This document shows, one piece after another, positions 1 to 64,000 of a stretch of DNA of 64,000 nucleotides. The stretch is from Guyparkeria hydrothermalis (lineage in GTDB: Bacteria > Pseudomonadota > Gammaproteobacteria > Halothiobacillales > Halothiobacillaceae), in NCBI RefSeq assembly GCF_023555375.1, contig NZ_JAJSEE010000004.1, forward strand, positions 62,001 to 126,000, in the 5' to 3' direction. Every line of letters begins with the position of its first letter. Positions within the stretch are counted from its first letter, which is position 1. Made by a program: the position numbers and the translations under genes. The notes under the pieces were generated by a model, which did not search any database, was not told the DNA's origin, and saw only the letters and a program-made list of their open reading frames with translations.

Positions 1-1
1 C

Positions 2-1042
2 GACGAGGTCATGCGCCAGGCCCATGCCCACCTGACCCAGCGGGTCGAGCTCGCCGGCTACCGCCTCGACATCCGTGCCAGCGTCTCCTCGGCCCAGTTC
101 CCGGCCGAGGGGCAAACCGCCGAGGAGCTGCTGCGCATCACCGACAACGGCCTCTCCCAGGCCAAGGCCGAGGGTGGCAACCGCATCATCGGTCACGCCG
201 AGGGCCATACCCACGCCGCCCAGCGGCGCTTCGAGCTCACCCAGGCACTGGGCAAGGCGCTGGGCAACCGCGAGATGCGCGTGCACTACCAGCCGCAGGT
301 CTCGCTCGCGAGCGGCACCCTGGTGGGCTTCGAGGCGTTGATGCGCTGGCGCTACCGCGGCGACTGGATCTCCCCGGGCGAATTCATCCCGCTGGCCGAG
401 GAGCACAACCTGATCGGCGAGTTCACCGAGTGGGCCCTCAACAACGCCTGCCGCCGCGTGGCGGACTGGCAGCGCCAGGCCGGCCAGGAACTGACCATCT
501 CGATCAACGTCCCGCCGCAGCTGCTGCTGCTCGACAAGGTCGACGAACGGTTGATCGAGCTCGCCAAATCGGCCGGCTTGCCGACCTCCTCGATCGTGCT
601 CGAGATCACCGAGAGCGATTTCGGCTCTGACCCGACCCTGCTCGCCGAGCGCCTGCATCAGCTGGCGATGCACGGGTTTGCCATCGCGATCGACGACTTC
701 GGTACCGGCCACTCCTCGCTTGCCTACCTCAACAACCTGCCGATCTCGAAGCTCAAGATCGACAAGCAGTTCGTCGACGAGATCGAGCGCAGCGAGGATG
801 CCCGCAAGCTGCTGGAGTCGATCCTTGCGATGGCCGAGAAACTCGAGTTCGAGGTGGTCATCGAGGGGGTCGAAACCCCGCAGCAGCTCGTCGAGCTACG
901 CAAGTTCGGCAGTCGCCTGCAGATCCAGGGCTTCGTCTTCTCGCGCCCCTTCGACGAGGACTACTGGGACGGCGAATTCATGCACGGGAATATCCCGAGC
1001 TACCCGGTCCCCGACATCCAGCCAACGCGCCAGGCCGACTGA
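2..1042 (+). CDS. GGDEF-EAL protein, C-terminal part (c-di-GMP phosphodiesterase)
   Basis: The reading frame is open to the left window edge, so the start lies outside. The first 60 or so residues are the tail of a GGDEF domain (SVSSAQFP, then DNGLSQAKAEGGNRI). From about residue 75 a complete EAL domain follows. It has the signature FEALMRW, a metal-binding glutamate in EITES, the DDFGTG loop, the KIDK lysine and EGVE, all of which are needed for hydrolysis of cyclic di-GMP to pGpG. The EAL half should therefore be catalytically active. Whether the GGDEF half is active cannot be judged, because its signature lies upstream of the window. The gene converges on polA and shares a terminator with it. 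The role is probably in the switch between motile and attached growth, as inferred from the family. Confidence 0.93.
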   Translation, partial: DEVMRQAHAHLTQRVELAGYRLDIRASVSSAQFPAEGQTAEELLRITDNGLSQAKAEGGNRIIGHAEGHTHAAQRRFELTQALGKALGNREMRVHYQPQVSLASGTLVGFEALMRWRYRGDWISPGEFIPLAEEHNLIGEFTEWALNNACRRVADWQRQAGQELTISINVPPQLLLLDKVDERLIELAKSAGLPTSSIVLEITESDFGSDPTLLAERLHQLAMHGFAIAIDDFGTGHSSLAYLNNLPISKLKIDKQFVDEIERSEDARKLLESILAMAEKLEFEVVIEGVETPQQLVELRKFGSRLQIQGFVFSRPFDEDYWDGEFMHGNIPSYPVPDIQPTRQAD

Positions 1043-1062
1043 CGGTGTACGTCCCGAGAACG

Positions 1063-1101
1063 AAAGGCCCGCTGCCGCAACACGCGACAGCGGGCCTTTT
1101 T
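1063..1101. terminator. Bidirectional terminator between the EAL gene and polA
   Basis: A 12-bp stem (1063-1074 with 1088-1099) starts with AAA and ends with a T run, so it reads as an intrinsic terminator in both directions. It sits between the convergent EAL gene and polA. Confidence 0.85.
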
Positions 1102-1139
1102 GATCGATGGCGCGATCGACCCGACCGCGTGACCGAGTG

Positions 1140-3854
1140 TCAGTGCGCCTCGTCCCAGGACTCGCCGATCCCGATGCCCACCTCGAGCGGCACGCGCAGG
1201 TCGGCCGCCCGGATCATCGTGCGCTCGATCTCGTCTGCCAGCGAGGTCGCCTCGTCGGCGGGCACCTCGAAGATCAGCTCGTCGTGCACCTGGATGATCA
1301 TGCGCGCCCGCCCGGTCGTCACCACGTTCGCGTGCAGGGCGAGCATCGCCCGCTTGATGATGTCGGCCGCCGTGCCCTGCATCGGCGCGTTGATCGCCGT
1401 GCGCTCGGCGTATTGGCGGCGCTGGCCGTTGCGGCTCTTGAGCTCCGGCAGGTAGAGGCGGCGGCCGAAGACCGTCTCGACAAAGCCGCGCTCATGGGCC
1501 CGCGCCCGGGTCTCGTCCATGTAGCGCGCCACGCCCGGGTAACGGGCGAAGTAGCGATCGATGTAGTCCTGCGCCTCCGTACGCCCCACCCCGATCTGGC
1601 GCGCCAGGCCGAAGGCGGACATGCCATAGATCAGCCCGAAGTTGATCGCCTTGGCGGCACGCCGCTGCTCGTCGCTGACCTCGCCGCCGTCGGCGAACAC
1701 CTCGCGGGCGGTCGCGCGGTGGATGTCCTCGCCCTGCTCGAAGGCCTTGAGCAGGCCCTCGTCCCCCGACAGGTGCGCCATGATGCGCAGCTCGATCTGC
1801 GAGTAATCCGCCGAGACCAGCTTGTGGCCGGGCGAGGCGACGAAGGCCTTGCGAATCCGCCGCCCCTCCTCGGTGCGCACCGGGATGTTCTGCAGGTTGG
1901 GGTTCGATGACGACAGGCGCCCGGTGGCGGTCACCGCCTGGTGGAACATCGAGTGCACGCGCCCGGTGTCGGGGTCGATGCGCTCGGGCAGCCGGTCGAT
2001 GTAGGTGGTCTTGAGCTTGGTCAGGCCGCGATAGTCGAGGATCAACTGGGCGAGCGGATGCTCGTCGACCAGGGCGGACAAGGCCTCCTCGTTGGTCGAC
2101 GGCTCGCCCTTGGGCGTCTTGACCTTCACCGGCAGCCCCATGCGCTCGAACAGGATCGACTTGAGCTGCTTGGTCGAACCGAGGTTGAAGGCCTCACCGG
2201 CAATCTCGTGGGCCTGCGATTCAATCGCCGCGATCCGTTCGGCAATCGCCTCGCCCTGGCGCGCCAGCTGCTCGCTGTCGATCGCCACGCCGGCGCGCTC
2301 CATGGTAAACAGCACCGGCACCAGCGGCCGCTCGATCTCCTCGTAGACCGCCATCAGCGACGGCGTCTCGGCCAATCTCGCGCGCAGGCGGTCGGCCAGC
2401 TGCAGGGTGATGTCGGCATCCTCGGCCGCGTAGGGGGTGGCCACGTCGATCTCGATCTGGTCGAAGGTCAGCTGCTTGGCGCCCTTGCCCGCGATCTCCT
2501 CGAAGGTGGTGGTCTGGTGCGAGAGCTCGCGGGAGGCGAGCGTGTCCATGTCGTGGCGCGAGGCGGTCGGGTCGAGCACATAGGACTCCAGCATGCTGTC
2601 GTCGACCAATCCGGCGAGCGTGATGCCGTGGTTGGCGAGCGCGTGCATGTCGAACTTGGCGTTCTGCAGGATCTTGGTGGGGCACTCGTCCTCCAGCCAC
2701 GGCTTGAGGCGGGCAAGCACCTGGTCGCGATCGAGCTGCGGCTCGACCCGTTCGCCGTGGGCATCCACGTGGGCGAGCGGCACGTAGATCGCCTCGTGCG
2801 GATCGATGGCAAACGACAGACCGACCACCCGATTCTGCATCGGCTCGAGGGAATCGGTCTCGGTGTCGAAGGCCACGCGCGGCGCCGCCTCGATCCGCTC
2901 GATCCACTGGTCGAGCGCCGCTACGTCGGTGATGGTTCGATAGTCGGCCTCAGGACGTTCGACCGTCTCGGTCACGCCCTCTCCCTCGACGAGACCCTGC
3001 TCACCGAACCAGCGGCGCAACGAGTTGAGCCCGTAGCGATCGGCCAGCGCCAACCCGGTCTGCACGTCGGCCGGCTCGATCACCAACTCATTCAGCCTCA
3101 CCGGCAGATCGCAATCCGTGCGAATGGTGACCAGTTCGCGGCTGATGGGCAGGAACTCAAGCGAATCGCGCAACGACTGCCCGACCTTGCCCTTGATCTC
3201 CTCGGCGTGCCGGATGATCCCGTCGAGCGAACCATACTGGTTGATCCACTTGGTCGCGGTCTTCGGCCCGCATCCGGGCACGCCGGGGATGTTGTCGACC
3301 TTGTCGCCCACCAGGGCGAGAAAATCGATGAACTGCCCCGGGTGGATGCCGTATTTCTCCTCGACGGCGGCCACGTCGGTGGTCTTGTTGCTCATCGTGT
3401 TGACCAGGGTGACGCCGGGCGCGACCAGCTGGGCGAAATCCTTGTCGGCGGTGGCGACGATCACCTCCTCGCCATTCTCGCGCGCCTCGTGCATCAGGGT
3501 GCCGATCACGTCGTCGGCCTCGACCCCCTCCACGCACAACAGCGGAAAGCCCAGCGCGCGCACCAGGGCATGCACCGGCTCGATCTGCACCCGCAGGTCG
3601 TCGGGCAGCGGCGGCCGATGGGCCTTGTAGTCGGGGTAGATGTCGTCACGAAAGGTCTTGCCCGGGGCGTCGAAGACCACCGCCATGTGGCTGGGCGCGG
3701 CCTCGCGCCGCATCTTCAAGAGCATGTTGACCACGCCGTGGATGGCCCCGGTGGGCGTGCCATCGGGCGCGTTCAGCGGCGGGAGGGCGTGAAAGGCGCG
3801 GAACAGGAAGGAACTGCCGTCGACGAGAATCACGGGTCCGTTTCGATCGGACAT
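1140..3854 (-). CDS. polA: DNA polymerase I
   Basis: A protein of 904 residues, close to the usual length. It fills gaps and removes RNA primers during replication and repair. The order is a 5'-3' exonuclease/FEN domain (about residues 1-290), a 3'-5' proofreading exonuclease (about 310-500) and a family A polymerase domain to the end. Proofreading looks intact: FDTETDSL carries the DxE pair, LQNAKFDMHA the third aspartate and YAAEDADIT the YxxxD motif. Polymerase motifs are DYSQIELR (A), KAINFGLIYG (B) and QVHDELIFEV (C). I chose the ATG at 3854 because an AAGGGG ribosome site lies about 10 nt upstream. A TTG eight codons earlier would place that site inside the gene. polA is divergent from the LOG-family gene. 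Confidence 0.98.
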   Translation of the reverse strand: MSDRNGPVILVDGSSFLFRAFHALPPLNAPDGTPTGAIHGVVNMLLKMRREAAPSHMAVVFDAPGKTFRDDIYPDYKAHRPPLPDDLRVQIEPVHALVRALGFPLLCVEGVEADDVIGTLMHEARENGEEVIVATADKDFAQLVAPGVTLVNTMSNKTTDVAAVEEKYGIHPGQFIDFLALVGDKVDNIPGVPGCGPKTATKWINQYGSLDGIIRHAEEIKGKVGQSLRDSLEFLPISRELVTIRTDCDLPVRLNELVIEPADVQTGLALADRYGLNSLRRWFGEQGLVEGEGVTETVERPEADYRTITDVAALDQWIERIEAAPRVAFDTETDSLEPMQNRVVGLSFAIDPHEAIYVPLAHVDAHGERVEPQLDRDQVLARLKPWLEDECPTKILQNAKFDMHALANHGITLAGLVDDSMLESYVLDPTASRHDMDTLASRELSHQTTTFEEIAGKGAKQLTFDQIEIDVATPYAAEDADITLQLADRLRARLAETPSLMAVYEEIERPLVPVLFTMERAGVAIDSEQLARQGEAIAERIAAIESQAHEIAGEAFNLGSTKQLKSILFERMGLPVKVKTPKGEPSTNEEALSALVDEHPLAQLILDYRGLTKLKTTYIDRLPERIDPDTGRVHSMFHQAVTATGRLSSSNPNLQNIPVRTEEGRRIRKAFVASPGHKLVSADYSQIELRIMAHLSGDEGLLKAFEQGEDIHRATAREVFADGGEVSDEQRRAAKAINFGLIYGMSAFGLARQIGVGRTEAQDYIDRYFARYPGVARYMDETRARAHERGFVETVFGRRLYLPELKSRNGQRRQYAERTAINAPMQGTAADIIKRAMLALHANVVTTGRARMIIQVHDELIFEVPADEATSLADEIERTMIRAADLRVPLEVGIGIGESWDEAH

Positions 3855-4018
3855 GGTAGGATTTGCCCCTTTTTTCAATACCGTGGATATCAGGCCGGTA
3901 CTATGCCACAGGCGGCACGGGCGCTGTGGATCACGCCGTCCTCGGTAACGGGCCCGGACGACCGATCCGGGCGGCCAAAAGCCACATCCCGAAACACCTC
4001 GGCGTCACGCGGTTTTGC

Positions 4019-4738
<720 letters not shown>

Positions 4739-4827
4739 GCCGGGCCAGCCAATGCCGGCCAGCCAATTCCAGCTAGCAACCCCGGGCCACCGACGCCGGG
4801 CAAACCCAAGCAACGAACGAGACCGAC

Positions 4828-5805
4828 ATGTCCGTTTTTACCAAGGTCGATACCGAACAACTCGCCACCTTCCTGACCCGGTTCGACTGCGGTGAGCTGG
4901 TCGAGCATCGCGGCATCGCCGCCGGTATCGAGAACACCAACTACTTCGTCACCACCACCGGCGGACGCTACGTGCTCACCCTGTTCGAGAACCACGGCGC
5001 CGACGAGCTGCCGTTCTTCCTCGACCTGATGGCCTATCTGGCCGAGCACGACATCCCCACCGCCCACCCGGTGCCGACGCGCGACGGGGCCTACCTGACC
5101 GAACTCAACGGCAAGCCCGCGGCCCTGGTCCAGCGCTTGACCGGTGCCTCGCTCGATCACCCGGACCCGGCGGCCTGCGCGGCGATCGGCCACACGCTGG
5201 CGCGTTTCCATCGCGTCTCGACCGACTTCCCCGAGTACCGCGCCCCGGATCGCGATCTGGCCTGGGCCGAGACCGTGGCGCGCCAGCTGCACGAGAAGGC
5301 CAGCGACGACGAGCTCGCGCTGCTCGACGACGAACTGGCCTTCCAGCGCGGCCAGTCGCGGGCGGACCTCCCGCGCGGTGCGATCCACGCCGATCTGTTC
5401 CGCGACAACGCCCTGTTCGACCACGGCGAACTCACCGGCATCATCGATCTCTACTACGCCTGCACCGATGCCCTCGCCTACGATCTCGCCGTGACACTCA
5501 ACGACTGGTGCGTCGACGAGCGGGGCCAGTCCCGCCCGGCCGAACGCGACGCCCTGCTGGCGGGCTATCTCGCCGAACGGCCCCTAAGCCGGGCCGAGCA
5601 GGCGGCCTGGCCGGGCCTGCTGCGCGCCGCGGCGCTGCGCTTCTGGGTCTCGCGCATGCAGGATCAGTATTTCCCGCGCGCCGCCGAAATGACCTACATC
5701 AAGGACCCGACACCGTTCCGCCGCATCCTCGAGGCGCACCGCGCCGCCGGCGATCGGACGCGAACGTGGATCGAGTCCAACCAGCCCGACGAGGCCAACC
5801 GATGA
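4828..5805 (+). CDS. thrB: Homoserine kinase, aminoglycoside-phosphotransferase fold type
   Basis: A protein of 325 residues with the start of the ThrB type II family (MSVFTKVDTEQL, then GIAAGIENTNYFV) and the APH-type catalytic loop AIHADLFRDNALF (HxDxxxxN), followed by GIIDLYYAC, whose aspartate binds magnesium. It phosphorylates L-homoserine with ATP on the threonine pathway. It is unrelated to the GHMP-type ThrB of E. coli but is the usual form in Pseudomonas and many other proteobacteria. Its TGA overlaps the ATG of the TRAP small permease (ATGA), so the two are translationally coupled. Threonine synthase and homoserine dehydrogenase are not nearby. Confidence 0.92.
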   Translation: MSVFTKVDTEQLATFLTRFDCGELVEHRGIAAGIENTNYFVTTTGGRYVLTLFENHGADELPFFLDLMAYLAEHDIPTAHPVPTRDGAYLTELNGKPAALVQRLTGASLDHPDPAACAAIGHTLARFHRVSTDFPEYRAPDRDLAWAETVARQLHEKASDDELALLDDELAFQRGQSRADLPRGAIHADLFRDNALFDHGELTGIIDLYYACTDALAYDLAVTLNDWCVDERGQSRPAERDALLAGYLAERPLSRAEQAAWPGLLRAAALRFWVSRMQDQYFPRAAEMTYIKDPTPFRRILEAHRAAGDRTRTWIESNQPDEANR

Positions 5806-6368
5806 CGCCTGCACCGTCTTCCTGTCGATTGAGTCGCCTGGTCGATCGTCTCGACCGGGTCAACGAGTGGATCGGCCGAGTGGTCGCCTGGCTGGGCCTG
5901 GCACTGACGCTGACCGTCTTCGGCGTAGTGGCCCTGCGCTACGGCCTCTCGGACAGCAATCAGTGGCTGTCCGAATCGATCACCTACTGGTTCGCGCTGC
6001 TGTTCATGCTCGGCATGGGCTACACCTATCGCCACGACGGCCACGTGCGGGTCGACGTGCTCTCGCGCAATGCCCGCCCCAAGACCCGCGCCTGGATCGA
6101 GATCATCGGCGTGATCGTCCTGCTCTGGCCGGTCTGCCTGTTCATCGGGATCAGCAGCCTCGAGTACGTCGGCAACAGCTGGGCGATGCGCGAGGGCTCG
6201 CCGGAGCCCGGCGGCATCCCGCTGCTGTATCTCCTGAAGACCCTGCTGATCGTCATGCCGGCCCTGCTCTTCTGGCAGGGACTGGTCGAACTGCTGCGCC
6301 ACGTCGCCGTCCTGCGCAACGAGCAGCCCACCGAACCCGAGCACGGCTCGATCAAGGAGGGCATGTAA
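5802..6368 (+). CDS. TRAP transporter small permease (DctQ family)
   Basis: A protein of 188 residues with four predicted membrane segments (about residues 28-50, 58-78, 98-118 and 143-163). It carries the DctQ-like stretch SITYWFALLFMLGMGYTYR followed by HVRVDVL. It is the small membrane subunit of a tripartite ATP-independent periplasmic transporter, which couples sodium or proton entry to organic acid uptake. The start overlaps the thrB stop by 4 nt, and the large permease begins 3 nt after its stop. No DctP or TAXI binding protein is encoded next to it, so the substrate cannot be guessed. SIKEGM at the end encodes the AAGGAGGGC that serves as ribosome site for the next gene. Confidence 0.9.
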   Translation: MTPAPSSCRLSRLVDRLDRVNEWIGRVVAWLGLALTLTVFGVVALRYGLSDSNQWLSESITYWFALLFMLGMGYTYRHDGHVRVDVLSRNARPKTRAWIEIIGVIVLLWPVCLFIGISSLEYVGNSWAMREGSPEPGGIPLLYLLKTLLIVMPALLFWQGLVELLRHVAVLRNEQPTEPEHGSIKEGM

Positions 6369-6371
6369 GGC

Positions 6372-7754
6372 ATGGAATGGCTGCTGCTCCTGATGGTGCT
6401 GACCATCTTCGCCGCGCTGATGAGCGGCTTTCCGGTCGCCTTCGTGCTCGCCGGCGTCTCGCTGGTCTTCGCCGGGATCGGGACGCTGATCGGCGTCTTC
6501 GACCACGGCCTGATGAGCGCCATGCCCAACCGCCTGTTCGGCATCATGCTCAACCAGACGCTGGTGGCCGTGCCGCTGTTCGTGCTGATGGGCGTGTTGC
6601 TGGAGAAGGCGCGGGTGGCCGACGACCTGCTCGAGAACATGAGCGCGCTGTTCGGCCGCCGCCCGGGCGGGCTGGGGCTGTCGATGATGCTGGTCGGCGC
6701 GATCCTCGCGGCCAGCACCGGCATCGTCGGCGCAACCGTGGTGACCCTGGGCCTGATCGCCCTGCCCGTCATGCTGCGCCGCGGCTACGACCCGCGCCTG
6801 GCCTCGGGTTCGGTCGCGGCCGCCGGCACGCTCGGGCAGATCATCCCGCCCTCGATCATCCTCGTGCTGCTGGGCGATCAGCTGTCCAACGCCTACACCC
6901 AGGCCCAGCTCGACCAGGGCATCTTCTCGCCGGAGACGGTGGCCGTGGGTGACCTGTTCAGCGGCGCCCTGATCCCGGGGCTGATCCTGGTCGCGGCCTA
7001 TGCCGCCTACATCCTGTTCGTCGCCTGGCGCCAACCCGAGCGCGTGCCGGGCCTCACGGAGGCGGAACTGGCCGAACGCCCGCCGATCAGCCGCCTGCTG
7101 CTCGCCCTCGCCCCGCCCATCCTGCTGATCGTGCTCGTGCTGGGCTCGATCATGTCCGGCATCGCCACCCCGACCGAGGCGGCCGCGGTCGGCGCGGTCG
7201 GCGCCCTGCTGCTCGCCGCCGCCAAGCGGCGCCTGAGCCTGCCCGTGCTCCACGAGAGCCTGACCGGCACCCTGCGCGTCACCGCGATGGTGTTCCTGAT
7301 CTTCATCGGCGCCTCGATCTTCTCGCTGGTCTTCCGGGGCTTCGGCGGCGACGCGATGGTCCACGACCTCCTGTCCGGACTGCCGGGTGGGGCCATGACG
7401 GCCCTCCTGATCGTGATGGTGATCGTGTTCCTGCTTGGCTTCATGCTCGATTTCATCGAAATCACCTTCGTGGTCGTGCCGATCGTCGCCCCGGTGCTCC
7501 TGATGATGGGCATCGACCCGATCTGGCTGGGCATCCTGCTCGCGGTCAACCTGCAGACCAGCTTCCTGACCCCGCCGTTCGGCTTTTCGCTGTTCTACCT
7601 GCGGGGCGCGGCACCCAGGAGCATTCGCACCGGCCAGATCTACCGCGGGGTGTTGCCGTTCATCGCGATCCAGCTCGCGGTGCTCGCCCTGCTGGTCATC
7701 TTCCCGGACATCGTCACCTGGCTCCCCGAGACCCTTGACGTCCGCACGCCCTGA
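6372..7754 (+). CDS. TRAP transporter large permease (DctM family)
   Basis: A protein of 460 residues, rich in membrane helices (about 12), from MEWLLLLMVLTIFAALMSGFPVAFVLAG to the C-terminus. DctM features include SAMPNRLFGIMLNQTLVAVPLFVLMG, the ASTGIVGATVVTLGLI stretch, the loop AAAGTLGQIIPPSIILVLLGD and the segment TSFLTPPFGFSLFYLRG near the C-terminus. It forms the transport channel with the preceding small permease. The substrate is unknown because the binding protein is missing from the locus. The last 20 nt overlap the proposed start of dusB. Confidence 0.94.
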   Translation: MEWLLLLMVLTIFAALMSGFPVAFVLAGVSLVFAGIGTLIGVFDHGLMSAMPNRLFGIMLNQTLVAVPLFVLMGVLLEKARVADDLLENMSALFGRRPGGLGLSMMLVGAILAASTGIVGATVVTLGLIALPVMLRRGYDPRLASGSVAAAGTLGQIIPPSIILVLLGDQLSNAYTQAQLDQGIFSPETVAVGDLFSGALIPGLILVAAYAAYILFVAWRQPERVPGLTEAELAERPPISRLLLALAPPILLIVLVLGSIMSGIATPTEAAAVGAVGALLLAAAKRRLSLPVLHESLTGTLRVTAMVFLIFIGASIFSLVFRGFGGDAMVHDLLSGLPGGAMTALLIVMVIVFLLGFMLDFIEITFVVVPIVAPVLLMMGIDPIWLGILLAVNLQTSFLTPPFGFSLFYLRGAAPRSIRTGQIYRGVLPFIAIQLAVLALLVIFPDIVTWLPETLDVRTP

Positions 7755-8793
7755 CAGCACGACGCGGCCGGGACTGGCACCGATCGAGCTGGTCGGCCGT
7801 GACGAGCGGCTGCGGATCGACTTCCCGCTCGCGCTCGCGCCCATGGCCGGGATTTCCGATCGCCCCTTTCGTCAGCTGTGTTTCGACCAGGGTGCGGGGC
7901 TGGTGGTCAACGAGATGATCAGCAGCAAGCCGGACCTCAGGAACACGCGCAAGAGCGAGCAGCGCCGCATCCGCGCCGACGACCCGGAGCCGCGAGCCGT
8001 CCAGCTTCTGGGCAACGAGCCCCATGATCTCGCCGAGGCCGCCCGTCAGGCGTACCGCGACGGCGCGCAGCTGATCGACCTCAACCTGGGCTGTCCGGCG
8101 AAAAAGGTCTGCCGCAAGGCGGCCGGTTCGGCCCTGATGGCCGAACCCGACACCGTCGCCCGGCTGCTCGAGGCGGCCGTCGAGGCCGTCCCCTGCCCGG
8201 TCACGCTCAAGATGCGCACCGGCCCGGACGAGGACTGGCGCAACGCCCCGGAAATCGCGCGGATCGCCGAGGAGGCGGGCATCGCGATGCTCTCGATCCA
8301 CGGCCGTACCCGAGCGCAGAAGTACACCGGGCACGCCGAGTACGACACCATCGCGCGGGTGGTCGCCGAACGGCGCATCCCGGTGCTGGCCAACGGCGAC
8401 ATCGAGTCGGTCGACAAGGCCGTCGAGGTCCTGGCCTCGACCGGCGCCGCCGGCCTGATGATCGGACGCGCCGCCTTCGGCCGACCCTGGCTATTCGCCC
8501 AGCTGCGCGCCGCGCTGGAAGGCCGCCCCGTGCCATCCGAGCCCGGCCCCATCGACGTCATGGGCTTCGTCCGCGAGCAATTCGAGAATATTTATCGCCA
8601 TTACGGAAATGTGATGGGCGTGCGCATCGCGAGGAAGCACTGGGGGTGGTATTCTTCGCGGCTACCGATTGCCGAAGGGACGCGCAAGGAGTTCAACCGA
8701 CTGGAGACCATCGAGTCCCAGCGCCGGTGGCTTGACCGGCGGGAGGCCGAGCTTCGCAGCGTATCGAGTCCGTCCGCCGCGCCGAGTGCCTGA
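7735..8793 (+). CDS. dusB: tRNA-dihydrouridine synthase B
   Basis: A protein of 352 residues. This FMN enzyme uses NADPH to reduce specific uridines of tRNA. It shows ALAPMAGISDRPFRQLC (FMN site), ELLGNEP-type QLLGNEPHDLAEAA, the active-site LNLGCPAKKVCRKAAGSAL with its catalytic cysteine, SIHGRTRAQKYTG, ANGDIES and MIGRAAFGRPW. The proposed start is TTG at 7735 inside the end of dctM. No in-frame ATG precedes the conserved core, so the exact start is uncertain. dusB directly upstream of fis is the classical gammaproteobacterial arrangement, in which fis is expressed from the dusB promoter. Confidence 0.95.
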   Translation: MTSARPDSTTRPGLAPIELVGRDERLRIDFPLALAPMAGISDRPFRQLCFDQGAGLVVNEMISSKPDLRNTRKSEQRRIRADDPEPRAVQLLGNEPHDLAEAARQAYRDGAQLIDLNLGCPAKKVCRKAAGSALMAEPDTVARLLEAAVEAVPCPVTLKMRTGPDEDWRNAPEIARIAEEAGIAMLSIHGRTRAQKYTGHAEYDTIARVVAERRIPVLANGDIESVDKAVEVLASTGAAGLMIGRAAFGRPWLFAQLRAALEGRPVPSEPGPIDVMGFVREQFENIYRHYGNVMGVRIARKHWGWYSSRLPIAEGTRKEFNRLETIESQRRWLDRREAELRSVSSPSAAPSA

Positions 8794-8904
8794 ACGGCCC
8801 GCGGAACGCTCGAACCAGGGAACACGCGACGACCACGGAACGATCCGGTCGTCCCGGTTTCTCGTGGCCCTGTCCGCCCCAATGCCGCGTTGTTGAAAAG
8901 AATA

Positions 8905-9213
8905 ATGACCTACTCATCCAGCACCGCCACTGCCGAGTCCAACGTGTCGTCACTCAACGGCAGCGCCCGTCGCGCGGCCGAGTGCCAGCGCGACGTGCAC
9001 GAGACCATCATCGATGCGCTGGACATCCTCTGGGATGCCTTCGAGGAAGACCAGCCCAGCAATCTCTACCAACTGGTCATGGGCCAGGTCGAACGCCCCC
9101 TGCTCGCCCGCGTGCTCGAGCGCTGCGACCACAACCAGAGCCGGGCGGCCGCCTGCCTGGGCATCAATCGCAGCACCCTGCGCAAGAAACTGCGCGACCA
9201 CGACCTGATCTGA
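8905..9213 (+). CDS. fis: DNA-binding protein Fis
   Basis: A protein of 102 residues, close to the 98 of E. coli Fis. The C-terminal half is highly typical: NLYQLVMGQVERPLLARVLE, followed by the helix-turn-helix NQSRAAACLGINRSTLRKKLRDHDLI. Fis is an abundant nucleoid protein that bends DNA and activates rRNA and tRNA promoters in fast growth. The ATG at 8905 is preceded by GAAAAGAA. Two TTG codons at 8890 and 8893 are possible alternatives. It lies 111 nt after dusB with no terminator seen between them, consistent with co-transcription. Confidence 0.95.
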   Translation: MTYSSSTATAESNVSSLNGSARRAAECQRDVHETIIDALDILWDAFEEDQPSNLYQLVMGQVERPLLARVLERCDHNQSRAAACLGINRSTLRKKLRDHDLI

Positions 9214-9362
9214 CCCCACCTGACGCTTTTCCTCCCGCCTGACCGGCCCACTCGTCCGGTTTTCCCACCCTCTCGATCGGCCCTCGACACACCCTCGTGG
9301 CAATGCCATTTGAGCCAGCTGTTGCATCGGCGCAAACGCCGGCGGCATGCGCTCCCCGGCTC

Positions 9363-9631
9363 GGGAAATTCTGCACGAATGCCATACCGCTCTGCGTGCC
9401 TTGAGCCGGGCAGATGCAAGGCGCTCGTCCGCCGCGGAAGAGTTATTCTCTTTCCAAGGACGACAACGCAGTAGATGCCCGGCTCAAGGCGCGCCCTGCG
9501 GGGCCTGGCGAGTCGCCCGTGCTCCGCGTTGCGATGTCTTGACGTGGCTACCGGCACGCCGGCGACATCGCGCCTTGATCACGAACGACTCGCCAAGCCA
9601 GAGTGGCATGGCATTCGTGCAGAGTTTCCCC
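9363..9631 (-). repeat. 269-bp three-stem inverted-repeat element, copy A
   Basis: The ends are near-perfect inverted repeats (GGGAAATTCTGCACGAATGCCAT at the left, with one mismatch to the right end). Inside are two further inverted repeats. One is built on GTGCCTTGAGCCGGGCA with its partner near 9476-9500. The other is built on GGCCTGGCGAGTCG with its partner CGACTCGCCAAGCC. The strand is given relative to copies B, C and D, in which the GGCTTGGCG hairpin comes first; here it comes second. It carries no open frame of its own. See the findings for the comparison of copies. Confidence 0.85.
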
Positions 9632-9647
9632 TGATAAAAATTTGCTT

Positions 9648-9674
9648 TGACCGGTCGAAAAAACGCGGTATAAC
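9648..9674 (+). promoter_or_regulatory. Sigma-70-like promoter upstream of the small acidic protein gene
   Basis: A -35 box TTGACC (9648-9653) and a -10 box TATAAC (9669-9674) are separated by 15 bp, or 16 bp if TTTGAC is used. The boxes lie just outside repeat A and about 160 nt before the next start codon. Confidence 0.5.
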
Positions 9675-9833
9675 GCGCCGGAAAATCGGCTGGTCAGCCC
9701 CGGGATCGGGGCGCCGGCCCGGGCGCCGCGTCCGGGACCCATGATGGCCTGCAGGACTTGGCCATGACCGTCGATCGATGCCAACGCGACCTCGCCGAGG
9801 TTGCCTTGAACGTGTTGATCACGCAGGTACATC

Positions 9834-10013
9834 ATGAGCAAAGAAAACGACTATCAGGACCTCGACGATTGGGACGACACCGACGTCGAGGACGACGATC
9901 AGAACAGCGACTCGCTGCTCGACAGCATCAAGGGAACCAAGGACGCCCGCCGCCGGCTCGACGACCTCCTCGAGGAACGTCGGCTGCGCGCGCAGATGAC
10001 CGACGATTTCTAG
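9834..10013 (+). CDS. Small acidic protein, PA3496-like
   Basis: A protein of 59 residues, strongly acidic in the first half (LDDWDDTDVEDDDQNSD) and basic then acidic in the second (KDARRRLDDLLEERRLRAQMTDDF). The layout of an acidic N-terminus followed by an RRxLDDLLEERRLR helix resembles the short PA3496 family, described in databases as putative envelope integrity proteins. I base this on overall pattern only. The ATG is preceded by GCAGG about 8 nt upstream. A 20-bp perfect palindrome overlaps its stop codon. Confidence 0.6.
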   Translation: MSKENDYQDLDDWDDTDVEDDDQNSDSLLDSIKGTKDARRRLDDLLEERRLRAQMTDDF

Positions 10014-10028
10014 ATCACGTGATCTAGA
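10009..10028. promoter_or_regulatory. Perfect 20-bp palindrome at the stop codon
   Basis: Positions 10009-10028 are fully self-complementary around a central CACGTG. The TAG stop of the preceding gene is part of it. No T run follows, so it is not a normal terminator. It could be an operator for the DUF423 gene that starts 40 nt downstream. Confidence 0.4.
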
Positions 10029-10067
10029 CGTCTCGGGCCGCGGGCCGCCGCCAATCGGAGACGCCCC

Positions 10068-10475
10068 ATGCCCGACGCCCGCCCGAATCCAGCCCCTGTC
10101 CCGCACCGGGGCGTGCTCGCCATCGGCCTGCTCGGCGGACTGCTTGCCGTCATCCTCGCCGCCCTCGCAGCCCATGGCCCACTGGCGCCGACCGATGTGA
10201 CCGGCCAACGCCAGATCGACACCGCCAACCTGCTGCATTTCGTGCACGTTCTCGCGTTGATGTTGCTGGCCTTCTGGCCCGGCCCGGGCCCCTGGCGTCT
10301 GGTCACCGCCGCCTGCTGGATCGCGGGCACGCTGCTGTTCAGTGGCAGCCTCTACGCCCTCATCCTGTTCGGCCAGGCCTGGCCCGGACTGGTCACCCCG
10401 CTGGGTGGACTGCTGCTGATGCTCGGTTGGCTCGCCTGGCTGACCGGCGTTATCCGGGCGAAAAAGGCACCCTAG
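10068..10475 (+). CDS. DUF423 family inner-membrane protein (YgdD-like)
   Basis: A protein of 135 residues with four hydrophobic segments. The family pattern is visible: a first helix ending in ALAAHGPL, then TANLLHFVHVLALMLLAF, then GTLLFSGSLYALIL and a last helix TPLGGLLLMLGWLAWL. DUF423 proteins are small, widely conserved membrane proteins of unknown function. It is followed by a strong terminator. The upstream palindrome may regulate it. Confidence 0.85.
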   Translation: MPDARPNPAPVPHRGVLAIGLLGGLLAVILAALAAHGPLAPTDVTGQRQIDTANLLHFVHVLALMLLAFWPGPGPWRLVTAACWIAGTLLFSGSLYALILFGQAWPGLVTPLGGLLLMLGWLAWLTGVIRAKKAP

Positions 10476-10510
10476 GACCGGCTACAAAACAGAAAAGTAC
10501 AGAATCAAAA

Positions 10511-10545
10511 AAAGGCCGACGCCCTCCAGGGGACGTCGGCCTTTT
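10511..10545. terminator. Bidirectional terminator
   Basis: An 8-bp GC-rich stem (10514-10521 with 10534-10541) is flanked by AAA on the left and TTTT on the right. It serves the DUF423 gene and, on the other strand, the cytochrome gene. Confidence 0.85.
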
Positions 10546-10621
10546 GCCTCCAGTGGCGAGGCGCCAGCCCCGCGCGTCAGGGCCGATCCAGCACCCGGCG
10601 GCATTCGAGGGGAAAGACCCT

Positions 10622-11095
10622 CTACTTGCCCGCGTAAAAGTGGGCCCGGAAGTCCTCGCGGAAACTGGCGTGGCAATCGAGGCAGGTTGCCTGCAGATCC
10701 GCAAAGGCCCGTATTACCTCGCGACCGTCCTCCATCGCCGCCACGTCGGCGAGATCGGCGGCCGCCTGGTGCGCCGCGTGATCGTAGTCCTGGAATTCGG
10801 CTCGACGGTCGCCGGCAAAGGCCATGATGCGTTGCCGCTCCTCGGCCGGTGGGCGCGGGTGATCGGCGATCGCCCGGGCCTCCTTGGCCACCCACCGCCA
10901 ATCCTCGTGGTTGATTGCCTTCACGATCCGTTCGGTGTGCTCGCCCAGTACCTCCATGGTCTCGTGGAACTCGTGCACGCCCGCGTGATCGTGCTCGTCC
11001 TTGCTTGCCTGCGCCTGGCCAACGGCCAGGTTCATGGCCGGCAGGAGCAACACGGCCAACAGGCCCACCATGGGCCGTTCGAGAAATCCTTTCAT
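10622..11095 (-). CDS. Cytochrome c' / c-556-like periplasmic monohaem protein
   Basis: A protein of 157 residues with a Sec signal peptide (MKGFLERPMVGLLAVLLLPAMNLAVGQAQA). A single haem-binding CLDCH lies 13-17 residues before the C-terminus (TCLDCHASFREDF). A haem motif at the end of a helical protein is the hallmark of the cytochrome c' and c-556 class. These bind NO or CO, or carry electrons in the periplasm. The start at 11095 is supported by a strong GGAGGTGA site 5 nt upstream. Repeat D begins 20 nt upstream of the start, so the promoter must lie in or beyond that repeat. Confidence 0.85.
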   Translation of the reverse strand: MKGFLERPMVGLLAVLLLPAMNLAVGQAQASKDEHDHAGVHEFHETMEVLGEHTERIVKAINHEDWRWVAKEARAIADHPRPPAEERQRIMAFAGDRRAEFQDYDHAAHQAAADLADVAAMEDGREVIRAFADLQATCLDCHASFREDFRAHFYAGK

Positions 11096-11115
11096 GGGGT
11101 CACCTCCATGGGTTG

Positions 11116-11384
11116 GGGAAACTCTGCGCGATTCGATGGCATCTCTGGCTCGCGGGTTTGTTCGCAATCAAGGCGCCGAACCGAAGACGGGCTTATTGCC
11201 CGTCGAGGGGCGGCAACGCCGAGTGCGAGCAAACCCGCGAGCCCCTTTTCGGGCGGACCTCCAAGGGCCCATCTGCGGCGTTGCAGCCCTTGTAAAGGGC
11301 GACGGCCCTTCACGGTGGACTGCGCCTTGCATCTGGGCCCTTGGAGGTCCCGCAGAGACGTCATCGAATCGCGCAGAGTTTCCC
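11116..11384 (+). repeat. 269-bp three-stem inverted-repeat element, copy D
   Basis: The terminal arms of about 32 nt begin GGGAAACTCTGCGCGATTCG and match with two mismatches. Inner hairpin 1 pairs GGCTCGCGGGTTTG with CAAACCCGCGAGCC. Inner hairpin 2 pairs GGACCTCCAAGGGCCCA with TGGGCCCTTGGAGGTCC. These stem sequences are quite unlike those of copies A-C, yet the architecture and length are the same. It lies between the cytochrome start and the fabA promoter. The right end is flanked by CTAG. Confidence 0.87.
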
Positions 11385-11444
11385 TAGCATTCAATGCGAC
11401 ACACCCGATTTTATGCCAAGCCGATGCGTCCCGCCCTGGGTGAT

Positions 11445-11471
11445 TTGACGCGAAGCGCTGTGTGTTATGTA
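11445..11471 (+). promoter_or_regulatory. Possible fabA promoter with a dyad
   Basis: TTGACG (11445-11450) and TATGTA (11466-11471) are 15 bp apart, about 70 nt upstream of fabA. GCTGT and ACAGC arms form a dyad across the -10 region, which could be an operator for a fatty acid regulator. The assignment is tentative. Confidence 0.35.
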
Positions 11472-11542
11472 CAGCCAGGCGCTGTCGGGCTGCGTACCGG
11501 GCCGGATTGCGGTACCATCCGCGTTTTTGCGCCAGGAATACC

Positions 11543-12061
11543 ATGTCCCAATCGACCTTCGAATACGATGACCTGATTCGCTGCGCCAAGGGCGAGATGT
11601 TCGGCCCCGGCAACGCGCAGCTGCCGCTGCCGCCGATGCTGATGTTCGATCGCATCAACCTGATCACCGACGAAGGCGGCGAGTACGGCAAGGGCGAGAT
11701 GCAGGCCGAGCTCACAATCCACCCGGACCTGTGGTTCTTCGGCTGCCATTTCGAAGGCGATCCGGTCATGCCCGGCTGTCTGGGCCTCGATGCCATGTGG
11801 CAGCTGGTTGGCTTCTTCCTCGGCTGGAGTGGCGGCAAGGGTCATGGCCGTGCGCTGGGCGTGGGTGATGTAAAATTCTCCGGACAGGTCTTGCCGAAAA
11901 ACAAGAAGGTTGAATATCGTGTGCAGATGAAGCGCGTGATCATGCGCAAGCTCACGATGGGCATCGCCGATGCGCAGATGCTCTGCGACGGCGTCGTCAT
12001 CTACGAGGCCAAGGATCTTCGGGTAGGACTGTTCACCAGCACAGAAGCACTTTCGGAGTAA
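11543..12061 (+). CDS. fabA: 3-hydroxydecanoyl-ACP dehydratase/isomerase
   Basis: A protein of 172 residues, the usual FabA length. It dehydrates 3-hydroxydecanoyl-ACP and isomerises the trans-2 product to cis-3, which starts anaerobic unsaturated fatty acid synthesis. The active-site histidine lies in [14 protein letters not shown] and the aspartate in [18 protein letters not shown] and [13 protein letters not shown] are also typical. fabB follows after 7 nt, and the pair forms the classic fabAB operon. The ATG at 11543 is the first in the conserved region; an upstream frame from 11462 lacks family similarity. Confidence 0.97.
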
Positions 12062-12068
12062 CTACTCA

Positions 12069-13286
12069 ATGCGCCGAGTCGTCATCACCGGCATGGGCAT
12101 CGTGTCCAGCCTGGGTAACAACTGCCAAGAGGTGCTCGCCTCGCTCAAGGAAGGTCGTTCGGGTATCGAACGCAACCCCGAGCAGGTCGAGCACGGCTTT
12201 CGCTCGCACGTTGCCGGCACCCTCAAGATCGATCCGTCCGAGCACATCGACCGCAAACTGCTGCGCTTCATGGGCTCGGCGGCCGCCTACAACTACCTGG
12301 CGATGAAAGAGGCGATCGAGCAGGCCGGCCTGACCGAGGAGCAGGTCTCCAACCCGCGCGCCGGCCTGATCACCGGGTCGGGCGGTTCCTCCTGCGAGAA
12401 CATCGTCGCCACCGCCGACATCGCCCGCGAGCGCGGCATCAAGCGCGTCGGCCCGTACATGGTCACCCGCACCATGGGCTCGACCACCTCGGCCTGTCTC
12501 GCCACGCCGTTCAAGATCAAGGGCATCAACTACTCGATCAGTTCGGCCTGCTCCACCTCCGCGCACTGCATCGGTGCCGGCGTCGAGCAGATCCAGTTCG
12601 GCAAGCAAGACGTGATCTTCGCCGGCGGCGGCGAGGAGCTGCACTGGTCGCTGTCGGCCATGTTCGATGCGATGGGCGCCCTGTCCTCGAACTTCAACGA
12701 CACGCCCGACAAGGCCTCTCGCCCCTACGACGTCGACCGTGACGGCTTCGTCATCGCCGGCGGTGGCGGCATGGTGGTGCTCGAGTCGCTCGAGCACGCC
12801 CAGGCCCGCGGCGCGACCATCCTCGCCGAGGTCACGGGCTACGGCGCGACCTCCGACGGTTACGACATGGTCCAGCCCTCCGGCGAAGGCGCGGTGCGCT
12901 GCATGCAGCAGGCCCTGTCGACGGTCGAGGCGCCGATTGACTACGTCAACGCCCACGGCACCTCCACCAAGGTCGGCGACCTGCGCGAGCTGCAGGCGAT
13001 GACCGAGGTCTTCGGCGATCACCAACCGATCGTGACCTCGACCAAGTCGCTCTCCGGCCACGCGCTGGGTGCCGCCGGCGTGCACGAGGCGATCTACTCG
13101 CTGCTGATGATGCAGAACAACTTCATCGCCGCGTCCGCCAACGTCGAGACCCTCGAACCCGAGGCGGAGAACGCCAACATCGCCACCGAGAAGCTCGAGG
13201 GCCAACAGATCAACACGGTCCTCTCCAACAGCTTCGGCTTCGGCGGCACCAACGCCTCGTTGGTGATGCAGCGCTTCGAGGGCTGA
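12069..13286 (+). CDS. fabB: 3-oxoacyl-ACP synthase I
   Basis: A protein of 405 residues. It elongates cis-3-decenoyl-ACP and other acyl-ACPs by condensation with malonyl-ACP. The Cys-His-His triad is present: [23 protein letters not shown] and [12 protein letters not shown]. The N-terminal [18 protein letters not shown] and the C-terminal [14 protein letters not shown] are standard for the condensing enzymes. It is directly downstream of fabA, the pairing that distinguishes FabB from FabF. Confidence 0.97.
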
Positions 13287-13328
13287 TCCACGCCCAGCCG
13301 TGGACGGCCCCGGCTTGCACGGAGGTCC

Positions 13329-14480
13329 ATGCAGCCAGCCATCCCCGACAACGAAGACGAACGGCTCGAGGCCCTGCGGGGCTTCGATATCCTTGATACC
13401 CCGCCCGACGCGTCGTTCGACGACCTCACCCGCATTGCCCGGTACGTCGCGGGTACACCGCTGGCATTGATCGGCCTGATCGACGCGGACCGCGAGTGGT
13501 TCAAGTCGGTCGATGGCGCCAGCCTCAAGGAGGCCGAACGGGGCCAGACCTTCTGCGCCCACGCCATCCTCACGCCCGACCGGGCGACCTACGTCCCGGA
13601 TGCCCGCAAGGATCCCCGCTTCGCCGACAACCCCAATGTCGCCGCCGACCCACCCACCATCTTCTACTACGGCGCCCCGCTGCTCACATCAGAGGGCCTG
13701 CCGCTCGGCTCGCTCTGCGTGGTCGACCACCGGCCGCGCACGCTGGATGCCGAGCAGCGATCCGCCCTGGACGCCCTCGCCCGTCAGGCCATGCGTCTGA
13801 TCGAGCTCAATCAGCGCGAAGGGCAACTGCGTCGCGAAGAAGAGGAGCGCGAGGTGATCCTGGCCCACCTCGAACACCGCAACCAGGAGCTCGAGGCCCT
13901 GGCGGGTGAACTGCGCGTGCGGGCCGATACCGACAAGCTCTCGCGCCTGGGCAATCGCGCCGCCTTCGACGCCCGGCTGGAAGAGGACCTGGTCCTCACC
14001 CGCGAGCACGAGAGCCCGCTGTCGCTGGTGCTGCTGGACCTCGATCGCTTCAAGCCCTGCAACGACCGTTTCGGCCACCAGGTGGGCGACCGGGTCATCC
14101 GCACCTTCGCCGACATCCTGCGCTCGATCTCGCGGCCAACTGACTTCATCGCCCGTTACGGTGGCGACGAGTTCGCGATCATCCTGCCGCTGGCCGACCG
14201 GCGCGCGGCGGCCGACGTGGCGCGCCGCGTCCTCGAGGCCGTGGAAGCCGCCGACTTCTCCCCCTGCGACACCCGCACCAGCGTCGGCGTGGCCAGCCTC
14301 GAACCACCGCGCCGCGAGGACAGCGGCGACGACCTGCTGCGTCAGGCCGACGAGGCCCTGTACGCGGCCAAGGCGGCCGGTCGCGGCTGCATCGCGGTGA
14401 GCGGTGGAGAGGCAGACGCCATCCGCGTGGTGGGGCGATCCGGCGAGGGAGCCCGAACGCCCGCCAGCCGGGGTCGATGA
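13329..14480 (+). CDS. GAF-GGDEF diguanylate cyclase
   Basis: A protein of 383 residues without membrane segments. Residues about 20-165 form a GAF domain of the type often seen in cyclases (LEALRGFDILDTPPDASFDDL, then GQTFCAHAIL and FYYGAPLLTSEGLPLGSLCV). A short coiled stretch (REEEEREVILAHLEHRNQELEALAGEL) joins it to a GGDEF domain at about 200-365 with an intact RYGGDEFAI active site and KPCNDRFGHQVGDRVI. It should make cyclic di-GMP from GTP in response to a cytoplasmic ligand. No RxxD inhibitory site is evident directly before the GGDEF motif. The neighbours give no hint of the signal. Confidence 0.93.
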   Translation: MQPAIPDNEDERLEALRGFDILDTPPDASFDDLTRIARYVAGTPLALIGLIDADREWFKSVDGASLKEAERGQTFCAHAILTPDRATYVPDARKDPRFADNPNVAADPPTIFYYGAPLLTSEGLPLGSLCVVDHRPRTLDAEQRSALDALARQAMRLIELNQREGQLRREEEEREVILAHLEHRNQELEALAGELRVRADTDKLSRLGNRAAFDARLEEDLVLTREHESPLSLVLLDLDRFKPCNDRFGHQVGDRVIRTFADILRSISRPTDFIARYGGDEFAIILPLADRRAAADVARRVLEAVEAADFSPCDTRTSVGVASLEPPRREDSGDDLLRQADEALYAAKAAGRGCIAVSGGEADAIRVVGRSGEGARTPASRGR

Positions 14481-14514
14481 CGCTGGGTCGGGAAACACCC
14501 TCAGGCCATCAAGC

Positions 14515-16182
<1,668 letters not shown>

Positions 16183-16452
16183 GCACTCTCCGTGGTTGGA
16201 CTTCGGGTCGCGTGACGCCATGACACCCGGTCGATGGCGCGCAGCGGCAACAATAATCCATCTCGGCGCCTGACGGCGAGTCGGCCGCTCGGTAATCCCT
16301 CGACCGATCGATCACGGGGGCTCACGAGCGCGGACACGTCACACAAACCAACACCCTCGCCGATCGATCCGGACGAGGGTGTTGCCGCAAGCGGGCAATC
16401 CGCCAATGAGCGATTCGGGGCCTCCGTTCCAGCGGCGAGCCCCATGGCGGGA

Positions 16453-16962
16453 TCAGTTGCGTCCGCCACCGCCTCCCATGCCGGAGCCGCGTCGGTACTC
16501 GTCCTGCTCCATCATGCGCTCGTGGCGCTGCTCCTGGTGCTCTTCCCGGTAACGCTCTTCCATGCCATCGCCCGGCCCGTCGCCCCGGCCGGTGGCCTGA
16601 CCGTCGCGCGCCGGCATGCCCTCGTCGCGCATCATCCCGCCACGCTCGACGCCATTTGCCGGCCCCATACCCGATCCCATTCCCGGTCCCATGCCGGGAC
16701 GGTCATCGGGAAGGGTCACCCCCTGGTCCCGGGCACGCTCCTGCATGCGTTCGACGTGCTCGGCGCGCACTTGCTCGCGTTCCTCGTCCGTCTGCGCCGC
16801 GCGCATCCGCTCGCGGTACTCGAGGCGTTCCTGCTCGGTCATCAGCTGATTGCCATAGACCGGCCCTTCGACCCGGTCGTCCTGTGCCGACGACAGCGTC
16901 GGCAACGACAAAACCAGCGCCAGGGCAACGGCCCCGGCGCTGGCAAGAATGGTCCTGTTCAT
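16453..16962 (-). CDS. Secreted charged protein of unknown function with a Met-Gly tail
   Basis: A protein of 169 residues with a signal peptide (MNRTILASAGAVALALVLSLPTLSSAQ). The mature part opens with VYGNQLMTEQERLEYRERMRAAQTDEEREQVRAEHVERMQERARDQGVTLPDD, a long charged helix. The second half is flexible, with repeated GMG units (GMGPGMGSGMGP), several methionines and histidines and a C-terminal GMGGGGGRN. The helix pattern is found in small periplasmic proteins of unknown function. The Met-His-rich tail could bind metal such as copper, but that is speculation. A strong ribosome site (GGAGGAGGGC) precedes the ATG at 16962. Confidence 0.72.
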   Translation of the reverse strand: MNRTILASAGAVALALVLSLPTLSSAQDDRVEGPVYGNQLMTEQERLEYRERMRAAQTDEEREQVRAEHVERMQERARDQGVTLPDDRPGMGPGMGSGMGPANGVERGGMMRDEGMPARDGQATGRGDGPGDGMEERYREEHQEQRHERMMEQDEYRRGSGMGGGGGRN

Positions 16963-17122
16963 TACGCCCTCCTCCCCATGAGCGGGGACAAGCTCGGGGC
17001 ACATGCCCCATCAACGACAGTAGACCCGACCCTCGCGACCTGCCACGATCGACGTGGTCTATTTTCGGTGCCGAGATCCGTGATCACGCAACCATTGGCC
17101 CGATCGGGCCCGGAGCCGAACC

Positions 17123-17875
17123 ATGCCGCCGACCCCCTTCCTCTCATCCGTCCGTCCGCTCCTGCTCGGCCTGGCCTGCCTGAGCATCGGTTTCCCCCTG
17201 GGCACACCGGCCGCCCCCGATGCCTCCGATGAACGCTCCAGCGAGGAGGCGGAATGGGAAGCCGCCTGGGAGGCGGCCGAGGAACGGGCGCGCCAGGAGG
17301 CCCGGGCACGCGCCGTGAACGAAGGCGATCTGGTGTTCCTTGATCGTCCCCCCGACCCGGAGGCCGCGCGGATGGAAAAACGCCTCGATCTGGACCGGGA
17401 AAGCCTGGAAAACGGTTGGGCGCCCATGCACCAGTGCCACCACAATCTCGATCCGGCCCCGGCGGTGCAGATCGTCTACAACGCCGAGCGCACCCGCGAT
17501 ATCCGCATCACCGACCGTGCCGGCGTCGGCCAGGCGAAGGTCGACGGCCCCAGCGTGCAGATGCGGGACATCGAGCGGGGGGCGAGCCTGTGCGTCAGGG
17601 CCGATGTGCTCGCCATTCGTCCACATCCGGACGGCGTCGGTTACGTGGTCGACAACGGGCCGTTCATGCGGCGTTTCCTCGACGGCTACTACCCCATGCA
17701 GGTCCGGCTGGAAGTCAACTGGCCCGCCGGCATGCTGGCATTGGAGCAGAGCACGCCCCCGTCCCAGCCCGGTCTGGCCATCGAGGCCGATGATCGCGGC
17801 GTGACGCTCGATGCCCACTTCGAGGGCCGGCTCGAGTCACGGTTGCACCTGATGCGGGGAAAAGGATCGGAATGA
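17123..17875 (+). CDS. Secreted protein of unknown function
   Basis: A protein of 250 residues with a signal peptide ending near GTPAAPDA. A charged helical stretch follows (SSEEAEWEAAWEAAEERARQEARARA), and then a probably beta-rich domain with two cysteines (MHQCHHNLD and GASLCVRAD) that could form a disulfide. A conserved-looking core reads VQIVYNAERTRDIRIT. The stretch NGPFMRRFLDGYYPM is also distinctive. I do not recognise a characterised family. It is transcribed away from the preceding secreted-protein gene, and rlmKL starts 33 nt downstream. Confidence 0.7.
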   Translation: MPPTPFLSSVRPLLLGLACLSIGFPLGTPAAPDASDERSSEEAEWEAAWEAAEERARQEARARAVNEGDLVFLDRPPDPEAARMEKRLDLDRESLENGWAPMHQCHHNLDPAPAVQIVYNAERTRDIRITDRAGVGQAKVDGPSVQMRDIERGASLCVRADVLAIRPHPDGVGYVVDNGPFMRRFLDGYYPMQVRLEVNWPAGMLALEQSTPPSQPGLAIEADDRGVTLDAHFEGRLESRLHLMRGKGSE

Positions 17876-17908
17876 GCGCGGCAATCCGGTAGACTTGCGC
17901 GTTTTGCC

Positions 17909-20167
17909 ATGACAGATCCCGTCGCGCATTCCCCCATTTCCGCCCCCCAGGCTCCCGGCGAGTCGGTCGAGGCCAACTGGTCGGTGGAAATCATCGCCCC
18001 GCCCGGGCTGGAAACCGCCCTGGCCGAGGAACTGCGCCGCCTCACCAACGAGCCGATCAGCGACCGGCCGTTCGGGGCAAGCGCCGACCTGCCCGTCGAG
18101 GCCGTCTACCGCATCCTGGCCGACAGCCTGATCGCCGGACGCGTCTACCTGCCCATCGCACGCGGCCGGGCCACTCAGGCCGACGAGCTCTACGCCCTGG
18201 CCGACTCGGTCGACTGGGCCGCGCACCTTCGTGTCGGCGACAGCCTGTCGATCTCCGCGACCGGCGGCAACGAGGCGCTCCGGCACACGGGCTTTATCGC
18301 CACGCGGGTGAAGGACGCGATCGTCGACCAGTTTCGCGCCGCCACCGGCACTCGCCCGGACGTCGACAGCGACGAACCGGGTCTGCGGATCCACTGCCAT
18401 GTCAGCGGCAACGGCGAGGCCAGCCTGGCCATCGAACTCTCCAACGGCTCACTGCACCGCCGCGGCTATCGCGCCGAGGGCGGCGAAGCGCCCCTGCGCG
18501 AGAACCTGGCCGCCGGCCTGCTCTTTCGGGCACGCTGGCCGCAGGTCGCCAGCCTCGGTGGCGGCCTGTTCGACCCGATGTGCGGCTCGGGCACCTTCCT
18601 CACCGAGGCGGCGCTTGCACTCTGGGGCCTGCCTGACGCCCTGCGTCGCCAGCGAATGGGCTCGCCCGCCTGGCGGGGCCATGTCGCCGACGCGCGCGAC
18701 GCGGTGCTGGATGACGCCGCGCGCGGCTGGCTCGACACCCCACCCCCGCGCGGCTCGATTGCCATCGTCGGCCAGGACCGCGATCCGCTGCAGCTCGCCG
18801 CCGCCCACGCCAATATCGAGGCGGCCGGTCTCGGCGAGGCGATCGAACTGATCCATGCCGACAGCTTCCGCGCCCCCACCCCGGCGGCGCTCCAGGGGAT
18901 CGACACCGGGCTGTTGATCAGCAACGTGCCGTTTGGCCAGCGCATCGACAACACGCACACCGAGGCCGAGTGGACGGCCCTGTGCTCGCGCTGGGTGCAG
19001 TCGCTTCCCGGCTGGTATTGGGGCATCCTCCGTGCCAGCGAGAGCGAGCTGACCTGGCCTCTGCGCTTCGAAAAGCGTCTGATGGTGCTTCACGGCGGGG
19101 TCGAGGTGGAGTTCCTCCGCGGGCAGTTCTCGGAGAAAAGCCTGCGCCGGGCCTCCGGTCCGCATGCGCTCGCCGGTCGCTTGATCGAGCAGGGCCGACG
19201 CGGCGAGTACGACGCCAGCGATTTCGCCAATCGCCTGCGCAAGAACTGGAAGCAGCGCAAGCCGCTGGTCAAGCAGGGCGACAATGCCCTGCGGGTCTAC
19301 GATGCCGACCTGCCCGACTTCAAGCTCGCCGTCGACTGGTACCGCACGGAGGACGACGAGACCTGGCTCGACATCCAGGAATACCAGGCACCCAAGCAGA
19401 TCGACCCGCAGAAGGCACGCGCCCGGCTCGCCGCCGCGGTGGCCGTCGCGGTCGATACCCTGGCGATCGACCCCGAATGCGTGGTCGTGCGCCAACGCGC
19501 CCGCCAGTCGGGCCGACAGCAGTACGGGCGCATGGGCGGGGAGCACATCGAGCGCATCCTGCGTGAACGCGACACCCGTCTGCTGATCAACCTGACCGAC
19601 TACCTCGACGTCGGCCTGTTCATCGACCACCGCCTGGTCCGCGATCGCCTGGCCGAGCTCTCGCGCGGCAAGCGCCTGCTCAACCTGTTCTGCTACACGG
19701 CGAGCGCCTCGGTGCGCGCCGCCGTCGCCGGGGCGAAGGCGACCACCTCGGTCGATCTCTCCAATACCTACCTCGACTGGGCCGAGCGCAACTTCGAGCT
19801 CAACGGTATCCCCACCAACGGCGACCACCGCCTGCTGCGCGCCGACGTGCTGCGCTGGCTGCAACACACGCCGACGGCCGCCGAGCGCGTCGACGTGATC
19901 TTTCTCGATCCGCCCTCGTTCTCCAATTCCAAGTCGATGGACGACACGCTCGACATCCAGCGCGACCACCCCGAGCTGATCCATGCCTGCATGGCGCACC
20001 TGGCTCCGGGAGGCGTGCTTGTCTTTTCAAACAACCGCAAAGGGTTTACATTGAACCCTTCCATCGAGAGCCGATTCCAAATCGATGATATTTCGAGAAA
20101 AACCCTGCCGAAGGATTTCGCGCGCACCCCGGAGCGGCGTTTTGTCTGTGAAATCCGACGGCGCTGA
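17909..20167 (+). CDS. rlmL: Bifunctional 23S rRNA guanine methyltransferase RlmKL
   Basis: A protein of 752 residues, the usual two-enzyme fusion. The N-terminal half (RlmL, N2-G2445) has a THUMP domain and a methyltransferase domain with FDPMCGSGTFLTEAAL. The C-terminal half (RlmK, m7G2069) has LLNLFCYTASASVRAAVAGA, DLSNTYLDWAERNFELNG and VIFLDPPSFSNS. In the RlmL half the catalytic motif usually written NPPYGER reads ISNVPFGQR here, so the first proline is replaced by valine. Whether that half is still active is uncertain. The end overlaps the proposed start of the NlpC/P60 gene by 20 nt. Confidence 0.95.
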   Translation: MTDPVAHSPISAPQAPGESVEANWSVEIIAPPGLETALAEELRRLTNEPISDRPFGASADLPVEAVYRILADSLIAGRVYLPIARGRATQADELYALADSVDWAAHLRVGDSLSISATGGNEALRHTGFIATRVKDAIVDQFRAATGTRPDVDSDEPGLRIHCHVSGNGEASLAIELSNGSLHRRGYRAEGGEAPLRENLAAGLLFRARWPQVASLGGGLFDPMCGSGTFLTEAALALWGLPDALRRQRMGSPAWRGHVADARDAVLDDAARGWLDTPPPRGSIAIVGQDRDPLQLAAAHANIEAAGLGEAIELIHADSFRAPTPAALQGIDTGLLISNVPFGQRIDNTHTEAEWTALCSRWVQSLPGWYWGILRASESELTWPLRFEKRLMVLHGGVEVEFLRGQFSEKSLRRASGPHALAGRLIEQGRRGEYDASDFANRLRKNWKQRKPLVKQGDNALRVYDADLPDFKLAVDWYRTEDDETWLDIQEYQAPKQIDPQKARARLAAAVAVAVDTLAIDPECVVVRQRARQSGRQQYGRMGGEHIERILRERDTRLLINLTDYLDVGLFIDHRLVRDRLAELSRGKRLLNLFCYTASASVRAAVAGAKATTSVDLSNTYLDWAERNFELNGIPTNGDHRLLRADVLRWLQHTPTAAERVDVIFLDPPSFSNSKSMDDTLDIQRDHPELIHACMAHLAPGGVLVFSNNRKGFTLNPSIESRFQIDDISRKTLPKDFARTPERRFVCEIRRR

Positions 20168-20849
20168 TTGCCCGGGTCAAACCCGTGCGGGGGCCGTTTC
20201 CGCCCTGTCGACGACGGGTCGATCCGCGTCGAGGCGCCTGTACGGCTGGGCCATGCTCGCGACCGTCGTGGCCCTCGGCAGCGGCTGCGCCAGCCCGCCC
20301 GGGTACGCTCCCGGCGGCGACGAGCGGGCCAGCAAGGCCGAGGAGGCCGCGGCACTGCTCGACGAGGCGCAGCGGCGCAGCGAACTGCCTTACAACCCGC
20401 TCGAGACCATCGACACCCTCTCCGGCATGCACCCGCGTGCCATCGAGGCCGTCATCCAGGCGGTTTCGCAACTCGGCACGCCCTACCGCTGGGGCGGGGA
20501 ATCGGCCGATCACGGCTTCGACTGCAGCGGGCTGACCCAGCATGCCTTCAAGGCCGCCAGCATCGACCTGCCGCGCACCTCGGCGCAGCAATACCGGGCC
20601 ACCAAGCGCATCGAACGCGACGCACTGCGCCCGGGCGACCTGGTCTTCTTCCGACTCAACGGCAAACGGGTGGACCACGTCGGCATCTACGTCGGCGGCG
20701 ACCGGTTCATCCATGCCCCGTCGAGGGGCAAGACCGTCTCGTTCGCCAGCCTCGACAACGTCTTCTGGTCACGCAAGTACGTCGGCGCCGGACGCGCCGC
20801 CGAGGCCAATGAACTACAGTTGGCTGGGAACCGTCCCGAAGACTTCTGA
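20148..20849 (+). CDS. NlpC/P60 peptidoglycan endopeptidase, probable lipoprotein
   Basis: A protein of about 233 residues. The C-terminal NlpC/P60 domain has the catalytic cysteine in FDCSGLTQHAF, the histidine in VDHVGIYVG and the third polar residue in FIHAPSRGKTV. It should cut cell-wall peptides between D-glutamate and diaminopimelate. The N-terminus has RR followed by a short hydrophobic stretch ending LGSGCASP, a likely but non-standard lipoprotein signal. The start is unsure. GTG 20148 gives a 20-nt overlap with rlmL, ATG 20085 a longer overlap, and ATG 20253 would leave almost no positively charged region before the hydrophobic core. Confidence 0.85.
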   Translation: MKSDGADCPGQTRAGAVSALSTTGRSASRRLYGWAMLATVVALGSGCASPPGYAPGGDERASKAEEAAALLDEAQRRSELPYNPLETIDTLSGMHPRAIEAVIQAVSQLGTPYRWGGESADHGFDCSGLTQHAFKAASIDLPRTSAQQYRATKRIERDALRPGDLVFFRLNGKRVDHVGIYVGGDRFIHAPSRGKTVSFASLDNVFWSRKYVGAGRAAEANELQLAGNRPEDF

Positions 20850-20997
20850 GCCGGTCGCTTGACGGCAACGGAACGAATCGTCGTAACCCGCAGCGGCGAC
20901 AGAATGGTCCCACATGGCCGATCCCGGGCTGGATCGCCACGTTAGCGCCCCGGCCGACTCGGAAGGACAACGATGCCCCACAGGGAGGGCTTCTGCC

Positions 20998-21957
20998 ATG
21001 GAACGAAGGCAGTTTCTGATCGCCGGCGGTCTCGTCCCCTTCGCCGCCCTGCTGGGCTGTGACGGCCGCGAGCCGCTCTTGCGTGTCTCCGGGATCACCT
21101 GGGTCGGTTACGAGCCCCTGTTTCTGGCCCGCACGCTCGATCTCCTCCCGCCCGATCACATCCGGCTGATCGAATCCCCCTCGAATACCAACAGTCTGAT
21201 GCAACTGGCCTCCGGCGAGGTCGAGGCCGCCACGCTCACGCTGGACGAGTTCATTCTTGCCCGCGCCGGCGGCATTCCGGTGCGCGTGGCCCTGGTGTTC
21301 GATACCTCCGAGGGCGCCGACGTGGTCATGGCCCGTCCCGGCATCGACCGACTCGAGCACCTGGCGGGACGACGTGTCGGCGTGGAGGAAACGGCCGCCG
21401 GCGCCCTGATGCTGCGAAAGTCACTCGAAGCCGCCGGCCTCGAACCCGAGGACGTCACGCGGGTGGCCGTCATCGGCGGCGGCCAGGTCGACGCTTACCG
21501 GAATGGCGAGATCGATGCGGTCATCAGCTACGAGCCCTTCGCCTCGCGACTCGAGGCCCTGGGCGCCACCCGGCTCTACGACAGCAGCGCCTTCCCGGGA
21601 CTGATCGTCGACGTCCTCGCCGTCAGCGAGCGGGCGATCGGCCGGCAGCCCAAGGCGCTGGCCGAGCTGGTGTCGGCCTACTTCGAGGCATTGGCCGTGG
21701 TGAAATCGAGCCCCGGACGTGCCCACCGCCTGATGGCACCGCGATTGGGGCTCTCGATCGACGAGACGGCACGCGCCTACGAGGGGATCGTCCTGCTGGG
21801 CGTCGAGGACAATCACGCCTGGCTCGACCCGCCGGCTAGCCGACTTACCCAGGCGACCCAGGCGGTCGCCGAGATCATGCAGGCCAACGCGCTGATCGAC
21901 CAGGTGCCGACCCTGTCCGACATCGCCACGGCGCGCTTTCTGCCGGAGGCCCCATGA
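20998..21957 (+). CDS. NMT1/THI5-like substrate-binding lipoprotein, probable ligand sensor
   Basis: A protein of 319 residues. The signal MERRQFLIAGGLVPFAALLGC ends in a good lipobox. The rest is a periplasmic binding fold of the NMT1/THI5/SsuA kind (TWVGYEPLFLARTLDLL, SNTNSLMQLASGEVEAATLTLDEF, RVGVEETAAGALMLRKSLE, GEIDAVISYEPFASRL). Such proteins usually feed nitrate-, sulfonate- or pyrimidine-type ABC importers. Here no ABC permease or ATPase is adjacent. Its TGA instead overlaps the ATG of a membrane GGDEF-EAL protein, so it probably presents a ligand to that sensor. The start at 20998 has an AGGGAGG site upstream. Confidence 0.87.
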   Translation: MERRQFLIAGGLVPFAALLGCDGREPLLRVSGITWVGYEPLFLARTLDLLPPDHIRLIESPSNTNSLMQLASGEVEAATLTLDEFILARAGGIPVRVALVFDTSEGADVVMARPGIDRLEHLAGRRVGVEETAAGALMLRKSLEAAGLEPEDVTRVAVIGGGQVDAYRNGEIDAVISYEPFASRLEALGATRLYDSSAFPGLIVDVLAVSERAIGRQPKALAELVSAYFEALAVVKSSPGRAHRLMAPRLGLSIDETARAYEGIVLLGVEDNHAWLDPPASRLTQATQAVAEIMQANALIDQVPTLSDIATARFLPEAP

Positions 21958-24827
21958 CCCTGCCGCGCCTGTCACTGCGCCTGATGGTCCCGCTGGGCCT
22001 GGCCCTGCTGTTCCTGCTGATCACCGCCGTGTCGCTGATCAATGGCATCCACAATCGCTCGGGGATCTTCGTCGCCGATTCCAGCCAGCGCCTGCTGCGC
22101 TACACCACCGAAATCGCGCGCACCATCGAACAGGGCGGGCTCGACAATCGCGGCCTGCTTGACGCACGGGTCAGCAGCATCCTGAGCGACCCGCGCGTCG
22201 ACATGCTGATCGCGGTCGGACCGGACCGCGAGGTACTGGTCGCGCCGCAACGGACCTGGCGCGGCGAGCCGGTCGACAGGCTGTTCACCGGTCTCGACCC
22301 GGACTCCTTCACCGACCGGCAGGACGAGCGCCTACCCTACCTCGAGCACCTCGAGGAAGGGCGCACGATCCGGGCGCTGCAATCCTTCGAGTTGCCGGGC
22401 CTGTCCGACCGACCGCGTTCGGAGAGCCGTGGCGTGGTCTGCGTGCGCATGGACCTGACCGCCGAGCTGGCGCGGATCCGCAACGAGGCGATCCTCGCCC
22501 GCCTGCCCGAGGCCGGCGTGATGCTGTTGATCATCCTGCTGACCGCCTGGGTGCTCGACAGCCAGATCACCCGCCCGCTTGGACGGTTGCGTACCGCGGC
22601 CATGCGCCTGCGGCACGGTGATCACGACGTACGGCTACCCGAGCGCGGCTGCAGCGAGATCGCCGAGGTCGCCGAGGGCTTCAACGCCATGACGCGCGCC
22701 ATCGCCGAGGCGCGCGACCAGCTGGTCAGAAGCGAGCGGCGCCTGGCGGTCACCCTCGACTCGATCGGCGACGGACTGATCGCCACCGACCTCGACGGTC
22801 GCGTGACCCTGATGAACCCGGTTGCCGAACGGCTGACGGGCTGGTCGCGCGAGGAGGCGGTTGGCCAGCCGATCGAGGCGGTGTTCGTGATCTGTCATGC
22901 CGATGACGACCGACCGGTCGCCATCCCCATCCGCCGCGTGCTCAGCGAAGGCACCCTCGTGGGACTGGCCAACCACACCGTGCTTACCGACCGCCACGGC
23001 CAACGCCACCACATCGCCGACAGCGCCGCCCCCATCCAGCAGGAGGACGGCTCGCTGGTGGGCGTGGTTCTGGTCTTTCACGACATGAGCGCGGAGTACC
23101 AGCTGCGCGAGGCACTGGCCGAAAGCGAGCAGCACTTCCGTACGCTTGCCGACAACGGCCAGGCGCTGATCTGGACCGCCGACATCGAGGGCCAGCGCGA
23201 CTACGTCAACCGCCCCTGGCTCACCTTCACCGGGCTGGCGCGCGACGAGGCGCTCGGCGAACAGTGGCACCATGCCGTGCATCCGGACGACCTGCCCGGC
23301 CTGCGTCAGGTGCTCGCGTCGGCCTACGAGCGGCGCGTGTCCTTCACCCGGGAATACCGGCTGCGCCATCGCAGTGGGGAATACCGGTGGTTGCTGGCCA
23401 AGGGCACGCCGCGCTTCAACAGCCGCGGCGAGTTCATCGGCTTCATGGGCCAGTGCATCGATGTCACGGCGGACAAGGAGACCGCGGCCCAGCTCGAACG
23501 GCTCGCCTACCACGATGGCCTGACCGATCTGCCCAACCGCGCCCTGCTGCTCGACCGGGTCGACCAGGCGATCCGGCAGCGCAAGCGTCATGGCGGGGTC
23601 GGTGCCCTGTTCTTCGTCGATCTCGACGAGTTCAAGCAGATCAACGACCTGTACGGCCATGCCCGTGGCGATCAGGTGTTGATGGAGGTCTCCCGTCGGC
23701 TGACCGGGCTGGTGCGGGACACGGACACGGTTGCCCGCCTGGGCGGGGACGAGTTCCTGGTGCTGGTCCCCGAGATGGCAGGCCACGTCGACGACGCCCG
23801 CCGCTCGGCGCTCGCGCTGGCCGACAAGCTCCGTCATGCCATGGAGCAGCCATTCGAATTCGAGGGATTTCGGCACCTGGCAACCGCAAGCGTCGGCCTG
23901 ACGCTGTTTGCCGGCAAGGTGGGCAACGCCGAGGAACTGGTACGCGAGGCCGACATCGCCATGTACCAGGCCAAGCGGGCGGGACGAAACAACCTGGTCA
24001 ACTTCGAGTCGGGCATGGTCGAGTCGGTGACCCGCCGCTACCGGCTGGAGCAGGAGCTAAAGCAGGCCCTCGATCGCGGCGAGTTCGAACTGCACCTGCA
24101 GTCGCAGTTCGATCGCGACGAGCGGCTGATCGGCGCCGAGGTGCTGCTGCGCTGGCGCCATCCCGTGCGCGGGCTGGTCTCGCCAGCGGAGTTCATCCCG
24201 GTGGCCGAGGAATCCGGCCAGATTATCGCCATCGGCGAATGGGTGCTGAGCGAGGCCTGCCACCTACTGCACGGGCTCGAGCACTCCACGCCGCCCGGCC
24301 AGCGGGTGCCGACCATCTCGGTGAACGTCAGTCCGCGCCAGTTCCGCACGCCCGATTTCGTCGACCGTGTCCGCGAGACGATCGAGCAGACCGGTATCGA
24401 CCCCTCGCACCTGATGATCGAGATCACCGAGAACATGCTGGTCAGCCACGCCTCGGACGCCATTGCCCGCATGCGTGCGCTCGCCGCGCTGGGCCTGGCC
24501 TTTTCCATCGACGACTTCGGCACCGGTTACTCGTCGTTCGCCTACCTCAAGCGCCTGCCCTTGAGCGAGATCAAGCTCGACAAGAGCTTTGTCGACGACG
24601 TGCCCGGCACCCCGGGCGACACCGCGATGGTCGAGGCGATCCTGGCCATGGCCTCGCGTCTCGGCATCGACGTGGTGGCCGAGGGCGTCGAGACCTGCGA
24701 GCAGTTCGACTACCTCAAGGAAAACGACTGCAGCCGGTTCCAGGGCTTCTGCTTCGCGCGCCCGGTGCCGGCACGCCAGTGGGTCGACGAGCGGCTCGAG
24801 GCGATGGAAAAGCGCCCGTCGTACTGA
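21954..24827 (+). CDS. Membrane HAMP-PAS-PAS-GGDEF-EAL c-di-GMP sensor
   Basis: A protein of 957 residues. A first membrane helix lies at about 8-28, a periplasmic region at about 30-180, a second helix at LPEAGVMLLIILLTAWVL, and then a HAMP linker (SQITRPLGRLRTAAMRLRHGD). A PAS domain starts near 255 (VTLDSIGDGLIATDLDG). A second PAS/PAC starts near 385 (HFRTLADNGQALIWTAD). GGDEF is intact (RLGGDEFLVLVPE). In the EAL domain the signature is EVLLRW instead of EALLRW, and DDFGTG, KLDKSF and EGVE are present. Both activities are therefore plausible. It is coupled by a 4-nt overlap to the binding lipoprotein gene, which probably supplies its periplasmic signal. Confidence 0.94.
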   Translation: MTLPRLSLRLMVPLGLALLFLLITAVSLINGIHNRSGIFVADSSQRLLRYTTEIARTIEQGGLDNRGLLDARVSSILSDPRVDMLIAVGPDREVLVAPQRTWRGEPVDRLFTGLDPDSFTDRQDERLPYLEHLEEGRTIRALQSFELPGLSDRPRSESRGVVCVRMDLTAELARIRNEAILARLPEAGVMLLIILLTAWVLDSQITRPLGRLRTAAMRLRHGDHDVRLPERGCSEIAEVAEGFNAMTRAIAEARDQLVRSERRLAVTLDSIGDGLIATDLDGRVTLMNPVAERLTGWSREEAVGQPIEAVFVICHADDDRPVAIPIRRVLSEGTLVGLANHTVLTDRHGQRHHIADSAAPIQQEDGSLVGVVLVFHDMSAEYQLREALAESEQHFRTLADNGQALIWTADIEGQRDYVNRPWLTFTGLARDEALGEQWHHAVHPDDLPGLRQVLASAYERRVSFTREYRLRHRSGEYRWLLAKGTPRFNSRGEFIGFMGQCIDVTADKETAAQLERLAYHDGLTDLPNRALLLDRVDQAIRQRKRHGGVGALFFVDLDEFKQINDLYGHARGDQVLMEVSRRLTGLVRDTDTVARLGGDEFLVLVPEMAGHVDDARRSALALADKLRHAMEQPFEFEGFRHLATASVGLTLFAGKVGNAEELVREADIAMYQAKRAGRNNLVNFESGMVESVTRRYRLEQELKQALDRGEFELHLQSQFDRDERLIGAEVLLRWRHPVRGLVSPAEFIPVAEESGQIIAIGEWVLSEACHLLHGLEHSTPPGQRVPTISVNVSPRQFRTPDFVDRVRETIEQTGIDPSHLMIEITENMLVSHASDAIARMRALAALGLAFSIDDFGTGYSSFAYLKRLPLSEIKLDKSFVDDVPGTPGDTAMVEAILAMASRLGIDVVAEGVETCEQFDYLKENDCSRFQGFCFARPVPARQWVDERLEAMEKRPSY

Positions 24828-24884
24828 CCATCGGAACGGTTTTCTGCCCGTGCCAACGGCTGCCTCGGGCCGCCTGCCAGTCGA

Positions 24885-26414
24885 TCAGGAAGACGAGGCC
24901 CCGCTATCGGGCTTGCGCCATTCCACCGGCACGTCACCGTCGGCGAAACGCAGGTTCAACGCCAACCGGTCGTGCGTGCCCGCCAGCACCGACACCTCCG
25001 ACGCCCGCTTGACCAGCACGCCCGACGAGCCGTCCCGCGTCTCGACCAGGGCGTATCCGCGTTTCTGCACCTGGCGGGGCCCAAGTGCCTCCAGCTGGCG
25101 CGACAGCCCCGCCAATCGCGTGCGCTCCTCGCGCAGGCGTCGTTCGAAGCTGCGCGGGTCAAGACGCACCGCATCAAGCCGTGCGCGCCAGCGGGGCATC
25201 AGCCGCTCCCGACTGATCAACAGCCCCCGCGAGAGCCGCGCGACCCGCTCGCGCTCGGCCTGACCGACCGCGACCATCCCCTGGTGCAACCGACTGGCGG
25301 GCTCGACCAAGCGTCCCCGCAAGGCCTCCAGCTGCCGTCGCGGATGCGCCCCGTCCAGGCGCCGGCGCAACCCGTGAGTGCGTTCGCGCCCCTGGGCGAC
25401 ACGTCGCTCGATCCCGTGCCGCAGCGGGGCAGCCAGGCCGACCAAACGAGACCGGGCCAGGCGCAACCGTTCCACCGGCCCGGCGCGTTCCAGCCGGCGT
25501 GACAACCCGTCCAGGTGCTGGGCCTGCGTCTGCTGACGCGCCTCCCAGCGCATGCGGGCACGATCGGCCAACCGGCCAATCCCCTGGCGCATGTCGCTCG
25601 CCGTGATCGGCGTGGCCAGCTCGGCGGCCCCGGTCGGGGTGGCCGCGCGCCGATCGGCCACCAGGTCGCATAGGGTGGTGTCGGTCTCGTGACCCACGCC
25701 ACTGATGACCGGCACCGGGCAGTCGTATAAGGCACGAACCAGTGCCTCGTCGTTGAACGACCACAGATCCGACAGCGACCCACCCCCACGCACGATCAGG
25801 GCGACGTCGAATGCCTCGCTCGTGAGCTGCGAAACCGCCTGGCGCAGCTCGCCGGCCGACTCGGCCCCCTGCACCCGCACCGGGAACAGCGTGACCCGCG
25901 CCAGCGGCAATCGCCGCGCCAGGGTCACGCGCACGTCGTGGATGGCCGCCCCGGTGTCCGAGGAGATCACCGCGATCCGCCGCGGCATCGTCGGCGTGGG
26001 TCGCTTGTGCTCGGCAGCGAACAAGCCCTCGGCAAGCAGGCGTTGCTTGAGCCGCTCGAACTCGGCCGCCAGTCGCCCCTCGCCGGCCGGGGCAATCGAC
26101 TGGACGATCAGCTGGTAGGCGCCGCGCTCGGTGTAGATACCCAGCCGGCCGGTGGCGACCACCTCCTCGCCCTCGCGCAGGGGGTGGGCACAGCGCTGCG
26201 CATTGCCGCGAAAGAACGCGCAGCGCAGCTGGGAGCGCTCGTCCTTGAGCGCGAAGTAGTGATGCCCGGAGGCCGCGCGCTTGTGCTCGCTGATCTCACC
26301 GATTACCTCGACCACCCCGAACACCTGCCCGAGCAGATCGCCGGCCTGCTTGTTGATCTGGGTAACCGAAAGCGCAGTCGCGCCCGCGCCCGGGGCGCCG
26401 GAGTTGATCGGCAT
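24885..26414 (-). CDS. xseA: Exodeoxyribonuclease VII large subunit
   Basis: A protein of 509 residues, somewhat longer than the 456 of E. coli. It degrades single-stranded DNA together with XseB. An OB-fold N-terminal domain (VTQINKQAGDLLGQVFGVVEVIGEIS) is followed by the catalytic region with AVISSDTGAAIHDV, ALIVRGGGSLSDLWSFNDEALVRALYDCPVPVISGVGHETDTTLCDLVAD. Long arginine-rich coiled helices follow, and a C-terminal KRGYALVETRDGS segment. ATG 26414 is placed just before the conserved region. Upstream codons to 26477 overlap the promoter-proximal side of the next terminator. xseB is not in the window. Confidence 0.95.
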   Translation of the reverse strand: MPINSGAPGAGATALSVTQINKQAGDLLGQVFGVVEVIGEISEHKRAASGHHYFALKDERSQLRCAFFRGNAQRCAHPLREGEEVVATGRLGIYTERGAYQLIVQSIAPAGEGRLAAEFERLKQRLLAEGLFAAEHKRPTPTMPRRIAVISSDTGAAIHDVRVTLARRLPLARVTLFPVRVQGAESAGELRQAVSQLTSEAFDVALIVRGGGSLSDLWSFNDEALVRALYDCPVPVISGVGHETDTTLCDLVADRRAATPTGAAELATPITASDMRQGIGRLADRARMRWEARQQTQAQHLDGLSRRLERAGPVERLRLARSRLVGLAAPLRHGIERRVAQGRERTHGLRRRLDGAHPRRQLEALRGRLVEPASRLHQGMVAVGQAERERVARLSRGLLISRERLMPRWRARLDAVRLDPRSFERRLREERTRLAGLSRQLEALGPRQVQKRGYALVETRDGSSGVLVKRASEVSVLAGTHDRLALNLRFADGDVPVEWRKPDSGASSS

Positions 26415-26480
26415 GTGCCTGTCCCCACGTCTGTTCAGAAGGCGGGCGAGCCCAAGGAAACGCTCGCCGAATGCCACATG

Positions 26481-26508
26481 AAAAAGGCCGCGAACAACGT
26501 CCGCGGCC
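26481..26508 (-). terminator. Terminator of the SoxK-like gene
   Basis: A 7-bp GC stem (26486-26492 with 26502-26508) is followed on the minus strand by five T residues. It lies 70 nt after the stop of the minus-strand gene at 26578. Confidence 0.8.
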
Positions 26509-26577
26509 CCGGAATGCTTGCTGTTTCAGGCGGTCGGCCAACCCCCGGGGCTGGCCGAAACCCTCAAATCCTGGCGA

Positions 26578-26898
26578 TTACCAGGACTTGTACGGACCGG
26601 CGTCCTGCTCGGCCCACTGCTTCTCGGCCAGCGCCTGCAGCTCCTTGATGTACTCGGCCTTCTCGATGGCCTTCTCGTACTCGCCCTTCTTGGCCAGCTT
26701 GTCGGCTTCGCCGAACAGCGGGCTCTTCGGGTGCGGGCTCCAGGCCGCGTAGCCCTTCTCTTCAACGGCCTCGACCGCTGCCTGGGCTTCCTGCTTGGCC
26801 TTCTCGTAGTCGGCTTCGCTGGCGGCGTTGGCCATACCGGCGGTACCGATCAGGGCAAAGCCCGCAGCTGCGGCAACAACGCGTGCTGTTTTAATCAT
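26578..26898 (-). CDS. Small periplasmic helical protein, possibly SoxXA-binding (SoxK-like)
   Basis: A protein of 106 residues with a clear signal peptide (MIKTARVVAAAAGFALIGTAGMANA). The mature part is two charged helices joined by a turn: EADYEKAKQEAQAAVEAVEEKGYAAW and GEADKLAKKGEYEKAIEKAEYIKELQALAEKQW. An alanine-rich YxxAxxxA helix, then a Trp, then KxGEYEKAIxxA resembles the SoxXA-binding proteins (SoxK) of sulfur oxidisers. The match is by pattern only, and no sox genes are nearby. A well-placed AGGAGG site lies ahead of the ATG. Confidence 0.6.
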   Translation of the reverse strand: MIKTARVVAAAAGFALIGTAGMANAASEADYEKAKQEAQAAVEAVEEKGYAAWSPHPKSPLFGEADKLAKKGEYEKAIEKAEYIKELQALAEKQWAEQDAGPYKSW

Positions 26899-26947
26899 TA
26901 TTTACTGCCTCCTAGGTGGTTTGCTCTGGTAGCGAGTCCGACTCTAG

Positions 26948-28564
<1,617 letters not shown>

Positions 28565-28602
28565 TCCAATCCCGCGCCCCGCGGGGCGCCTCGGTTTACA
28601 AC

Positions 28603-28625
28603 GACCCGGCCTTGCCTGCCGGGTC
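28603..28625. other. Hairpin in the guaB-guaA gap
   Basis: An 8-bp perfect stem, GACCCGGC with GCCGGGTC, encloses a 7-nt loop. No T run follows, so it may tune or partly terminate guaB transcripts. A palindromic GCGCCCCGCGGGGCGC lies just before it at 28574-28589. Confidence 0.4.
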
Positions 28626-28675
28626 GACTTGTTACAGGGCCAAGCCGCCCTTGCCTGAACAACACGGACCTGACG

Positions 28676-30277
28676 ATGACCGCTTCCTCGACCATCCCGC
28701 ACCCCGATATCCACGCCGAGCGCATCCTGATCCTGGATTTCGGCTCGCAGTACACGCAGTTGATCGCCCGGCGCGTACGCGAGTCGCGCGTCTACTGCGA
28801 GATCCACTCCTGGGATGTCGACAACGCCTTCGTCCGTGACTTCAACCCCACCGGCATCATCCTCTCCGGCGGCCCGGAGTCGGTGATCGACCCGCAGAAC
28901 GCGCCCGCCGCACCCGAGATGGTCTTCACGCTGGACGTGCCGGTGCTGGGAATCTGCTACGGCATGCAGACCATGGCCGCGCAACTCGGTGGCAAGGTGG
29001 AGAACGCCAGCCACCAGGAGTTCGGTTTCGCCAAGGTGCGCGCGCGCGGCCACACCGCGCTACTGAAGGACATCGAGGACGAGGTCACCGAGGAAGGATT
29101 CGGCCTGCTGGACGTCTGGATGAGCCATGGCGATCACGTGGTCGAACTGCCCGAGGGCTTCAAGCTGATGGCCTCCTCGGACAACGCGCCGATCGCCGGG
29201 ATGGCCGACGAGTCGCGCCACTTTTACGGCGTGCAGTTCCATCCCGAGGTCACCCACACCCGCCAGGGCGCGCGCATCATCGAGCGCTTCGTCCGTGACA
29301 TCTGCGACACGCAGGGGCTGTGGCGCTCCGAGGCGATCATCGAGACGATGATCGAGCAGGTGCAGGAAAAGGTGGGTGACGAGGAAGTGATCCTCGGCCT
29401 GTCCGGCGGCGTGGACTCCTCGGTGGTCGCCGCCCTGCTCCACCGCGCCATCGGCGACCAGCTGACCTGCATCTTCGTCGACAACGGCCTGCTGCGCGAG
29501 GGCGAAGGCGACCAGGTGATGCGCACCTTCGCCGAGCACCTGGGCGTGCGCGTGATCCGCGTCGATGCCGAGGACCAATTCCTCTCCCGGCTGGCCGGCG
29601 AGGCCGACCCGGAGAAAAAGCGCAAGATCATCGGCAACACCTTCATCGACATCTTCGATGCCGAGGCCGGCAAGCGCGAGAACGCCCAGTGGCTCGCCCA
29701 GGGCACCATCTACCCCGACGTGATCGAATCGGCCGGCTCCAAGACCGGCAAGGCGCACGTGATCAAGTCGCACCACAACGTCGGTGGCCTGCCCGAGCAC
29801 ATGAAGCTCGGCCTGGTCGAGCCGCTGCGCGAGCTGTTCAAGGACGAGGTCCGTCAGATCGGCCTCGAGCTCGGTCTGCCCAGCGAGATGATCATGCGCC
29901 ATCCCTTCCCGGGGCCGGGCCTGGGCGTGCGCATCCTCGGCGAGGTCAAGCGCGAGTACGCCGACCTGTTGCGCCGCGCCGATGCCATCTTCATCCACGA
30001 GCTGCGCGAGGCGGGACTGTACGACCAGGTCTCGCAGGCCTTCGCCGTGTTCCTGCCGGTCCGCTCGGTGGGCGTGATGGGTGACGGTCGCCGCTATGAC
30101 TACGTGGTCGCCCTGCGCGCCGTGGAAACCATCGACTTCATGACCGCCCGCTGGGCCCGCCTGCCCTACGAGTTCCTGGAGAAGGTCTCGTTGCGCATCG
30201 TCAACGAGGTGCGCGGCATCTCGCGGGTCGTCTACGACGTCACCGGCAAGCCGCCGGGCACCATCGAGTGGGAATGA
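28676..30277 (+). CDS. guaA: GMP synthase, glutamine-hydrolysing
   Basis: A protein of 533 residues. It aminates XMP to GMP with ATP and glutamine. The class I amidotransferase domain (residues 1-210) has the nucleophile in VLGICYGMQ and the histidine-glutamate pair in [11 protein letters not shown]. The ATP pyrophosphatase domain begins at about 235 with [15 protein letters not shown]. The C-terminal dimerisation domain ends with the typical PPGTIEWE. The order guaB-guaA is conventional. Repeat B begins 9 nt after the stop. Confidence 0.98.
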
Positions 30278-30286
30278 CGCCCGCTA

Positions 30287-30554
30287 GGGAAGGCCTGCAC
30301 GAATCCGATGCCACTCTGGCTTGGCGAGTCGTTCGTGATCAAGGCGCGATGTCGCCGGCGTGCCGGTGGCCACGTCAACACATTGCAACGCGGGGCACGG
30401 GCGACGCGCCAAGCCCCGCCGGGCGAGCCTTGAGCCGGGCATCTGCTGCGTTGTCGTCCGAGGATGCGGGAACACCCTTCCGCGGCGGACGAACGCCTTG
30501 CATCTGCCCGGCTCCAGGCACGCAGAGCGGTATCGGATTCGTGCAGGCCTTCCC
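30287..30554 (+). repeat. 268-bp three-stem inverted-repeat element, copy B
   Basis: The terminal arms GGGAAGGCCTGCACGAATCC and about ten further bases match with few mismatches. Hairpin 1 starts GGCTTGGCGAGTCG and pairs with CGACGCGCCAAGCC. Hairpin 2 starts GCCTTGAGCCGGGCA and pairs with TGCCCGGCTCCAGGC. CTAG flanks the left end and CTAA the right end, reading the outer G as part of the target. It fills nearly the whole gap between guaA and tadA, so it must lie in the transcribed region of one or both. Confidence 0.88.
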
Positions 30555-30572
30555 TAATCGACTCGGACAACG

Positions 30573-31028
30573 ATGACCGGACGCGACCGCCGCTTCATGC
30601 AGGAGTGCCTGGCCCTCGCCCGGCACTCGATCGAGGCCGGCGAGGTGCCGGTCGGCGCGGTGGTGGTCGACGCCGGCGGCCGGGTGATCGGCCGCGGCCA
30701 CAATCGGCCGGTCGCCCTGCACGACCCCAGCGCGCACGCCGAAGTCCTGGCCATGCGCGAAGCGGGCGCTTTCCTGGGCAACTACCGGCTCGACGACTGC
30801 ACGCTCTACGTCACCTTGGAGCCGTGCCCGATGTGCCTGGCCGCCGCCTCGCATGCGCGCATCAGTCGTATCGTGTACGCGGCCCCCGACCCGCGTGCCG
30901 GCGCCTGCGGTAGCGCCATCGACCTCAACCGTGCCGACTGGCACCACTTCCGCCCGGTGATCGACACCGGCCCCTGCGAGGCCGAGGCCGCCGCCCTGCT
31001 CACCGGGTTCTTCCGCGACCGCCGCTGA
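30573..31028 (+). CDS. tadA: tRNA-specific adenosine deaminase
   Basis: A protein of 151 residues. It converts adenosine 34 of tRNA-Arg(ACG) to inosine. The zinc-dependent deaminase motifs are HAEVLAMREAG (zinc histidine and catalytic glutamate) and LEPCPMCLAA (two zinc cysteines). SHARISRIVYAAPDPRAGACGS matches the TadA family closely. The ATG lies 18 nt after the end of repeat B, so any nearby promoter has to be in or upstream of that repeat. Confidence 0.96.
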   Translation: MTGRDRRFMQECLALARHSIEAGEVPVGAVVVDAGGRVIGRGHNRPVALHDPSAHAEVLAMREAGAFLGNYRLDDCTLYVTLEPCPMCLAAASHARISRIVYAAPDPRAGACGSAIDLNRADWHHFRPVIDTGPCEAEAAALLTGFFRDRR

Positions 31029-31115
31029 CCGACGAATCCGTCCATAACGGCGCGAAGCAACCGCGTACAATGTACCGCGCTCCTCCCTCTCACCTGCCAC
31101 CAGATCCCCTGACCC

Positions 31116-33002
<1,887 letters not shown>

Positions 33003-33533
33003 CGCCCCTTCCCTAACCGGCTAACGGAAAGCCGGGCAATGGACTCTCGTATTCGAATTCGCTAATGTGCGCGCCCTTCCAAGGGTTGCGCACCAGAGGG
33101 CTACTGGTACGGACGCACGCGGCAACCGGCTGAAAAGGATAGACAGCGACAAGGAACCTCTACACGTATCGGGCCGTCTCTCTGGCTTGGCGAGTCGGTC
33201 GCCAGCAAGGCGCGGTGTCGCCGGCGTGCCGGTGGCCACGGCAAGACACCGCAACGCGGATGGCGGGCGACTCGCAAAGCCCCAGAGGGCGTGCCTTGAG
33301 CCGCGCATCTGCTGCGTTACCGTTCTTGGAAAGGGAATCACCCTTTCACGGCGAACGGATGCCTGGCATCTGCACAGCTCAAGGCACGCAGAGAGTCGGC
33401 CCGATACGTGTAGAGGTTCCCCGTTACCCGAGCGAAACGCTCGGGCTAAAGGACACGGGATACCTGCCGATTGAACGGACCCGTCTTTCGAAAAAATCGA
33501 CACCGCCCTAACGCCGTCGTCACGGAGCCAGCC
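33003..33533. other. Gene-free interval holding repeat C and small hairpins
   Basis: After uup there is a CCGGCT/AGCCGG hairpin (33017-33035) without a T run. Then come 117 nt with nothing recognised, repeat C, a perfect 8-bp stem with an AAA loop at 33428-33446, and about 85 nt leading to the chemoreceptor start. No gene is supported. Confidence 0.6.
33153..33421 (+). repeat. 269-bp three-stem inverted-repeat element, copy C
   Basis: The terminal arms begin GGAACCTCTACACGTATCGG and match over about 30 nt with one mismatch. They differ clearly from the arms of the other copies. Hairpin 1 begins GGCTTGGCGAGTCGG and hairpin 2 GTGCCTTGAGCCGCGCA, each with its partner in place. The flanks (ACAA and CCCG) do not look like a target duplication. 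Confidence 0.87.
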
Positions 33534-35453
33534 ATGCCCGCCCTGTTCAAGAATCTGACCATCGGTGCCCGACTCGCCCTCGGTTTTGCCCTGGTCATCG
33601 TCTTCATCGCCGCCCTGATCATCCCGCTGGTGATCACCGAGTTCTCCGCCACGATCAAGCAGGCCCAGCAACGCGAACTGCGCGGCCTGTTCGAGAGCGC
33701 CCAGGCCGAGATCGCCGCCGAGGGGCGCCTGGCCGAGGCACTGGCCACGGCGGTCTCGCGCATTCCGGACATCGAGCAGGCCATGGCCGAGCAGGATCGC
33801 GACCGGATCAGCGCGATGACGCTGCCGGTCTTCGCCCCGATGCGCGACGACTACGGCGCGCGCCAGTTCCAGTTCCACCTGCCGCCGGCGACCTCCTTCT
33901 TCCGCGCCCACAAGCCGGAGAAGTTCGGTGACGACCTGTCCGGCTTCCGCAAGACGGTGCTGGCCACCAACAACCAGAGCGAAGGCGTGCGCGGGCTCGA
34001 GCGTGGCGTGGCCGGTCTCGGCATGCGCGGCATCGCCCCGATCCGCTACCAGGGCGAGCACCAGGGCAGCGTCGAATTCGGCATGAGCTTCGGCCAGCCC
34101 TTCTTCGACAAGTTCAAGGCCGGCTACGGGGTCGACATCGGCCTGTACCTCGAGACGGACGCGGGTGGCTTCGAGGCCTTCGGCTCGACCCTCGACCAGC
34201 CCGGCACGCTCGATGCCGAACAGCTACGCACCGCCCAGCGCGACACCACCATCTGGGAACACATGCTCGGCGAGACGCCGGCGGTCACCTACGCCCACAC
34301 CGTCGCCGACTTCTCGGGCAACCCCGTGGGCGTGCTTGCCGTGAGCATGGATCGCAGCGAGTACGTCGAGCGCCAGGCCGCCGCCCGCAACAAGGTGATC
34401 TCGGTGATGGCCGTGGCGATCGCGATCGCCGCGCTGATCGGCTTCCTGATCACTCGTAGCATCACACGGCCGCTGCGTCGGACCGTCCAGGCGATGGACG
34501 ACATCTCCAAGGGTGACGGCGATCTCACTCAGCGCCTCGACGAGAGCGGTCGCGACGAGATCGCCGACCTGTCCGCCGCGTTCAACCGCTTCGCCGGCAA
34601 GATGCGCGACTCGATCCACGAAGTCGCGAACTCGACCGGCCAGCTCTCGGCCTCCGCCGAGGAACTCTCGCAGATCACCGCGGACACCAACGAGGGCGTG
34701 CAGAAGCAGCGCCAAGAGACCGAGATGGTCGCCTCGGCCATGAACGAGATGACCAGCACGGTCCAGGACATCGCCCAGAACGCCTCGGGCGCTGCCGATG
34801 CCGCGCAGAATGCCGACGAGGAGGCCAAGGACGGTCAGCGCGTGGTCAACGAGACCATCAACCACGTCGCCGCCCTGGCCGACGAGATCGAGGAGGCCGG
34901 CACCATCATCGGCAACCTCGAGACCGCCAGCGAGAAGATCAGCACCGTGGTCGACGTGATCCGCGAGATCGCCGAGCAGACCAACCTGCTTGCGCTCAAC
35001 GCCGCGATCGAGGCCGCCCGCGCCGGCGAACACGGCCGTGGCTTTGCGGTGGTCGCCGAGGAGGTCCGTTCACTCGCGAGCAAGACCCAGGCCTCCACCC
35101 AGGAGATCCGCGAGATGGTCGAGAGCATCCAGGGCGGCTCCAAGCAGGCGGTCGGGGCCATGCAGAGCAGCCAGGAGCACGCGCGCAAGACCGCCGACCA
35201 GGCCCGCGAGGCCGGCCAGTCGCTGGTGACCATCACCCGCGCGATCGAGACGATCACCGACATGAACCATCAGATCGCCTCGGCCGCCGAGGAACAGGGT
35301 CAGGTTGCCGAGGAGATCAATCGCAACGTCACCAATATCAACGAGGCGGCCTCGCAGACGGCCGAAGGGGGCCAGCAGACCTCGACGGCCAGCCACGAAC
35401 TGGCCCGACTGGCCTCGCAGCTGCAGGCGCTGGTCAACCAGTTCAAGACCTGA
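33534..35453 (+). CDS. Methyl-accepting chemotaxis protein
   Basis: A protein of 639 residues. A membrane helix at about 12-37 is followed by a large periplasmic sensor with the stretch [29 protein letters not shown], as in cache-type domains that bind small carboxylates. The second helix is [24 protein letters not shown] domain follows ([25 protein letters not shown]), and then the long signalling coiled coil with the hairpin tip [35 protein letters not shown]. No CheR-tethering pentapeptide is visible at the C-terminus. The ATG at 33534 has GGAG 8 nt upstream. Its ligand is unknown. Confidence 0.95.
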
Positions 35454-35474
35454 CCGGCGACAGCGCCGAACCAG

Positions 35475-35508
35475 AAAAGCCCCGCACCAGCCGGTCGCGG
35501 GGCTTTTT
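35475..35508. terminator. Terminator after the chemoreceptor gene
   Basis: An 8-bp stem AGCCCCGC/GCGGGGCT (35478-35485 with 35497-35504) ends in a T run on the plus strand. A run of A on the left side gives weaker activity for the converging minus-strand gene. Confidence 0.88.
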
Positions 35509-35529
35509 CTATTTCGCGCAAGGCGTGAC

Positions 35530-35979
35530 TCAGCCGGCGGCTTCCTCGGCCCGCACCCGGGCGCGGATGAACTGGCTGTGCGGCACGTAGAGCAGATCGG
35601 CGATCTGACGGATGATCGATTCCTCGAGGTGGTGTTTGCCGGCATCGGCGTAGGCGACCCGCCAGAGGGTCTCGATCACCTGGCCCTTCTGATCCGGAGA
35701 AAGTTGCTCGTTGAGCACGCGCACGAACGGAAACAGCCCGGTGGAATCGTCCACCTCGGCCGCGGCATGGCGCACCAAAGCCTCCGCCGCGTCCGGCGCC
35801 ATGGCGAAATCGTCGATCAGGGTGTGACGAATCACGTCGAGTTCGTCCTCGGCGACGTCGAAGTCCGCCCGCGCCACCTCCATCAACAGGATGGCCACGG
35901 CCGCGTCGAGTCGGGTCTCCCGAGTGGTCTCGGTGGCGGGCTGGTCGGGGAAGAACAGCGATTGCAGTGTCTTGAGCAT
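35530..35979 (-). CDS. TerB-like family protein
   Basis: A protein of 149 residues, all helical, without signal or membrane segments. DAAVAILLMEVARADFDVAEDELDVIRHTL is the metal-binding-type helix pair of the TerB/COG4103 fold. VIETLWRVAYADAGKHHLEESIIRQIADLL is the second acidic pair. TerB-like domains bind calcium or other cations and occur in tellurite resistance and stress proteins, but stand-alone copies such as this have no defined role. It is divergent from the YgjP-like protease gene and converges on the chemoreceptor. Confidence 0.82.
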   Translation of the reverse strand: MLKTLQSLFFPDQPATETTRETRLDAAVAILLMEVARADFDVAEDELDVIRHTLIDDFAMAPDAAEALVRHAAAEVDDSTGLFPFVRVLNEQLSPDQKGQVIETLWRVAYADAGKHHLEESIIRQIADLLYVPHSQFIRARVRAEEAAG

Positions 35980-36075
35980 CCGGGGCCTCGATCATTGGCG
36001 GGAAACTGGATTCGCGTGCGACCAGCGTAGTCGCTTGCCGTTCCGCTCGCCGCGCTCGGGTAGACTGCGTCCCCA

Positions 36076-36807
36076 ATGAAACGCCTGCTCCCCAAACGAA
36101 CCACCCAGACACGCGTCAGCCGACTCGACCACCCACTGGGCGAGGTCCGGGTGCAGCGGAAATCGATTCGACACCTCTACCTGCGGCTCGACCCGGCCGA
36201 CGGTTCGCTGCGGGTCAACGCCCCCCGCCGGGTCAGCGACCGCGCGGTGCGGGCCTTTGTCACCAGCCGGGCCGGCTGGATCGAGGAACAGCGCCGCAAG
36301 CTGGCCAGTCGACCGCCCGTCATCACCGAGGGCCAACTCCCGGATCGACTCCACCTGTTCGGCGAGGAACACGCGCTTGTCTGGCAAGACGACTCGACAC
36401 CGCGGGGGCGCGTTCGGCGGGAGCCCGGCACCATCCATGTCCGCAGCGCCGGGGTCGAGCAGGCCCACGTGTTGCTGCGCGAGCACTGCCGCCGGGAATT
36501 CAAGGGCGTACTCGACCACCGCGTCCCCGTCTGGGCCGACCACATGGCGCTGCCCCGGCCCGAGACCCGCATCCGGCGCATGCGATCGCGCTGGGGCACC
36601 TGCAACATCCAGGCGCGGCGTATCTGGCTCAACCTCGAGCTGGTGCGCCTGCCGGTCGAGGCGATCGACCTGGTGATCGTCCACGAACTGGCGCACCTGA
36701 TCGAGCGCGGCCACAACGCCCGATTCTACGGCGTGATGGATGACGCCTACCCGGACTGGCGCCGCTGGGAGTCGACCCTGACCGAGTACGGCATCATCGG
36801 CCTGTAG
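36076..36807 (+). CDS. YgjP-like metal-dependent hydrolase (DUF45/M48-type)
   Basis: A protein of 243 residues. The zinc motif is VHELAHLIERGHNARFYGVMDDAYPDW, with HELAH and a downstream histidine. RMRSRWGTCNIQARRIWLNLELVRLP before it is the strongest signature of the YgjP family. The N-terminal half (RKSIRHLYLRLDPADGSLRVNAPRRVSDRAVRAFV) is also typical. Its substrate in the cell is not established. The asparagine synthase-like gene starts 61 nt downstream on the same strand. Confidence 0.9.
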   Translation: MKRLLPKRTTQTRVSRLDHPLGEVRVQRKSIRHLYLRLDPADGSLRVNAPRRVSDRAVRAFVTSRAGWIEEQRRKLASRPPVITEGQLPDRLHLFGEEHALVWQDDSTPRGRVRREPGTIHVRSAGVEQAHVLLREHCRREFKGVLDHRVPVWADHMALPRPETRIRRMRSRWGTCNIQARRIWLNLELVRLPVEAIDLVIVHELAHLIERGHNARFYGVMDDAYPDWRRWESTLTEYGIIGL

Positions 36808-36868
36808 GCCGGTGGCGTGCGCTAGACTCTCGATCCCGACAACGATCAGACGACAGGCGAGCGAAACG

Positions 36869-38635
36869 ATGTGTGGCATTTGCGGATGGCTGGAAACCGG
36901 CGGACGTGACGGCAACCTGACCGCGGTACGGCGGATGATGAGCCGACTGGAACGGCGGGGGCCGGACCACGAGGGCAGCTTCTCCGACGGGCCGCTGGCC
37001 TTCGGTCACCGGCGCCTGTCGATCCTGGATCTGTCCTTCCACGGCCACCAGCCGATGATCGATCGCGAGCGTGGGTTGGCGATCGTCTTCAACGGCACCA
37101 TCTACAACCACCCGCAGCTGCGCGAGGAACTGCAGTCGCTCGGGCACCGCTTCGCCTCCACCGGCGACACCGAGGTGATCCTTGCCGCCTTCCGCGAGTG
37201 GGGCCCGGACGGCGTCTCGCGCCTCGACGGCATGTTCGCCTTCGCGATCTGGGACATGCGCGACGAATCGCTGTTCTTGTTCCGCGACCGTCAGGGCATC
37301 AAGCCGCTCTACCACACCGTCGGTGACGGCCCGCTGCGCTTTGCCTCGAGCATCCCGGCCCTGCTGGCCGCGGGCAACGTCGACACCGATTTCGATCCCA
37401 CCGCCCTGCACCACCAGTTCACCCTGCACGCGGTCGTCCCGGCGCCGCGCACCATCTTCCGCGGCGTGAACAAGCTGCCCCCCGGGCACTGGATGCGCGT
37501 CGATCGCAACGGCAACCGGACGCTGAACCGCTACTGGGCCATCGATACCGCCGAGGACCACGACGTCCCGGCCGACGAGTGGCCCGATCTCATCCACGAG
37601 CGCCTGCTGGATGCGGTGCGAAAGCGTCTTGCCATCAGTGACGTACCGGTCGGCGTGCTGCTCTCCGGCGGGCTGGATTCCTCGCTGATCGTCGCGCTGG
37701 CCCACGAGGCGGGCGTCACCCCGAAGACCTTCACCATCGGCTTCGAGGACCAGCCGGAAGAGAAAGGCAGCGAGTTCGAGTACGCCGACCCGGTCGCCGA
37801 GCGCTACCAGACCGAACACTTCCGCTTCCACGTGCCCAACGAGCAGGTGCTCACCCGCCTGCCCGAGGCGGTGCGCGAGATGAACGAACCGATGTTCGGT
37901 CAGGACGCGGTCGCCTTCTACCTGCTCTCCGAACAGGTCGCCCGCGAGGTCAAGGTGGTGCTCTCGGGGCAAGGCGCCGACGAGGTCTTCGGCGGCTACT
38001 TCTGGTACCCGAAGATGGCGGAAACGGAAGGCTCGGACCTCGAGCGCTTCGCGCCCTTCTACTTCGACCGCAGCCACGAGGAACTGATGGCGATGGTCAC
38101 CGAGCGCTTCCGCGGCCCCGACGTGACCAGCGAACTGGTCAAGCAGGGACTGGCGGGAGCCGGACGCGGCTCGTTCGCCAACCGCGTGCTGGGTTTCGAT
38201 GCCAGCACGCTGATCGTCGACGACCCGGTCAAGCGGGTCGACAACATGACCATGGCCTGGGGGCTGGAGGCGCGCGTGCCCTTCCTCGACACGGGCCTGG
38301 TCGAGGCGGCCATGCGCGTGCCGGCGGAACACAAGCTCGCCCAGGGCGGCAAGGGCATCCTCAAGAGCATCGCCCGCGGACGCATTCCGGATGCCGTCAT
38401 CGATCGCCCCAAGGGCTACTTCCCGGTGCCGGCACTGAAGTTCGTGCGCGGCCCGTTCCTCGAGTTCATGCGCGAGATCCTCACCTCGGACACCGCACGC
38501 GCCCGCGGCCTGTTCGAGCCAGCCTACGTCGAGAAGCTGCTCGCCGAACCCGACCGCCATTTCACCCGCCTGCAGGGGGCGAAGATCTGGCACCTGGCGG
38601 TCTTCGAACTCTGGCTGCAGGAACAGGGGATCTAG
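36869..38635 (+). CDS. Asparagine synthase-family amidotransferase, probably N-acetylglutaminylglutamine type
   Basis: A protein of 588 residues. The N-terminal class II glutaminase begins MCGICGWL with the catalytic cysteine at position 2, followed by RRGPDHEG and FNGTIYNHP. The ATP-dependent amidation domain has the pyrophosphatase loop LLSGGLDSSLIVAL. The stretches HAVVPAPRTIFRGVNKLPPG, DPVKRVDNMTMAWGLEARVPF and RPKGYFPVPALKF fit the TIGR03104 amidotransferases, which make the osmolyte N-acetylglutaminylglutamine amide, better than AsnB. The partner synthetase (Ngg) normally next to it is absent. A general asparagine synthetase remains possible. The TAG stop shares its G with a repeat fragment. 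Confidence 0.85.
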   Translation: MCGICGWLETGGRDGNLTAVRRMMSRLERRGPDHEGSFSDGPLAFGHRRLSILDLSFHGHQPMIDRERGLAIVFNGTIYNHPQLREELQSLGHRFASTGDTEVILAAFREWGPDGVSRLDGMFAFAIWDMRDESLFLFRDRQGIKPLYHTVGDGPLRFASSIPALLAAGNVDTDFDPTALHHQFTLHAVVPAPRTIFRGVNKLPPGHWMRVDRNGNRTLNRYWAIDTAEDHDVPADEWPDLIHERLLDAVRKRLAISDVPVGVLLSGGLDSSLIVALAHEAGVTPKTFTIGFEDQPEEKGSEFEYADPVAERYQTEHFRFHVPNEQVLTRLPEAVREMNEPMFGQDAVAFYLLSEQVAREVKVVLSGQGADEVFGGYFWYPKMAETEGSDLERFAPFYFDRSHEELMAMVTERFRGPDVTSELVKQGLAGAGRGSFANRVLGFDASTLIVDDPVKRVDNMTMAWGLEARVPFLDTGLVEAAMRVPAEHKLAQGGKGILKSIARGRIPDAVIDRPKGYFPVPALKFVRGPFLEFMREILTSDTARARGLFEPAYVEKLLAEPDRHFTRLQGAKIWHLAVFELWLQEQGI

Positions 38636-38650
38636 GGAAACTCTGCACGC
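38635..38650 (+). repeat. Truncated end of the 269-bp element family, copy E
   Basis: GGGAAACTCTGCACGC matches the element terminus for about 15 nt, preceded by CTA as at copy B, and then similarity stops. The first G is the last base of the upstream stop codon. No second end was found within the next 150 nt, which otherwise hold nothing recognised before the next gene. Confidence 0.6.
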
Positions 38651-38803
38651 CCCCCTGGAACCTTCACGGCGATCGATTGCCTCACTATCCAGCTTTATGG
38701 GCAATCAAATCACGGCGGTACAGACCGCCGCTGGATTGCGCTAGAGTCAATATCAGGAAACGCTGAACTGAATCAGCCCCACTGACTCAATGGACCGAGC
38801 CCC

Positions 38804-40405
38804 ATGCCTGACGACGCCGTGACCGAGCCCGAGCCGATCGACCTGCCCGACTGGGACACGGGACCGCGCGGCTGGCCCATGGCGGCCGCCTCGCTGCGGG
38901 CCACCGTCGACGACCCCACCGCTCGACGGGCCACCCGGCTGGCCGATCTGCAGAGCCAGGTCCGCTGCCTGATCCAGCGCGCCCGGCACGAGAAGCTCCG
39001 CGTCCTGCTGGGGGTGCTCAATCGCATCGATCAGGAAATCGACCGCGAACACGCGCAGGGCTCGGCGGACCTGTCCCGCCTCAACCGCCTGATTCGCTAC
39101 TTCGATCGCCTGGTCCAGCACCTGCAGAAAACCCAGGACGACACCCCCGAGGCCATCGCCCTCTACACGGGCAGCACCGAGCTGCCGGAGTTGCTGGAAG
39201 ACTCGCTGCGACGCAGCGGCTTCGGCGCCCACCCGATCCACCTGGAGAACCCGGATCCGGCGTTGCTCGAGCACACCGGGCTGCTGATCTACCTCGCACG
39301 GGACACGGCCGATCACGAGCGCGAATTCACCCAGCTGGCCGAGCTGAAAAAGCGCATGTCCGCCTGCGCCCAGTCGCTGATGATCAGTCAGCGCGACGAC
39401 TTCGCCATTCGTGCGGCCGCCGTGCGTGCCGGCATCGACCACGTGATCACCTACCCGATCGACTCCGCGCGTCTCAATACCCTGCTCACCGGCGCGCGCG
39501 CCTACGAGTGCGACGACGAGCAGATCACCGTGCTGCTGGTCGACGACATGGCCACCGCGGGCATGTACTGGCGCAAGCAGTTCGCGCGTGCCAACGTGCG
39601 GCTCCTGTTCGAGACCCGCCCCCAGGCCGCCTTCGACACCGCCATTGCCGAGCAACCCGACGTGATCCTGCTCGATCTCTACATGCCGGAGATGGACGGC
39701 GTGGACCTCGCCCGCATCTTCCGCGAGCACCCGCAGCTCTCGGACGTGCCGATCCTGTTCATGTCCACCGAGGAGCGCGACCAGCACCGGCTCGAGGCCA
39801 AGCTCAAGGGCGGGGACGATTTCCTCAACAAGTCCATCGCCGGCGACGACCTGATCCGCATGGTGCGCTACCGGGCGCAACGCTATCGCCAGGCGCGTGC
39901 CGAACGGCGCACCGACTCCCTCACCGGGCTGTTGAACCACCGCGCGATCACCTCGCTGGTCGACAGCGAGCTCGACCGCGCCATTCGCCAGGAGCAACCG
40001 CTGTCGGTGGTCATGATCGACATCGACAAGTTCAAGCACATCAACGACACCCACGGCCACCCCAGCGGCGACCGCGTGATCCGTCGACTTTCCACCCTGC
40101 TCAACACCCGCCTGCGCAAGTACGACGGCGTGGGACGCTACGGCGGCGAGGAATTCATGGTGGTCCTGCCGGCCACCGAGATCGATGCCGCCGTGGAACT
40201 GATCGACCGGCTGCGCGAGCAATTCGCCGAGATCGCCGTCACGACCGAGGCCGGCGACACCATCCACTGCCAGTTCAGCGCCGGGGTGGCGGGTTATCCG
40301 GAACACATCACCCCGCAGGAGATCATCAGCGCAGCCGACGGGGCCCTCTACAGCGCCAAGCAGGCCGGTCGCAACCAGGTCAAGGCGCGCCACTACGAGG
40401 ACTAG
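38804..40405 (+). CDS. Response-regulator diguanylate cyclase with an extra N-terminal receiver-like region
   Basis: A protein of 533 residues, soluble. A helical N-terminal part (about 1-125) is followed by a receiver-like fold without the usual acidic pocket (about 125-235, IALYTGSTELPELLE to VITYPIDSARL). A normal receiver follows at about 240-360, with VLLVDDM, the phosphorylatable aspartate in VILLDLYMPEMDG, and FMSTEE. The C-terminal GGDEF domain has GRYGGEEFMVVLP (GGEEF, an active variant) and FKHINDTHGHPSGD. It should make cyclic di-GMP when phosphorylated. No histidine kinase is adjacent. Confidence 0.93.
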   Translation: MPDDAVTEPEPIDLPDWDTGPRGWPMAAASLRATVDDPTARRATRLADLQSQVRCLIQRARHEKLRVLLGVLNRIDQEIDREHAQGSADLSRLNRLIRYFDRLVQHLQKTQDDTPEAIALYTGSTELPELLEDSLRRSGFGAHPIHLENPDPALLEHTGLLIYLARDTADHEREFTQLAELKKRMSACAQSLMISQRDDFAIRAAAVRAGIDHVITYPIDSARLNTLLTGARAYECDDEQITVLLVDDMATAGMYWRKQFARANVRLLFETRPQAAFDTAIAEQPDVILLDLYMPEMDGVDLARIFREHPQLSDVPILFMSTEERDQHRLEAKLKGGDDFLNKSIAGDDLIRMVRYRAQRYRQARAERRTDSLTGLLNHRAITSLVDSELDRAIRQEQPLSVVMIDIDKFKHINDTHGHPSGDRVIRRLSTLLNTRLRKYDGVGRYGGEEFMVVLPATEIDAAVELIDRLREQFAEIAVTTEAGDTIHCQFSAGVAGYPEHITPQEIISAADGALYSAKQAGRNQVKARHYED

Positions 40406-40442
40406 CCCGGTTCCGTAACGCGCCGGTCTCCCGCAAGCCTTG

Positions 40443-40473
40443 CCAAATCGGTACGAATTTGGTCCCATATAAA
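40443..40473 (+). promoter_or_regulatory. Possible grxD promoter and operator
   Basis: The inverted repeat CCAAAT-(8 nt)-ATTTGG at 40443-40462 lies directly upstream of a TATAAA (40468-40473), about 66 nt before the grxD start. A repressor or activator site is plausible. The -35 box is not clear. Confidence 0.4.
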
Positions 40474-40538
40474 CCATCTGGGGCGCTCGCCGGTCGCGAG
40501 GCCCACGCCAACACCGAATACAACGGGAGACCATCACC

Positions 40539-40892
40539 ATGGATGCTCTTGAGCGCATCGACCAATTCGTCAAAGAAAACCCGATCCTGATCTTCATGAA
40601 GGGCACCCCGCAATTCCCGACCTGCGGCTTTTCCAGCCGCACCGCCGAGGCCATGAAGGCCTGCGGCGTACCGTTCGGCTACGTCAACGTCATGGCCGAC
40701 CCGGAAATCATGCAGGCCCTGCCCAGCTACCAGGACTGGCCGACCTTCCCGCAGGTCTACGTCAACGGCGAACTGATCGGCGGCGCCGACATCACCATCG
40801 AGATGTACGAGCGCGGCGAATTGAAGCCGCTGTTCGAGGAAGCGGTCGCCAAGGCCGAGCAGGCAAAGGCGGGCGAGGACCAGGGCGAGTAA
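40539..40892 (+). CDS. grxD: Monothiol glutaredoxin Grx4
   Basis: A protein of 117 residues. It carries and transfers [2Fe-2S] clusters with glutathione. It starts ALERIDQFVKENPILIFMKGTPQFPTCGFSSR, with the CGFS active site. The glutathione-binding stretch is DWPTFPQVYVNGELIGGADI. The length and single-cysteine active site match the bacterial Grx4/GrxD group. A well-formed hairpin follows the gene. Confidence 0.96.
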   Translation: MDALERIDQFVKENPILIFMKGTPQFPTCGFSSRTAEAMKACGVPFGYVNVMADPEIMQALPSYQDWPTFPQVYVNGELIGGADITIEMYERGELKPLFEEAVAKAEQAKAGEDQGE

Positions 40893-40916
40893 TCACTCAC
40901 GCTCCTCGAGCCATGC

Positions 40917-40951
40917 AAGGGCGCGAGACCGGCCAACCGGCTCGCGCCCTT
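40917..40951 (+). terminator. Terminator-like hairpin after grxD
   Basis: An 11-bp perfect stem (40917-40927 with 40941-40951) has an inner CCGG/CCGG extension. The trailing sequence is only moderately T-rich. Confidence 0.6.
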
Positions 40952-40999
40952 CGTGTTTGTCGCTGTCCACCACCTCACCCATCGAACGAAAAGTCACGG

Positions 41000-41137
41000 G
41001 CACCTCGAAAAACCGTGATGAGCCGCCCGAGTGCAAGGAGCCGCGGAACGAGCGACGAGACATATCATCGAGATAGACGAGGAGCGAGTGAGCACGCGAC
41101 GCCGCAATCGGGTGGCGCAATAGGTTTTTCGAGGTGC
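41000..41137. repeat. 138-bp inverted-repeat element, family 2, copy 1
   Basis: The perfect 15-bp terminal inverted repeat GCACCTCGAAAAACC lies at 41000-41014 and 41123-41137. An imperfect dyad continues inward (GAGCCGCCCGA against TCGGGTGGCGC). The core GCAAGGAGCCGC to GACGAGACATATCA is shared with copy 2 at 43551. It fills much of the 408-nt gap between grxD and deaD. An 84-codon frame crossing it on the minus strand is not regarded as a gene. Confidence 0.82.
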
Positions 41138-41163
41138 TCCGCGACAAAACCGCTCGTTACCGC

Positions 41164-41169
41164 TATACT
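41164..41169 (+). promoter_or_regulatory. Possible deaD -10 box with a long leader
   Basis: TATACT lies 27 nt beyond repeat family 2 copy 1 and gives a leader of about 125 nt before deaD. No good -35 box is seen. Long leaders are known for cold-regulated DEAD-box genes, so the site is plausible but weak. Confidence 0.3.
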
Positions 41170-41300
41170 CCGCCTCCTGAATTTCCGCCGAGCCACGAGC
41201 CCGCCTTCAAAATGCCTGTTCTACCAGGTGTTTGCGTTGTCAGGGCCCCGCGCCCGTCGCCTGTCCCCGCGGCACCCCGCCGCCTGTTGTTGAGAAATCC

Positions 41301-43034
41301 ATGTCCGATTCCCCTGCTGCCGAGCAACCCTCGGTCCGCTTTGCCGATCTCGATTTGAACCCTGCCATCCAGCAGGCCATCGAAGACGTCGGCTACGAAA
41401 CCCCCTCCCCGATCCAGGCACAGAGCATCCCGCCGCTGCTGGCCGGCCGTGACCTGATCGGGATGGCCCAGACCGGCACCGGCAAGACCGCGGCGTTCGC
41501 GCTGCCGCTGCTGAGCCGCATCGATACCTCGATCCGCGCCCCACAGATGCTGGTGCTGGCCCCGACTCGCGAGCTGGCCATCCAGGTCGCCGAGGCGATG
41601 GCGAACTACGCCCGCCACCTGCCCGACTTCCACATCGCGCCGATCTACGGCGGACAGGCCATGTTCCAGCAGCGCAAGCTGCTCGACCGTGGCGTACACG
41701 TGGTCGTGGGCACCCCGGGCCGCATCCAGGATCACCTGCGTCGCGGCACGCTGCGTTTCGACCAGATCCGCATGGTCGTCCTTGACGAGGCCGACGAGAT
41801 GCTGCGCATGGGCTTTATCGACGACGTCGACGCGATCCTCGGCGAGGTGCCGCCGGAGCGCCAGGTGGCGCTGTTCTCGGCCACCATGCCCGAGCCGATC
41901 CGTCGCATCGCCCAGCGCCACCTGCGTGATCCGCTGGAAATCAAGATCAAGGCGACCACCAGCACCGTCTCGGCGATCCGCCAGCGCTTCTGGCCGGTCT
42001 CGGGCATGCACAAGCCCGACGCGCTGACCCGCATCCTCGAGGTCGAGGACTTCGATGCCGGCATCATCTTCGTGCGCACCCGTCAGGCCACCAACGAGTT
42101 GGCCGAGCGCCTGGCCGCCCGTGGCTACAGCGCCGCCGCACTCTCCGGCGAGATGGGCCAGGCCGAGCGCGAGAAGACCATCGAAAAGCTCAAGAACGGG
42201 CAGATCGACCTGGTCGTGGCCACCGACGTGGCCGCCCGTGGTCTCGACGTGCCGCGCATCAGCCACGTGATCAACTACGACATCCCCTACGACACCGAGG
42301 CCTACGTCCACCGCATCGGCCGGACCGGCCGCGCCGGGCGCTCGGGCGAGGCGATCCTGTTCGTCACCCCGCGCGAGAAGCGCATGCTCAAGGCGATCGA
42401 GCGCGCCACGCGCCAGCCGATCGAGCAGATGCGTCTGCCGAGCGCGACCGACATCGCCAGCAAGCGCAGCGCGCAGCTCAAGGACCAGATCACCGCGGTG
42501 CGTGAAGCCGAGGACCTGACCCCGTTCGTCGAGATGCTCAACGACTACCAGAACGAGCACGACATCGAGATGGCCGAGGTCGCCGCCGCGCTGGCCTTCC
42601 TGCTGCAGAAGGACCGTCCGGTACTCGCCGAGCAGATCAAGGAGATGGCCCCGCCGCCGGCCATGCAGGATCGTGGCGACCGCGGCCCGCGCGACGATTC
42701 GGACAAGATCCGCTACCGCATCAACGTCGGTCGCGAGCACGGCGTCACGCCGGGCAACATCGTCGGCGCGTTGACCAACGAGGGTGGCATCAACGGCAAG
42801 CAGATCGGCGCGATCGAGATCGAGCCGGATCACAGCTTCGTCGACCTGCCGGCCGGCATGCCCGACCGCCTGGTCCAGCAGATGAGCAACATTCACCTGT
42901 TCGGCATCAAGCTCGGCCTGCAGGCGATCGGCCCGGCACCTGCCGGCCGACCGCGTCGTCGCCCGCGCCCGGGTGGCCCGGGTGGCCACCCCGGCAAGGG
43001 GCGCCCGCCGCGTCGCAATTTCGACCGTCGATAA
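41301..43034 (+). CDS. deaD: DEAD-box RNA helicase DeaD/CsdA
   Basis: A protein of 577 residues. It unwinds RNA in ribosome assembly and mRNA decay, chiefly in the cold. Helicase motifs run in order: Q motif (GYETPSPIQAQSI), AQTGTGKTAA, PTRELAIQ, TPGRIQDH, VLDEADEML, FSATMP, then ATDVAARGLDVP and HRIGRTGRAGR. A DbpA-type RNA-binding domain follows (KIRYRINVGREHGVTPGNIVGAL, GAIEIEPDHSFVDLP). The tail is basic, rich in proline, glycine and arginine. ATG 41301 sits immediately before the family N-terminus. A long open frame upstream runs through the leader. Confidence 0.96.
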   Translation: MSDSPAAEQPSVRFADLDLNPAIQQAIEDVGYETPSPIQAQSIPPLLAGRDLIGMAQTGTGKTAAFALPLLSRIDTSIRAPQMLVLAPTRELAIQVAEAMANYARHLPDFHIAPIYGGQAMFQQRKLLDRGVHVVVGTPGRIQDHLRRGTLRFDQIRMVVLDEADEMLRMGFIDDVDAILGEVPPERQVALFSATMPEPIRRIAQRHLRDPLEIKIKATTSTVSAIRQRFWPVSGMHKPDALTRILEVEDFDAGIIFVRTRQATNELAERLAARGYSAAALSGEMGQAEREKTIEKLKNGQIDLVVATDVAARGLDVPRISHVINYDIPYDTEAYVHRIGRTGRAGRSGEAILFVTPREKRMLKAIERATRQPIEQMRLPSATDIASKRSAQLKDQITAVREAEDLTPFVEMLNDYQNEHDIEMAEVAAALAFLLQKDRPVLAEQIKEMAPPPAMQDRGDRGPRDDSDKIRYRINVGREHGVTPGNIVGALTNEGGINGKQIGAIEIEPDHSFVDLPAGMPDRLVQQMSNIHLFGIKLGLQAIGPAPAGRPRRRPRPGGPGGHPGKGRPPRRNFDRR

Positions 43035-43054
43035 ACCATTCGACCATCGATAAA

Positions 43055-43083
43055 AAAATGGCCGCCCCGAGGGCGGCCATTTT
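43055..43083. terminator. Terminator after deaD
   Basis: A 10-bp stem ATGGCCGCCC/GGGCGGCCAT with a 3-nt loop is flanked by A and T runs, so it should work on both strands. Confidence 0.9.
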
Positions 43084-43116
43084 GCGTCTGGGTCGTCACG
43101 ATTCATCCGGAAGATC

Positions 43117-43189
43117 CGTAGGAGCGGCTTTAGCCGCGAAACCAGAGTGGACATCACCGGAGCATGTCGCGCCTGAAGGCGATCCTACG
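43117..43189. repeat. REP pair (BIME) after deaD
   Basis: Two palindromic REP units in opposite orientation: CGTAGGAGCGGCTTTAGCCG at 43117 and TGTCGCGCCTGAAGGCGATC ending near 43189. They are the first of a family that recurs up to 56 kb. Confidence 0.85.
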
Positions 43190-43208
43190 GACGCGGAAAG
43201 CTCACGCC

Positions 43209-43550
43209 TCAACCGAAAAAACAGGCGTTCGGATCCTCGTCGATTTCCTGGAGCAGCACGTCCAGCCGCGTCGACTCCGGAAACGGGGTGTACCGCTGCC
43301 ATCGCAAATCGGCCCGCTTCCAGTAGAGCTTCCAGACGTCACGCGATTTCACGTAGACCAGACGGGCGAACTCCTCCTCGATCCGATGCCCGCGCATCGA
43401 CCGGCGCCGCTCGAACAACTCGACGGCCTGGTTGTCCAGCCGATAGCCAATATCGATCTGCGGGCGAATGTCCGCCGGCGGACGACGCGCCTCGACGAAG
43501 TCGCCGACCTGCTTCTCGATGCGGCGTTGGTCCAGTTCACTCAGGGCCAT
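43209..43550 (-). CDS. DUF3024 family protein
   Basis: A protein of 113 residues. The family pattern is clear: a helical N-terminus MALSELDQRRIEKQVGDFVEARRP, then IDIGYRLDNQAVELFERR, VKSRDVWKLYWKRADLRWQRYTP and the C-terminal DEDPNACFFG. The function is unknown. The ATG at 43550 directly abuts repeat family 2 copy 2, whose terminal GAGG provides the likely ribosome binding site. A longer frame to 43616 translates the repeat and is an annotation trap. Confidence 0.85.
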   Translation of the reverse strand: MALSELDQRRIEKQVGDFVEARRPPADIRPQIDIGYRLDNQAVELFERRRSMRGHRIEEEFARLVYVKSRDVWKLYWKRADLRWQRYTPFPESTRLDVLLQEIDEDPNACFFG

Positions 43551-43836
43551 AGGCGCCTCGAAAAAGCGTCGTGAGCCGCCCGAATGCAAGGAGCCGCACA
43601 ACGAGCGACGAGACATATCAAAAAGATAGGCAGGTGCAGGCCATCCATGGCCTGCCTGCTACGCACGCGCTCAGCGCGCCCCGATTTGCTCCATGCAAAT
43701 CGGTAGGAGCGAGTGACGGAATGGCCGGGATGCCATGCCGGACGCAAGCTAAGCTTGCGCTCGCGAGGCGCATGGACGCGCCGAGTCTGCACGCGACGCC
43801 GCAGTCGGGTGGCGCAACAGGGTTTTCGAGGCGCCT
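43551..43836. repeat. 286-bp inverted-repeat element, family 2, copy 2
   Basis: Ends AGGCGCCTCGAAAAAGC (43551) and GGTTTTCGAGGCGCCT (43821-43836) pair with one offset. The core of copy 1 is present, but two extra blocks are inserted, at about 43629-43703 and 43716-43788. They are full of palindromes such as CCATCCATGG, CGCGCTCAGCGCG and CGCAAGCTAAGCTTGCG. The element fills the entire gap between the DUF3301 stop (43842) and the DUF3024 start (43550). Confidence 0.82.
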
Positions 43837-43841
43837 GCATG

Positions 43842-44177
43842 TCAGTTCTTTTCGTGCCGCCAATGCGGATCGCCCAGGTCGAGTTCCACCTCGCTGACGT
43901 GCTGGCCGCGAAAGTCCACGTGCCCGCGGTAGCGGTCGAACCCGCTGCGGGAGAAATCGAAACCGAAACGACGGGTGATCAGCGGCCAGCCGCGATCGTC
44001 CCGACCCAGCCCCACGCGACGCAGGCTCACGCTCTGGTCGAGCAATTGCACGTCGGCCTTGTCGGTCGCCTGCCGAGCCAGCGACAACGCCCGGCGGCGA
44101 AAGCGATCGTGCTGCACCCAGAGGCCAACGGCCGCCAGCACCAGGATCAAAATGAATACGTCACCCAGGGTCCACAT
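43842..44177 (-). CDS. DUF3301 family membrane-anchored protein
   Basis: A protein of 111 residues. One N-terminal membrane helix (LGDVFILILVLAAVGLWV) is followed by a basic stretch and a short soluble domain with ADVQLLDQSVSLRRVGLGRD and RRFGFDFSRSGFDRYRGHVDFRG, the DUF3301 signature. The function is unknown. It is usually a conserved small gammaproteobacterial protein. ATG 44177 precedes the helix; 33 upstream codons have no family similarity. It is transcribed toward the DUF3024 gene. Confidence 0.85.
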   Translation of the reverse strand: MWTLGDVFILILVLAAVGLWVQHDRFRRRALSLARQATDKADVQLLDQSVSLRRVGLGRDDRGWPLITRRFGFDFSRSGFDRYRGHVDFRGQHVSEVELDLGDPHWRHEKN

Positions 44178-44300
44178 CAGGTCTGTCGTCCTTTCTCGAT
44201 TCGTCACGCCGAAAACGCGTGCTCGCGGCTCGCGAGCGGCGCTGGCACGCCGCCCGACGGCTTGCCTTTGTACCACAGTTGCGCTACCTTTCGCTGCCCT

Positions 44301-44387
44301 GCCGGGGTGGCGGAATTGGTAGACGCAGCGGATTCAAAATCCGCCGGTAGAGATACCGTGTCGGTTCGAGTCCGACCCTCGGCACCA
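44301..44387 (+). tRNA. tRNA-Leu(CAA)
   Basis: An 87-nt class II tRNA. The 7-bp acceptor stem GCCGGGG/CCTCGGC includes one G-U pair. The anticodon stem GCGGA/TCCGC encloses the loop TTCAAAA, giving anticodon CAA. The long variable arm and GGTTCGAGTCC T-arm are present, and CCA is encoded at 44385-44387. Confidence 0.96.
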
Positions 44388-44543
44388 GAACCGATCCGAC
44401 GATTTGGGCGACATCCACGGGTGTCGCCTTTTTCGTTTCCGGCACGCCTCCATTACCCCCTTGTTTGCTTTCTTTCGCGCGCTCGCCGCCGGCTCGTGCT
44501 TGAATAGGGATGAGTGCCAATTCGGCGGCAAGGGAGAACTCAC

Positions 44544-45947
44544 ATGATGCGACTGTCCTTTCACGGAGCGAACCGGGGCGTCACCGGCTCCTGTCATTTA
44601 CTCGAACTCGACGGGCTCAAGGTGCTGGTCGATTGCGGACTCTTCCAGGGCGGCCGGGAGATCGACGAGGAGAACGCCGCGGAGTTTGGCTTCGACCCAC
44701 GCGAGATCGACCTCCTGCTCCTGACCCATGCGCACCTCGACCACTGCGGGCGCATCCCGTTGCTGGTCAAGCGCGGCTTCACCGGCGAGATCATCGCCAC
44801 GCCGGCCACGCGCGAGCTCGCCCGCGTCATCCTGCTCGATGCCGCCCACCTGCAGGAGGAAGAGGCCGAGCGTAACGCGCGCAAGGCCAAGCGACGCGGT
44901 AAGAGGGCCGATGCGCCCCTGTACGGTGAGCTCGATGCGCTCAACGCGATGGACCTGTTCGGTCGCCGGGCACGCTACGAACAGCCACTGGAGCTATCCC
45001 CCGGCGTGACCGCCACCTTCTATGACGCCGGGCATATCCTCGGTTCGGCCAGCATCCGCCTGACCTACCGCGACGGCGACCAGGAAAAGGCGATCATCTT
45101 TTCCGGCGACATCGGCAGCAGCGACCGACCGATGCTGCGCGATCCCCACGTGCCGCCGCGGGCGGAAACCGTGGTCATGGAGACCACCTACGGCGACCGC
45201 GACCACAAGCCACTGGCCCCGTCGATCGAGGAGTTCTACGCGGCAATCAACGAGGCCATGGCCCGTGGCGGCAATGTCATCATCCCCACCTTCGCGCTCG
45301 AACGCGCCCAGGAACTGCTCTACCACCTGCGGGAAGGCGTCGAGTCCGGCGCCCTGCCGAGAACCCTGCAGGTGTTCCTCGACTCGCCGATGGCCATTTC
45401 CGCCACCGAGATCTTCCGGCATCACCCGGACTGCTACGACGAGGAGGCACAGGCGCTGTTCGAGAAGGACATCGATCCGTTCTGGCTACCCGGGGTCCAT
45501 TTCACCCGCGAGACGGCCGACTCGATGGCACTCAACCGGCTATCCGGCGGCGCGGTAATCATGGCCGGCTCCGGCATGTGCACCGGCGGGCGCGTGCGCC
45601 ACCACCTGCGTCACAACCTCTGGAAACGCGAGGCGAGCGTGATCTTCGTCGGCTTCGCGGCACCCGGCACCCTCGCCCGCCGCATCATCGACAGCAGCAA
45701 GCAGGAAGACAAGAAGCCCCAGGTACGCCTGTTCGGCGACGACATCCCGGTCAACGCCCACATCTACACCATCAACGGCTTCTCCGCGCACGCCGACCGA
45801 GACGAGCTACTCGCCTGGCACGGCGCGATCAAGCCCGAGCGCACCATCTTGGTCCACGGCGAAGAAAAGGCAATGGAATCCTTTGCCGAGGCGCTGCACG
45901 GCACGAAGGTGCTGATGCCGGAACAGGGGGAGTTCATCGACCTCTGA
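44544..45947 (+). CDS. Beta-CASP metallo-beta-lactamase RNA hydrolase
   Basis: A protein of 467 residues. The metal site is LLLTHAHLDHCGRIP (HxHxDH), with further ligands in FYDAGHILGSASI and IIFSGDIGSSDRP. The beta-CASP insertion and C-terminal part show VIIPTFALERAQELLYHL, GSGMCTGGRVRHHL and INGFSAHADRDELLAW. The family includes CPSF73-like RNA nucleases of bacteria with little-defined targets. AGGGAG lies 7 nt before ATG 44544; a second ATG follows at once. It lies 156 nt after tRNA-Leu. Confidence 0.92.
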   Translation: MMRLSFHGANRGVTGSCHLLELDGLKVLVDCGLFQGGREIDEENAAEFGFDPREIDLLLLTHAHLDHCGRIPLLVKRGFTGEIIATPATRELARVILLDAAHLQEEEAERNARKAKRRGKRADAPLYGELDALNAMDLFGRRARYEQPLELSPGVTATFYDAGHILGSASIRLTYRDGDQEKAIIFSGDIGSSDRPMLRDPHVPPRAETVVMETTYGDRDHKPLAPSIEEFYAAINEAMARGGNVIIPTFALERAQELLYHLREGVESGALPRTLQVFLDSPMAISATEIFRHHPDCYDEEAQALFEKDIDPFWLPGVHFTRETADSMALNRLSGGAVIMAGSGMCTGGRVRHHLRHNLWKREASVIFVGFAAPGTLARRIIDSSKQEDKKPQVRLFGDDIPVNAHIYTINGFSAHADRDELLAWHGAIKPERTILVHGEEKAMESFAEALHGTKVLMPEQGEFIDL

Positions 45948-45990
45948 CCCACCTACCGACGCGTGACCGCTTACTGCTCCTCGTAAGCAC

Positions 45991-46050
45991 TTCGCGCCTG
46001 ACGGCGCTCCTACCCGCTCGTCCACCGTAGGAGCGCCTTCAGGCGCGAGA
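45991..46050. repeat. REP pair (BIME)
   Basis: TTCGCGCCTGACGGCGCTCC (45991-46013) and CGTAGGAGCGCCTTCAGGCG (46026-46050) are two facing REP units between the converging beta-CASP and FAH genes. Confidence 0.85.
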
Positions 46051-46073
46051 CCAAGAGATACCCCGAGCTCGAA

Positions 46074-46940
46074 TCAGACAAACCGCGACCGCAACTCCCC
46101 GATTGCCTCACAACTCACCACCACCTCGTCACCAGCCTTGAGGTAAACGGGCGGCTCGTGCCCCGCGCCGACGCCTGAAGGCGTGCCGGTGGCAATGATG
46201 TCGCCAGGCATCAGGGTCACGTACCGGGAAATGGTCGCGATGATCTCCGGCACCGAGAAGATCATCTGGCTAATCGACGCATCCTGTCGCAACTCGCCGT
46301 TCACCCGCGTCTGTAGGCGCCAGTCACGGACATTCCCGGCCGACTCTTCCGTCACGACCACCGGCCCCATGGGCGCATACCCATCGATGCTCTTGCCCAG
46401 GAACCACTGCACGTGGCGCCCTTGGAGGTCACGCGAGGAGACATCATTGATCAGGGTGTAGCCGAACACGTGATCTCTGGCGTCTCGCTCGTCGATATAG
46501 CGACCGCCCTTGCCGATGATCACCGCCAGTTCGCCCTCATAATCGGTGGTTTCCGTTGGGTCGGCCGAAATATCGACCAGGCCATCGGGACGATTGATGG
46601 TGGTAGTCGCCTTGGAGAAGACAATCGGATGGCTCGGGATCGACCCGTAACCCAGAGCCTTTACCTCGTTGACATGATCGGCGTAGTTCTTCCCTACACA
46701 GAGAATGTCGCGCGGCGGGTTGGCGATCGGTGCCTCGATACGCACGTCCGTCAACGCGCGCCGCGGGGCTCGCTCGATCATCTCGGGCAACCGATCCCGC
46801 CAGCCATCCCATTCCTGGACCAACCCCAGCATCGAATCGGGAAATGCGCCGTCAACAGTCGACAACTCAACAATCGACGCGCTATCGAGCCACGCACCCA
46901 CCCGGGTGGATCCATCCAACGAATACGTCAGTAACTTCAT
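46074..46940 (-). CDS. Fumarylacetoacetate hydrolase family protein
   Basis: A protein of 288 residues, the usual size of the small FAH group. Motifs include ILCVGKNYADHVNE, DYEGELAVIIGKGG (metal-binding glutamates), GYTLINDVSSRDLQ, GKSIDGYAPMGPVVV and IATGTPSGVG. Members hydrolyse or decarboxylate 2-oxo acids, for example acylpyruvases, 2-oxo-hept-3-ene-dioate hydratases and oxaloacetate decarboxylases. The exact substrate cannot be read from sequence. ATG 46940 has a strong AGGAGGGG site. It converges on the beta-CASP gene. Confidence 0.9.
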   Translation of the reverse strand: MKLLTYSLDGSTRVGAWLDSASIVELSTVDGAFPDSMLGLVQEWDGWRDRLPEMIERAPRRALTDVRIEAPIANPPRDILCVGKNYADHVNEVKALGYGSIPSHPIVFSKATTTINRPDGLVDISADPTETTDYEGELAVIIGKGGRYIDERDARDHVFGYTLINDVSSRDLQGRHVQWFLGKSIDGYAPMGPVVVTEESAGNVRDWRLQTRVNGELRQDASISQMIFSVPEIIATISRYVTLMPGDIIATGTPSGVGAGHEPPVYLKAGDEVVVSCEAIGELRSRFV

Positions 46941-47652
46941 CGCCCCTCCTCGCATGGCCTAGGTCTTCACCAACAACCGTAGCGGAATGCGCCGACCAAT
47001 GCGCCCCAGCCGGCGCGCGGCAAGGACGAAGTGGATAGCAGAAGCGCAGCCAAGCGGGTCACGATAATGACGTGCCGCCCTACGTTCAGCTTGTATTACA
47101 CACGCCCACATCCGCGAAGCGCCAACCGAATAACCCGAACCAAAGCAGGGAATTACGATCGACACCGATGATGCTGATCAACAGTGGCATTCGTGGAGCG
47201 CAGTCGAATACCAACGCTCACGACCCACCTCGGGATCCTGAAAACAACACCTCCAGTGCCTTGGCGGCTCACGTTTGAAGATCAAAAATCGTCTGCTTAT
47301 GGCCGATCGATAGCGACGACAAATCGAGGACAACGCCCGTTTTTCAGCGGGTTAGGCTCACCGAGCCCGCCCCAGCCATTAGCGCGCCCTAATATTAGAA
47401 CCCCGCCTCATAAGAATCGGTAGGAAAATTTAATCAACACTTAATGTTTTTGAATGGGCAAATTACCGATTTCTGATACGTTGACTCCCGTCACTGATCC
47501 GGGCAGGTCGCTGCAGACGGCCTCAAGGACCACATCGGCAAGGACTGCCGGACCCGATCAACGTGCTCTGCATGCCGACAGTGATGTCGGCGACAAGGAT
47601 TTGATAACAACAATTTCAGGCAATGGAATTGACGACAGGAGAGGAAAGAGGA
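46941..47652. other. 712-nt gene-free interval with an A+T-rich core
   Basis: No gene is supported here; frames of 68-116 codons lack any recognisable feature. The part at about 47060-47460 is clearly poorer in G+C than its surroundings and may be a relic of a lost gene. A CCCGTTTTTCAGCGGG hairpin lies near 47336-47352. A weak promoter for the porin (TTGAAT 47450, 18 bp, TGATAC 47474) would leave a leader of about 170 nt. Confidence 0.5.
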
Positions 47653-49008
47653 ATGACCTTCAAAAGGACCCTACTGGCAGCAGCCGTAACCGGCGCCGTA
47701 CTCGCGACCGGCACCGCACATGCCACCAACGGCTACTTCAAGCACGGCTACGGCGTGAAGAGCATGGGTATGGCTGGCGGCGGTGTCGCCTTCGCCAACA
47801 ATAGTGCGATGATCATCGCGACCAACCCGGCGGGCCTCGCCGAGGTTGACAATCAGTTTAATGCAGAACTGTCATGGTTCCGGCCAGAGCGCGGCTATGA
47901 CCAGACTTCGGGACAAGCATTACAACAAGGCATGAACGGTTTTGAGCCGGCTCCGTTCACCCTACCGGCAGCTAGTGCCGACAGCGACAGCGAGAATTTC
48001 TATGTTCCTGGTCTCGGCGCCGCTTACTCCCTTACCGAAAACGACACCATCGGTATTGCCATCTACGGTAACGGTGGCATGAACTCAGATTACAAGGCCG
48101 ATGCCGACGGTTTGGTCTTTGCCCCCGGGATGGGCGCATACGCCGAAGGCCCTGCCGGCGTGAACCTTGAACAAATGTTCATTGCACCGACCTACGCCCG
48201 CTCGTTCATGGAAGGCAAGCTGTCGCTGGGCGTAACCCCCATGATCGTTCGTCAAAAATTCAAAGCCAATGGCCTCGGCAATTTTGCCGGTTTCAGCACA
48301 AATGGCGATGATGGGCTTACCGGCAACGGACATGATGTATCTTGGGGTTACGGTGGAAAAATCGGCATCACATACAAGCCGATGGACATGCTGACGTTGG
48401 GCGCGAGCTACCAGTCCAAAATGGAAATGGACGAGTTTGATGACTACGACGGTTTGTTTGCAGAAGGCGGCGATTTCGACATCCCGTCAACCTGGACTGT
48501 AGGTCTTGCTGCGGACGTCACCGATGCGGTTACGGTCACCTTCGACTACCAGCGCATCAATTACACTGATGTCAAAGCCATCGCGAATCCGTCAGTAGAA
48601 TTCCTCAACGAATGCTTCGGCGCCCGCTTGATGGGCGGTGATAGCCCCAAATGCCTTGGTGGCGCGAACGGCGCAGGCTTCGGCTGGGACGACATTAATG
48701 TCTATAAGTTGGGTGTCCAGTGGCAAGCCACTCCGCAATTGCAGCTGCGAGCCGGCTGGAACCGGGGCGACAACCCGATCGACTCGGCTGACGTGCTTTT
48801 CAACACCATCGCTCCGGGTGTAGTCGAGAACCACTACACCGCTGGCTTTAGCTACGCGTTCGATGGTGGCCAGCATGAAGTGCATGGTGCCTTCATGTAT
48901 GCACCGGAAGAGAAGGTCACTGGTGCCAATGACTACAACCCGGGCAGTGACCTGACCATCCGCATGAAGCAGTATGAGGCGACCGTGGGTTACACCTACA
49001 AGTTCTAA
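47653..49008 (+). CDS. FadL/OmpP1 family outer-membrane transport protein
   Basis: A protein of 451 residues. The signal peptide MTFKRTLLAAAVTGAVLATGTAHA is followed directly by TNGYFKHGYGVKSMGMAGGGVAFANNSAMIIATNPAGLA, the N-terminal plug of FadL-type channels with its NPA motif. Alternating beta strands lead to a C-terminal aromatic residue (GYTYKF), as expected for an outer-membrane barrel. The family imports long-chain fatty acids or other hydrophobic compounds. A GAGGAAAGAGGA ribosome site precedes ATG 47653. It ends with a strong terminator. Confidence 0.93.
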   Translation: MTFKRTLLAAAVTGAVLATGTAHATNGYFKHGYGVKSMGMAGGGVAFANNSAMIIATNPAGLAEVDNQFNAELSWFRPERGYDQTSGQALQQGMNGFEPAPFTLPAASADSDSENFYVPGLGAAYSLTENDTIGIAIYGNGGMNSDYKADADGLVFAPGMGAYAEGPAGVNLEQMFIAPTYARSFMEGKLSLGVTPMIVRQKFKANGLGNFAGFSTNGDDGLTGNGHDVSWGYGGKIGITYKPMDMLTLGASYQSKMEMDEFDDYDGLFAEGGDFDIPSTWTVGLAADVTDAVTVTFDYQRINYTDVKAIANPSVEFLNECFGARLMGGDSPKCLGGANGAGFGWDDINVYKLGVQWQATPQLQLRAGWNRGDNPIDSADVLFNTIAPGVVENHYTAGFSYAFDGGQHEVHGAFMYAPEEKVTGANDYNPGSDLTIRMKQYEATVGYTYKF

Positions 49009-49035
49009 GCAACGCATAGAACCCGATCGCCACAC

Positions 49036-49061
49036 AAGCCGCCCAACCGGGCGGCTTTTTT
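49036..49061 (+). terminator. Terminator of the FadL-type gene
   Basis: A 9-bp stem AAGCCGCCC/GGGCGGCTT with a 4-nt loop and a T run. The T run touches the stop codon of the converging glycosyltransferase gene at 49060-49062. Confidence 0.9.
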
Positions 49062-49851
49062 AGTGCCGTCGTTTTGCGACTCGAGATAGACACCGACGGC
49101 ATTCGACAAAAAGCCACGTATGAAAAACCCGCCGGCCGAGTGAGGAAATCAAGCGGTCCCAACGACGTGGAATCGCCTTGCGACCAACTCGACCATCACA
49201 CCGTTCGTGCCCAATCGTCGACTCCATCCCTGCTCTCTCCGTGACGACCGGTGGCCAAACCTGCAGCATTCGCACCCCGCTACGCCACAATCGACCAAGA
49301 TGCGTGTCGTAGCCTACCGAGAACGTTTCGAGTGATCGGAGCACCTTGCTCGCGCCCGCTCGAGAATACAAAAACCCGGTTGCCCCCAGACCGGGACGAG
49401 CCGGAACGTGCAGCGAATATCCGGCACCGACGCTGCCCACCACTCCCGATACTTTCCTCGTTCGGTTTTCCAGCTTGAGCAAATCGAAACACGCAGCGAC
49501 GCGAATCGCGTCCCTGAGCACATCGGAAAAGGCTTCATCCAGCTCGGCGTCATCTTCCAAAATGACACCCCACCGCCTGTCCGACTCGATAAATCGTTTC
49601 AGTGCCTTGCGGTGACTCAAAACACAAGCGATCTCGTTCCTGGTCAATTCACCGGCGCCAAGCACCGAACCGGGACGATACCCCTGCTCAATTGCCAATC
49701 GGGCATCGAGATCAACACCCCGGATCGCGTCGACCATCTCACTCACCAGCGGAAGCCGCTCCAGCGCTCGTTTCATCAAGGCCCGGCGCTCCACCGCCTC
49801 GGGCAGACTTATACACAAGACCAAGACTTGATCCAGGTCACCTGGCTTCAT
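49060..49851 (-). CDS. Glycosyltransferase family 25 (LPS-type)
   Basis: A protein of 263 residues. The GT25 pattern is present: VLVLCISLPEAVERRALMKRAL at the start, GAGELTRNEIACVLSHRKALKRFIES, and then WGVILEDDAEL with the metal-binding acidic cluster. GATGFLYSRAGASKVL follows. The family contains LPS galactosyltransferases such as LgtB/Lex1. It is not next to core LPS genes, though the surface polysaccharide locus begins 2 kb away. ATG 49851 has GGAG 8 nt upstream. An AT-poor tail with several arginines ends the protein. Confidence 0.85.
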   Translation of the reverse strand: MKPGDLDQVLVLCISLPEAVERRALMKRALERLPLVSEMVDAIRGVDLDARLAIEQGYRPGSVLGAGELTRNEIACVLSHRKALKRFIESDRRWGVILEDDAELDEAFSDVLRDAIRVAACFDLLKLENRTRKVSGVVGSVGAGYSLHVPARPGLGATGFLYSRAGASKVLRSLETFSVGYDTHLGRLWRSGVRMLQVWPPVVTERAGMESTIGHERCDGRVGRKAIPRRWDRLISSLGRRVFHTWLFVECRRCLSRVAKRRH

Positions 49852-49895
49852 TCGTTTCTCCGCTACGCAGAAGAACCTAATTGGTATCACGAAAA

Positions 49896-49919
49896 AAAGC
49901 CGGGCGAAGACCCGGCTTT
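49896..49919 (-). terminator. Terminator of the superoxide dismutase gene
   Basis: A 9-bp stem AAAGCCGGG/CCCGGCTTT, followed on the minus strand by a run of T, lies 30 nt after the sod stop codon. Confidence 0.85.
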
Positions 49920-49948
49920 ACATCAAATTCAATGACTCGAACGGGTGA

Positions 49949-50557
49949 TTACTTCGCCGCGTTGTAACGCTTGACCACTTCGTCCCAGTTCACCACGTCC
50001 CAGAACGCGTTGACGTAATCCGGACGGCGGTTCTGGTAGCGCAGGTAGTAGGCGTGCTCCCAGACGTCCAGGCCCAGAACGGGGGTGCCCTTCACCTCGG
50101 CGATGTCCATCACCGGGTTGTCCTGGTTCGGGGTCGAGGTGACCTGCAGCTTGCCGTTGCCGTCGACAATCAGCCACGCCCAACCGGAACCAAAACGGGT
50201 CAGCGCGGCGTTGTTGAACTTCTCGACGAAGTCGTCGAACGAGCCGAAGGTCGAGGCGATGTCATCGGCCAACGCACCGCTCGGCTTGCCACCGCCGTTC
50301 GGCGACATCAGCTTCCAGAACAGGTCGTGGTTGTAGTGACCGCCACCGTTGTTGCGTACCGCGGTCGGCAGCTTGGAGATGTTCGCCATGATCTCGTCGA
50401 TGGACTTCTCGTCCCACTCGGAGTCCTTGATGGCGTCGTTCAGCTTGGTGACGTAGGTGTTGTGGTGCTTGGTGTGGTGCAGCTCCATCGTCTGCGCGTC
50501 GATGGACTTCTCCAGGTCACCGTAGCCATACGGCAGATCAGGCAGTTGAAAAGCCAT
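49949..50557 (-). CDS. sodA: Superoxide dismutase, Mn/Fe family (Mn-like)
   Basis: A protein of 202 residues. Metal ligands are the histidines in [13 protein letters not shown] and [12 protein letters not shown], and the aspartate and histidine in [12 protein letters not shown]. Glycine before the second histidine, and STPNQDNP with its glutamine, are the usual marks of Mn enzymes, whereas Fe enzymes carry the glutamine elsewhere. The family is known for cambialistic members, so metal preference is an inference. The ATG at 50557 has a strong AAGGAGA site. An upstream frame to 50707 is noncoding. Confidence 0.93.
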
Positions 50558-50725
50558 ATCAAGATCTCCTTCTTGGTTGCTCAAACAAGGATGCCCCCGG
50601 CTCATTGCCGGAGAACCGAAAGGTGTGAGAAGGATAGCAGGCCAAGGCCTCGGTGCGAGGAAAGCGGCCCGAAAAGCCGAGCTCGGCGGTGGGTGATTGG
50701 TGAACACGGCGGCAGCTGTCCGATT

Positions 50726-50838
50726 TTCGCGCCTGAAGGCGCTCCTACACGCAACACCAACACAGCGTAGGAGCGGCTTCAGCCGCGAAACCGCAACCCT
50801 TGTTTCCTGGGCATTTCGCGCCTGAAGGCGCTCCTACG
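50726..50838. repeat. Three REP units downstream of the RAYT gene
   Basis: Units at 50726-50748, 50766-50790 and 50814-50838 alternate in orientation (TTCGCGCCTGAAGGCGCTCC, GTAGGAGCGGCTTCAGCCGC, TTCGCGCCTGAAGGCGCTCC). They lie between sodA and the stop of the RAYT gene, in the 295-nt gap. Confidence 0.9.
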
Positions 50839-50852
50839 GCGGATCTGGCCAA

Positions 50853-51302
50853 TCACAACCAAACTGCGTCCCAATACGGATAATCACCAACCCGGCAGAC
50901 CAAACCCGCACGAACGGGATTTGAAACAATGTAACGAGCCAGTCGCCGCAGGTCCACGTCATCGCGAGCCGCATGATCGTGGAAGCCCCGCTGCCAGCGC
51001 AACAGCGGGATGCGTCGTGCGCTGCGTCCCTTGAACTGTCCAACCACACCAGACAGGCCATCGCGGTGTCTTAGTCGAAACAACCAGTGCAGATGATCGG
51101 GCATCAGGCAAAAGGCCAACGTCTCCGAATGACCCGTTTCATCCATCTCACGTAAACTACCGATCACTCGCCGCGCCACCGATAGATCCGCCAGCCCCGG
51201 CCAACGACCACGGGTAACGAGGGTCACCGAATACACCTGATCCGGTATCGATACACGACCATGACGCAAACGCCATCCATGGCGCATCTGGTCAATAGGC
51301 AT
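50853..51302 (-). CDS. REP-associated tyrosine transposase (RAYT, TnpA-REP)
   Basis: A protein of 149 residues in the Y1/HUH superfamily, as in IS200/IS605 transposases. The HUH motif is LMPDHLHWLFRL and the likely nucleophile tyrosine is in RLARYIVSNPVRAGL, a typical RAYT block. DQVYSVTLVTRGRWPGL at the N-terminus fits too. Such proteins cut single-stranded REP hairpins and are thought to spread them. The gene is flanked on both sides by REP units (three and four), the classical REPtron layout. ATG 51302 has an AAGGAGG site. The length is within the normal range, so it may be active. Confidence 0.92.
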   Translation of the reverse strand: MPIDQMRHGWRLRHGRVSIPDQVYSVTLVTRGRWPGLADLSVARRVIGSLREMDETGHSETLAFCLMPDHLHWLFRLRHRDGLSGVVGQFKGRSARRIPLLRWQRGFHDHAARDDVDLRRLARYIVSNPVRAGLVCRVGDYPYWDAVWL

Positions 51303-51386
51303 CCTTGCCTCCTTCGTTCTAAAACAGAATGTCCGCGAAACGAATCCATCCTTGGCTTACACCCCCGAACCCGCCGCATCTACATT

Positions 51387-51543
51387 GTAGGAGCGGCTTC
51401 AGCCGAGACACCTCCGGTCTGAAACAGGGTGATTTCGCGCCTAAAGGCGCTCCTACAACGCCGCCTCGCCCCGCAGGAGCGCCTTTAGCCGCGAAACCAA
51501 CCCATTGCCACCCGACTATTTCGCGCCTGAAGGCGCTCCTACG
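51387..51543. repeat. Four REP units upstream of the RAYT gene
   Basis: Units lie at 51387-51408, 51433-51456, 51473-51496 and 51519-51543 in alternating orientation. Central bases vary between units (CTTCAGC, CTAAAGGC, CTTTAGC, CTGAAGGC). The last unit contains the stop codon of the O-antigen ligase gene. Confidence 0.9.
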
Positions 51544-52771
51544 CCTTCTCTCCAACTGATTGGCTTACGACCAGCGCGGCTGCCAACCCGATGATCGGCC
51601 AGATGATCGCGAGCGTGTAGGAGGCGTAGAAGCCGAAATGGGTGTTGATCGGCAGCAAGGCCAGCCCGACGGCCACCACACCAACGCCGGCCGCCATATT
51701 CCCGCCGGCACGCCACAGCACGACCAGGAAGGCGAAATAGGCGCTCAGGTACGCGAGCAGCCCCACCAGCCCCGTGCTCACCTGCACATCGAGAGCGAAG
51801 AAGTGCAGATGCATGTAAGGACGATCGGTATAGCCCCGCTCCACCGCCGCCAACTCGTAGCCGCGCACGCCCACGCCCAACCACGGATCATCCTTGGCCA
51901 CTTCCCAACCGGAAAGCCAGACATCGCCACGCTTGGACGTCGCCTGGTTGAAGCTCTCACGGTCCATCTCGACGATCTTGCCGACCCGCTCGATGCGGTC
52001 ACGCGTCTCGGGGGAAAGCACTAGAGTTGCCGCCATCCCCACTAACACCACTGTGATCGCGCCGACAATCCAATACCACCGTGGGCGATAGAACCACAAC
52101 ACCAACGCCCCGTAGAACAACAATCCGAACAGCATCAGCAGCATGGCTGAGCGCGAGCCCGACAACATGATCACCGCAAGTATGGGCAGGATGACCAGCC
52201 CCCAGGCAAGACATCGCTGCATGAGCCGTCGAGTGGCCTCGAGGAGTAGCGGGAGCAAATGCGCAATCACGACGCCCATCGTGAGATTCTCTCCGAACAT
52301 GCCGGAGAGACGTACGCCGTTGTAGGGGACGCCGAAGACGTTGTTTCCGGTCGCGAACTGCCACAGCCCATCCAGCGACCACACGAGGACGATTGCCAGC
52401 AGCGAATACAGCACCACCGGAACGACGTCATACCGTCTCGCCACCAAGATAATCGGCAGGGCCGCCACAGCGAACAACGGGTAATAGATGGCATCGCTCC
52501 ACGCCCGCTCGAAGTTCACCGCCCCGGGCAAAGCGAGCCACTGCGGAATCCACAAGGCCGCCACCAGGATCAGCAACCAGCGCGTCACCGGTTGCGCCCA
52601 CACCTCGCGCCAATTCGTTGCCAAAAGCCACAACCCGACCAGCGCCAGAATCGCCAACGGCGCATTGGCCGAGCGGCCGAAGGGGAAGACCAGGAAGGTC
52701 AGGATGGTCAGGCCGACGATCGTCAGCGTGAGGCGATCCCAACGGGGCAATACGTGAGAGAGAGGTGACAT
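51539..52771 (-). CDS. O-antigen ligase family protein (WaaL/Wzy_C type)
   Basis: A protein of 410 residues with about 11 membrane helices. The large periplasmic loop contains SKRGDVWLSGWEVAKDDPWLGVGVRGYELAAVERGY, then YMHLHFFALDVQVSTGLVGLLAYL, the typical Wzy_C pattern in which a periplasmic histidine is important. It attaches O-antigen to the lipid A core, or polymerises a surface glycan, at the periplasmic face of the inner membrane. The start ATG 52771 is after a TTG alternative at 52795. Its TAG stop lies inside a REP unit. Confidence 0.87.
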   Translation of the reverse strand: MSPLSHVLPRWDRLTLTIVGLTILTFLVFPFGRSANAPLAILALVGLWLLATNWREVWAQPVTRWLLILVAALWIPQWLALPGAVNFERAWSDAIYYPLFAVAALPIILVARRYDVVPVVLYSLLAIVLVWSLDGLWQFATGNNVFGVPYNGVRLSGMFGENLTMGVVIAHLLPLLLEATRRLMQRCLAWGLVILPILAVIMLSGSRSAMLLMLFGLLFYGALVLWFYRPRWYWIVGAITVVLVGMAATLVLSPETRDRIERVGKIVEMDRESFNQATSKRGDVWLSGWEVAKDDPWLGVGVRGYELAAVERGYTDRPYMHLHFFALDVQVSTGLVGLLAYLSAYFAFLVVLWRAGGNMAAGVGVVAVGLALLPINTHFGFYASYTLAIIWPIIGLAAALVVSQSVGEKA

Positions 52772-52888
52772 GTGGGTAAATCGATTCCGTCGCAAAAGGC
52801 GAGATTCTATCGCTTGAAGGGTCGCCAGCCGGCCGCAAACGAAAAGTTAGTGAAACGGCCGGCATCGCGCATGTTGGTGCAAGATCCC

Positions 52889-52997
52889 CGCAGGAGCACC
52901 TTAAGGCGCGACATGCTCGGATGACTCTGGGCATGGTTTCGCGGCTAAAGCCGCTCCTACGGAAACGATCGTGGTAGGAGCGGCTTTAGCCACGATT
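52889..52997. repeat. Three REP units between the ligase and WbpM-like genes
   Basis: Units lie at 52889-52911 (CGCAGGAGCACCTTAAGGCG), 52937-52960 and 52974-52997. The middle and last form a tight facing pair built on CGGCTAAAGCCG and CGGCTTTAGCC. Confidence 0.85.
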
Positions 52998-53017
52998 TCC
53001 AAGCCTCCGCACCACCG

Positions 53018-54925
53018 TCATTCTTTCCAACAATGGTCCTCGATGCGGGCGTGCGGCTGGTACCCACTGACCAGTTCGGCAAGCTGCGCGCGAACCGCCG
53101 GCAAATCGGAACGCTCCATGTCGCGTTGCAGGCGGGATATCGCCTTGTCAAAGGCGCGCCATGCCAGGCAATCCTCACTGGCGCGCATGATCCGGGGGTG
53201 TTCGGTTCCGTTCACCGCCTCACCGATCAACAACTCCTCGTAGAGTTTTTCGCCCGGACGCAGGCCGGTGTAACTGATCTCGATATCCCCATCCGGGTGC
53301 TCCGCATCCCGCACCTCGAGGCCACTCAGGTGCACCATGCGGCGTGCCAGGTGATCAATCTTCACCGGCTCGCCCATGTCCAGCACGAACACGTCACCGC
53401 CTTGAGCCATGCTTCCGGCCTGGATGACCAGCTGTACGGCCTCGGGGATGGTCATGAAGTAGCGGGTGATCTCCGGGTGGGTCACCGTCACCGGGCCGCC
53501 ATCGGCGATTTGACGGCGGAACAGCGGCACCACCGAACCGCTCGAGCCCAACACGTTGCCAAACCGCACCATGCAGAATGTGGTGCCGGGATACTCCGGC
53601 TGCAACGCCTGCAGCGCCATCTCCGCCAGGCGCTTGCTCGCGCCCATCACATTGGTGGGACGCACGGCCTTATCTGTGGAGATCAGCACGAAATGCGTCG
53701 CCCCGGCGTTCGCCGCCACTCTGGCCGCGATCAACGTGCCCAACGCGTTATTGGAAAGCCCCTCGATGGGGTTGTGCTCGACCAGTGGCACGTGCTTGTA
53801 GGCTGCCGCGTGATAGACCGTATCCACGGTGAACCGATCGAACAGGCGAGCCAGTCGTCGCTCGTCGAGCACGCTGCCCAGAGCGGCGATTAACTCGACC
53901 GTGCCGTTGGCGACGGCCGGAATACGCCGCAGCTCCTGATCGATCTGATACAAGCCGAATTCGGATACCTCGAAAAGGATCAGGCGGGCCGCGCCCTGAT
54001 CCACCACCTGCCGGCACAACTCCGAGCCGATCGACCCACCGGCACCGGTCACCAGCACGGTCTTGCCTTCGATGCATTTTCCCAGCAGTTCCGGACGAGG
54101 CAGCACCGGTTCCCGCCCCAGCAGGTCCTCGATATCGACCTCGCGCACCTGATCCAGAGTGGCCTTGCCAGAGAGGATGTCCTCGATACCCGGCACCGTG
54201 CGCACATGGAACGGCAAGGGCTCGAGGAAATTCAGGATCGAACGTCGGGTCGCCGCATCTGCGGAGGGCACGGACAGCAGGATCGATTGCACCCCCATCC
54301 GCTCAAGAAGAAGCGCCAATCCCGGCTTTTTCGGGTCGACCACCCTCAAGCCGTCAATTTCGCGCCCATGCAGATCCTCGGCATCATCGAGGAACACGAC
54401 CGGCTCATAGTCGGTGCCTTTGCTGAGCATGCCCACGACCTGCTGGCCACTGGCGCCCGCTCCATAGATAGCGACCCGTTCACGGCCCTTCCCGCCGGCA
54501 CTCGTGCCAAGCACCCGCCGAGCGAGGAAACGCGACCCGCCCACCAGCACGAACAACAAAAGGCCGTAGATCACGAACGTTGACCGCGGCAGCTCGGCCT
54601 CGGGGTGGAACAAGAGGATGGCCAACAACACCAACGTCGAGCCTGCCACACCCATTGCGATCTGCTCCAAGGCCTTCCACCCCAGAAACCGCATCACTGC
54701 GCGGTAAAGCCCGAGTCGAACGAACACGAGAATGGTGAAGGCCACCAGCCCCACAAAGGCCAGCGCGGCCCGATTGAAATCCGTGAACCACTCACCGTAC
54801 CGCAACGACAACGCCGCCCACAGCGCGAAGGGGATCAAGAACAGGTCGAGCGCCACCATCAAACCGCGCTTGTAGATGGAGGGCAGGTCGCGGAGGAATT
54901 GTTTGAAGCGCGCGATCGACAGCAC
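53018..54925 (-). CDS. UDP-GlcNAc 4,6-dehydratase-like, WbpM/CapD family
   Basis: A protein of 635 residues. Four membrane helices occupy the first 150 residues. A CoA-binding-like Rossmann region follows (RVAIYGAGASGQQVVGML). The SDR domain starts at about 290 with TVLVTGAGGSIGSELCRQ. The catalytic stretch is NVMGASKRLAEMAL, where the family's Tyr is replaced by Met (SMK-type). RFGNVLGSSGSVVPLF is diagnostic of WbpM. It makes a 4-keto-6-deoxy sugar from UDP-GlcNAc for surface polysaccharides. The epimerase/reductase and initiating transferase upstream in the same direction could use this product. Confidence 0.93.
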   Translation of the reverse strand: MLSIARFKQFLRDLPSIYKRGLMVALDLFLIPFALWAALSLRYGEWFTDFNRAALAFVGLVAFTILVFVRLGLYRAVMRFLGWKALEQIAMGVAGSTLVLLAILLFHPEAELPRSTFVIYGLLLFVLVGGSRFLARRVLGTSAGGKGRERVAIYGAGASGQQVVGMLSKGTDYEPVVFLDDAEDLHGREIDGLRVVDPKKPGLALLLERMGVQSILLSVPSADAATRRSILNFLEPLPFHVRTVPGIEDILSGKATLDQVREVDIEDLLGREPVLPRPELLGKCIEGKTVLVTGAGGSIGSELCRQVVDQGAARLILFEVSEFGLYQIDQELRRIPAVANGTVELIAALGSVLDERRLARLFDRFTVDTVYHAAAYKHVPLVEHNPIEGLSNNALGTLIAARVAANAGATHFVLISTDKAVRPTNVMGASKRLAEMALQALQPEYPGTTFCMVRFGNVLGSSGSVVPLFRRQIADGGPVTVTHPEITRYFMTIPEAVQLVIQAGSMAQGGDVFVLDMGEPVKIDHLARRMVHLSGLEVRDAEHPDGDIEISYTGLRPGEKLYEELLIGEAVNGTEHPRIMRASEDCLAWRAFDKAISRLQRDMERSDLPAVRAQLAELVSGYQPHARIEDHCWKE

Positions 54926-55279
54926 TGATTTGTCTTCCGAGAGAAAAGAGAAAGTGCACGCCGCAGTTATATGTGCGTGCTCATAGAAACGGGGATTCTG
55001 TCACACCGGGCTCATGATCAGCCCTTCGGCGACCAACAACAGGACGCCCTAGCACCAGAGTGGTCATACCCGCGAAAGCGGGGAACCAGGAATCGACGCC
55101 ACCTAAATCTCAACTGGATTCCCGACTACGCGGGAATGACGAACGGGGCAGACTAAACAAGAATGGCGAGGGGCCGCCTCGTCGTCCGCCGGGTCAAGGT
55201 CCAACAATCATTCTGATACGGACACCCAACCAGAAAAAAGCCCCGATCAAAGAGAGACCTGACAAATGCCACGCCTTGC
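54926..55279. other. Gene-free interval with an inverted repeat
   Basis: There are 354 nt between the WbpM-like gene and the sugar transferase. They contain the imperfect inverted repeat at 55062-55143 and otherwise nothing recognised. An 86-codon frame crosses the repeat and is not supported. Confidence 0.6.
55062..55143. repeat. 82-bp inverted repeat of the TCATTCCCGCG type
   Basis: TCATACCCGCGAAAGCGGGG at the left faces TTCCCGACTACGCGGGAATG at the right, around CAGGAATCG and ACTGGATT. This kind of paired palindrome is common in proteobacterial genomes and is distinct from the REP family in the window. Confidence 0.7.
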
Positions 55280-55834
55280 TCAGGACGGCCGCACCCGGTC
55301 CCCCGAGCCCTTGCCGGTAACGGTCAGGACCAAATAGCGAAAATAATCCTTCAGTGTCAGGTTCTTCACCATCACCTCATCCATCTCGGCCAACCTAATC
55401 GGATCGGACATGTCGATACCGTTAACTTGCGCCAACCCCGTAATGCCCGGGCGCATGGAGAACACACCGCGCTTCTCCCGCGCAGCAATCAGCTCTTCTT
55501 GGTTCGGCAAACAAGGCCGGGGGCCGACCAGACTCATCTCCCCCTTCAAAACATTCCACAACTGCGGCAATTCATCGAGCTTGGTCCGTCGCAGGAAACG
55601 GCCGAAAGGAGTGATAGATGACGCGCTTGCTAGATGCGTAGCCACGGAGGCCGTGTCCGGCCGCATCGTCCGGAACTTCACCAGCGTAAACGGTTTCTGA
55701 TCCCGCCCTACCCGCTCCTGACGAAAGATGGGAGACCGCGTATCGAACCAACCGATCACGGCGAGAACGAGCAACAGGGGTGACCCCACGACCAGCCCGA
55801 ATAAAGAGAAAACAATATCGAAGAACCGGAACAC
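55280..55834 (-). CDS. Bacterial sugar transferase (undecaprenyl-phosphate sugar-1-phosphate transferase)
   Basis: A protein of 184 residues, the size of the minimal PglC-type enzymes. It has one hydrophobic hairpin (FRFFDIVFSLFGLVVGSPLLLVLAVIGWF), then RVGRDQKPFTLVKFRTM, FLRRTKLDELPQLWNVLKGEMSLVGPRP and MRPGITGLAQVNG. It starts glycan assembly by moving a sugar phosphate from a UDP-sugar to undecaprenyl phosphate. GTG 55834 is chosen because GGAG lies 5 nt upstream. A frame reaching 55936 would run through a REP pair. The donor is probably the product of the neighbouring dehydratase and reductase. Confidence 0.9.
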   Translation of the reverse strand: MFRFFDIVFSLFGLVVGSPLLLVLAVIGWFDTRSPIFRQERVGRDQKPFTLVKFRTMRPDTASVATHLASASSITPFGRFLRRTKLDELPQLWNVLKGEMSLVGPRPCLPNQEELIAAREKRGVFSMRPGITGLAQVNGIDMSDPIRLAEMDEVMVKNLTLKDYFRYLVLTVTGKGSGDRVRPS

Positions 55835-55874
55835 GAAAGCTCCACAAGAAATCAAAATCAGGCCAGTGTTTATG

Positions 55875-55960
55875 CGTAGAGCGGCGTTGGCCGTGAAATG
55901 TGCAGACGACACGATGTGTCGTCGGAGTTTATTCAATCTTCGCGGCCAACGCCGCTCCTA
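55875..55960. repeat. Divergent REP pair upstream of the sugar transferase
   Basis: CGTAGAGCGGCGTTGGCCGT (55875) and CTTCGCGGCCAACGCCGCTCC (ending near 55960) face each other. Their centre (GCGTTGGC/GCCAACGC) differs from all other REPs here, but both units share it. The TAG stop of the epimerase gene is part of the second unit. Confidence 0.8.
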
Positions 55961-56923
55961 TGGCCTCTTCAAGGGCTCGGCTGCTCGCCGCAACCCTTCA
56001 TCCACCGAGATTGGCGGCTCCCAACCCAGCACATCCTGTGCCTTGGAAATATCAACCTGCAACGACCCCAGCAGCCGACGCGCCATGTCGCTCTTGCCCA
56101 GCATAAACCCGCCCACCTTTAACAGCTGGGCGGGTACCGGCACCAGCCGCGCGGGGCAGCGCATCACCTTGCCGACTCGCCGAAGAAGCTCCGTTGTCGA
56201 CATGTCCTCACCATCTCCGGCGAGGAATACCTGATTGGCAGCGGCCGGGTGATCGAGACAGACCGCAATCAGGTCCACCAGGTTATCCAGTGCCACCAGG
56301 CTCCGTCGGTTGTTGATGGCACCCAGCGGCAATGGCACGCCCCGTCGAACCCATTCCATCAGCTTGCCAAAGTTCCCCGGCGCATTTGGTCCGTAAACCA
56401 GTGGTGGGCGCACAATCACCATCTCGAGCCCAGTTTCGGCGGCGATCTCTTGCAACTCTTGCTCCGCCTCGTATTTTGAAATGGCGTAGGCATCCGCAGG
56501 CGCCGGCTGGTCAGTTGCTTTAAACGGCGCGCTGTTGACATTTCCGATCACCCCGATTGAGCTGATGAACACGAAGCGCCTTACACCCTGCTCGGCCGCC
56601 TGACGCGCAAGTGCCCGTGTACCGTCCACATTCACCCGGCGGTATTCGGACAACGGATCCGTGGTGACATCCGCCATCACATGGGCGCGGGCAGCCGTAT
56701 GCACCACTACATCGATGTCTCGTAACGCTTCCGTCCAATTGGTTTCTTCATCGAGAGAGTCAACTTCAACCACGTCTCTGCACTCGATCCAATCCCGCTT
56801 ATCTCGCCGAATAGAAGCACGAACGTGCTTCCCTTCCTCAAGGTCCAGTCGCGCAACAAGCGCACGCCCAACAAATCCATTCGCACCGGTAATCAATATC
56901 TTCAAGTTGTGCGCGCCTAACAT
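55958..56923 (-). CDS. NAD-dependent sugar epimerase/reductase (WbpV-like)
   Basis: A protein of 321 residues, extended SDR family. KILITGANGFVGRALVARL is the nucleotide site. The catalytic motif is AYAISKYEAEQ (YxxxK). VVVHTAARAHVM and RRSLVALDNLVDLIAVCLDHPAA are typical of the WbpV/WreQ-like group, which reduce the 4-keto-6-deoxy product of a WbpM enzyme to UDP-QuiNAc or UDP-FucNAc. That role is inferred from the neighbours. A GGGAGGGTGAG site precedes ATG 56923. The UDP-xylose synthase stop is 3 nt upstream. Confidence 0.88.
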   Translation of the reverse strand: MLGAHNLKILITGANGFVGRALVARLDLEEGKHVRASIRRDKRDWIECRDVVEVDSLDEETNWTEALRDIDVVVHTAARAHVMADVTTDPLSEYRRVNVDGTRALARQAAEQGVRRFVFISSIGVIGNVNSAPFKATDQPAPADAYAISKYEAEQELQEIAAETGLEMVIVRPPLVYGPNAPGNFGKLMEWVRRGVPLPLGAINNRRSLVALDNLVDLIAVCLDHPAAANQVFLAGDGEDMSTTELLRRVGKVMRCPARLVPVPAQLLKVGGFMLGKSDMARRLLGSLQVDISKAQDVLGWEPPISVDEGLRRAAEPLKRP

Positions 56924-56926
56924 CGC

Positions 56927-57880
56927 TCACCCTCCCGGTAAGTCGCCGGCCAACAACGCATCAAAATAGGCAATCGTTTTGACCAGACCTTGATCCAGCG
57001 GGACCGTCGGGCGCCACCCAAGCTCCTTCTTAGCCAAGTTAATGTCAGGCTGTCTCTGCTTAGGGTCGTCTTGAGGGAGGGGCTTATAAACAAGCTTAGA
57101 ACGCGATCCAGTCAGCTCTATCACCTGTTCCGCCAACTGACGAATCGTAAATTCAGAGGGGTTTCCAAGATTGACCGGGCCGGTCAGCTCTTCACGGGAA
57201 TCCATCAAACGGACGAAACCATCGACCAGATCGTCCACGTAACAGAAACTTCTCGTCTGCTGCCCCTGGCCGTAGATCGTAATGTCCTCACCTTTAAGCG
57301 CCTGGACGATAAAGTTGCTTACAACCCTACCATCATCGGGGTGCATACGTGGACCGTAGGTATTAAATATGCGCGCTACCTTAATCCGCAATTCATGCTG
57401 CCGATAATAGTCGAAGAAAAGGGTTTCGGCACATCGCTTGCCTTCGTCATAGCACGACCGAATACCAATTGGATTTACCTTCCCCCAATAACTTTCCGGC
57501 TGAGGGTGCACCTCGGGATCACCATAAACCTCACTCGTCGATGCTTGAAATATTTTTGCCTTAGTCCGTTTTGCCAGACCCAGCATATTTATGGCGCCGT
57601 GCACACTTGTTTTGGTCGTCTGCACAGGGTCAAATTGATAATGCACTGGCGATGCGGGGCATGCAAGGTTATAGATCTCGTCTATTTCCAAATATAGCGG
57701 AAACGTCACATCATGACGGACAAGCTCAAAAAAAGGTTTATCCAAAAGATGGATGATGTTTCGTTTATTGCCCGTAAAAAAATTATCTACACAAATAACC
57801 TCATGGCCGTCATCCAACAGCCTTTCACAGAGATGAGAGCCCAAAAACCCGGCCCCACCTGTCACCAATATCCGCTTCAT
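56927..57880 (-). CDS. UDP-glucuronate decarboxylase (UDP-xylose synthase)
   Basis: A protein of 317 residues. The start [72 protein letters not shown] and the catalytic [11 protein letters not shown] (YxxxK) are diagnostic of the UXS family. [10 protein letters not shown]-like [15 protein letters not shown] follows. It converts UDP-glucuronate to UDP-xylose with bound NAD. The ATG at 57880 overlaps the stop of the GT2 gene (TGATG), so the two are coupled. UDP-glucose dehydrogenase, which would supply the substrate, is not in the window. Confidence 0.93.
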
Positions 57881-58674
57881 CACAACACCTTTTTAAAGAA
57901 TCTATAATACAGCCCACCAAGGACATGTGTAAGGCTAAAAAAAACTGGGCCAAACGCCGTGCCGCCAGGATATTCGCGGTGAAGCATGTACATTCGCCTG
58001 AGCATATACAATTTGGACCCCGAAATCTGCCCTTCCACACGACGGTAAAAAAGGAAAGGAAACTTGATCTTAACGCTGTGGTCAATGGCTTCATGCACGC
58101 GAAGCCAACAGTGATAATCTTCCACAGCCTTGTATCGCGGATCTTCGTTAAACGGGTACTTTGCCAGCAACTCTTTCTTCACCAATACACTCGAAGTTGG
58201 GATTCGGCCCTTTATTTTTTGCTTGGTAAAGGTGATTTTCTCAACCTCGGGGCGTTCAGGGGGAGTTCCCGGAAGCGGTGGAGTGCCAACAAAATCCATC
58301 ATTGCCGTAGAGCTGAGGGCGGCGCCCAAGCCCTCGGTGATGCCCAACTGATACTCAAGCTTTCTTGGGTGCCAGATATCGTCCGCATCCAGTAAGGCCA
58401 CCCATGCCCCTCGTGCGGCACCGATGCCAATGTTCCTTGGCCGGGCGGGGGCGCCCGTGTTGGCCTCCAGGGTGAGCATGCGGATCCGTGGATCGCGTTG
58501 CACATAAGAATTCACAACATCACGGGTAGCGTCGGTCGAACAATCATCAACAATGATCAATTCCCAATCCGTTAATGACTGATCGATCACAGACTGTATG
58601 GTCGGGCCCACAAGCGCCTCGGCGTTATAACACGGCATGATGACGGAAATTGTTACCGGAAATTCTTGACTCAC
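57880..58674 (-). CDS. Glycosyltransferase family 2
   Basis: A protein of 264 residues. The GT-A signature is present: [70 protein letters not shown] (DxD), and [14 protein letters not shown] at the acceptor side. It adds one sugar of the surface polysaccharide repeat at the cytoplasmic face. The start is GTG 58674 and the stop of the upstream gene overlaps it (GTGA). The donor sugar is unknown. Confidence 0.9.
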
Positions 58675-60224
58675 CCTCGATCCCCTCTACTCATTCGGCC
58701 CCTAACCTTGTCTACCCACCCGAACCCTTGGCGTCGACCGATTCCAAGAGGCTCGAGATGCGGTCTGTCTTCGACGTAATCTGCCAACGATCCCCAATCA
58801 TGGGCAACCAACATCCGAATGACCTCGTCTTCATAGGCGGTATCGTCCGCATAACGTTCGTCATCTGGGAGAACGACACCTTTCCTGAACATCATCTCCA
58901 GACGATCAGGATCTCCGCCGGAAAAATAGCGGTAAGTCGTGGTATCCAAGGCCCGAACGTAATCAACGTATTGAGGAAGCCGTCGGGAACGAAGATATAG
59001 AAATCGCAATGTTTTTCGTCTCACGACATCGGGGGCCAGCGGGTCAAGAGCACCATCCTGCAACAACTCACTACGGTTGTGGAAGGTGCGAACGAAACCG
59101 GCACTCTGGTAAGTGGAGGGGCCTAGACAGATTACTTGCTTTCCACACACTCCAGCCTCCACCGCAGAACTACCGCCATTCATTACGACTACATCTGCCT
59201 GCTGAATCAACTCATAGGTATTGGCCTTGTCCTCGCTATGAATGCAGTGGACACCGCGCAATCGAGCCCAATTAACATAGTGATTCAGCGACCGCTCCCC
59301 GGTGGCCTTTCCAATGTTCTCGGCCCAATTTGGGTGACACCGCACCACCACCTGAGAGGGATTGATTGAAAACGCCTCGAACAGATCATCCAGGGCGTGC
59401 GTGTTATCGGACCAACCACTTTCCCAATCAGCATGTCCAGCGAATTCATTCTTACTGCTCGGAACCACCAGGACGCGAAGCCCTCGAGTCTGAACAGGCC
59501 ATGGCGCAGGCTCGGGGTTTTGGTTATATAATCGCCACTCCAACGAATTACGCTGCAGGAACCTCTCTCCGGCTAGCTTCCCGGCGTGCAGCGACTGGTC
59601 CTTTGTCAAAGGCTTGTCGTCGAAATTGGCAACCATTTCGTTTACAGCCCTGAGCGAAAGGCAATTCGCATTTGGATTAAGGTTAAGGCCGTCTCCAAAC
59701 CACGTTCTCTCGTGGGTAATGTACGGAATACCTAAGCGCTCGCAGGCATACGTTGCAGCCCGAGTGACATCCATACGCCCATTAAAACAAATGACTGCGT
59801 CAATCCCTTGTTCCTCAATCCATCGGCTTACTGCACTGAACGCCTTATCGACCGGGGCTCTCAACTCTCTGATGGTTTTCTGAACTGCATCTGAGGACCA
59901 ATCATCCTCCGATTCGGTCCGATTCAATGTACATGCACTCGACAGCGCCAGGGCGTCCAGGTCCTCGGCGCATAGTTGCTTGGGCCCTTCAGATAGTGAT
60001 GAAATCGGACCAACATCGTAACTTCTAAACCCTCCAAGGATACATTTAGAACACTCGGTCAGTTTGTTCGTTTGTTTCAACGCGCGCGGATAGCATAACG
60101 GCAAATGCGCATCACAAGTCAAAAACACCGTTTCGTGTCCACCCAACTCGCATAAATGCGCCAAATAAACTGAATGTTCGACATGTGGCCGGAACGAATA
60201 AAAGTTCACAAACCCGATTTTCAC
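58671..60224 (-). CDS. Polysaccharide biosynthesis protein, GT-B-like, unknown specificity
   Basis: A protein of 517 residues. The N-terminus MKIGFVNFYSFRPHVEHSVYLAHLCELGGHETVFLTC resembles the first Rossmann half of GT-B transferases. Two CxxC-like cysteines follow (TECSKCILG). The second half has LRVLVVPSSKNEFAG, VVVRCHPNWAENIG, ADVVVMNGGSSAVEAGVCGKQVICLG, as in capsule synthesis proteins and CDP-glycerol transferase-like enzymes. No exact family is recognised. GTG 60224 is chosen because it gives the 4-nt GTGA overlap with the upstream polymerase and has GGGAG 8 nt before it. Confidence 0.75.
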   Translation of the reverse strand: MKIGFVNFYSFRPHVEHSVYLAHLCELGGHETVFLTCDAHLPLCYPRALKQTNKLTECSKCILGGFRSYDVGPISSLSEGPKQLCAEDLDALALSSACTLNRTESEDDWSSDAVQKTIRELRAPVDKAFSAVSRWIEEQGIDAVICFNGRMDVTRAATYACERLGIPYITHERTWFGDGLNLNPNANCLSLRAVNEMVANFDDKPLTKDQSLHAGKLAGERFLQRNSLEWRLYNQNPEPAPWPVQTRGLRVLVVPSSKNEFAGHADWESGWSDNTHALDDLFEAFSINPSQVVVRCHPNWAENIGKATGERSLNHYVNWARLRGVHCIHSEDKANTYELIQQADVVVMNGGSSAVEAGVCGKQVICLGPSTYQSAGFVRTFHNRSELLQDGALDPLAPDVVRRKTLRFLYLRSRRLPQYVDYVRALDTTTYRYFSGGDPDRLEMMFRKGVVLPDDERYADDTAYEDEVIRMLVAHDWGSLADYVEDRPHLEPLGIGRRQGFGWVDKVRGRMSRGDRG

Positions 60225-61447
60225 GACGCCCACTCCCTACTAAAAACCAAATAACTCCTGGAACGGATCCCGACGGGGGAAACAAGCATAATCCAGAGAA
60301 AGCCAAACACTATAAAGCGAGCCAAACCAAGCCCACCATAGAAATAGTTTTCAACCGCAGAGACGGTCACCACCACAGAAAAATATATCAAAAACCCCAT
60401 ACCATAAACCCTAGAACTGACCCCAACCAGCCAAACCAAGTAGGCCAAAATAAGCCCAAAAAAACCAAGGAAGCCAAAATCTATTAACAGAGAAGAATAT
60501 AACGTTTGATAGAGACCCGCCCGAGGGTTTGCGCTTTCGATCGCCTGATGAATTACCTCACGACCACAACCCAACACTAGGCACACTTCGTCTCTGACGT
60601 AAAGGAACGAACCGAACAAATCGTAGGTTCCGCCAAAAAGAAGGAATCGAAACTCGGCGATAGAGTGACTTATATATTGCAGAAAATAGACCACGGGACC
60701 CAAGAACCATAGTCCTCCGGAAACCGAGTCGATCACCCAAGATTTCAACGGAAGCCGATCGAATAGCCACGAGTGCGCTAATGTGAGAGACCAATCCCAA
60801 CCCACCGTCACAGTATTTAACGAACGAGCCTTCGTCTGGTAATCAAATACAAGCAAAAATATGGCAACCAACCCAAGAAGCGCCAACCACATGCGAAGCC
60901 GGCCGTATCGGACCCTCGCCATCAATAGATGAAAAATAGCTACAAATACGGGCGCTCCGCGCGTCCCGAGAACCAGCAGGTCGACAGCAACGACTACTGC
61001 CACAAAAAACAAGCAAACAAAATACCACTTACGACTAATGTTTATAAACGCAAGAAGGATCGCCAAGGGATAAAACAATATCGCGAAATAGCTATACCAT
61101 CCTCCTCCTCCCAGATCACTTTCTTGTCGAAGGTCATACATCCCCAGATCAAAAAAGGCAACCAAATACGGAATACGACTAAAGACAAATGTGACAAGAA
61201 AGGAAGAAAAAAACAAAAACAAGAAAGTACGCAGTCGGAACTCTGGCCATCGCTCTGTTGACGGCACTTTAATCCTAATCAACCCGAGAGCCGTCAATCC
61301 GGTCAGAAAGACCACCAGCCAAACAACAATATTTTCCCACTCTAGCCGCGCTAAGAACAGCAAATGAAAAAGCTGCAGCAGGGAGATAGCGACAAACAGT
61401 GTCAGCGCCCTAGAAAAAAACCTCTGAGGTGAAACCGCCTCTCCCAT
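60221..61447 (-). CDS. Wzy-like O-antigen polymerase
   Basis: A protein of 408 residues with about 11 membrane helices and few conserved residues, as usual for Wzy. Long periplasmic loops contain SRIPYLVAFFDLGMYDLRQESDLGGGGWYS and ANPRAGLYQTLYSSLLIDFGFLGFF, the latter like the second loop of oligosaccharide repeat-unit polymerases. It would join lipid-linked repeat units. A WaaL/Wzy ligase-type gene is also present at 51.5 kb; because of its position in the sugar block this one is the better polymerase candidate. It is A+T-rich and overlaps the previous gene by 1 nt (TAATG). Confidence 0.75.
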   Translation of the reverse strand: MGEAVSPQRFFSRALTLFVAISLLQLFHLLFLARLEWENIVVWLVVFLTGLTALGLIRIKVPSTERWPEFRLRTFLFLFFSSFLVTFVFSRIPYLVAFFDLGMYDLRQESDLGGGGWYSYFAILFYPLAILLAFINISRKWYFVCLFFVAVVVAVDLLVLGTRGAPVFVAIFHLLMARVRYGRLRMWLALLGLVAIFLLVFDYQTKARSLNTVTVGWDWSLTLAHSWLFDRLPLKSWVIDSVSGGLWFLGPVVYFLQYISHSIAEFRFLLFGGTYDLFGSFLYVRDEVCLVLGCGREVIHQAIESANPRAGLYQTLYSSLLIDFGFLGFFGLILAYLVWLVGVSSRVYGMGFLIYFSVVVTVSAVENYFYGGLGLARFIVFGFLWIMLVSPVGIRSRSYLVFSREWAS

Positions 61448-62763
61448 TATTGAGAGATCGCCCGACGATCAGCCACTTTGTTAGCGACAATGACCTCGTT
61501 AACCAATTTTGATACTTCACATGAAGATCCTCTAGCAGGCCGGTAAATATATCTACCAACAAACCGGTCCAACTCTTCTTGATCCACGCCCCTAAAAGAG
61601 CCTTTTATTGCCAAATCGATAAAATCGTACATTTCGACCGGGTTTTTTGCGAAACTTAAAACGTTAGCGACATTGGCGTTATCTTCTGAATACATTACAT
61701 TATCCCCTGAAGACCGGCACTGCCCCCACGCAGGAACTACCACTTCTGCATTGGCCATCACGGCCTCAACCAGCGATAGCGAATTATAGCCCAACACCAG
61801 TTTGCTTTCGGGAAGAATGTCAAAAAGATCTCGCGCATGATCAACTTCGACATTATAGAGGCCGCGTTCCTTAATAATCATTTTTACCGCCAGAGTATCC
61901 TCGCAATCTTTGGTCTTGACCAAAAAACGGACACTCTCCGAGCTCAAAGTCGAGGCGGACCGGCAAAAAATATCCAAAACCTCTTTAAAGGTTTCGTCTG
62001 CGAAATAACCTCGCGTAAACGTCAACAAAGTTATATTAGACCGGTTTCTTTTGGGCCGCGTGGTATCCACATCAAACCATGCGTCAAACCGAGGAAGGCC
62101 CGTCACAATCACATCATGCTCGCTGCAGACATTTGATCGCTTGCAGATAACATCCTTTGACGACTGCCCCGCGACGGCAATTTTTGTTCCCTTGAACCGA
62201 TATCTAGCGTCAGCATATCTTTTAGAGACAATGTCACACACCTCCGGAACAATGGGATGCTCTCTCGAAAGGACGACGAAGGGAATATTTTCGGATGCGC
62301 ACACATCTTTAAACCCTGCATCCTGCCAATAGTCCAAGTTAGCCGACATAATAGCGTGAACTTGCACTTTTCGGCTAACTAGCCAAATAAGGAATTGAGC
62401 GTACTGCCGGGACTTCAAAGCCACGGACTTATCCATGGGATGTTTATTTTGATAAAAAGTTTGCTCTTGCGAGCATAACGGAACCCACTCGGACTGGAAC
62501 CTGGTGAAACCGGCAGTAACCGTCGGAAAGTTTAAAACGGTGCGTTTCCGCAGCTCTTTTATATCTTTATAAAACGACTCCCTTCCTAAACACAATACGG
62601 TTGTTCGCCCTGGAAGAACGCCTTTCCAATCTACAGAATAATATGTTAGCAATGCCGCAAGTCGAGGGCCGCCTACACGCACGATCATACTCGAGATTAA
62701 GGGCCAGATGGATGATAAAACCCCATACCGGATGGAAGAAACTATAACGGCGAATCTTTGCAT
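61447..62763 (-). CDS. Surface polysaccharide biosynthesis protein of unknown family
   Basis: A protein of 438 residues with no membrane segment. The second half has ITLLTFTRGYFADETFKEVLDIF, VRFLVKTKDCEDTLAV, and then DILPESKLVLGYNSLSLVEAVMANAEVVVPAWGQC, the kind of nucleotide-sugar binding site seen in GT-B and capsule transferases. It may be a glycosyltransferase. It is much richer in A+T than the core genes. It shares a stop/start overlap with the Wzy-like gene. There are 71 nt with nothing recognised before the pseudaminate synthase. Confidence 0.65.
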   Translation of the reverse strand: MQRFAVIVSSIRYGVLSSIWPLISSMIVRVGGPRLAALLTYYSVDWKGVLPGRTTVLCLGRESFYKDIKELRKRTVLNFPTVTAGFTRFQSEWVPLCSQEQTFYQNKHPMDKSVALKSRQYAQFLIWLVSRKVQVHAIMSANLDYWQDAGFKDVCASENIPFVVLSREHPIVPEVCDIVSKRYADARYRFKGTKIAVAGQSSKDVICKRSNVCSEHDVIVTGLPRFDAWFDVDTTRPKRNRSNITLLTFTRGYFADETFKEVLDIFCRSASTLSSESVRFLVKTKDCEDTLAVKMIIKERGLYNVEVDHARDLFDILPESKLVLGYNSLSLVEAVMANAEVVVPAWGQCRSSGDNVMYSEDNANVANVLSFAKNPVEMYDFIDLAIKGSFRGVDQEELDRFVGRYIYRPARGSSCEVSKLVNEVIVANKVADRRAISQ

Positions 62764-62834
62764 TTATGGAACAACACCAGTTTCAACATGTAATTATCGG
62801 TTATTAAAACCGAGACCATTAATCATTCTTGTTT

Positions 62835-63887
62835 TTACGGAAGGAGTTGATCCAAATGAATTGGGGAATTGGCATCTACGTCACACTTTAACCGCTTGCC
62901 TACTATTTCATTGGTTAATCTTGGCGGCAGCCCAAATCCGGGGCGCACTGAAGCTATCGATTCTTCAGTTATCAAATCGCCTGCGCGGAGATTTTTAACA
63001 AAGTAAAGGGATCTACGAAACTTTACATTCCCCTGCTCACTGGACTTTCGACCGTATTCTATTACTCCAAGGGCCTTCCAGGCAGTTTGAGAATCCCGGC
63101 ATAACTGCGCCATCTCTTTCGGCTCGAGCGAGAAACTGTCATCTGGACCGCCGCCATTGCGGTCGAGGGTGAAGTGCTTCTCGATGATGGAGGCCCCAAG
63201 TGCGACACTCGTAATGGCGGTGGTGTTGTCGATAGTGTGGTCGGACAGGCCCGTGACCAAGCCGAAGCGCTCGATCATGTCGGGGATGGTGCGTAGGTTG
63301 TAGTCTTCCGCCGGTGCGGGATAGCCGCTTACGCAGTGGAGGATGGCCAGTTGCTCGCAGCCTGCACTCCGGGCCGCGTCAATAGCTTCCTGTATCTCCT
63401 CGGCATCGGCCATGCCCGTGGAGATGATCATCGGCTTGCCGGTACTCGCGACGTATTCGATCAGCGGCAGGTCCACGGCTTCGAACGAGGCGATCTTGTA
63501 GGCGGGAGCGCCGAGTTCTTCCAGCAAGTCGACCGCCGTTGTGTCGAACGGCGAGCTGAAGATAGTGATGCCGAGCTTCCGTGCGTGATCGAACAGCGGC
63601 TTATGCCACTCCCATGGCATATGGGCCTCTTCGTACAGTTCGTAGAGTGTCCGGCCATCCCACAACCCGCCGTGGATACGGAAATCTTCGCTGTCGCAAT
63701 CAAGCGTGATGGTATCCGGGCGGTATGTCTGCAGCTTGATCGCATCGGCACCCGCTTTCTTGGCTTCGTCGATGATCCGGAGTGCCGTTTCCAGCTTGCC
63801 GTTATGGTTCGCCGAAAGTTCAGCAACAACGTAAGGTGGATATTTTGCACCTATACGGCGGCCGTCAATTATTAGTTCTTCAGACAT
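62835..63887 (-). CDS. pseI: Pseudaminic acid synthase
   Basis: A protein of 350 residues. It condenses 2,4-diacetamido-2,4,6-trideoxy-L-altrose with phosphoenolpyruvate. The TIM barrel begins PPYVVAELSANHNGKLETALRIIDEAKKAGADAIKLQTY, with ELSANHNG characteristic of PseI; the NeuB forms usually read AEIGxNHNG. GLSDHTIDNTTAITSVALGASIIEKHFTLDR and a C-terminal SAF (antifreeze-like) domain (FRRSLYFVKNLRAGDLITEESIASVRPGFGLPP) complete it. The gene upstream ends like an acetyltransferase of the same pathway. Its G+C content is nearer to the chromosome average than that of the next three genes. Confidence 0.92.
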   Translation of the reverse strand: MSEELIIDGRRIGAKYPPYVVAELSANHNGKLETALRIIDEAKKAGADAIKLQTYRPDTITLDCDSEDFRIHGGLWDGRTLYELYEEAHMPWEWHKPLFDHARKLGITIFSSPFDTTAVDLLEELGAPAYKIASFEAVDLPLIEYVASTGKPMIISTGMADAEEIQEAIDAARSAGCEQLAILHCVSGYPAPAEDYNLRTIPDMIERFGLVTGLSDHTIDNTTAITSVALGASIIEKHFTLDRNGGGPDDSFSLEPKEMAQLCRDSQTAWKALGVIEYGRKSSEQGNVKFRRSLYFVKNLRAGDLITEESIASVRPGFGLPPRLTNEIVGKRLKCDVDANSPIHLDQLLP

Positions 63888-63890
63888 AGC

Positions 63891-64000
63891 TTATCCTTTA
63901 TTCATCTTTGCGAGCTTTTCCTCAAGATCTGGCCTTGCCGTTTTCCATTCGCCAGCGAGCATTCCAAGCCTGTATACATCGACGAACTCACCTCCAATTT
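63891..64000 (-). CDS. C-terminal end of a PseH-like N-acetyltransferase (partial)
   Basis: Only the last 35 residues are in the window, reading GEFVDVYRLGMLAGEWKTARP and then DLEEKLAKMNKG before TAA. The segment DVYRLGMLAGEW is like the end of GNAT acetyltransferases in the pseudaminic acid route (PseH). The stop is 3 nt before the pseI start, which supports a shared pathway. The assignment rests on very short sequence. Confidence 0.5.
   Translation of the reverse strand, partial: IGGEFVDVYRLGMLAGEWKTARPDLEEKLAKMNKG

Follow-up and report, generated by a model that had tools for sequence, protein, structure and literature searches.

We found that a lipoprotein of the NMT1 type, encoded in the stretch of 64,000 nucleotides analysed here (hereafter designated the window), probably serves as a dedicated periplasmic co-receptor, by which a chemical outside the cell would set the level of c-di-GMP through a membrane receptor encoded in an overlapping gene. 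The lipoprotein gene (positions 20998–21957; all features given here lie on the + strand) runs from ATG at 20998 to a stop codon ending at 21957 and encodes 319 residues, and its signal peptide (20998–21060) has an RR-x-F-L start and the lipobox ALLGC ending in Cys21; the mature protein is presumably tethered to the membrane. The only Pfam matches were NMT1_2 (PF13379, 60.6 bits; cut-off, 24.7), NMT1/THI5 (PF09084, 56.1 bits; gathering cut-off, 20.5), and Phosphonate-bd below threshold, and the predicted structure (pLDDT 85.8) adopts the type-2 periplasmic binding protein fold.

The receptor gene (21954–24827, ATG at 21954) overlaps the lipoprotein gene by 4 nt and, as delineated from the ORF and domain profiles, encodes a protein of 957 residues. 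Two transmembrane segments predicted by hydropathy (residues 11–29, 21984–22040; residues 179–197, 22488–22544) enclose a periplasmic loop of 149 residues (residues 30–178, 22041–22487), followed by a HAMP domain (residues 204–250, 22563–22703), two PAS domains (residues 264–378, 22743–23087; residues 389–514, 23118–23495, the latter matching TIGR00229), a GGDEF domain (residues 518–680, 23505–23993), and an EAL domain (residues 700–937, 24051–24764). The GGDEF motif and the RxxD inhibitory site are intact, as are the EAL motifs EVL, N, E, DDFGTG, K, E, and Q (active-site, RxxD, and metal/catalytic motifs together at residues 588–601, 729, 791, 823, 853, 873, 909, and 930). Judged by its motifs, the receptor is thus a bifunctional GGDEF-EAL enzyme. 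Coordinates, Pfam matches, and hydropathy all agree with the initial annotation, which had described an NMT1/THI5-like lipoprotein overlapping by 4 nt a HAMP-PAS-PAS-GGDEF-EAL protein with a periplasmic loop. It had also seen no ABC transport genes nearby; indeed, no ABC permease or ATPase was found adjoining the pair in the window, and the closest ABC ATPase ORF found, about 4.7 kb upstream on the opposite strand, seems by eye to encode a different kind of protein, with tandem ATPases. Conservation of the pair across genomes, which had been suggested as a check, was borne out within the genus, where overlapping genes occur at all eight orthologous loci found (nine including the window); the overlap is taken as 4 nt throughout, because the −139 nt called at three of these loci reflects a start placed 45 codons upstream by the ORF caller. 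The pair is therefore more than chance and no local accident.

A tree of 128 rows was built with relatives from Pseudomonadota. A single split (SH-aLRT 96, by a quick method) separates a sensory side, comprising 67 receptor-adjacent proteins and two orphans (L132 and L134) and including the lipoprotein of the window, from a side with 45 ABC-linked proteins (among them E. coli TauA and SsuA), 12 orphans, and two receptor-adjacent proteins (L156 and L173). The collection leans toward receptor-adjacent proteins, since the profile used to gather it was built from 18 of these, a bias answered only in part by the tree and by newly drawn genomes; moreover, one genus supplies 18 of the 70 best rows. 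All 40 further matches, taken from 39 newly drawn genomes, fell on the sensory side next to a receptor gene, none of them preceding ABC genes, and in the combined tree a receptor adjoins 107 of the 109 sensory-side proteins. The initial annotation had held that its reading, the lipoprotein as deliverer of a signal, should be given up if orthologues sat mostly in ABC transporter operons; they do not, and the part of that reading that stands is that the lipoprotein is most likely, from these gene neighbourhoods and the ABC-linked proteins on the other side of the tree, a receptor partner and not part of a transporter. A plasmid search for named pairs returned 72 records with at best 35.9% identity, and most of the matches listed were annotated as ABC substrate-binding proteins or carried no annotation. 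Neither a description of the lipoprotein family nor any report joining NMT1 with GGDEF was found in the literature covered, outside which most subscription papers lie, and the family, which is large, is apparently undescribed.

The receptors partnering these lipoproteins end in diguanylate cyclase/phosphodiesterase domains, in histidine kinases, and once in a SpoIIE phosphatase. A homologous Cache-like domain of about 150 residues, unnamed in Pfam, is common to receptors that differ in output. A profile of the kinase-partner ectodomains matched 23 of 23 GGDEF-EAL partners, including the nine of the genus, and hhalign of the genus ectodomains against those of the kinases gave E 6e-19. The model of the window ectodomain (pLDDT 83.5) is predicted to have a Cache fold, with Z scores of 11.8 and 11.1 to the sensor domains of WalK and CitA, respectively. 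No Pfam family matched this ectodomain at E 0.1, and among 43 members of the ectodomain family, any one Pfam family matched at most four (CHASE8, best E 0.002). On the lipoprotein tree, the output class changed at least 19 times and the periplasmic type three times. Since receptors of different output have homologous ectodomains and outputs change often, the functional unit seems to be the lipoprotein together with the ectodomain, to which exchangeable outputs are attached.

Alternatively, these ectodomains could sense a ligand of their own and the lipoprotein could only modulate them, perhaps by acting as a chaperone or antagonist; or the two proteins could read different signals. CitA-type Cache domains, which are among the fold matches, bind ligands directly; an NMT1 protein is missing beside four of 38 strong ectodomain matches, so that some ectodomains may act alone; and 24 of 107 pairs have a receptor with a PhnD-type binding domain of its own. 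We nevertheless regard this reading as improbable, given that the binding protein follows the ectodomain type far better than the output (three changes against 19). Distances between binding proteins are correlated with those between ectodomains (r 0.73 for 38 kinase pairs, 0.53 for 25 GGDEF pairs), although they are also correlated with those between output domains (0.54 and 0.51), and the two are not separated in the GGDEF set.

Under the preferred reading of a dedicated co-receptor, the lipoprotein would capture a small molecule in the periplasm, and its ligand-dependent form would dock on the receptor of the overlapping gene, at the Cache-like ectodomain; the resulting movement would travel via the second transmembrane segment and HAMP into the PAS domains, resetting the balance between synthesis by GGDEF and breakdown by EAL, so that the outside chemical would govern the c-di-GMP level. 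What is read from sequence in this scheme is the conserved pair, the tree split between receptor- and ABC-linked proteins, the homologous ectodomain across outputs, and the intact catalytic motifs, whereas we infer the physical docking and the direction of the effect on c-di-GMP. Binding proteins are known to act on the periplasmic part of the sensor in LuxP–LuxQ and TorT–TorS, and LuxQ was among the fold matches of the ectodomain (E 2.8e-3), although LuxP and TorT belong to binding-protein families other than that of the lipoprotein. The NspS–MbaA system of Vibrio cholerae and Sinorhizobium meliloti likewise has overlapping genes with the binding protein preceding a two-transmembrane HAMP-GGDEF-EAL receptor, and Vibrio MbaA has an EVL-type EAL as here (PMC9993111). 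NspS, however, is a PotD-type polyamine protein, the periplasmic part of S. meliloti MbaA spans residues 24–256 as compared with about 149 residues here, and MbaA has SGDEF without the RxxD site, unlike the present receptor with GGDEF, RxxD, and two PAS domains (PMC9993111). The analogy with NspS–MbaA drawn initially thus holds as a way of working and fails as family membership, and the accompanying remark that the binding family differs was right, the lipoprotein being of the NMT1 type by Pfam and not of the PotD type. A further parallel is AioX–AioS and its relatives, which sense arsenic oxyanions and in which a dedicated binding protein is thought to activate the membrane sensor of the adjacent gene (PMC5908839). 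There, the binding protein is PhnD-like, the output is a kinase, and the ligand is known. Receptor-switching binding proteins have so far been known one by one; here, sensing appears to have replaced transport in a whole branch of a transport family, which seems to have been connected to different outputs many times over. Through the ligand of the lipoprotein, the signals of many orphan GGDEF, EAL, and kinase receptors become a testable question.

As to that ligand, the lipoprotein and 43 ABC-linked relatives have in common W/Y35, T81, D/E84, D-x-S-x-G-x-D, S196, P200, and D205. In the lipoprotein, T81 and E84 are the ends of the conserved motif T81-L-D-E84 (21238–21249), on the presumed pocket face at a strand end and helix start in the model, and the D-x-S-x-G-x-D part is D102-x-S-x-G-x-D108 (21301–21321), which recurs in ABC binding proteins, many of them with a link to guanidine riboswitches. 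The signature of D-x-S-x-G-x-D with D/E84 and D205, which the lipoprotein of the window contains, was derived in this analysis and is not a published definition. A guanidine-I riboswitch lies directly before the binding-protein gene at 15 of 29 scanned loci of the 43 ABC-linked relatives; in the third ABC clade, the element is directly upstream at only one of 15 loci. The D-x-S-x-G-x-D motif occurred at none of 30 general NMT1 loci. Some positions of the motif lie in the hinge, and these may have a structural role. At 82–84 (LDE versus mostly N-x-D) and at 107 the sensory proteins depart from the ABC relatives, and the lipoprotein scored 79.4 bits against TIGR03427, below the cut-off of 333.9. 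Proteins of the TIGR03427/guanidine-riboswitch group carry the same signature but, unlike the lipoprotein, precede an ABC permease and ATPase and mostly have no lipobox. Searches for guanidine riboswitches were negative in the window and at nine sensory loci, and none of three classes was found in the genome itself; this last absence is weaker for classes II and III, for which scoring covered only 150 candidates out of 857 and 150 out of 925. Among 370 genomes, the sensory and ABC types showed no excess of co-occurrence: six genomes had both, against an expectation of 4.8 (p 0.60). The underlying genome lists were compiled by hand, and G005, which is among these six, was classed as ABC disregarding its neighbours. 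Because the presumed pocket-face signature is shared, and on that basis only, our first guess, offered at somewhat less than even confidence, is a guanidine-type ligand (guanidinium, methylguanidine, or a urea-like compound). Still more tentatively, the NMT1-type lipoprotein with its Cache-like ectodomain may be a widespread and apparently undescribed module of Pseudomonadota, with kinase, diguanylate cyclase/phosphodiesterase, or phosphatase outputs, that acts as a protein receptor for guanidine outside the cell, or for a closely related guanidino/urea compound, and is linked here to c-di-GMP. Only riboswitches were found described as guanidine sensors in the literature covered; were the ligand guanidine-like, bacteria would have an outside sensor for this compound, which widespread riboswitches recognise and whose role in nature is a matter of debate.

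The initial annotation had suggested that the ligand could be new, a pyrimidine, sulfonate, or similar, and a sulfonate, taurine, or pyrimidine ligand would suit the nearest solved folds (TauA 6ssy, Z 31.6, rmsd 2.4 over 285 residues; SsuA, Z 31.4), the best NCBIfam match, to the broad SsuA_fam (94.9 bits), and the host, which we take to be probably a sulfur oxidiser. We consider such ligands unlikely, because SsuA_fam has a cut-off of 163.5, the taurine model gave 42.1 bits against a cut-off of 304.25, and residue comparison showed the conserved acidic signature to be absent from TauA and SsuA, while relatives bearing it are often under guanidine riboswitches. The permease and ATPase that mark the operons of SsuA and TauA are absent at the window locus. 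PQQ was also considered as a ligand, PqqT (9b1u) being the best phmmer match, and was rejected, since in its alignment D102, S104, and D108 are not matched by the same residues and the profile prefers TauA/SsuA. Lastly, although NMT1 proteins are mostly transport subunits and a second NMT1-type match in the genome (G000:C4:216296, locus L081) has a permease and ATPase near, it is very unlikely that the lipoprotein is a scavenging or orphan subunit for an ABC permease encoded elsewhere and precedes the receptor gene by operonic convenience, in view of the receptor adjacency with exchanged outputs on the sensory side and of the cysteine in the lipobox column, present in 92% of the 109 sensory-side proteins and rare among ABC relatives (lipobox by pattern, 85 of 109 versus two of 43).

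The 319-residue NMT1-type binding protein (20998-21957), which exceeds the Pfam cut-offs of NMT1 and NMT1_2 and carries an RR-x-F-L start and a lipobox, shares the end of its gene with the start of the gene for a 957-residue receptor (21954-24827; 4-nt overlap) containing HAMP, PAS, PAS, GGDEF, and EAL domains and a loop of 149 residues flanked by two TM segments. Because the GGDEF motif, the RxxD site of the GGDEF domain, and the EAL motifs are all intact, it is plausible that the receptor has both GGDEF and EAL activities. The genome holding the window (2.43 Mb; named close relatives, Guyparkeria and Halothiobacillus) gives 44 GGDEF and 22 EAL matches; its c-di-GMP network is dense and rich in GGDEF/EAL enzymes. 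A tandem-ATPase ABC protein with the look of a peptide transporter (14515-16221) lies on the opposite (−) strand about 4.7 kb upstream of the pair, and an ABC ATPase ORF is found at a similar place near most orthologous loci.

The binding protein was matched in 35 of 96 genomes searched, its own genome counted. Within the genus, an orthologue (67–82% identity) is present in 8 of the 10 other genomes, one of the two lacking it being 64% complete, and is followed by an overlapping receptor in all eight. Nine genus genomes, including the window's own, encode a paralogue (38–43% identity; L043–L051), after which comes a receptor whose periplasmic domain is of PhnD type; the GGDEF domain was seen in eight of these nine receptors, the ninth (L045) being truncated by a contig end. 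In the window's genome, this second NMT1 lipoprotein (40% identity) overlaps a PhnD-PAS-GGDEF receptor (G000:C1:4555-8227), and two binding-protein types are therefore combined in one signaling pair. The pairing of lipoprotein and receptor genes noted in the initial annotation is real, conserved, and much more widespread than had been supposed, in the genus and in further Pseudomonadota genomes.

At a limit of E 1e-30, a profile of 18 binding proteins, every one receptor-adjacent, matched 85 of 370 Gammaproteobacteria genomes. For 127 binding-protein ORFs, home-made profiles were used to classify the genes on the same strand in the downstream interval of −250 to +450 nt, leaving out the match G005:C1:263797. 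Among the 70 proteins with at least 205 bits, 62 precede a receptor with a called output, 5 a receptor with an uncalled output, 2 neither receptor nor ABC genes (L132 and L134), and 1 ABC genes (L061); 18 of these rows are orthologues and paralogues from one genus, so that the independent number is below 70. The 57 proteins of 100–205 bits stand before ABC genes (42), a receptor (2), or neither (13), and seven weaker matches outside the 127 (L234–L240) lie near ABC genes (4) or near neither (3). The 205-bit line was set after the result had been seen; the tree is independent of it. In this tree (128 rows, with E. coli TauA and SsuA added and the short row L178 left out), a branch with a support of 96 separates 69 proteins (67 receptor-adjacent and 2 neither; hereafter the sensory side) from 59 (45 ABC-linked, 12 neither, and 2 receptor-adjacent), as obtained by a quick method whose program warned of long branches and of uneven composition in some rows.

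A second search with the profile covered 397 Pseudomonadota genomes, including a few from the earlier set, and the best-scoring 40 new matches, from 39 genomes, served as the test sample. The automatic call gave 36 receptor-adjacent proteins, 3 adjacent to a receptor with an uncalled output (L294–L296), and 1 with neither (L270). Directly downstream of L270, however, lies a Cache-HAMP-kinase receptor that the gap rule overlooked because its ORF had been called too long; a receptor adjoins all 40 of these best matches, and ABC genes follow none. In the enlarged tree, all 40 joined the sensory side, which then comprises 109 rows (67 + 40 receptor-adjacent and 2 neither). The nearest out-of-genus relative of the window protein there is L270, whose partner is a kinase, not a GGDEF-EAL protein.

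Outputs over the 107 pairs are divided into 50 with c-di-GMP domains, 49 kinases, and 8 uncalled. At least 19 changes of output class fall on the binding-protein tree (99 labelled rows), against 3 changes of ectodomain type, PhnD-fused or not (5 rows left out). These counts are the strongest argument that the binding protein and the ectodomain constitute the working unit, the outputs being exchanged and the ectodomain kept. The correlation with binding-protein distances was 0.73 for the ectodomain versus 0.54 for the output among kinases, and 0.53 versus 0.51 among GGDEF partners, adding little because the latter hardly separate. A third output class was seen in the Pfam scan, which covered some of the receptor partners: at L126:2843-4525, a sensory lipoprotein precedes a Cache-HAMP receptor ending in a SpoIIE phosphatase domain. 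At another locus (L057:1182-7134), two receptors, HAMP-PAS-GGDEF-EAL and PhnD-PAS-GGDEF, come after a single lipoprotein, and each of their genes overlaps the preceding one by 4 nt. In several related genomes (L320–L331), NMT1 domains lie within open frames of about 600–1,570 residues and are probably fused to signaling domains.

Loop lengths of 130–180 residues are seen in 47 of the 50 receptors that lack a PhnD match. A profile of kinase-partner ectodomains matched 23/23 GGDEF-EAL partners, among them the nine of the genus, and 7/7 GGDEF partners; in the reverse search, a GGDEF-type profile matched 13 of 14 kinases. Run against all locus ORFs of at least 150 aa, a pooled model matched 47 of the 50 receptors, the same 47 used to build it, and two other ORFs (E 5.6e-7 and 0.02), with no match among reversed sequences. 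The window ectodomain gave no Pfam match; its AlphaFold model (pLDDT 83.5) resembles Cache/PAS sensor domains, including WalK (4ywz; Z 11.8, rmsd 3.2, 133 residues) and CitA (2j80; Z 11.1, rmsd 3.6, 117 residues), with LuxQ among the Foldseek matches. An ectodomain search of 370 genomes yielded 38 matches with E values no higher than 5.6e-18: 34 receptors adjoining a sensory binding protein (positions matched by hand) and 4 without an NMT1 binding-protein gene nearby (L223–L226). Of 22 weaker matches, 7 were examined, none with an NMT1 protein near. One kinase with a weak match (L232:3355-4785) is preceded, at 3 nt, by a 287-aa ORF that appears PhnD-like by eye and matches no profile.

Presumably, the binding protein would close on its ligand and in that form dock on the Cache domain; TM2-HAMP-PAS would relay the signal to GGDEF and EAL. 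The same scheme is described for NspS-MbaA, in which norspermidine-loaded NspS raises the cyclase activity of MbaA (PMC9993111). The window pair is of this known kind, a binding protein coupled to a receptor, here in a new variant.

As for the ligand, which according to the initial annotation could be a pyrimidine, sulfonate, or similar compound, conserved columns were compared between the 109 sensory-side proteins and 43 ABC-linked relatives. Both sets share W35 (W or Y in the ABC set), G37, T81, D/E at 84, D102 (N in 9% of the sensory set), S104, G106, D108, P180, S196, P200, and D205. Most of these columns are at strand ends or helix starts in the predicted model, and most would lie on the usual ligand face of the fold. 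TauA and SsuA lack most of this signature. The D-x-S-x-G-x-D motif is missing from all 30 general NMT1 loci; many of these are parts of larger fusion proteins, and the alignment of some is weak. From the shared columns, our guess for the substrate of the ABC relatives would be a cationic compound resembling guanidine or urea. Rfam analysis of 29 of the 43 ABC-linked loci located a guanidine-I riboswitch just 5' of the binding-protein gene in 15 (5/5 in the L061 clade, 9/9 in the L079 clade, and 1/15 in the third) and guanidine-II elements elsewhere in some; L079 scores 544 bits against TIGR03427 (cut-off, 333.9). Guanidine import by ABC transporters under guanidine riboswitches is reported for several bacteria in a review (PMC12186494), in whose text the terms 'histidine kinase' and 'c-di-GMP' are absent. 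Against guanidine, the sensory proteins differ from the ABC relatives at 82–84 and 107. No guanidine riboswitch was found at 9 sensory loci or in the window's genome, and sensory and ABC-linked proteins co-occur in 6 genomes versus 4.8 expected (p 0.60). Judged from sequence, guanidine or a close analogue is a tentative candidate for the ligand of the window lipoprotein, somewhat short of an even chance. In two ABC operons (L061:5605-10815 and, in the third clade, L164:4489-9580), the transporter genes are followed by genes for a creatininase-family enzyme and a glutamine synthetase, the L061 operon having a guanidine-I riboswitch ahead and another after; they possibly represent a little-studied guanidine route.
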